From Spirochaetaceae bacterium (GTDB taxonomy: Bacteria > Spirochaetota > Spirochaetia > DSM-27196 > SLAA01), in assembly GCA_003556605.1 (NCBI GenBank), contig PWQX01000097.1:1-38300 (forward strand): a stretch of DNA of 38,300 nucleotides, in the 5' to 3' direction. Positions 1 through 38,300 of the stretch are shown here, piece after piece (position 1 is the first letter of the stretch; every line of letters begins with the position of its first letter). The translations under genes were made by a program, and so were the position numbers. The notes under the pieces were generated by a model that saw nothing but the letters and a program-made list of their open reading frames with translations, ran no database searches and had not been told where the DNA came from.

Positions 1-101
1 CCCGACCGGACGCATTGGAGTCATTCATGAACCGCCGTATACGGAACCGTACGTACGGTGGTGTGAGAGGACGGCGGGGGTAACCCCGCCTCCTACTCGA
101 T
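1..101 (+). mobile_element. 3' end of a group II intron (domain V + domain VI), truncated by window start
   Basis: Domain V-like hairpin accgccgta-tacg-gaac-cgta-cg-tacggtggt (9 bp lower stem, 2-nt bulge, short upper stem, tetraloop), then domain VI-like ggcgggg-gtaa-ccccgcc, then the typical intron 3' terminus tcctactcgat. Confidence 0.8.
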
Positions 102-115
102 TTTCGCGTGTTTCG

Positions 116-189
116 CGTGCCCAAGAGGACTCGAACCTCCGACCTTTAGATCCGCAATCTAACGCTCTATCCAGCTGAGCTATGGGCAC
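116..189 (-). tRNA. tRNA-Arg (anticodon GCG)
   Basis: Full cloverleaf on minus strand: gtgccca/tgggcac acceptor, D arm gctc..gagc, anticodon loop TTGCGGA closed by TTAGA/TCTAA, T arm ggagg-ttcgagt-cctct; no encoded CCA. Confidence 0.93.
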
Positions 190-197
190 GTACCGTA

Positions 198-284
198 CGG
201 AGAGGGAGGGATTCGAACCCTCGGTACCCTCACGAGTACAACTCCTTAGCAGGGAGCCCGATTCGACCGCTCTCGCACCTCTCC
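198..284 (-). tRNA. tRNA-Ser (anticodon GCT)
   Basis: ggagagg/cctctcc acceptor, anticodon loop CTGCTAA, long class II variable arm, T loop ttcgaat. Confidence 0.93.
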
Positions 285-305
285 ATGCTCGCTAAATCGT
301 ACCGA

Positions 306-390
306 CGGAGAGAGTGGGATTCGAACCCACGGAGCCTTTCGGCTCAACGGTTTTCAAGACCGCCTCCTTCGACCGCTCGGACATCTCTCC
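306..390 (-). tRNA. tRNA-Ser (anticodon TGA)
   Basis: ggagaga/tctctcc acceptor, anticodon loop CTTGAAA, long variable arm, T arm gtggg-ttcgaat-cccac. Confidence 0.94.
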
Positions 391-412
391 GTGTATGCCA
401 AGTGAGGCCCCA

Positions 413-441
413 ACTATAGCGATTGTGGCGCCGCTTGTCAA
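413..441 (-). promoter_or_regulatory. sigma70-type promoter for the tRNA cluster
   Basis: Minus strand TTGACA - 17 bp - TATAGT directly upstream of tRNA-Ser(TGA). Confidence 0.8.
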
Positions 442-701
442 CGCCTCGGCCGCAGCGGCACAGCCGCGCACGGCTCATAGGCCCCGGTCACAGAGTCGGC
501 CCAACGCGTTGCGCGGCAACGCGGCGCCGCACAACAAGCGATTGACATGCGCTTTGCTTCTACGCTACAAGACAACAGGTGAGCGGCGGCCGAGGCGTTA
601 CCAAAGGCCTTGCGTGTGTAACCACCGGTGCCGGTCAGCTTTCCTCTTCTGCCAGCTGGTGTACACCCTCCGCCATAAGCCGTTGAGACTGGGGGCCCGC
701 T

Positions 702-2072
702 ATGACAACGACGCCAACGACATCACTCTTACCGCGTGAGATTCGACAGTACATCGAAGACCGTAACTGGCGCGCGCTCGCAATGTACCGAAAAGCCTGG
801 CCCGATTTCGAGATCGTGGCACCGGAGATCGTAGACGAGCTCTTAGAGCTCGACAAAAACGATCGCGTGCTGTTTTTTCGGGCACTGCCGATCGAGCTCG
901 CGGTGGAGGTCTTTTCGTTGCTGGACACCGACACCAGCGATCGGCTGCTGCTCGAGCTGACCGATTCCGAAACGCGCGAGCTGCTCAGCAACCTCGACCC
1001 GGACGATCGCACCGAGCTGCTCGGGGAGCTTCCGGGCCAGGTCACCCAGCGACTGTTGACACTGCTCAGCCCTGAGGATCTGCGCGAGGCTCGGCGACTT
1101 CTCGGATATCCCGAAGAGAGTGTCGGGCGCTTGATGAATCCGGATTATGTCGCGGTGAGAGCAGACTGGACCGTGGGCGCGGCGATCAACCATACTCGTG
1201 AATACGGGCGTGAGATAGATACCATCAGCATGGTCTACGTAACCGAGCGCTCAGGCCGCTTAGTCGACGCGCTCTCGTTGCAGAGTCTGGTACTTGCCGA
1301 CCCTGACGCGCCGCTTCGCAGCATCATGGACTATTCGTTCGTGAGTATCAGAGCGTACGAAGACCGAGAAGAAGCGGCACGCTTGATGAAGCGCTACGAC
1401 CGCGAGGTGCTTCCGGTGGTCGACTCGCGCGGTATTCTGCTTGGGCTCGTCACCTTCGACGATGCGCTCGAGATTACCGAGATCGAAACCACCGAAGACT
1501 TTCACCGCACCGCCGCAGTTACCCCGCTGAAGCGCAGCTACTGGGAGACATCGGTGTGGGGGTTGTTCCGCAGCCGCATCGGTTGGCTCACGATCCTGGT
1601 GTTCGTTAACTTGATCTCCTCCGGGGTGATTGCTTCTTACGAAGCAACGCTGGAAGCCGCGGTGGCCTTGGCGTTCTTCATACCACTGATTATAGACACC
1701 GGCGGTAACGCGGGCTCACAGTCGGCCACCATCATGATCCGGTCGATCAGCTTGGGCGATGTGAAGATGGACCAATGGTTTCGCGTGTTCATCAAGGAGA
1801 TGGCAATAGGCGTTGCGATAGGCGTCGCGCTCGGAGCGATGGGACTGCTCCTCGGCACTTTCAGGGGCGGTCACTTGATCGGCTTGGTGGTTCTCGCCAC
1901 GATGCTCACGATGCTCGTGATAACCAACCTGGTCGGGATGATTCTGCCGTTTCTCTTAACCCGCATGAAGCTGGACCCGGCGATCGCGAGCGGACCTTTG
2001 ATCACCTCTCTCGCCGACGCAGTGGGTCTGGTCATATACTTCGGCTACGCCACAATGATCCTCAGTCTATAA
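702..2072 (+). CDS. mgtE: magnesium transporter MgtE
   Basis: 456 aa; MgtE N domain, CBS region, C-terminal TM domain with PLIIDTGGNAGSQSATIMIRSISLGD. Confidence 0.93.
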   Translation: MTTTPTTSLLPREIRQYIEDRNWRALAMYRKAWPDFEIVAPEIVDELLELDKNDRVLFFRALPIELAVEVFSLLDTDTSDRLLLELTDSETRELLSNLDPDDRTELLGELPGQVTQRLLTLLSPEDLREARRLLGYPEESVGRLMNPDYVAVRADWTVGAAINHTREYGREIDTISMVYVTERSGRLVDALSLQSLVLADPDAPLRSIMDYSFVSIRAYEDREEAARLMKRYDREVLPVVDSRGILLGLVTFDDALEITEIETTEDFHRTAAVTPLKRSYWETSVWGLFRSRIGWLTILVFVNLISSGVIASYEATLEAAVALAFFIPLIIDTGGNAGSQSATIMIRSISLGDVKMDQWFRVFIKEMAIGVAIGVALGAMGLLLGTFRGGHLIGLVVLATMLTMLVITNLVGMILPFLLTRMKLDPAIASGPLITSLADAVGLVIYFGYATMILSL

Positions 2073-2092
2073 GACGAGCCGCTGCGATTCGC

Positions 2093-3103
2093 CTACAACA
2101 GCCTCTCGCGCAGGGCGTAACGCAGGAACTGCAGAATCGGGCGCCATGCTTCGCGGCCGTAGCTGCCGGACTTCACCCACGCCTGCGGCATCGCGTGATC
2201 CTTCAGAAACCCGTACACCATACGGTCACGCCGGCCGAGCTGTTCCAGACTGAGCTTCAGCAGCGCGGTCGACGGCAGTTCGTCCTGCTCATACGGGTCT
2301 ACGCCGCCCAACACAATCGCGAGGTCGGCACTGCCGTAGCCTGTGAACTTCGCAAGCCCAGCCTGCAGCTTCTCGAGATACAGCGCCTCCTCACCTTCGG
2401 CGACCGGAATATCGAGATCGCTCGGCACGAATGACTCGTGCAGGCTGCCGTCCGGCAAACGCGGGTCACGGTCGAGCGGCCAGCCGTGCGCCATGTGGAT
2501 ACTCAAGGTCAAGATGCCGTCATCGCCGTGACACAACGGGGCGGTACCGTCACCCTTGTGGGCATCAAGATCAATGATCCAGGTGCGCCTAGCGCGGCCT
2601 TCTGCGGCGAGCCTGCGCGCGGCGATCACCACATCGTTGATCAGGCAGAACCCGTCAGCGGTTGCCCGCTTGGCGTGGTGAAACCCCCCGCCGAGAAAGT
2701 AACAGAAATCGCGCTCCAACGCGATTCGCGCCGCCTGGTAGGTTCCGGCGCAGGCGTTCAAGAGATCGAGAAACAGATTCGCCAAGGGAAGCTCGGCGCG
2801 TGCAGGGTCGTAGCGGTGAAACCGGCCGTCGCTGTCGATGAGCTCAAACGCCTTGATCAGCTCTTCGGTTACCTCCGACGAATACAACCGGTTTACGTAA
2901 TCGGGATCGTGTACGCGCAGCAAGTCTTCTTTGCTGATGCTGTGCTCGAGCCGATCAATGTACCACTGCTCGCGTTTCGCAGCCAGCACGTTGTCTTTCA
3001 TGAGCTCTTCCACTACTCGGTTGGGGGTGGAGGCGTAGGTTGGTACACCGATGCCGTAGCCTGACAGCTCATTCCGATGCTCAGGTAAGTGCAGTAGCAT
3101 CAC
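2093..3103 (-). CDS. histone deacetylase / acetoin utilization family hydrolase
   Basis: GGGFHHA, IDLDAHKGDGT, LGGVDPYEQDELPST motifs of the HDAC-like fold. Confidence 0.88.
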   Translation of the reverse strand: MMLLHLPEHRNELSGYGIGVPTYASTPNRVVEELMKDNVLAAKREQWYIDRLEHSISKEDLLRVHDPDYVNRLYSSEVTEELIKAFELIDSDGRFHRYDPARAELPLANLFLDLLNACAGTYQAARIALERDFCYFLGGGFHHAKRATADGFCLINDVVIAARRLAAEGRARRTWIIDLDAHKGDGTAPLCHGDDGILTLSIHMAHGWPLDRDPRLPDGSLHESFVPSDLDIPVAEGEEALYLEKLQAGLAKFTGYGSADLAIVLGGVDPYEQDELPSTALLKLSLEQLGRRDRMVYGFLKDHAMPQAWVKSGSYGREAWRPILQFLRYALRERLL

Positions 3104-3147
3104 ACAGGCTCCTTGGTCGCAGAGTTGGAACGCAGAGGCACAATCGA

Positions 3148-3912
3148 TCAGCGTTTGCAGGGGATCCCGAAGCGTGCAATGTAGTCATGCACAATCGCGA
3201 GGTCCTGGCTGTCGATCTTCGCTTTGTAACGATCGAGGTAGCTCTCATCAAAGCGCAGCGCCGAATACAGCAGCCACCTCGATTTGTCACGCTTCATCCG
3301 GCCGAGCTTGCGCTGCCAGGCCCGGCTGGTGCGACGCCCTTCCAGCAGCAGCTCATCGCCGACGTGCTGGTAGGCCCGGTAGGCCTCCAAGTAGGCCTCA
3401 AATAGCCGGTCGAGCTCGGCGTCTTGAAACTCGCCGTCGGGCGCAAGCCGCGGGTAGATCGCAACCACATCGCGTTCGGCGATGAAGTCGGGATCAGGAA
3501 AGCGCTCTTTGTTTAGACTCCACAGATCCGGCCAGAGGTGCTCGTCGTCCCAGTAGCGTCGAGCGAGCGTGTAGAACGTGTCACCCCAGCGAACGTAATG
3601 CGTAAACTCCGCCTCCCGGGCGCCGGGATCACGCACCGCCGGCGGTTCAGGCTCGGGCTCCGCTTCCGGATCCGGAAGGAGCTGGGGCTCAGGTTCGGCA
3701 GGCTCAACCGGCCGCGGCTCCGGTGCAGCGGCCGGATCGCGATGCCACAGCTCCTTCGGGAGACCGGGTCCCTCTATTAAATACATAATCCCTATAAAAT
3801 CAAGAAGGGCGATCACGACTAACATCAAGATGACGTGACGGCGCCCGACGCGATAATTCTCGAGGTTACGAATAGCCTCGGCGCGCAATAACTCAGACTG
3901 TGATCCGCTCAT
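3148..3912 (-). CDS. membrane-anchored protein with Pro/Glu-rich linker and LysM-like domain
   Basis: N-terminal TM (VILMLVVIALLDFIGIMYLI), PEPEPEPP linker, YVRWGDTFYTLARRYWDDEHLWPDLWSLNKERFPDPDFIAERDVVAIYP resembles LysM. Confidence 0.65.
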   Translation of the reverse strand: MSGSQSELLRAEAIRNLENYRVGRRHVILMLVVIALLDFIGIMYLIEGPGLPKELWHRDPAAAPEPRPVEPAEPEPQLLPDPEAEPEPEPPAVRDPGAREAEFTHYVRWGDTFYTLARRYWDDEHLWPDLWSLNKERFPDPDFIAERDVVAIYPRLAPDGEFQDAELDRLFEAYLEAYRAYQHVGDELLLEGRRTSRAWQRKLGRMKRDKSRWLLYSALRFDESYLDRYKAKIDSQDLAIVHDYIARFGIPCKR

Positions 3913-4120
3913 GCTTGGTACCTATTCCTCTATGATAGTATAATCGCCGCAAGCTAGCAATCGAGGGCCTGATGGAGTATAGCGCTTGCATGAGGGAACA
4001 AAAACCCGGCTACCGGCACCCGAGTTCTATCTGTGTAATTCGGTAGAGCTCACACCCGCGCTGCTCGGGCTGCTGCTGCGGCGCACGGCTGCAGGCGAGA
4101 TAATCGCCGCGCAGACCGTG

Positions 4121-5101
4121 TTACAGCAACAAGTCCAACACACGCTCGAGATCGTCGGTAGAGAGGTAGTTGATCTCAATCGCGCCGCGGTGGTTGCTTC
4201 CTTTGACACTGACCTTGGTGCCGAACCTCTCGATCAAACGCTGCTCAATCTCCTGTAGCTCAACCGGCTTCGCATCGCGCTGACCGGAGGCGCCCGAGCC
4301 GCGCGCGCGGCCAGGCGCACCCTCGGTTCCGGGGTCAGCCTCAGCACCCTCGCCGGCGGCAGCACCGGCGCCTCTCCCATCGCCGAAGGCATCCAAGCTG
4401 CCGCCGGCGGCAAGCGTTTCAACCTGGCGAACCGAGAGTCCTTCATCGACAACTCGGCGATATAGCGACACTTGATCGCCCCCGTCCTTGACGGCGAGCA
4501 AAGCACGAGCGTGGCCCGCGCTCAAGCTACCCGCACGCACCGCCGCCTGCACCTCCTCGGGCAGCTTCAACAGCCGAATGCTATTGGCAACCGACGAACG
4601 ATTCATACCCAAGCGCTTAGCAAGCTCTTCCTGCGTGAGCTCGGCTGATTCCTGCAGTGACCTTAACGCGGCTGCCTGATCAATGGGGTTGAGATCCTCG
4701 CGGTGTACATTTTCGATCAGGGCAATCTCGATCTTTTCCTGCTCGCTGAATCGGCGCAACAGCACCGGCACCTGCGCGAGCCCCGCGATCCGCGCCGCGC
4801 GGTAGCGGCGCTCACCGGCGACGATATGGTACGCACCGGCGGCGCTATGCTCGGCAAGAATCGGCTGCAGCACGCCTTGCGCCTCGATCGACGCGGCGAG
4901 CTCTTGCAGCGCCGCTTCGGCAAACTGCTTGCGGGGCTGATTGGGATTGGGGTGGAGTTGCTCGATCGGGACTTCCACGATACCACCGGGTTCGGCGCTA
5001 TCCTGGAGCTCGCGCTCGAGTTCATGAGCGCTGTGCGCATCGAGCACGTCCTTACCCTGCAGCAGCGCATCAATGCCCTTTCCGAGTCTTCTTTTCGCCA
5101 T
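4121..5101 (-). CDS. parB: chromosome partitioning protein ParB
   Basis: MAKRRLGKGIDALLQ start, IEQLHPNPNQPRKQF, AGERRYRAARIAGL, ALIENVHREDLNPIDQA; ORF track extends upstream but this Met is the typical start. Confidence 0.93.
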   Translation of the reverse strand: MAKRRLGKGIDALLQGKDVLDAHSAHELERELQDSAEPGGIVEVPIEQLHPNPNQPRKQFAEAALQELAASIEAQGVLQPILAEHSAAGAYHIVAGERRYRAARIAGLAQVPVLLRRFSEQEKIEIALIENVHREDLNPIDQAAALRSLQESAELTQEELAKRLGMNRSSVANSIRLLKLPEEVQAAVRAGSLSAGHARALLAVKDGGDQVSLYRRVVDEGLSVRQVETLAAGGSLDAFGDGRGAGAAAGEGAEADPGTEGAPGRARGSGASGQRDAKPVELQEIEQRLIERFGTKVSVKGSNHRGAIEINYLSTDDLERVLDLLL

Positions 5102-5102
5102 T

Positions 5103-5858
5103 TTAGCCACGCGCCAATACCTCCTGCGAAAGCTGCTCGTAGGCCCGTGCGCCGCTGCATTCGCGGTCATAGAGCGGGATCGGCACCCCATGCGAGGGGG
5201 CCTCGGACAAGCGCACGTTACGCGGGATGATGGTACGAAAAACCGTTTCCCCGAAATACCCGAGCACCTGCTCCACCACCTCTTGCGCGAGGCGTGTGCG
5301 CCCGTCGTACATCGTGAACAGGATCCCTAACACCGCAAGCCGCTTATTGTGCGAGCGCTGTACGGCGGTGATGCTATCGAGCAGTTGTGTAAGCCCTTCC
5401 ATCGCAAAGTACTCGCACTGCAGTGGGACAATCACGTTGTCGGCCGCGACCAAGCCGTTGAGCGTCAGGATGCCTAGCGAAGGGGGACAGTCGATGTAGA
5501 TGTAGTCAAACTGCCCGCGCAGCGGGTCGAGCGCCTCGTGCAGGAAACGCTCACGGTTTTCTTCATTGACGAGCTCAACGTTGGCGCCCGAGAGATTAAC
5601 GCTTGACGGTACCAACATGAGCTGTTCAACCGGCGTCTTACAGATCACCGACTGCGGCTCGACCTTGCCGCTGATAATCTCATAGATACCTTCACCGTCG
5701 TTACTGCAGCCGACGCTGCTGGTGAGATTCCCCTGCGGGTCAAAATCTACCAGTAGTACGCGCTTGCCGGCTTGGGCGAGATACGCGCCAAGGTTCGCAG
5801 CAGTGGTTGTCTTACCGACACCGCCTTTCTGGTTCGCAAAAACGGTTATCATGCCCAT
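5103..5858 (-). CDS. parA: chromosome partitioning ATPase ParA/Soj
   Basis: FANQKGGVGKTTTAANLGAYLA deviant Walker A, IDCPPSLGILTLNGL. Confidence 0.95.
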   Translation of the reverse strand: MGMITVFANQKGGVGKTTTAANLGAYLAQAGKRVLLVDFDPQGNLTSSVGCSNDGEGIYEIISGKVEPQSVICKTPVEQLMLVPSSVNLSGANVELVNEENRERFLHEALDPLRGQFDYIYIDCPPSLGILTLNGLVAADNVIVPLQCEYFAMEGLTQLLDSITAVQRSHNKRLAVLGILFTMYDGRTRLAQEVVEQVLGYFGETVFRTIIPRNVRLSEAPSHGVPIPLYDRECSGARAYEQLSQEVLARG

Positions 5859-5938
5859 AGCGAGTGTGCCGCCCAGTATACACGATTCGCCGCGGCGTGA
5901 CTATCGTGCGAACGGTGCCCGATCACTGCCGGGCACGA

Positions 5939-7309
5939 CTACCGCCGCGCTGACGAGCCGGAGGCTGATTGACGACCCGAACGGGGTTGCGCTTGTGTTT
6001 GCGCTTGGGAATGGCTCGCATGACGGAGCAACCGGGATCGCTGTAACGCCGCGCTCGGCAAGCGCCGGGCACGTGCGCGTTCTCGCACCGCCACTGCGAG
6101 GCCCACAACCGCTACCAGCACGCCCTCCAGACTTCGTGGCGGGTGGTGTGAATGCGGCCAGGTGGAATACAGAATGATGTCCTGCTCCACCGACGAGAAC
6201 GGCCCCCAGCGCTCCCACTCGCCCGCAAAGTACCAGCGTGTGAACGCGGCCCAGCTTTCGCGGGCGCGGCGGTCTATCGCGGGTTCGGGCAAGCGCAACA
6301 GCGCTCCCCGGAATACCGCCATTGCATCCAACCCCAAGCGCTTGGCGACACGGTACGCAACCCGTGCGACGCGCTCGTTATGCGTAAACAGGCACGTGTC
6401 GCCGAACGGCACCTCGATCAAGCGCTGATAGCACTCAGTCCCCGTGATGGCTTCAAAGGCCGTGCGGACGTCGTTGAAATCGGCCCGCGCACGCTCTTCG
6501 CGGGTTTCCGCAGCGTGCGGCTGGCGAATGCGCTGCAGCGCATGCTCCACCAGCTGCTGCACTCCGCCGTGACCTGAAACCAGCGCGGTGAGGTGCTCGG
6601 GCAGGATGCTGGAAATTTTGGACGTTGGATGGAGGATGTAAGTGGTACGCGAGCGCACCGTTGAGCGTACCTGCTCGGCGAAGCGTTCGAGCTCAGCGCC
6701 GGCCTGGTCACCGAGCCGCTCGAGCTCGGTACCGGCCTGCTCGGCCCAGCGCTCAAGCCCGGCACGACTCTCCTCAGCCAGGGTCTGAAGCCGGCCGGCG
6801 AAGCGCCACAGCGCCGAGCTGGAGATCACGAGGTCGATCACCATATACAGCGTCAGACCGCCGGCCACAGTATAAGCAACACGCGGCGGTAACGCCGCGA
6901 TGAACTCTGCGAAAAACGGCCGTATGATCTGCGTCACCACGAACGCGAGGCCGAGCCAGTACACCGAAAAGCGCGGACAGATGTAGCCACCGAGGCTGAA
7001 GCGCTCGTCGGAGTAGTCCCAGAGCATAAGACCGAACAGCCGGTGCATCACCCACCCGGTGACCAGCTCGAGTAACGTAACGGCGAGGGTCATGATTACA
7101 AGCGCAAGCAGATACGGTATACCCGCAAGCGGCACATACAACAGATGAATGATCAGGCCGCCGAACCCGAACACCGGAATAAACGGGCCGAATAGAAACC
7201 CGGAGTTAACCAATCGCCCACGATTCACGGTACGATAGGTGGACTCGATGATCCATCCCAGAAACGCGTAGCCGCCAAAATACAACAGCAGTTCAACGAG
7301 AACATCCAC
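5939..7309 (-). CDS. CmpB-like multi-TM membrane protein fused to a degenerate HD-hydrolase-like C-terminal domain
   Basis: N-terminal LLYFGGYAFLGWIIESTYRTVNRGRLVNSGFLFGPFIPVFGFG typical of the putative ABC permease (CmpB) family; C-terminal HNERVARVAYRVAKRLGLD...EQDIILYSTWP..PPR. Confidence 0.75.
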   Translation of the reverse strand: MDVLVELLLYFGGYAFLGWIIESTYRTVNRGRLVNSGFLFGPFIPVFGFGGLIIHLLYVPLAGIPYLLALVIMTLAVTLLELVTGWVMHRLFGLMLWDYSDERFSLGGYICPRFSVYWLGLAFVVTQIIRPFFAEFIAALPPRVAYTVAGGLTLYMVIDLVISSSALWRFAGRLQTLAEESRAGLERWAEQAGTELERLGDQAGAELERFAEQVRSTVRSRTTYILHPTSKISSILPEHLTALVSGHGGVQQLVEHALQRIRQPHAAETREERARADFNDVRTAFEAITGTECYQRLIEVPFGDTCLFTHNERVARVAYRVAKRLGLDAMAVFRGALLRLPEPAIDRRARESWAAFTRWYFAGEWERWGPFSSVEQDIILYSTWPHSHHPPRSLEGVLVAVVGLAVAVRERARARRLPSAALQRSRLLRHASHSQAQTQAQPRSGRQSASGSSARR

Positions 7310-7363
7310 GACGCATCCGCCTTATCTCAACTTATGTCTGCACAGATATCGATCTCGCATATA

Positions 7364-7393
7364 TTGACGTCACGTTGGATATTTATCAATAAT
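7364..7393 (+). promoter_or_regulatory. candidate sigma70 promoter for amino-acid ABC operon
   Basis: TTGACG - 18 bp - AATAAT upstream of the gene starting at 7432. Confidence 0.4.
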
Positions 7394-7431
7394 GCGCCCA
7401 GCCCCAAGAGCTGAGAAGGAGAGTTCGCTTT

Positions 7432-8190
7432 ATGAAAAAGACGATAACCGTTTTGCTACTGTTCGCGTTCGTCATTGCCTCGCTGTTTGCAGGCGGTGCG
7501 GCCGAGCCCGAAGAGCGCCCGGATAGTATTGTTGTTGCTACCGACGCAACATGGCCCCCCATGGAGTTTCTCGATGAGAACCGCGAGATTGTGGGGTTTG
7601 ATATCGACCTCATGAACGCGATAGCAGCTGCGGCCGGGTTCGAGGTCGAGTTTCGCAACACCGCCTGGGACGGTATCTTCGCCGGCCTCGCCACCGGCGA
7701 GTACGACGCGGTGATCTCTTCGGTAACGATCACCGAAGAGCGAAAGCAGAACATGGATTTCTCAGAGCCCTACATTAACGCAGGTCAGGTGCTGGTCGTC
7801 AGAGTAGACACCAGCGATGTTGAGACGCTCGATGACCTGGTCGGTCAAACCGTCGGTGCGCAGATCGGCACCACCGGCGCTTTTGCAGTCGACGCGGCCG
7901 AGGGCGTTGAGACCGCTACGTACGACGAAATCGGTCTTGCGTTTGAGGATCTCGCCGCCGGACGACTCGCCGGTGTGGTGGCCGACACCCCGGTTGCGGC
8001 AAACTACGCGCTGCAGAACGAGGCCTATGCCGACTCACTGATGATTGTGGGCGAGCCGTTCACCGACGAGTACTACGGCATAGCGCTCCCTCAAGGACGC
8101 GATAAGCTGCTTGAGATGATCAATGATGGTCTTGCGCAGGTGCAAGAGGACGGAACGATTGAAGAGCTCACCGAAAAGTGGCTGAGGTAG
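7432..8190 (+). CDS. polar amino-acid ABC transporter substrate-binding protein
   Basis: Signal peptide ending LFAGGAAEPEE; GFDIDLMNAIAAAAGFEVEFRNTAWDGIFAGLATGEYDAVISSVTIT. Confidence 0.93.
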   Translation: MKKTITVLLLFAFVIASLFAGGAAEPEERPDSIVVATDATWPPMEFLDENREIVGFDIDLMNAIAAAAGFEVEFRNTAWDGIFAGLATGEYDAVISSVTITEERKQNMDFSEPYINAGQVLVVRVDTSDVETLDDLVGQTVGAQIGTTGAFAVDAAEGVETATYDEIGLAFEDLAAGRLAGVVADTPVAANYALQNEAYADSLMIVGEPFTDEYYGIALPQGRDKLLEMINDGLAQVQEDGTIEELTEKWLR

Positions 8191-9017
8191 ATCACAATCC
8201 GCACCCTGAGGTCGCCGCCCCCCGGGCGGCGCCCGCACACCGCATTACGGTAACAGTCAGCGACGGCGCACTGATTCCGGACCGCGGCGAGAAATCGCTG
8301 TTCTCCGCCTGGCGCATATCGTTCTTCGGCGCGATTGCGATGCTCGTCACGCTGCCGATTGTTTCTCCGACTCCCTATCGTGATATCCTCGTTTTCATCC
8401 CTGACGGGGTAGTTACTACCTTCCACGTCACGGTGGTCTCGATCCTGATATCACTCGCGATTGGACTGATCACCGGTCTAGGGCGGATCTCACGGATCAC
8501 TGTGATCAACCGCATCGCGACGATCTACGTGGAGGTGATTCGCGGAATTCCGCTGCTGGTGCAGCTGTTTTACATCTACTTTGCGCTCGGGCAGTTGGTG
8601 CAGGTACCACGTCTGACCGCTGCGATAATTGCGATGTCGGTCTGTTACGGCGCCTATATGGGCGAGATTTTCCGCGCCGGTTTGCAGTCGGTACCGAAAG
8701 GCCAGATGGAGGCCGCGCTGGCGCTCGGCCTCAGCCGAAGGCAGGCGTTACGGAAAGTGATTCTCCCACAAACCTTCCTGGTCATTTTGCCTCCGGTGGG
8801 TAACGAGTTCATTGCGCTTCTCAAGGACTCCTCGCTGGTGTCGATCATCGCGGTCTCGGATCTGCTGCGTCGTGGACGCGAATATGCGGCGGTGAGCTTC
8901 AACTACTTTGAGACCTACACCGTGGTCGCGTTGGTGTACTTGGTGATTACTCTGTTTCTCTCGAAGATTGTAGCGTTTATGGAAACATGGGTGGATAAAC
9001 GTGGCGTACAACCCTGA
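8178..9017 (+). CDS. polar amino-acid ABC transporter permease
   Basis: [66 protein letters not shown] start overlapping upstream gene. Confidence 0.92.
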
Positions 9018-9768
9018 AGCTCTCGGCTCTGAACCGCGCGTGCGCATCCGCAGTGCGGGCAAGTTCTTCGGCGCTCGAGCTCAGATCGTAGCGTTGCGAA
9101 AGGTTGATCTCGATATTCACGCCGGAGAGGTCGTGCTGATTATTGGTCCTTCGGGCAGCGGCAAGAGTACTCTCCTGCGCGCTATCAATCGCCTCGAGAC
9201 TTTAAGCGAAGGTGATATCTGGATAGATAACGACTGCATCACCGACCCCAAGGTCGATATCCGCAAGATCCGCGAAAACCTCGGGATGGTGTTCCAGGCC
9301 TTCAATCTGTTTCCGCACCTCACCGCACTGCATAACATCACGATGGCTCCGCGCACCGTCAAGCACGAGAGCAAACCCGAAGCCGAGGCGAACGCGCGGC
9401 GGCTGCTCGCCCGTGTCGGTCTCGGTGATAAAGCTGCAGCGCGGCCGGATGAGCTGTCGGGTGGGCAGCAGCAGCGGGTGGCGATTGCGCGGGCACTCGC
9501 GATGAACCCGAAGGTGATGCTGTTCGATGAGCCGACCTCGGCGCTCGACCCCGAGATGATAAAAGAGGTGCTCGACGTGATGCTGGATCTCGCCAAAGAA
9601 GGGATGACGATGGTTGTTGTATCGCACGAGATGGGCTTTGCTCGCGCCGCGGCGGATAAGGTGGTGTTTATGGACGAGGGCGAAATCGTAGAGACCGGAA
9701 CCCCCTCAGATGTCTTTGACCACCCCCGGGAAGCACGAACAAAGCGCTTTCTTGAGCACATTTTGTAG
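9001..9768 (+). CDS. polar amino-acid ABC transporter ATP-binding protein
   Basis: Walker [10 protein letters not shown], signature [17 protein letters not shown], Walker [14 protein letters not shown]. Confidence 0.95.
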
Positions 9769-9796
9769 AATATCGCCGGCGCAGAGGCTCTTAGAA

Positions 9797-9824
9797 TTGA
9801 TTTTTTTGTTTGATGTATTATGAT
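9797..9824 (+). promoter_or_regulatory. candidate sigma70 promoter for adenosine deaminase gene
   Basis: TTGATT - 16 bp - TATGAT, 35 bp upstream of ATG at 9859. Confidence 0.5.
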
Positions 9825-9858
9825 TTAGCACTACTGTGGCGATAAGGATAATGCGACT

Positions 9859-10944
9859 ATGAAAAGCGAGCCGCGAACCACTGCAAATCGGGACAAACTG
9901 CTCGACAAAACCATCATGCGCGGGTTCCCGAAGGCCGAGCTACACCGGCATCTCGAAGGCACCTTCGCGCTGGAAACTCTGCACGCGATCTCTGTTAAAA
10001 ACGAGTTACCGCTCCCACAGGACTTTGAGGCATTCAAGCGCGAAGTGCAGTTCCCGAAAGACTCGGAGCCGGATTTCCTGAAGTTCCTCTCGAAGTTCAA
10101 GAACGACTGGTATCGCTCGATGGAGGATGTGGAGCGAATCACCTATGACTCGGTGAAAGAGTTCGCCGAGGACGGTCTATTTTATATTGAGGTGCGCTTT
10201 TCGCCCGAACACTTTGCGTACTACAACAACTTTGATCGCCGCGAAATCACGAAGCTGATCACCGCCGCCGGAAATGCAGCAGCTAAGGAGATCAACTGCG
10301 ATGTGCGCTACCTGATCACATTCAACCGCATGAAGCAGCACCAGCGTGAGATGACTGAGCTCTACCGCGAGTTACTTCGCATGGAGCTGCCGGAAATCGT
10401 AGGCGTTGACCTTGCGGGTGACGAAATCAACTACCCGCCCGAGTTATTTACCGAGTTCTTCGCCGAGGTGAATCGCGACGGGATCTATCGCTCGACGATT
10501 CACGCCGGCGAGGTCAGCGGCCCAGACCAGATCTGGCGCTCGCTCAAGAGCCTTGGAGCCGCACGCATTGGACACGGGACCTCCATCGTCGATGATCCCG
10601 AGCTGCAGCGGTTTGTAGCCGAGAAGAACATCGTGCTCGAGCAGTGCATCACCTCGAATTATCAAACCGGCTCGTGGGTCGATGAGCGCAACCACCCGCT
10701 CGGCCGCCTGTACCACGCCGGAGTGCCGGTTTCAATCAACTCCGACGACCCCTTCATTCAAGACAGCGACCTCACCGACGACTATATCAAGGCGGTTGAT
10801 TATTTCCATCTTTCGATTGACGACTTGATTAAGCTCAATGAGATCACGATCAACGGAGCATTTGTCTCAGACGAGGATCGGCGCCGACTCTTAGACGAGT
10901 TTCACGCACGGGTACAGCAGTTTCGAACCCGTCACGCGCTCTGA
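9859..10944 (+). CDS. add: adenosine deaminase
   Basis: PKAELHRHLEGT, IHAGEVSGPDQIW, RIGHGTS, VSINSDDP motifs. Confidence 0.93.
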   Translation: MKSEPRTTANRDKLLDKTIMRGFPKAELHRHLEGTFALETLHAISVKNELPLPQDFEAFKREVQFPKDSEPDFLKFLSKFKNDWYRSMEDVERITYDSVKEFAEDGLFYIEVRFSPEHFAYYNNFDRREITKLITAAGNAAAKEINCDVRYLITFNRMKQHQREMTELYRELLRMELPEIVGVDLAGDEINYPPELFTEFFAEVNRDGIYRSTIHAGEVSGPDQIWRSLKSLGAARIGHGTSIVDDPELQRFVAEKNIVLEQCITSNYQTGSWVDERNHPLGRLYHAGVPVSINSDDPFIQDSDLTDDYIKAVDYFHLSIDDLIKLNEITINGAFVSDEDRRRLLDEFHARVQQFRTRHAL

Positions 10945-10995
10945 GCTGTGAGAACATTTCCACACGTGCCGGAGCTTCACGCCGTCGTTCGTCTC

Positions 10996-11613
10996 TCAAT
11001 CTACCCGCAGCCGTAATGTTCCACGTGAAACATCACGCGCGCGGTCGCGCAGCTGCGCAAAATCCGCTTCGGCGACCACCAGCTGCAGCCGAACCGTCTC
11101 GCCATATTGGTGATCCACGATCTGTGCCCGATATTCTCCGATCAGCCGCTTCAGCGTATCGGCATACTCATAGCCGACTACGAACTCGGCGCTTACCTGC
11201 GCTACGAGCGATTCGGTAGGCAGCTCGGCGAGAACTGCTTGGGCCGCTTCGGTGTAAGCGCGAACAAGCCCGCCGGTACCGAGTTTGGTGCCCCCGAAGT
11301 AGCGCACCGTGGTCAGCACGACATCCGCTATTCCGTTTCCTTTCAGAACCTCGAGCGTCGGCCGCCCGGCGGTGCCTTTGGGTTCGCCGGCGTCGCTCAT
11401 ACCGTACTCTTCGGCCGCGTAACCGCCGACGCGGTAGGCATACACCACATGCGTTGCGTTCGGATGCGCGCCCTTAACTGAGTCGATCACAGCTTTCACC
11501 GCAGAGATGTCGCCCGCCGGCTCAGCGCGAGCGATGAACTGAGAGCCCTTGATGCCGAGGGTGATTTCTGCCGGGCCGAGAGGGACTCGGAGACTTGAGT
11601 CGCCGCTACGCAT
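10996..11613 (-). CDS. yigZ: YigZ/IMPACT family protein
   Basis: KGSQFIARAEPA, HVVYAYRVG, SDAGEPKGTAGRPTLEVLKGNGIADVVLTTVRYFGGTKLGTGGLVRAYTEAA. Confidence 0.92.
   Translation of the reverse strand: MRSGDSSLRVPLGPAEITLGIKGSQFIARAEPAGDISAVKAVIDSVKGAHPNATHVVYAYRVGGYAAEEYGMSDAGEPKGTAGRPTLEVLKGNGIADVVLTTVRYFGGTKLGTGGLVRAYTEAAQAVLAELPTESLVAQVSAEFVVGYEYADTLKRLIGEYRAQIVDHQYGETVRLQLVVAEADFAQLRDRARDVSRGTLRLRVD
11017..11032. promoter_or_regulatory. parS site 1 (TGTTCCACGTGAAACA)
   Basis: Exact match to bacterial parS consensus TGTTNCACGTGAAACA; inside 3' end of yigZ. Confidence 0.93.
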
Positions 11614-11628
11614 GTTTCACGTGAAACA
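11613..11628. promoter_or_regulatory. parS site 2 (TGTTTCACGTGAAACA)
   Basis: Perfect 16-bp palindrome matching parS consensus; lies in the gyrA-yigZ gap and shares one base with the yigZ start codon. Confidence 0.96.
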
Positions 11629-11636
11629 TAGCAGAG

Positions 11637-14066
11637 CTATTTCTGATCGCGCCCAACGCCCACGAGATAATCCGGGCGTTCGATATTGACGACACGCACG
11701 CCCATCGCTGAGCGCGACTGCACCGACACATCATCAATTGAGGTGCGAATCGCGCTCCCCTGCGAGGTAACCGCGAGTAACTCGTCCTCCGCTTTGACCG
11801 AAAGCACACCGACAACCTCGCCGGTTCTTTCGTTGACGCTGTACGCATTCTGACCTCGCGTCCCTCGCCCGTGCGGGTTGAACGCATTAAACGGCGTGCG
11901 CTTGCCGTAGCCGTACTGCGTGACAAGCACCATGCGCTCCTCGTGGTTGACAACCACCGCGCCGGCGAGCTCGTCGCCCTCAGCGAGCCGGATACCGGCG
12001 ACGCCTCGGCTTGGACGTCCCATAGGCCGAACGCTGTCCTCGGAGAAGCGTAAGCCGCGGCCCTTGCGCGTGACGAGAAACAGCTCGTTGTTCCCATTGG
12101 TAAGCATCGCGGTAATAACCGCATCGCCTTCCTGCAAGCTGATCGCGGCAATCCCGCGCGTCTTCGCGCGCGAAAACTCCGAGCTACGGACTTTCTTCAC
12201 CACCCCGTGAGATGTTGCAAGTAACAGATACGTGTCGTCGCGGAACTCGGTCAGCGATACCGCCACTGCAACCTCCTCGTCGGCCGATACCTGCAACAAC
12301 CCGCGCACATGATGTCCACGTGCGACTCGCGATCCCTCGGGAATTTCGTGCACCTTGAGCCAGTACGCCTTCCCGGCGGTGGAAACGAACATAATGTAGT
12401 CGTGCGTGGAACCGATGAATACTTGCCGGACGAAGTCCTCGCTCCTCAGCGACGCTGAGCTGCTACCCTTTCCACCGCGCCCCTGCACACGGTAGGCCGA
12501 TAGGGGGATACGCTTGATATACCCGCTGTTGGTGATTACCACCACCATATCTTCCTTCTGAATGAGGTCCTCGATATCGATGCTCTCAATCTCATCAGGA
12601 ACGATCTCGGTGCGCCGCTCATCACCGTAGCGCTCGGCGATATCACGCGTTTCTTGTTTGATGATATCGAGCACCTTACGCTCGCTTTCGAGGATGCTCC
12701 TGAGTTCACGAATCAACGCCCGCACTTCCTTAAGCTCGTCGATAATCTTCTGAGTCTCGAGCGAAGTCAGCTTCTGCAGCCGCATATCGAGGATGGCTTG
12801 CGCTTGAGCGTCGCTGAACTCAAAACGGTTCTGCAGCGCCGCCTTTGCCTGCTCCACCGTTTTTGATTCGCGAATCATGCGAATGACCTCGTCGATGTTA
12901 TCGAGCGCGGTTTTCAGCCCGATAAGGATGTGCTCGCGCTCCTCCGCCTTCTTAAGATCGAAGCGAGTACGTCGCAGGATCACCTCTTTGCGGTGTCCAA
13001 TGAAACACTCGAGCATACGCCGTAGCGACAAACTCTCGGGGCGGCCGTCTACAAGCGCCAAGGCGTTCACGTTGAAGTTCACCTGCAACTGAGTGTGCGC
13101 AAACAGGTGATTGAGGATAATCTTTGGACTTACCCCTTTCTTCAACTCGATCACGATGCGCATGCCGCTACGATCGGACTCGTCACGAAGATCGCTGATA
13201 CCGTCGAGCCGACGCTCGCGCACCAAATCGGCGATGCGTGTGATCAGCGCCGCCTTGTTGACTTGGTAGGGAATCTCGCTCACCAGAATACGATCGCGCC
13301 CGCTCTTCGTGCTCTCAATCGTAAACCGCGCGCGCACGGCGATACGCCCGCGACCGGTAGTGAACGCTTCGCGTATGCCCTTACGGCCGTAAATGATGCC
13401 GCCGGTGGGAAAATCAGGACCCGTAACCAGGTTGCACAGCTCCTCGCTGCTGATCTCGGCATTATCAACCACGGCGCACACTGCCTCGGCAATTTCATCC
13501 AGGTTATGCGGCGGAATATTAGTTGCCATGCCAACTGCTATGCCGCTTGCACCGTTGGTAAGCAGATACGGAAACGCTGCCGGTAATACCACCGGCTCTT
13601 CCATGGTGTCGTCGTAGTTTGGCGCAAAATCAACGGTATCCTTTTTGATATCGCGCAGCATCTCCTCCGCGGCGGCGTGCAGCTTGGCCTCGGTATAACG
13701 CATCGCCGCCGGCGGGTCGCCGTCAACCGAGCCAAAGTTTCCCTGCCCGTTGACCATTGGGTAACGCATAGAGAACGGCTGCGCTAGGCGTACCAACGCG
13801 TCGTAAATAGACTGGTCTCCGTGAGGGTGAAACTTCCCCAGCACGTCTCCGACGATGCGGCCGCTCTTCTTGTACGCTTGGTTGGCGCGCAAGCCCATCT
13901 CATTCATCGAATGGAGAATGCGCCGATGTACCGGTTTCAGACCGTCGCGTGCATCCGGCAGCGCTCGGCTCACGATAACCGACATTGCATAGTTCAGGTA
14001 CGATTCTTTTATCTCGTCCTCAATCGCAACCGGCACCACACGTCCGTGAAACTCTTTGTCAGCCAC
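11637..14066 (-). CDS. gyrA: DNA gyrase subunit A
   Basis: [31 protein letters not shown], Tyr active site region RYTEAKL, GyrA box-like QGRGGKG. Confidence 0.97.
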
Positions 14067-14113
14067 AAGCTACTCCTGTTCCCTCGACGATCGAGCTTTC
14101 CCGAAACAGCACA

Positions 14114-16117
<2,004 letters not shown>

Positions 16118-16126
16118 TTATACCCA
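16118..16126 (+). promoter_or_regulatory. near-consensus DnaA box TTATACCCA in gyrB-dnaA intergenic region
   Basis: One mismatch to TTATNCACA. Confidence 0.45.
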
Positions 16127-16194
16127 GTATGGGCGTTAAAGTAAACATAGCCCCTGGTCGGACCCGCCGAACATGGGGTAAACTTGCGGACACT

Positions 16195-17655
16195 ATGTCT
16201 TGGGATTACAGCGTATTCTGGCACGAAGCAATCAAACAACTGCACGATGAAGTCTCGGAACAAGAGTTCGATATGTGGTTTAATGGTATCGAATATGCCG
16301 AATCCGGCGACAACTGTATCATCGTGCGTGTGCCCTCGAGCTTCTACCGAGACCAGGTTAAGCAGCGCTACCTTACACGGATACAAAACAAGCTCCTTGA
16401 GCTTTCAGGAATAGCGCTTGCTCTGGAGTTCCGTGTTGGGCGGCCGAGCTGCGAGTATGTGGCTGCGGCAAATGGGGTAAAACCCCGGCAGGTTTCGTCG
16501 GAAAACCCTATTTCCTCGGTATCCGTGCCACCCGGCGGCAGCCCGGTTTCCGCCGGCCGGGCTTCGCGCTACGATGAAGGTGTCGCGTCCTTAGGTGTAA
16601 GCGCGCGCAAATCGCCGCATCAACAACTGAGACAAGAGTATACCTTCGAGAACTTCGTTGTTGGCAATAACAACTCGTTTGCGGCAAATGCCGCCATTGC
16701 AATCGCTAAGAATCCCGGAACCGGCTACAACCCGTGTCTTATTTACGGCGGGGTCGGTCTCGGTAAGACGCATCTCATCCAGGCTATCGGCAACTCCGTG
16801 CACCGCGAATTCGCAAACCTCAAGATTGTATACGTGACAATGGAAAGCTTCACCAACGACTTCATTCAGTCGATTCGTGAAAAGCGTATGCAGAACTTCA
16901 AGAACAAGTACCGGTATGCTGATGTGTTGTTGATCGACGACATTCATTTCCTGCAAAAGAAGCCGGAGACGCAAGAAGAGCTCTTTCACACCTTCAACGC
17001 GCTGTATGACGCCAACAAGCAGATGGTATTCACTTGTGATCGGCCGGTTTCGGAAATCCGTGACCTAACCGACCGCCTGCGTAGTCGATTCGAGCGTGGG
17101 TTAAATGTCGACCTGCAACCGCCCTCCTACGAAACCCGCTACGCAATCCTGCGTAAAAAAACCGAACGTGCCCAGATTGATATTCCCGAGGAAGTAATCG
17201 AGCTGATCTGTAACAACGTAACCACCAACGTGCGCGACCTCGAGGCCGCACTGACAAAACTCATGGCATACGCTGAGCTGGTGAACAAGAGAATCACTTT
17301 TGAGGTTGCTCAGCAACAACTCAAAGACATGTTCGTCAGCCCACAGCAATTCAACATCACCGTAGACGTGATCCAGCGCACGATAGCAGATTACTTCGGC
17401 CTTTCGATGCAAGAGTTGAAGGGCAAGAAGCGCACCAAAGTTATTGCCTTTCCGCGTCAGGTTGCAATGTACATCTGCCGCGAGTTGACCGAGCTTTCAA
17501 CTACCGAAGTTGGGCTTGAGTTTGGAGGGCGCGATCACACTACCGTTATGTACGCATGCCAACGCATCGAGAATCGCATGCGTACCGACCCAACGCTCGA
17601 GCCGACCATTCAATCGCTCATTCGAACCATAAGAGACCAAGGTACTAAGCAATGA
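16195..17655 (+). CDS. dnaA: chromosomal replication initiator DnaA
   Basis: YTFENFVVGNNNSFAANAAIAIAKNPGTGYNPCLIYGGVGLGKTHLIQAIGN, LLIDDIHFLQKK, GLEFGGRDHTTVMYACQRI; ORF opens upstream at 16096, Met at 16195 (MSWDYSVFW) preferred. Confidence 0.96.
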   Translation: MSWDYSVFWHEAIKQLHDEVSEQEFDMWFNGIEYAESGDNCIIVRVPSSFYRDQVKQRYLTRIQNKLLELSGIALALEFRVGRPSCEYVAAANGVKPRQVSSENPISSVSVPPGGSPVSAGRASRYDEGVASLGVSARKSPHQQLRQEYTFENFVVGNNNSFAANAAIAIAKNPGTGYNPCLIYGGVGLGKTHLIQAIGNSVHREFANLKIVYVTMESFTNDFIQSIREKRMQNFKNKYRYADVLLIDDIHFLQKKPETQEELFHTFNALYDANKQMVFTCDRPVSEIRDLTDRLRSRFERGLNVDLQPPSYETRYAILRKKTERAQIDIPEEVIELICNNVTTNVRDLEAALTKLMAYAELVNKRITFEVAQQQLKDMFVSPQQFNITVDVIQRTIADYFGLSMQELKGKKRTKVIAFPRQVAMYICRELTELSTTEVGLEFGGRDHTTVMYACQRIENRMRTDPTLEPTIQSLIRTIRDQGTKQ

Positions 17656-17769
17656 AAAAGCGGTGCAAAAGCTCTTTAGAACCGGCGAGGCGATTGTGGA
17701 AAACCATGGGCCACTGTGTAATTGTGGAATTCCGACTCCACAAAGCAATAGAGTTATTCAGCCGTTAAG

Positions 17770-17778
17770 TTATACCCA
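17770..17778 (+). promoter_or_regulatory. near-consensus DnaA box TTATACCCA in dnaA-dnaN intergenic region
   Basis: Identical to the 16118 box; neighbouring TTTTCCACA at 17695-17703 (minus) and further TCCACA cores. Confidence 0.45.
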
Positions 17779-17884
17779 GGACGGTACTTAGGGCGTGTTT
17801 GCACATCCTAGCTTACCCTATGACTAAAACGACTAGAATATATATAATGAGAATCATAAGAACAGGGTACGGAGCAGGAGCAGC

Positions 17885-18985
17885 ATGAAGTTCACAGTTG
17901 ACCGCGAAACCTTGATGAAAGAGATTGGAGTAGCATCGGAAATCATTTCCAGCAAGAATGCGCTTTCGGTACTTGCAAATGTATTACTATGGGCCGAGGA
18001 AGGTAACCTCGGTATACGTGCTACCGATCTCAAGGTCAGCTTTGAAACCCAGATACCGGTTGAAGTACAGACGCCCGGGAGAACTACCGTATACTGTGAC
18101 AAACTGCTCAGTATTTTACGCTCTCTTCCTGCCGGCGACGTTGAGCTTGAACACGCCCACGACCACATTACGATCACACCTAAAGAACGCGCGGCGGATT
18201 TCCGACTTCGCAGCATCCCGGCGGAAAAGTATCCCGAGATTCAGCTTACAAGTACCATATCGTATTGGGATCTCCCGCAAGCGGAATTCATCGAGATGAT
18301 TACCCAAACAGCATTTGCGGTTTCGGACGATGAAACGCGGTACTTTATGAATGGCGTGTTTTTTGAGCAGGTCGAGGGTGATCTCGTGATGGTTGCAACC
18401 GACGGGCGGCGGTTGTCGTACATTAAGAAAACCCCTGAGAGCGAGCCGCCTGATTTTGCGGGCGTTATTGTGCCGCCGAAGGTCCTTAATTTAGTCAAAA
18501 AACTCGCCTCGGGCGAAGGCACTGTTTCACTGGCTATTACCGAAAAACATCTATTTATCGAGTTCGAGAATCAAAAGCTGTCATCAGCCTTAATTGAAGG
18601 TCAGTTTCCGAACTACCGCCGGGTCATTCCTGAAAAGCAGGATCATGTGCTTACCGTTGACCGCGCACAGCTATCAGAGGCGCTCAAACGCGTTTCGCTG
18701 CTGGTGGATAAGTCACGTCGCGTTTATCTGATGCTTGCTGAAGATTCCGTCACCCTGAGTTGCGACGAATCCGATATCGGAACCGCAAGCGAGCAGTTGG
18801 TATGTTAATATCGCGGGCCGCAGATGCGGATAGCGTTAAACTACCTGTACTTGAGTGAGCCTTTGCGGGTGATAGAGAGCGAGAGCATTGTTCTCAAGTT
18901 TACTGAAGCGAACAAAGCATTGCTCCTCGTACCGACTCCGGAGCAGGATTACTTTCATATTGTAATGCCGATGCAGCTTGACTAA
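17885..18985 (+). CDS. dnaN: DNA polymerase III beta subunit (sliding clamp), interrupted by one in-frame TAA at 18806-18808
   Basis: ORF track stops at 18808, but the same frame continues YRGPQMRIALNYLYLSEPLRVIESESIVLKFTEANKALLLVPTPEQDYFHIVMPMQLD* to 18985, giving the expected 366-residue length and DnaN C-terminus. Confidence 0.93.
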
Positions 18986-19009
18986 GCCCCGGCGCTATTC
19001 CTACCGCTG

Positions 19010-20191
19010 ATGGGTATCGTTTCGATCAAGACGGTCGGTTTCCGCAATCTCGCCGACGCTGAGCTCTTTATCAACGCGCCTGAAGTGTTTCTTGTAGGCG
19101 AAAACGGCCAGGGTAAGACCAATGTGCTTGAGGCACTCTATCTGCTTTGTTATGGCTCTTCGTTTCGTACCCGCAAAGACGAGCAACTCCGGCGTGTCGA
19201 CTCAGATCTTATGAGCGTTGCCGGACACATCGAAACCCAGGCCGGATCTTGTACTACTGTGATTGTGCGTCTGGACCACGATCGTAAGAGCATAGAACGC
19301 GACCGTAAGCCCATTCGTGACCGCAAAGAGCTGCTGGAGGTTATGCCGTGCATCGTGTTCTGTCATGATGACATTAGTTTTGTAACCGGCGCGCCGGAGA
19401 TGCAGCGCACATTCTTCGATCAAACCCTGAGCATGTACCAGCCGAATTATATCGACCTCCTGCGCCGTTATCGGCGGATTCTCAAGATGCGCAACAGCGC
19501 GCTCAAGCTACAGCAACGCAGGCTCGTCGATGTTTACGACGAGCAAATCGTTGAGGCTGGAGTCGACCTTCAAACTCGACGCGCACGCTTGATTGAAGAG
19601 TTCAACGTCACGTTTTCACAGGTTTTTCGGATGGTATCAGGACTTCCGGAGGACCTCTCGGTGAATTATCTGCCGTCGTGGAAGCTCAGCACTAAACCAG
19701 GAGCTCATAGCACAAAGCAGCACATGCGGCGCGAAGCCACCGATGAGTATGCGCAACCGGCGGGAACGCCGCAAAGCGAGCGTGCTAACCGGGTTGAAAC
19801 TGCACGGATGCTCTTGAGCGAGCGGCGCGAGCGCGATTTCGCCTTCGGTACCAGTACCAGCGGTCCACACCGTGACCGATTCGAGTATCGATACGCCGGT
19901 AAAGACTTCACCGAGATCGCCTCAACCGGTCAGGTGCGCTTGATATCGCTTATTTTACGCACCGCTCAAGCCGAGTTCTTTGCCCTCAAGACCGGTCTCA
20001 AGCCCGTATTACTGCTTGATGACGTGTTGCTGGAGCTTGATCCTCAGCGGCGTAAACGATTTCTCTCACGCCTTCCGCACTACGAGCAGGCGATCTTTAC
20101 CTTTCTTCCCGATGAACCGTTTTCGCGCTACGCGAAATCTGATACCCTGATTTATAGAGTACATGCAGGCAGCTTCCGTATAGAGTCGTAG
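19010..20191 (+). CDS. recF: DNA replication and repair protein RecF
   Basis: GENGQGKTNVLEALYLLCYGSSFRT, STSGPHRD, ASTGQVRLISLILRTAQ, LLLDDVLLELDPQRR. Confidence 0.94.
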   Translation: MGIVSIKTVGFRNLADAELFINAPEVFLVGENGQGKTNVLEALYLLCYGSSFRTRKDEQLRRVDSDLMSVAGHIETQAGSCTTVIVRLDHDRKSIERDRKPIRDRKELLEVMPCIVFCHDDISFVTGAPEMQRTFFDQTLSMYQPNYIDLLRRYRRILKMRNSALKLQQRRLVDVYDEQIVEAGVDLQTRRARLIEEFNVTFSQVFRMVSGLPEDLSVNYLPSWKLSTKPGAHSTKQHMRREATDEYAQPAGTPQSERANRVETARMLLSERRERDFAFGTSTSGPHRDRFEYRYAGKDFTEIASTGQVRLISLILRTAQAEFFALKTGLKPVLLLDDVLLELDPQRRKRFLSRLPHYEQAIFTFLPDEPFSRYAKSDTLIYRVHAGSFRIES

Positions 20192-20211
20192 CATCGTCGC
20201 AGAGGACAGCA

Positions 20212-20751
20212 ATGGAGCATCAAAGCAAGAGTGTCCGCGATCTCCTGGCCCGTTTATTCAGTAGTGTTGACGATCGAGCCGGCCGGCAGTACGTTGAGCT
20301 GCATCATAAATGGCAATCGCTGGTAGGGTTTGATATAGCCGCTCACAGCGAACCGGTGGACGTGAAGCGCAGCGCGCTCGTGGTGCAGGTTGATCATCCC
20401 GGCTGGATGCAGATGCTGCAAATGCGTGAGAAAGCGCTGATCGTACGGCTTCAGCGGGAGTTTCCCGAGCTGAGTATTACGTCATTGCATATGAAACTGC
20501 AGACTGAAACGAGCGCGGCTACCGGATTCCCTACAGATAGTGCGCCTCCTACAGCTAAGCCGTCTCCGGCCCAAGACGATGAAGCCGTGCCCGTGACGCC
20601 TGCAGATGCTGCCGCCGGTATTGAAAGAATCAGCGATCCGGTCCTTCGTGAACGGCTTGAGCGACTCGGCAAGGTAATTGCCGAACGGAACGCGCTGTCT
20701 GAGGACAACGGGCAAGACAATTCGGGTGGTAGAGAGGACAATCAAGGCTAA
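20212..20751 (+). CDS. DUF721 domain protein
   Basis: VELHHKWQSLVGFDIAAHSEPVDVKRSALVVQVDHPGWMQMLQMREKALIVRL, between recF and rpmH. Confidence 0.85.
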   Translation: MEHQSKSVRDLLARLFSSVDDRAGRQYVELHHKWQSLVGFDIAAHSEPVDVKRSALVVQVDHPGWMQMLQMREKALIVRLQREFPELSITSLHMKLQTETSAATGFPTDSAPPTAKPSPAQDDEAVPVTPADAAAGIERISDPVLRERLERLGKVIAERNALSEDNGQDNSGGREDNQG

Positions 20752-20878
20752 GCTAAGCAGACGTCCACACCGGCGGGCGCTAATTAAAGCATCAGTTCAT
20801 GCGTTGACACCTTGGCGACGTGGCAGATATACTGTTGATTCCAACAGAGTAATATCAGCACATAGCAGGAGCAGATAG

Positions 20879-21034
20879 ATGAAACGCACCTACCAACCCA
20901 GTCGCGTCAAGCGAAACCGGAAGCTCGGTTTCCGTGCGCGCATGAAAACAGCCGCAGGACGCCAGGTGCTTAAACGGCGACGAGCCAGAGGCCGCAAAAA
21001 GCTAACTGTAGCGGATGAGAAGAAACCCTACTAA
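20879..21034 (+). CDS. rpmH: 50S ribosomal protein L34
   Basis: [51 protein letters not shown]; too short for the ORF track. Confidence 0.97.
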
Positions 21035-21377
21035 GGACACGTCCAGTCAACGTTTTACCAAGCGTGAGCGCTTAAGAGAACGATCAGAGATAGATCGCGT
21101 GTTTACCCAAGGCCGAACAGTTAGTTGCCAAGGGATGAAATTGCGGTATATTAAGAATAGCCGGGATTACAACCGTATAGTAGTTGTACCCGAACGAAAG
21201 TATAAGAACGCCGTACGGCGTAACGCCGCCAAACGCGTCGCCCGCGAGCTGTTTCGCACTGCCAAGCCGAGCTTTTCCGGCGGGCACGACTGTGGGTTGA
21301 TCATGTTTGTCGGACCATACAGCTTTCACGATCGGCAGCGGCAGTTTTTGTATCTGTCCCGCAAAGCGGAGCTGTAA
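21015..21377 (+). CDS. rnpA: ribonuclease P protein component
   Basis: [17 protein letters not shown]..., [14 protein letters not shown]; start overlaps rpmH by 20 bp. Confidence 0.92.
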
Positions 21378-21455
21378 GTGGTGTCCGCTTCCAACCCGCG
21401 TTGTCGTTTGCGCCCGGCGTTTACCACGACAATCTGAGCAGGAGACATATTAATC

Positions 21456-23240
21456 ATGGATAAAAACACGCTGCTTGCAGTGGTCCTCTCGGTCATCGTA
21501 ATTGCGATCGGGTTTTCCATTCAAAACGCACTGTATCCACCCGAGGAGATGGCGCAACCGTCTCCAACCACCGAAGAGGCCCCCACGCCCGAGGCGCCCG
21601 AACCACGTGAGCCGGCTGAGCCTCGGCCGGACGAAGAGCCGACCGAGCCGAGAATCGCCGCGGCGGCGCCTTCGTACGAGGTTGCGGCGGTAGAAGAAGA
21701 ACTTGAACCGGAGGAGTACGTCTACGAGAACGACATCTTGTCGGTCCGTTTCGACTCTCGCGGCGGAGACATCGTCTCGTTCCGGCTCTTTGACCACTGG
21801 GATAGTGATGAGCCCGTTGAGATGATCAAGCGCGGAGCTTCCGATGATCGTGCTTTTACCCTTGCATTCGGCGACGAAACCTCCGAGCCGATAGACGCGG
21901 TATTCCGGCGGCGTCAAGATACGGATGAGCACACCGTAGAGTTTTATCGCGATTTTCGCGTCCAAGACCGGAGCGCCACGGGCGAAAACGGCGAAGCCGT
22001 TGAACACGGGTTTCGTGTGCGCAAGATTTATCGATTTGCGCCCCGCGAGTACCTCTTTGAGATGGATATCGTGCTGGAAAATCATGGTTCCGGAGCTGTT
22101 CCAGTTAACGTCAACAACCGCGCCTACACCCTCGGGATCGGTCCCCAGATAGGGCCGAGCTGGCGAGAGCTGGACGGCCGTCACGAGTATCGCCGGTTTG
22201 ACCACTACGACGGAAACCGCGTAAACAGGGAAACCCTGCGCGCGGGCGAGCGTGAACGGCTTGATATCCGTCCCAACTGGATTGCAATCGCCGGCAAGTA
22301 CTTTGCCGTCATTGCCGTACCCGGCAACGTTGATTACGCGATCACAATCTCAAAAGACGATGTACCAGGGCTCGAAGAAGGCGCCCAGATGTACTTCAGC
22401 AGGCCGCCGATTCGCAGCCAGTTTCAGACCGACACCTTCCGCTTTTTTGTGGGGCCGCGTACCGGAGAGGCGCTCGCGAGCTATAACACTGCGCGTGACA
22501 ACGCCTTCGGCATTCGCAACCTCGACTTGGACGAGATGGTTGAAACTCGCTTCATGCTCGGCTGGCTCGAGGATATCCTCAAAGCGGCGCTCAATCTCAT
22601 ATATCGGGTGGTGCCGAACTTCGGTATCGCGATCATCATCCTCACGCTTGTGGTGAAGGCGCTGCTCATGCCGCTCACACGTAAGAGCCGTGACTCTATG
22701 GCGCGGATGCAGGAGCTCAGCCCCAAGATCCAAGAGCTACGTGAAAAACATAAAAATGAGCCGCAGAAGCTCAATGCCGAAACCGCTGCGCTGTACAAGA
22801 AAGAGGGCATTAACCCGCTCGGGGGCTGTCTCCCGATTCTGCTGCAGTTACCGTTCTTCATCGCGATGTTCGGGTTGTTCAATAACCACTTCGATCTGCG
22901 GGGTGCCACGTTTATTCCGGGTTGGATCACCGACCTCTCGGCCCCCGACTCAATCCTGAATTTCGGCGATTTCACGCTCCCGATGCTTGGCTGGAACGAC
23001 TTACGTCTGCTGCCGGTTATCTTCGTGCTCACTCAGATTGTCGCCAGCCGCTTCATGCAGAATCCGGCGGCGGGAAGCAATAGTCAAATGAAGATGATGA
23101 TGTATGTCCTGCCGGTTGTGTTCTTCTTCGTGCTGTATAACTTACCGTCCGGACTGCTGGTGTATCTGATCTTTTCGAATATTCTGATGGCGGCTGAAAA
23201 CATCATAGTGAAGAAGAAACGCGCGGTCGCGAGTGCGTAA
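21456..23240 (+). CDS. yidC: membrane protein insertase YidC
   Basis: N-terminal TM + acidic/Pro linker + periplasmic domain; NFGIAIIILTLVVKALLMPLTRKSRDSMARMQELSPKIQELREKHKNEPQKLNAETAALYKKEGINPLGGCLPILLQLPFFIAMF. Confidence 0.96.
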   Translation: MDKNTLLAVVLSVIVIAIGFSIQNALYPPEEMAQPSPTTEEAPTPEAPEPREPAEPRPDEEPTEPRIAAAAPSYEVAAVEEELEPEEYVYENDILSVRFDSRGGDIVSFRLFDHWDSDEPVEMIKRGASDDRAFTLAFGDETSEPIDAVFRRRQDTDEHTVEFYRDFRVQDRSATGENGEAVEHGFRVRKIYRFAPREYLFEMDIVLENHGSGAVPVNVNNRAYTLGIGPQIGPSWRELDGRHEYRRFDHYDGNRVNRETLRAGERERLDIRPNWIAIAGKYFAVIAVPGNVDYAITISKDDVPGLEEGAQMYFSRPPIRSQFQTDTFRFFVGPRTGEALASYNTARDNAFGIRNLDLDEMVETRFMLGWLEDILKAALNLIYRVVPNFGIAIIILTLVVKALLMPLTRKSRDSMARMQELSPKIQELREKHKNEPQKLNAETAALYKKEGINPLGGCLPILLQLPFFIAMFGLFNNHFDLRGATFIPGWITDLSAPDSILNFGDFTLPMLGWNDLRLLPVIFVLTQIVASRFMQNPAAGSNSQMKMMMYVLPVVFFFVLYNLPSGLLVYLIFSNILMAAENIIVKKKRAVASA

Positions 23241-23254
23241 CGGAGACACCGCTA

Positions 23255-24145
23255 ATGACACATGAGTTTGAAGGTCGAACCGAGCAAGAAGCCATCGACA
23301 CTGCGGTGGTTGCGCTCGGTCTAGAGCAGGATCAGTTTGACATTGAATTGGTCGAGACGCATAAGTCGGGATTTCTGAATCTCAACAAACGCGTAACAAT
23401 TCGCGTACATATCCACGACACCGCGGAGGCGCTTGCTAAACCCGGCGAAGACAGCCGGCAAGCTGCGAAGCAGGCTCCCGAAATAAGCGCCGCTTACGCC
23501 GACACCGGTTTTGACCCCACACAAGTGGCTCGCCGGCATCAAAACGCTTCGCCTGAGAACGACTTCGAGCACGGGATGGTTGATTTTGTGCAGAATACGC
23601 TCGAGAAAATGGGTTATACCGGCGAGGTGGTGATTGCTTATCGCGAAACCGGGAAGCTTGGGCTGCGGATAGACTCTGAACACTCGGGCATGTTGATCGG
23701 CCGCAAAGGGCGTACGCTCGATGCACTGCAGCTTGTCGCTAATGTGGTAGCCGGGCGCCTCGACGGCGGTGACACTAAGATCATCCTCGATACCGAAGGG
23801 TATCGCTCGAGGCGCGAAGAAGGGCTGGTCCGGCTGGCGGAGAAGGTCGGCGACGAAGTCAAACGCAGCCGCCGGTCACAGCTATTGGCTCCGATGAACC
23901 CCTTTGAGCGGCGACTGATACACACCACGCTCAATAATGTCGAAGAAATTGAAACCGCAAGCGAAGGCGAGGGACTGTACAAGCAGGTGCGTGTTTCGTA
24001 TCGCGGCGGTGGCGGCGGACACGATGACGGTGGCGGGAGGCCTGGTAACGACACGGTTGGTAACAAGGCGGGCCGCTCGGATAACGGAAACCGGGGTGGT
24101 TCGCGTCGCGGGGCGCGCGGCCGGGGGCGGCGGCGTACGCGCTAA
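23255..24145 (+). CDS. jag: Jag/KhpB RNA-binding protein with Gly/Arg-rich C-terminal tail
   Basis: Jag-N (FEGRTEQEAIDTAVVALGL), KH (LIGRKGRTLDALQLVANVV), R3H (MNPFERRLIHTTLNNVEEIETASEGEGLYKQVRVS), then RGG/RGR tail. Confidence 0.93.
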   Translation: MTHEFEGRTEQEAIDTAVVALGLEQDQFDIELVETHKSGFLNLNKRVTIRVHIHDTAEALAKPGEDSRQAAKQAPEISAAYADTGFDPTQVARRHQNASPENDFEHGMVDFVQNTLEKMGYTGEVVIAYRETGKLGLRIDSEHSGMLIGRKGRTLDALQLVANVVAGRLDGGDTKIILDTEGYRSRREEGLVRLAEKVGDEVKRSRRSQLLAPMNPFERRLIHTTLNNVEEIETASEGEGLYKQVRVSYRGGGGGHDDGGGRPGNDTVGNKAGRSDNGNRGGSRRGARGRGRRRTR

Positions 24146-24252
24146 TTTCGCCCCCTTACAACGCGGCCCAGCTAAAGCGCTGTACAGGTTACATATACAG
24201 CTGTCGTACTGATCGGAATTGAAAATAGCGGGATTTACTTATGTGAGTAACC

Positions 24253-24495
24253 TGTGGAAAACTTCAGAGTGTTCGCCAAGCTGCTGCACGATTTTGCGGC
24301 TCTACAATCGTTTCACAAAAGCATTAGGTGTACCGCTAATAAAAAATATCTATTTACTTTACTATCGTGGTACACAGTGCTAGGATTCGGCACGTAAACA
24401 TCTGTTAATCACCTATTCGGTTCACCGACTCAGCTACGCGACACCGTGCTGCTAATGGGGCATTCCAGCTGAGCTTGTGTATAAATTGTGGATAA
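24253..24495. promoter_or_regulatory. candidate oriC element in jag-gcvT intergenic region (DnaA boxes + AT-rich stretch)
   Basis: Minus-strand TTATACACA (24476-24484) and TTATCCACA (24487-24495) are perfect DnaA boxes 11 bp apart; TTTTCCACA at 24253-24261; AT-rich ctaataaaaaatatctatttactttacta around 24336-24365. Confidence 0.6.
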
Positions 24496-24713
24496 AACTG
24501 GGAGAACCCGCAACCTCCTTGTGAGTATTTGCCCGAGGAACTCCAACTCCTCAAACTGTCAAGACTATAACCCCATTTTTTTGAAATAGCACCGCATTAT
24601 CGCAGCGCGTGCCACAGTAGTAGCAGCTGTTTCGGGAAGGCATGTCCTTGAGATATGCTTCGACGGCAATTTTGGTTTGTGTGTCCTCCCAAACCTAGAG
24701 TATACTGCCAGGC

Positions 24714-25820
24714 ATGGAAACACACTTAAAGCACACCCCGTTAAGGGAATGGCACGTTCGGCACGGTGCTAGGATGGTACCGTTTGCCGGCTGGGAGATG
24801 CCTGTTCACTACGCGAGTGGGGCCTTGCAAGAGCACCGTTTGGTCCGCACCAGTGCCGGGATCTTCGACATCTCGCATATGGGCCAGCTTGAAGTCCGCG
24901 GCACCGACACCGTTGCATACCTCGAACAGATCATTTCCAGCACCATGGAGACACTGGGGGTAGGAAACTCGCGCTATGGGCTGATTTGCGACACCTCCGG
25001 TGCTGTGCTTGATGATCTGTTCGTGTATCGTCTGCCTGACAAATGGTGGATCGTGGTGAATGCTGCCAATACTGACTCCGACTATGCGTGGTTTACGCAG
25101 CATCTTAACAGTTATATGGTAGAGGTGAGCAATGTCTCGGACCAAACTGCAATGCTTGCGGTGCAGGGCCCGGCGGCGATTGAAATCATGGACGAGGTTT
25201 CCGGCGGCGCAGTTTCGCCGATCGCACGCTTTGCAGCGGCTGAATGCAGCATCGCCGGCGTGGTGTGTCTGGTTGGTCGTACCGGCTACACCGGCGAGGA
25301 CGGAGTTGAGCTGTTCTTGGACGCCGGCGATGCCCAAACGGTCTGGGACGCGATTCTCACCAGTGAAGTCGGCCGCCGGGCCGACCTCGCGCCGATTGGG
25401 CTGGCCGCACGCGACAGCCTCCGCTTTGAACCGGGTTTCGCGTTGTACGGCCACGAAATCAGCCGTGAAGTGACCCCGGTGGAAGCACGCCTCACCTGGG
25501 CTTGCGACCTCCAGCGCGACTTCATTGGTCGTGATGCCATCGCGGCGCGCAAGGAGGCCGGGCCGCAGCGAAAGCTCTGCACTTTCACCCTCACCGACCG
25601 CGGTGTGCCTCGCGAAGGATGCGAGATCTACGCCGCCGGTGCGAAGATCGGATCGGTAGTCACCGGGATGTTTGCCCCTACCGTTGAGGCATACGCGGGA
25701 AACGCGTTTGTCGACAGTGCATATGCCAAGGTGGGCACTGAGTTCGAGGTTGACATCCGCGGCAAGCGCAAAGCCGCTGTGGTCGTCAAGCGCCCGCTGT
25801 ACAAGCCGGCGTACAAATAG
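24714..25820 (+). CDS. gcvT: glycine cleavage system aminomethyltransferase (T protein)
   Basis: HGARMVPFAGWEMPVHY, DISHMGQLEVRG, GRTGYTGEDGVELF, GLAARDSLRFEPGFALYGHE. Confidence 0.96.
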   Translation: METHLKHTPLREWHVRHGARMVPFAGWEMPVHYASGALQEHRLVRTSAGIFDISHMGQLEVRGTDTVAYLEQIISSTMETLGVGNSRYGLICDTSGAVLDDLFVYRLPDKWWIVVNAANTDSDYAWFTQHLNSYMVEVSNVSDQTAMLAVQGPAAIEIMDEVSGGAVSPIARFAAAECSIAGVVCLVGRTGYTGEDGVELFLDAGDAQTVWDAILTSEVGRRADLAPIGLAARDSLRFEPGFALYGHEISREVTPVEARLTWACDLQRDFIGRDAIAARKEAGPQRKLCTFTLTDRGVPREGCEIYAAGAKIGSVVTGMFAPTVEAYAGNAFVDSAYAKVGTEFEVDIRGKRKAAVVVKRPLYKPAYK

Positions 25821-25852
25821 AATCGCAATCTAAACAGATACAGGAGATAGAG

Positions 25853-26242
25853 ATGACATTTGATAAGGATGTTAAGTACCTTGAATCACATGAATGGGCT
25901 CGCAAAGACGGCGATGTTGTAGTTTGCGGTATCTCCGATTACGCCCAAGACAGTCTCGGTGATGTAGTGTTTGTGGAGCTGCCGGAAGTCGGCCAAACTC
26001 TGAAAAAGGGTGACGCCTTTGGGGTGGTAGAGAGCGTCAAGGCGGCGAGCGATGTCTATATGCCCGTCAGCGGTGAGATTGTCGAGACCAACGGCGTATT
26101 GGAAGAGACGCCCGAGACGATCAATGAGGATCCGTTCGGCGACGGCTGGCTGATCAAGATCCAACCGAGCGACGTCTCGGAGTACGAGGGGTTGATGTCG
26201 GCCGAAGACTATAAAGCCTATACCGAGGGTTTGGAGGACTGA
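25853..26242 (+). CDS. gcvH: glycine cleavage system H protein
   Basis: SHEWARKDGDVVVCGISDYAQDSLGDVVFVELPEVGQ, lipoyl-Lys motif GVVESVKAASDVYMPVSGEI. Confidence 0.97.
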   Translation: MTFDKDVKYLESHEWARKDGDVVVCGISDYAQDSLGDVVFVELPEVGQTLKKGDAFGVVESVKAASDVYMPVSGEIVETNGVLEETPETINEDPFGDGWLIKIQPSDVSEYEGLMSAEDYKAYTEGLED

Positions 26243-26322
26243 GACCGCGCGGAGCGTTCGCCGCCATATGCGCCGCCTGCTCAGCGTTTCCGTCGGCGCA
26301 GCCAAGATTTCAAGGAGGAGCG

Positions 26323-27714
26323 ATGGGCTACGTAGCCAATACCAACGCAGATAAACGTGCAATGCTTGAGAGCATCGGCGTCAATTCGATTGCTGATCTG
26401 TTCACGGATGTTCCCGAAGAGCACCGGTTCCCGGAGTTGCCGTTGCCGCCGCCGCTTTCGGAGCTTGATGTTAGCCGCGAGATCGAGGCCCTGTCCGAGC
26501 GTAACATGCGCGTTTCCGGGATGTCGTTCTTGGGTGGCGGTGCGTGGAACCACTTTATTCCGCGCGCGGTGCCGTATCTTGCCTCTCGCAGTGAGTTCGC
26601 CACCGCCTACACGCCGTATCAGCCCGAGGCGAGTCAGGGAACGCTGCAGGCGCTGTTTGAGTACCAAAGCATGCTTTGCGAGCTGCTTGGAATGGAGGTG
26701 GTCAACGCCTCGCATTACGACGGTGCCACCTCGGTTGCCGAAGCTGCGCTGATGGCGGTGAACGCCGCGCGCGGAAAGCGTAAGAAGGTGCTCGTATCCG
26801 GCGGCCTGCATCCTCAGTACCGGTCGGTGATGCAAACCTACCTGCAGGCGATGCAGGTGAAGCTAATGGCGCTTTCGGCGGGCATCGCCTCTGCCGAGGC
26901 CTTCCACAGTGCCGGCGGCTCGCCCGACTATCCTTTCGGTCAAGCCGAGCTCAAACAGCTTGCAGCGGCAGCCGATGAAGAGACTGCCTGCGTTATCGTG
27001 CAGAACCCCGACTTCTTCGGAAGTATTCGGGACCTCGCGGGTCTCGCCGATGAGCTACACGCCAAAGGGGTGCTGCTGGTGGTCCACACCGACCCGATCT
27101 ATCTTGGACTATTTCGTCCTCCGGGTGCCGACGGCGCGGACATCGTTACCGGTGAAGGCCAGCCACTCGGCATTGACCTTTCGTTCGGGGGGCCGTATCT
27201 CGGCATATTCGGCTGTACCAAGAAGCTGGTGCGCCGCATGCCGGGACGCCTGACCGGCCAGACTACCGATACGGAGGGCACCCGCGGCTTCGTCTTGACG
27301 CTCAATACTCGCGAGCAGCACATCCGCCGTGAGAAGGCCACTAGTAACATCTGTACCAACCAAGGGCTGATGGCGCTGCGCGCCTCAATCTACCTTGCGC
27401 TAATGGGTCAGGCGGGCCTACGCGAAGTGGCTTCGCTGTGCTACCACAAGAGCCACTACGCCGCCGCCGAGATTGATAAGCTCACAGGTTTTGCGGTGCC
27501 CGACGACATACGCTTTTTTCGGGAGTTTGTCGTTCAGGTGCCTATACCGGCCGCCGAGATCGTAAAGGGCTTGTCGCAGCAGGGCATCGTGCCGGGCTTG
27601 GATCTCGGTCGTTACTTCAGCGGCCGCCGTAACGAGCTGCTGGTAGCGGTAACCGAGATGAACACCAAAGACGATATCGACGCGCTCGTCTCCGCGCTAG
27701 AGAATGTAGCCTAA
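26323..27714 (+). CDS. gcvPA: glycine dehydrogenase (P protein) subunit 1
   Basis: FLGGGAWNHFIPRAVPYLASRSEFATAYTPYQPEASQGTLQALFEYQSMLCELLGMEVVNASHYDGATS. Confidence 0.96.
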   Translation: MGYVANTNADKRAMLESIGVNSIADLFTDVPEEHRFPELPLPPPLSELDVSREIEALSERNMRVSGMSFLGGGAWNHFIPRAVPYLASRSEFATAYTPYQPEASQGTLQALFEYQSMLCELLGMEVVNASHYDGATSVAEAALMAVNAARGKRKKVLVSGGLHPQYRSVMQTYLQAMQVKLMALSAGIASAEAFHSAGGSPDYPFGQAELKQLAAAADEETACVIVQNPDFFGSIRDLAGLADELHAKGVLLVVHTDPIYLGLFRPPGADGADIVTGEGQPLGIDLSFGGPYLGIFGCTKKLVRRMPGRLTGQTTDTEGTRGFVLTLNTREQHIRREKATSNICTNQGLMALRASIYLALMGQAGLREVASLCYHKSHYAAAEIDKLTGFAVPDDIRFFREFVVQVPIPAAEIVKGLSQQGIVPGLDLGRYFSGRRNELLVAVTEMNTKDDIDALVSALENVA

Positions 27715-27732
27715 CAAGGAGGTCACGTCGTC

Positions 27733-29178
27733 ATGATCAAACCTATTCCCGCACTTCTGTACGAGCAGTCTGAAAGCGGCCGCCGTGCGGCTGTAATGCC
27801 CGACTGCGACGTGCCCGAAAGCACCTTCCCCGAGGAGCTGCTGCGCGCCGATCTCAAATTGCCCGAGTTGAGCGAACCCGGTGTGGTGCGCTACTTCACA
27901 CAGCTCTCGCAGTTGAACTTTTCAATCGACACCAACTTCTACCCGCTCGGCTCCTGCACCATGAAATACAACCCCAAGGTCAACGAGGCGATGGCCTCGC
28001 TGCCGGGCTTCTTAGGACATCACCCCTTGCAGGAGGAGATGCTCTCACAGGGAAGTCTCGAGCTCATGTACCGCCTGCAGGAGCAGCTTGCGGCGGTTTC
28101 CGGATTTCACTCGGTGAGCCTGCAGCCGGCCGCCGGCGCGCAGGGCGAGTTCGCCGGAATCAGTATGATACGCGCCTACCACGAGTCACGCGGAGAGGCC
28201 CATCGCCGCAGAGTCCTGATCCCCGACAGCGCCCACGGCACCAACCCCGCAACCGTAACAATGGCCGGGTACGAACCGGTGGAACTGCCGTCCGACGCCA
28301 ACGGCAACGTTGATCTCCAGGCTCTCAAAGAGGCCTGTGACGACAATCTCGCGGCGCTCATGATCACCAACCCCAATACGCTCGGGTTGTTCGAGGAGCA
28401 TATCGAGGAAGTCACCGGAACGATTCATGAGTTCGGCGGTCTGGTGTACGGTGACGGAGCTAACATGAACGCCCTGCTCGGTACGCTGCGCCCGGGCGAT
28501 GTCGGTATCGATGTAATGCACTTCAACCTGCACAAGACTTTCTCCACTCCGCACGGCGGAGGCGGCCCCGGTTCCGGCCCCGTCGCCGCAGCCGAGATCT
28601 TAGCGCCGTTCTTGCCGGGACCGGTCGTAGAGCGCGAAGCGGAGGGCGGACCGTACAGTTTCGTCACACCGGCGCAGTCTATCGGTAGCATCAAACTCTT
28701 TTACGGCAACTTCGGCATGAACATCCGCGCGTTCACCTACATCCTGATGCACGGCGCCTCGGGTATGCGGGAGCTCGGCGAGAACGCCGTGCTCAACGCC
28801 AACTACCTCAAGAGCCGCATCGAGAAGCTGCTGCCGGTTAAGTACAAACGCAACTGCATGCACGAGTTCGTTGCCGGCGGCAAGATCGAGGGAGCTGAAG
28901 AGATCACCACCAGGGATATCGCCAAACGCCTGCTGGACTACGGCATGCACGCTCCCACGGTATACTTCCCGCTAATCGTCAAGGAGGCACTCATGATCGA
29001 GCCCACCGAGAGCGAAAACAAACGTACCCTCGACGCATTTGTCGAGGCGCTTGAGACGATCATTTCCGAGGCACGGGAGCACCCCGGTCTCCTGCACGGT
29101 GCGCCGCACGAGATGCCGCTCAAACGCCTCGACGAGGTCAAAGCAGTGAAAGACCTGGTGCTCTGCATGCACCCCTGA
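27733..29178 (+). CDS. gcvPB: glycine dehydrogenase (P protein) subunit 2
   Basis: LGSCTMKYNPKVNE, SLQPAAGAQGEFAGI, DSAHGTNPATVTMAGYE, DVMHFNLHKTFSTPHGGGGPGSGPV (PLP lysine). Confidence 0.97.
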   Translation: MIKPIPALLYEQSESGRRAAVMPDCDVPESTFPEELLRADLKLPELSEPGVVRYFTQLSQLNFSIDTNFYPLGSCTMKYNPKVNEAMASLPGFLGHHPLQEEMLSQGSLELMYRLQEQLAAVSGFHSVSLQPAAGAQGEFAGISMIRAYHESRGEAHRRRVLIPDSAHGTNPATVTMAGYEPVELPSDANGNVDLQALKEACDDNLAALMITNPNTLGLFEEHIEEVTGTIHEFGGLVYGDGANMNALLGTLRPGDVGIDVMHFNLHKTFSTPHGGGGPGSGPVAAAEILAPFLPGPVVEREAEGGPYSFVTPAQSIGSIKLFYGNFGMNIRAFTYILMHGASGMRELGENAVLNANYLKSRIEKLLPVKYKRNCMHEFVAGGKIEGAEEITTRDIAKRLLDYGMHAPTVYFPLIVKEALMIEPTESENKRTLDAFVEALETIISEAREHPGLLHGAPHEMPLKRLDEVKAVKDLVLCMHP

Positions 29179-29259
29179 TTCGCGACTGTGATAGCAGGCG
29201 AAATAGTTCCGAGTGCGGCGGGACCGGCCGGAAATCCCGCCACGCGTGCCCAAATCAAG

Positions 29260-29298
29260 CGCTCTGTGGTTGCGTTACTAAACCCAGAGCGTTTTTTT
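29260..29298 (+). terminator. Rho-independent terminator after the gcv operon
   Basis: CGCTCTG(t)GGTT...AACCCAGAGCG stem followed by TTTTTTT. Confidence 0.88.
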
Positions 29299-29345
29299 CA
29301 GCCGTTATTCATCACCAATTTGCACGATCGTTAACATGTCGGTGC

Positions 29346-29545
29346 CCGGTTCCAACCGGCTCTAACACCACATCGCGGTCGGCCCGCACCTGTCCGGCCC
29401 CCGTGCGGGCGAAGCCTTGCGCCGGCGTTTTGGCTCTCACCCCGTGGGCTATGCGCCAACCGGGGGGCGTCTGGGCTTTCGCGCACTCGCGCGTACCCCG
29501 GCACCAGCCCGCGCGCCCGCCGGGCGCGGCTGCGCAGCGCCGCGC
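29346..29545. repeat. GC-rich block of consecutive inverted repeats, non-coding
   Basis: CCGGTT/AACCGG (29346-29359), GCCCGCAC/GTGCGGGC (29382-29410), GCGCGGC/GCCGCGC (29524-29545) and other imperfect palindromes. Confidence 0.6.
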
Positions 29546-29899
29546 GCGTTGGAGGCGGTCTGCGCCTGCCGGCAGGGAATGTCCTAGTGTAGCGGTTGTT
29601 GATTTGGTAGATCGTGGCCTGCACGATGGCCGCTCGCAGCGCGAGACTTGGTTGTTAGCAAAGGCGCATGTATACATAGTAACAACACGTCGGACTTCGG
29701 CAGCATGATGGTCGAGATAGCGAGCTGGAAGCAATTCGCATAAGTGATTATCGATTATATGGGTAATGCACTATAGAGTGCCCGGTTTCTAAGCCTTGAC
29801 TGAAAAACGGCGATGATGCTCGCGCTTCTGATCTATTGTAAGGACAGCACAGCTATCTGCCAGTTGCTGTGGTAGTTATGCTTCACCACAGCGTTCTTT

Positions 29900-30107
29900 C
29901 TCCGGGACTATCCTCCCTTGGGCCCCATCTACGCGGTCCCATTCCGGCACATCCCGGTCTGGAACCCGAGCGAATATCTCAAATCCGCTTGGCAAATGCG
30001 CACATGGCGAATTGATCAACAGAGATGCCCTGCTGTGCAGCGAGGGTCTCTATGCGTTCTTTGAGTTCTTCGGGAGCTCGAATCCTGAGGGCCTTTCTGT
30101 GTGCCAT
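29900..30107 (-). pseudogene. relic ribbon-helix-helix-type antitoxin with apparent internal deletion/frameshift
   Basis: MAHRKALRIRAPEELKERIETLAAQQGISVDQFAMCAFAKRI*, then in another frame EIFARVPDRDVPEWDRV, the kind of C-terminus expected for this antitoxin type. Confidence 0.65.
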
Positions 30108-30321
30108 GTTCATTCCTCCACATGCGCATGAACTCACCCGGTGTGACCACGTTGACCTCTTCATTCAAGAGATCGGTGTCGAGCAGGAAGTCACGTGCAG
30201 CGTGCGTGATCAGGTACTCACTCCCACTGGAAAGCGTCGGTTCCATGATCATGTTGGCGTTCTCATCTCGTGGGTTCGGTCGCCAAGCACAACGTACGCT
30301 CGTGTCGATGATGACAAGCAC
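30016..30321 (-). pseudogene. relic PIN-domain toxin with apparent internal deletion
   Basis: MLVIIDTSV N-terminus joins directly to WRPNPRDENANMIMEPTLSSGSEYLITHAARDF...VNVVTPGEFMRMWR C-terminal PIN motifs; the usual ~80-90 residue middle is missing. Confidence 0.65.
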
Positions 30322-30681
30322 GACAGTATGATAGCTTATTTGCCCGCAAATCCAACCGATCCCCCTGCTATGGGGTCACCACCGTCCACAGGCGTCACGA
30401 CAGCCAGATAACATGTATACTTGCGCGTAAGTTAACATCCCAAACCGGTGTTAACCTTGATGCAAAATCGTGAGGTACATGCCTGTGAAAAATCTCCGGG
30501 CGGACGGGGAGGGGGGTAAGGCAAGCTACTTTGGTTTGGGTTGGCAGGGTGAGCTTGGGCCGGCTGAGCTGGCTGGGTGCTACTACCTCGACGGGCTCGC
30601 TGTTTGCTTTCTTCACGAAGCCGGCGGAATGCGCTACACTACGGCCTCACACCAGATAATGCTAAGGAGCAGATAGCAGAC

Positions 30682-32268
30682 ATGGATCCAAAGAACAGTC
30701 GAACCGGACACTCAGGGGCCACCGGCCAAGAATCGGGCGCCCCCGAGAAGGTTACGAGTGCGAGCGGCGCGGCGCGACCGAGCGGCGCGCAGGGGCCGGG
30801 CGGTGCGGCGGCCGCGAATAGTGCGACCTCCGTGGAGTACCGTGTTCGTGACTTACGCCTCGCTGATTGGGGGCGCAAAGAGATTGAGATTGCCGAGAAA
30901 GAGATGCCGGGTCTCATCGCGGTCCGCGAGAAGTACGGGCCCCAGCAGCCGCTTGCGGGCCTGCGTATCGCCGGCAGTCTCCACATGACGATTCAGACTG
31001 CGGTCTTGATTGAGACGCTGGCGGCCCTCGGGGCCTATGTGCGGTGGGCAAGCTGCAACATTTTCTCTACGCAGGATCATGCTGCGGCCGCAGTGGTGGT
31101 GGGGCGTCCCGAGAGCGGTGGGACGCCGGAAAACCCCAGGGGTACTCCGGTGTTCGCCTGGAAAGGCGAGACGCTGGAGGAGTACTGGCAGTGTACCCTC
31201 GATGCACTGAGCTGGCCGGACGGCAGCGGGCCGCACCAGGTTGTAGACGATGGTGGCGACGCTACGCTGCTGATCCACAAGGGGTATGAGCTCGAACAGG
31301 GCGACGACTGGGTGGATCAGCCGGCGGACGCGGCCGAGGAGCGTGTCGTCAAAGCACTCCTGAAGCGCATAGCCGCCGAGCGACCCAGTTGGTGGCACCA
31401 GGTGGTGTCGGAATGGCAGGGTGTCAGCGAGGAGACCACCACCGGGGTGCATCGTCTCTACCAACGCGCCGACGCCGGAACGCTTCTCGTGCCGGCGATC
31501 AACGTGAACGACTCGGTTACCAAGAGCAAGTTCGACAATCTCTACGGCTGCCGCGAGAGCCTGGTGGACGGGATCAAGCGCGCCACCGATGTGATGATCG
31601 CCGGCAAGGTCGGGGTGGTCTGCGGGTACGGTGATGTCGGCAAGGGTTCGGCTCAGAGCTTGCGCGGGCTCGGCGCGCGCGTGATAATCACCGAGATCGA
31701 CCCTATCTGTGCGCTGCAGGCCTCGATGGAAGGCTACGAGGTCAAGACCGTTGAGGACACGCTCGGCTGGGCCGATATTTACGTAACGGCAACGGGCAAC
31801 CGCGACGTTATCACGGTGGAGCACATGGAGCGTATGAAAGACCAGGCGATTGTGTGCAACATCGGTCATTTCGATAACGAAATCCAGGTTGAGGCGCTGA
31901 ACGAGCGCAGCGATGTCGAGCGTATCGAGATCAAGCCGCAGGTCCACCAGTACCGCTTCGCCGACGGACACTCGGTCTTCATGCTCGCCGAGGGTCGCCT
32001 CGTTAATCTCGGCTGCGCTACCGGCCACCCGAGCTTCGTGATGTCGAACAGTTTTGCAAACCAAACGCTTGCGCAGATCGACCTCGCCGCGCAGCGCGGT
32101 GAATATGCCATCGGGGTGTATACGCTCTCGAAGGAGCTCGACGAGGAGGTTGCGCGGCTGCACCTGGAAAAGATCGGCGCCACGCTGACGAACCTCACGC
32201 CGGAACAAGCCGAGTATATCGGCGTTCCGAAGAAGGGGCCGTTCAAGGGCGAGTCGTACCGCTACTAG
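30682..32268 (+). CDS. ahcY: adenosylhomocysteinase (S-adenosyl-L-homocysteine hydrolase)
   Basis: [82 protein letters not shown]-terminal PFKGESYRY; start at MDPKNS after aaggagc. Confidence 0.96.
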
Positions 32269-32292
32269 AGTCAACACCTATTAGGAGTTACT

Positions 32293-33456
32293 ATGGAAAA
32301 ACGAAGATACTTGTTTACCTCAGAGTCTGTCGGCGAAGGACATCCTGATAAGATCTGCGATCAGGTTTCAGACGCGGTGCTTGACGCTTGTTTGGCCGAC
32401 GACCCTGAGTCGCACGTTGCCTGTGAGACCTACACCACTACCGGTCTGGTATTGGTGGGCGGCGAGATCACCACCAGTACCTATGTAGACATTCAAGAGG
32501 TCGCGCGCGGGGTGGCGAAGCGGATCGGGTACACCGATCCGTCCTACGGGCTCGATTATGAGAGCATGAGCGTAATGAACGCGATTCATTCGCAGAGTCC
32601 CGATATCAACCAGGGTGTCTCGGGTAAAGGGCTGTATGAGGGCGAGCAGGGCGCCGGCGACCAAGGCATGATGTTCGGTTTTGCATGCGACGAGACACCG
32701 GAGCTGATGCCGGCGCCGATCATGTACGCGCATAAGCTGTTGTTGCGCGCGACCGAGTGCCGCAAGGGCGGCCTCATCACCTGGATGCGTCCCGACTCCA
32801 AGAGCCAAGTCACGGTCGAGTATCACGAGGGCAGACCGGCGCGAATCCATACCATCGTATTGAGTCATCAACACGACGACAATGTCGGCTATGACGAGCT
32901 GCGCGAGACCATTATTAGGAAGGTAATCAAGCCGGTGCTGGATCCTACGGGGCTTCTGGACGACGAAACCAAGTACTTCATCAACCCAACGGGGCGCTTT
33001 GTTATCGGCGGGCCCCATGGCGACTCGGGCCTCACCGGACGCAAAATCATCGTCGATACGTACGGCGGAATGGGCCGCCACGGCGGCGGCGCGTTTTCGG
33101 GAAAGGACCCAACCAAGGTAGACCGCTCCGGCGCCTACATGGCGCGCTACGTGGCTAAGAACATCGTCGCAGCCGGACTCGCGGTACGCTGCGAGGTAGA
33201 GCTCTCCTACGCCATCGGCGTTCCGTTCCCGATCTCGGTGACGGTTGACACCTTCTCCACGGCGACGGTGCCGGAAGCCGCAATCGAAGCGGCGGTGCAG
33301 AAGGTCTTCGATCTTACTCCCGCGGGCCTGATCCGCATGCTGGATCTCAAGAAGCCGATCTATCAGGAAACCGCCGCTTACGGCCACTTCGGCCGTGACC
33401 ACTTCAGCTGGGAGGCTACCGATAAGGCCGAAGAGCTGCAGCGCGAGATTTCGTAA
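32293..33456 (+). CDS. metK: S-adenosylmethionine synthetase
   Basis: [67 protein letters not shown]. Confidence 0.98.
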
Positions 33457-34547
33457 TGCGAATCCTGGTAACCGGAACGGCCGGGTTCATTGGGTTCCAC
33501 CTTGCCGAGCGCCTTGCCGAACGCGGTGACGAGGTGGTGGGCATAGACAACCTGAACGAGTACTACGATATTCGGCTGAAGTACGCGCGGCTGACGGACA
33601 GTGGTGTGGCACCGGCGGCTGCCGAGATCCATAACGCCATCACCGCGTCCAACAAGTACCCGAATTATCGCTTCATTCGCATGGACATCCAACAGCGCGA
33701 TGCGCTTGACGAGCTGTGCCGAAGCGAGCGCTTTGACGCGGTTTGTCACCTTGCGGCGCAGGCCGGCGTGCGCTACAGCCTGACACATCCGCACACCTAC
33801 GCTGAGACTAACGTGCGCGGCTTTCTCAACATCCTCGAGGCCTGCCGCGCCTACGACATTCCCAACCTGAGCTACGCATCGAGCTCAAGCGTGTACGGCT
33901 TGAACGCCGGCATGCCGTTTTCGACCGCCGACAACGTCGACCACCCGGTGAGCCTTTATGCCGCCACGAAGAAGGCGAACGAGCTCATGGCGCATACTTA
34001 CAGCTACCTGTACGGGATACCCACCACGGGCCTTCGGTTTTTCACGGTTTACGGCCCGTGGGGCCGCCCGGATATGGCGCTGTTCTTATTCACGCGCGCG
34101 ATCCTCGCCGGGCGGCCCATCCAGGTCTTCAACCACGGCAACATGAAGCGCGATTTCACCTACATCGACGACATCGTTGAGGGCGTGGTGCGTGTAATCG
34201 ACAACCCCGAGGAGCCGGCAGACGGCCCGCCCGACCGCGACGCGCTGGAATCACTCGAAGACCTTGACCCGTCGTGGTCACCGGCGCCGTACCGCGTGTA
34301 CAACATCGGCTACGGTGCGCCGGTGAGCCTGCACGAGTTCATTGAGGTGCTCGAGGCCGAGCTCGGTATGCCGGCCGAGAAAGAGTACCTGCCGATGCAG
34401 CCGGGCGACGTGCCGGCAACCTGGGCCGACGTGTCGGCGCTTGAGCGCGACTTCGGCTACAAGCCCAGGATCGAGATTGCCGAAGGCATCCGCCGCTTCG
34501 TCCGCTGGTACCGAACCTTCGGCTTGCATATCTTCAGTCACGGTTAA
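33456..34547 (+). CDS. NAD-dependent nucleotide-sugar epimerase (UDP-glucuronate 4-epimerase-like)
   Basis: VTGTAGFIGFHLAERLAERGDEVVGIDNLNEYYD, SSSVYGLN, YAATKKANE, GLRFFTVYGPWGRPDMA; start overlaps metK stop by 1 nt. Confidence 0.93.
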   Translation: MRILVTGTAGFIGFHLAERLAERGDEVVGIDNLNEYYDIRLKYARLTDSGVAPAAAEIHNAITASNKYPNYRFIRMDIQQRDALDELCRSERFDAVCHLAAQAGVRYSLTHPHTYAETNVRGFLNILEACRAYDIPNLSYASSSSVYGLNAGMPFSTADNVDHPVSLYAATKKANELMAHTYSYLYGIPTTGLRFFTVYGPWGRPDMALFLFTRAILAGRPIQVFNHGNMKRDFTYIDDIVEGVVRVIDNPEEPADGPPDRDALESLEDLDPSWSPAPYRVYNIGYGAPVSLHEFIEVLEAELGMPAEKEYLPMQPGDVPATWADVSALERDFGYKPRIEIAEGIRRFVRWYRTFGLHIFSHG

Positions 34548-34872
34548 TAGCGAACTTGGGATCGTTAGCAGCGTAGCTCGCAGCCGCTTGCGTAATTCCG
34601 CGAAACCTGGCAGACTGTTCAGACCGTGAACGTTTCGCCGCGGTGAGAGCAACGCTCCCGCCAACCCGAACTCCCGGTTTCGCGGCGCGGAAACTATGTG
34701 ATCAGGGCAGCCTGTTTCGGCGGCGCCCGGAATCCTCTTTGAGTCTTTGCTAAGCGGAGCTGCAGGCGCCGAACGCGATTTCTGCTGCAGCTTCATGAGC
34801 CCCGGTGCGCCCGCGGCCGCTCACAACCGTATCCGCCGGCGCTGTTCCTCCCAACCCACTTCTTCGTCAACT

Positions 34873-35652
34873 ATGCAAAACCACGATAACCAAGCGGCCG
34901 CGGACGCGGCAGTTGTGCCCACCGCGGCAGATACCCCGGACGCTTTTGACGCCGTTTCCGCCGCGCAGCCCGCCGCAGTGGTTCACACCCCAGAGGAGCG
35001 AGATGCCACGATAAGCGAGTCTGACTACCAGGTGCTGGGCGAGATTAGCCGGCGCGAGCAGGTGCGTGAGCCCGAGTCCAAGAACGCGGGGCGCGAAGGC
35101 CGGCTCCGTGACCCCGGGCAGCGCGACTTAGCGCGGGCGGTGGGACTGTCGCTGGGGATGACCAATGCCATCCTAAAGCGCCTTGCGGCGCGGGGTTGGC
35201 TGCTCGTGAAGAAGGTGAACAACCGCAAGCTTGCCTACGCCGTGACGCCGGCCGGCGCAGAGGCGCTCACGCGGCGCAGTTATCGCTACGTTCGCCGCAC
35301 GGTAGGCTACGTGGTGCGCTACAAAGAGGCCGTTAGCGAGTTGATGGCGCGCCTAAGGTCCGACGGCTACAAGCGTGTTATCTTAGTAGGAGAGAGCGAC
35401 TTGAGCTTCATCGTTGAGCATGCCGCCGCCCGGAACAGCTTGGAGCTCGTTGAGCGGCATGCAGGCAAGAAACGCTTAGCCGCGGCCGAGGTGGATAAGC
35501 TCGAGCTCAAAGCGCGGGCGGAGGACTTTGTGCTGTTTTCGGAGAAGCTGGACGAAAAGCGCGTGGCGCGGGCCGACCATGCAGTTCCCGGCGGGGCCCA
35601 GTCGCGACCGGGGTATGCCTATCTGCACGCGGTGCTCGCCGAGGTGACCTAA
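34873..35652 (+). CDS. winged-helix DNA-binding protein with a C-terminal possibly Rossmann-like domain
   Basis: RDLARAVGLSLGMTNAILKRLAARGWLLVKKVNNRKLAYAVTPAGAEAL (wHTH), then YKRVILVGESDLSFIVEHAAARNSLELV; start at MQNHDNQ chosen over TTG at 34747. Confidence 0.7.
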   Translation: MQNHDNQAAADAAVVPTAADTPDAFDAVSAAQPAAVVHTPEERDATISESDYQVLGEISRREQVREPESKNAGREGRLRDPGQRDLARAVGLSLGMTNAILKRLAARGWLLVKKVNNRKLAYAVTPAGAEALTRRSYRYVRRTVGYVVRYKEAVSELMARLRSDGYKRVILVGESDLSFIVEHAAARNSLELVERHAGKKRLAAAEVDKLELKARAEDFVLFSEKLDEKRVARADHAVPGGAQSRPGYAYLHAVLAEVT

Positions 35653-35692
35653 TGCGAGGGGACCTAAGGCTAGGCAACGTGAGGTACCACCA

Positions 35693-36325
35693 GTGACACC
35701 ACGAGAGCTGGAACAGCTATTGTACGAGTTTGCGCGCCAACCGATGAGCGCGGCGCAGATCCACGGGTTTTTCACCGGGCTGCTCTCGGGGCCGGGCGAT
35801 CCCGAGCCGACCGCCTGGGTAGAGGAGCTGCTGCGCGCCGACACGGGACTGGAAGTTCCGCAAAAGGCATTCCGGAGCGAAGAGCAGCTCAAGCGGGTGC
35901 TTCGTGCAATCGTTGAAAGCTACGACTCGGTGGTGCAATCGGTTACCGGCGATGAGCTTACCCTGCCGTTTCGTACCGAGAGCCCAAGCGCCGACGACCG
36001 CTATCAGGCGGCGCGGTGGTGTGAGGCGTTCTGGCGCGGATTCGTGCTTGCAGACGGTGACAGCTTTGTCCGCGACGACGACGACGTACGGCAGGCGATG
36101 ATTATTCCGCTCATTATCCGCGACCCCAAGGACGCGCTGTCGGAGGTTGAGTTCGACGTAGAGCCGAGCGCGGCGGACCTCGCGGAGTTCGTCACGCAGC
36201 AGCTCGCGCAGCTGCCGAAGGTGATCCGCTTAGTCTCAAGCCGGGCGCAGGCGCGCTATATACAGGAGCTCGAGGCCCGCCGCCGACGCGAAGGCAATGG
36301 TGAAGAGTCTAATAGTGATGATTGA
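35693..36325 (+). CDS. UPF0149/YecA-like family protein
   Basis: MSAAQIHGFFTGLLSGPG, RWCEAFWRGF, pattern of UPF0149 proteins. Confidence 0.75.
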   Translation: MTPRELEQLLYEFARQPMSAAQIHGFFTGLLSGPGDPEPTAWVEELLRADTGLEVPQKAFRSEEQLKRVLRAIVESYDSVVQSVTGDELTLPFRTESPSADDRYQAARWCEAFWRGFVLADGDSFVRDDDDVRQAMIIPLIIRDPKDALSEVEFDVEPSAADLAEFVTQQLAQLPKVIRLVSSRAQARYIQELEARRRREGNGEESNSDD

Positions 36326-37889
36326 GCCCGAAAAAGATGTCGGTGCGGCCGTCGCCGCGCAGTTGCCCGTCGCCGGCGACCTTTTCCAGGTCCCACCCGA
36401 GTGAACCGCGAATGTAGAACGCCCGAGTAGGCAGCGGAAAAGCAAACAGCTCAAAGCCGCCGCCGTAGCGCATATCCTTCCAGCCGCCTTCATAGGTACC
36501 GGCGCGGCCGGTGTCAAAGAATAGGCTGAAGACGATCTCGCCGATTGGGCGTAGGCGGATGACGCTGACTGCAGCGTCCACATTGGTGTAGAAACCGTAC
36601 TCACCTTTCAGCTGGTCGAACCCGTCCCACGTCTCGCGAATACCGCGCACCTCGTCGGCGAACTGAGCGTCGTCGGCTGCATCGGCGAAACCGGCCGCGC
36701 GACTCGAAAAGCCAAAGGCCGAGACCGTTTCGTGTGCTTCGAGCTCAGCGACTACGTCGATGGTGTCCCAGCCGAAGCGGCCCCCCAAATCGGCCCCGTC
36801 GTAGAAATTGTATTGATACGTGTTGGACAACGAGACCTCGCGACCACGGCGGAAGTTGCCGATCCAGTCTACGCGTCCGGCCGAGAGCGTATGTCGAAAA
36901 CGGGCATCCGGGCCGTATTTGTCGCGGTCAAGCGGCCGGGCAAGTAAGAAACCGTTAAAACGGTAGCGCTGGCGCACGCGCCAGTCCGGACGGTAGGTCA
37001 CATCGCCGAAGGCCGGCAGGGTCCAGGGGGTGCTCACCCGTGTGCCCAGCTGTACCGAGTTCTCAAGCAGGTAGGGGTCGGGATCGGCGGGGAGAAAATA
37101 CGTGTAGCGCTGGCGAGCGCCGAGCGTCCAGTCAAGGTCGAACAACCACGGGAAGGTCCACGCCCAATCGATGCCGGTGTCGATCTCAAGCTCGGTTTCC
37201 TCGTCTTCCAGATCGAACTCTACGTCAAGGCCGGCGAACCAGCGCCAGTCGTACCCGAAGCGCTGAAACGGGTAGGCGATATCGGCGCTGATTGCAACCT
37301 CGCCGTCGGAGAAGTCGGTAGGCCGGTCACTTTCACGGTCTAGGTCGACACTGAGGCGCTCCATGGTACCGAGAAAGTTGTAATCGCGGAGCCGCAGGCT
37401 GAGTAGCAAGCCGTCGTCGGTACTGTAGCGCAGGTAGGGGAGCGCGATGATATTCCAGCTGTCTTGGGTGCGGACGTGCACCGCCACCTCGTGATAACCG
37501 TCTTCCACCTCCTCCGTTTCGTACGTTACGCGAGCGTCGGCGAGGGTCCGTTCGTTGAGCAGGATCTGCTGTTGGTCGGTGAGAAACCCAATCAGCGCTG
37601 CCTCGGTCGCAAACTCGCGACCCACGCGCAGGTCCTCCACCACTGTCTCAAGTGCTATGCGCAGCGTAATGCCGCTGATGTCGTAGTCTATGCTGGTGAT
37701 GCGGTAGCGCTCGGCTGTGATCTCGGCGGCCGGCTCGCTGTGCTGTTGTTCTTCCTGGCTAAACGATAGCGGCGCTGCGGCGAGCATCAGAAGCGTGGCC
37801 ACACACGCCCATGTCACGATTGGACGCAGTAGATTCACCGGTTGAAAACTCCTGTCGGAAGCAATAGCTTTTTTTGTGTGCACGCTCAT
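36309..37889 (-). CDS. outer-membrane beta-barrel protein (BamA/surface-antigen-like)
   Basis: Signal peptide (LLMLAAAPLSFSQ), POTRA-like N-terminal segment, many amphipathic strands, C-terminal FFGLNHHY. Confidence 0.7.
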   Translation of the reverse strand: MSVHTKKAIASDRSFQPVNLLRPIVTWACVATLLMLAAAPLSFSQEEQQHSEPAAEITAERYRITSIDYDISGITLRIALETVVEDLRVGREFATEAALIGFLTDQQQILLNERTLADARVTYETEEVEDGYHEVAVHVRTQDSWNIIALPYLRYSTDDGLLLSLRLRDYNFLGTMERLSVDLDRESDRPTDFSDGEVAISADIAYPFQRFGYDWRWFAGLDVEFDLEDEETELEIDTGIDWAWTFPWLFDLDWTLGARQRYTYFLPADPDPYLLENSVQLGTRVSTPWTLPAFGDVTYRPDWRVRQRYRFNGFLLARPLDRDKYGPDARFRHTLSAGRVDWIGNFRRGREVSLSNTYQYNFYDGADLGGRFGWDTIDVVAELEAHETVSAFGFSSRAAGFADAADDAQFADEVRGIRETWDGFDQLKGEYGFYTNVDAAVSVIRLRPIGEIVFSLFFDTGRAGTYEGGWKDMRYGGGFELFAFPLPTRAFYIRGSLGWDLEKVAGDGQLRGDGRTDIFFGLNHHY

Positions 37890-37989
37890 CTATTCGACGA
37901 AGCTATCCGGCAAATACATTACGCGCGCAAAAACGTTTCTGCTAAGCATAATCGCATAAAACCCGTTGCGCAAGCGCGAAGGATAATCC

Positions 37990-38300
37990 ATGGCGTTTTC
38001 TGTTTCAAAACAAAGTAGTCTAGAAGAGAAGTACGGCAGCGCCGATCACGGCGTTGTGAGCGGACTGTACAAACTCTGGCGAATATTCCTCCCCCGTGAG
38101 TGCGTAACGCTGGTGTTGTTGCTCGGCATGATTGTTTCGCTCGCGGTGGCCTGTTTCATCATATTCGACAATCTGTACAAGCTTGCGGTCAAGTACGTGC
38201 AGTCGCGGTGGTCACAAATGCGCGGGCACGCGCTTTCAACACGCTTGCTGGAGAGATACCTGGCGCGCCCCTACGTCTTTTTCCTCAACGAAAACAGTTC
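37990..38300 (+). CDS. ABC transporter (exporter-type) N-terminal TM domain, truncated by window end
   Basis: Open frame MAFSVSKQSSLEEKYG...NLYKLAVKYVQSRWSQMRGHALSTRLLERYLARPYVFFLNENSS with no stop to the edge. Confidence 0.7.
   Translation, partial: MAFSVSKQSSLEEKYGSADHGVVSGLYKLWRIFLPRECVTLVLLLGMIVSLAVACFIIFDNLYKLAVKYVQSRWSQMRGHALSTRLLERYLARPYVFFLNENS

Follow-up and report, generated by a model that had tools for sequence, protein, structure and literature searches.

The dnaN gene of this spirochaete draft genome is interrupted by one in-frame TAA, which is very probably a consensus base error of the metagenome assembly, that is, a wrong base in the assembled sequence and not in the cell. 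We favour this explanation because several unrelated genes of the same draft contain stops that are equally isolated and undecayed, and in the organism itself dnaN is almost certainly a continuous gene of 366 codons. The window analysed here (38,300 nucleotides) is an entire contig (C29) of the draft, a metagenome assembly from environmental DNA that comprises 3.88 Mb in 296 contigs, with a completeness of 99.4% and a reported contamination of 4.4%. As judged by DnaN, its nearest named relative is a Spirochaetaceae metagenome bin (80% identical).

The dnaN gene and its internal stop

The gene for the DNA polymerase III beta subunit (sliding clamp) lies at positions 17885..18985 of the forward strand, starts with the ATG at 17885 and ends normally with a TAA at 18983-18985. 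Its assignment is based on the translation, on 79-84% identity with same-genus dnaN and on Pfam matches which, with the internal stop passed over, cover all three clamp domains of a DnaN protein (PF00712, residues 1-119; PF02767, residues 130-243; PF02768, residues 245-363). The assembled reading frame is broken at codon 308 by a TAA (18806..18808, forward strand) followed by a T (TAAT). Beyond it the same frame continues for 58 sense codons (18809..18982, forward strand), which complete clamp domain III and include the MPMQL-D C-terminus. Translation, Pfam and alignment thus bear out the first-pass annotation, which had described a TAA at this codon, the 58 codons behind it and a total length of 366 residues. 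The PF02768 match spans the stop, and in alignment the protein is collinear with solved beta clamps end to end, through the MPM-L C-terminus. Moreover, the segment downstream of the stop is 76-84% identical to same-genus DnaN, and hence the frame past the stop is not open by chance. Apart from the TAA at codon 308, neither a stop nor a frameshift was found within dnaN. If the stop were obeyed, the final 59 residues would be missing from the protein, and with them the closing part of domain III as well as the MPM-L C-terminus. In E. coli, dnaN is essential (PMC4045847).

The gene order around dnaN is gyrA, gyrB, dnaA, dnaN, recF, a DciA-domain gene, rnpA and yidC, the neighbours of dnaN are intact, and the order is collinear with that of same-genus contigs. 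Elsewhere in the window, positions 5939-9017 hold genes for a CmpB-type ABC transporter protein and for a binding-protein-dependent permease, a stretch apparently absent from the collinear sister contig G002:C298, whose matches are missing over approximately 6.2-9.0 kb.

Codon 308 in relatives and selection across the stop

The stop is private to this assembly and absent from its close relatives, as is expected of an assembly error. Four same-genus genomes read GAG, GAG, CGG and CGA at codon 308 (E, E, R and R), none of about 105 aligned homologues has a stop there, and a search of 61 genomes for internal stops in dnaN domain III returned only that of the present genome. Residue 308 is variable: K occurs 33 times among the approximately 105 homologues, E 32, R 11, D 10 and Q 7 times, besides others. 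The earlier proposal that homologues tend to carry an acidic residue is therefore true of the E and D sequences but not of those with K or R, and within the genus the site is divided. Likewise, a single substitution such as GAA to TAA is possible; it is not demonstrated, however, as the codons of the closest relatives are GAG or CGR.

Selection on the two sides of the stop is alike. The dN values before and after it, as compared to three full-length same-genus sequences, are 0.11/0.09, 0.11/0.14 and 0.14/0.18, and synonymous sites are saturated in comparison with same-genus dnaN, which together indicate that the region past the stop has been under ordinary constraint until now. The codons past the stop are as well conserved as those ahead of it, and the relaxed selection and extra lesions that mark a pseudogene are not seen. 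Given this lack of decay, the stop is either false, extremely recent, or read through.

Isolated stops elsewhere in the draft

Is the dnaN stop exceptional within its own assembly? Approximately 1.1 Mb of this genome was scanned for stops with a strong same-frame coding signal on both sides, using six-frame competition and gene-selected homology, and the candidates were then compared with relatives; a first coding-potential scan and the first homology scans were set aside, as they were flooded by antisense and pre-start artefacts. Besides dnaN, four clean cases were obtained. The only ruvB of the genome contains an in-frame TAG (L156:2048-2050, corresponding to G000 C270:22048-22050) at a position that is Glu in same-genus genomes and Glu or Asp in relatives. 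The other three stops lie on the reverse strand. A TPR-protein gene has an in-frame TAA (L159:285-287, corresponding to G000 C270:80285-80287) where nearly all relatives have Tyr, and a GH2 glycosidase gene has an in-frame TAG (L237:14200-14202, corresponding to C150:14200) in place of Trp or Arg. In a LysM-like gene an in-frame TAA (L193:5271-5273, corresponding to C10:5271) replaces Ala, Val or Glu. All four genes are intact in every same-genus genome in which they were found, and their conservation is equal on both sides of the stop. The count of five is a minimum, as ruvB was caught by the first scan and missed by the stricter one. The first-pass annotation's description of the stop as single consequently holds for dnaN but not for the genome. 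Frameshifts are rare, with one or two weak candidates only, which identifies the isolated stops as substitutions.

Several other candidates were left out of the count. A TctC-like case (L252:2374) lies 16 codons from the gene end, and SDR-like (L244) and SerA-like (L252) degenerate fragments look like pseudogenes. An acyl-CoA ligase gene (L194, G000 C11:1-13253) was omitted because it lies on a low-GC contig and has no close same-genus copy. This contig has a GC content of 0.466 as compared to 0.586, its acyl-CoA ligase gene is broken by one TAA, and it may represent contamination or transferred DNA.

Of the explanations offered at the outset, sequencing or assembly error is thus the best supported. 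We suggest that the TAA would have arisen in the draft as a consensus error of one base (or a few bases), and that the same kind of substitution error probably also struck ruvB and the TPR-protein, GH2 and LysM-like genes. Such an error would escape notice unless it created a stop within a gene that can be recognised, as roughly 1/30 of substitutions do. If all five cases are errors, they imply approximately 1.7e-4 substitutions per base, a rate that would plausibly fit a thinly covered short-read bin. A pure G-to-T damage signature was considered and dropped, since the Tyr site requires another change.

Background rate of isolated stops

Comparison with control samples places these numbers in perspective. 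The same-genus control G002 (0.53 Mb) yielded, as judged by eye, a transposase and an araA-like fragment, which amount to one or two candidates. A further 70 spirochaete loci, comprising 433 kb with homologues, contained one isolated stop, and this again was found in dnaN: in an unrelated Treponema draft (CAMAFU010000003.1, L099:472-474) an independent in-frame TAA sits at a position different from codon 308, at a Ser that nearly all homologues share, some 470 bases away from the end of the contig. The stop rate of the present draft does not differ significantly from that of the control samples (P = 0.3-1). A few isolated stops per megabase hence look like common background in such drafts, and the stop in dnaN caught attention since the gene is well known. 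Then again, a stop rate not significantly above that of the controls means that the draft is not demonstrably poorer than usual, which speaks against the error reading, as does the fact that very recent real nonsense mutations would give an identical sequence pattern.

From the codon usage of this genome, TAA or TAG is the expected product of 82% of nonsense single-base changes, so that five cases without a TGA come as no surprise (probability 0.38 under neutrality). A significant excess of TAA and TAG over TGA was accordingly rejected, the 82% being the neutral expectation itself.

Alternative explanations

But could the stop be real? The first-pass annotation had considered a recent mutation in the presence of a second dnaN copy. 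A second copy was sought, as had been proposed, across the 3.88 Mb draft, using both the C-terminal domain and the full-length protein as queries; none was found, and dnaN is single copy. What survives of the idea is an improbable variant, in which the consensus happened to capture a nonsense mutation of one cell or minor strain, dnaN being intact in other cells. A private stop without decay is what a very young mutation would leave behind, and drafts merge strains, as the reported contamination recalls. However, a clamp without the end of domain III ought to kill a cell that has only this one copy of an essential gene, and such an allele should not rise in frequency. There is no second copy to sustain it, and several unrelated genes, ruvB included, are affected in the same way.

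Readthrough or suppression of a real stop, yielding a full-length clamp, was also proposed; we regard it as very unlikely. It would account for the full purifying selection on the codons past the stop, and the pattern does recur in five sampled genes with TAA or TAG only, but this bias equals the neutral expectation. Furthermore, RF1 (PxT motif PTT) and RF2 (SPF motif) are both intact, without loss or change of a release factor, and no tRNA with a UUA, CUA or UCA anticodon was present among 44 tRNA hits; as a few ordinary tRNAs are missing from the draft, this evidence is strong though short of conclusive. The replaced residues vary from gene to gene, and no relative shares the stop. Finally, the base that follows the stop is U, and in E. 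coli this context is generally held to favour efficient termination. If the stop were nevertheless real and read through, dnaN would be an unusual essential gene dependent on suppression.

The view that global recoding is unlikely, expressed at the outset from the normal ends of other genes, is upheld by 703 sampled genes, which end in TGA (292), TAG (207) or TAA (204). The five internal stops replace E/R (dnaN), E/D (ruvB), Y, W/R and A/V/E, and since these residues differ no single reassignment fits. A recoding of TAA and TAG to Glu, prompted by dnaN and ruvB, was dropped in view of the other residues at the TPR, GH2 and LysM-like sites. An early stage of reassignment, in which the organism tolerates rare UAA and UAG codons in essential genes through leaky termination or a suppressor tRNA that escaped detection, is in our estimation very unlikely.

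Two further possibilities are scarcely credible. A split clamp, with a separate C-terminal piece starting at the in-frame ATG of codon 314 (18824..18826, forward strand), six codons past the stop, is opposed by the absence of a Shine-Dalgarno-like sequence upstream of this ATG, by the presence of the same Met in same-genus DnaN proteins that have no stop, by the position of the break inside domain III, and by the lack of a split gene in any relative. Inactivation of dnaN with another protein acting as clamp found no supporting point and is at odds with the absence of a second DnaN from a draft of this completeness and with the undecayed state of the rest of the gene.

Comparison with known systems

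With the stop passed over, the gene product matches the bacterial sliding clamp DnaN (PF00712, PF02767, PF02768) in all three domains, over its full length and collinearly to the C-terminus, and the dnaA-dnaN-recF order is kept; it differs in the internal TAA at codon 308. With stop-codon reassignment, which has been screened for elsewhere (PMC8629427), the present case shares in-frame stops in conserved genes. It differs in that the stops are rare and replace differing residues, that no matching tRNA was found and both RF1 and RF2 are present, and that normal gene ends use all three stop codons. A lone in-frame stop in a core gene of a metagenome-assembled genome should first be checked against the stop background of the same assembly, before recoding, readthrough or gene loss is concluded from it. 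There is also a likeness with nonsense substitution errors in metagenome-assembled genomes. Judged from the assembled sequence, the present case has in common with such errors that a lone stop sits in a gene with no other damage, that several genes unrelated to one another are hit, that both the stop codons and the replaced residues are mixed, and that the stop is confined to one draft.
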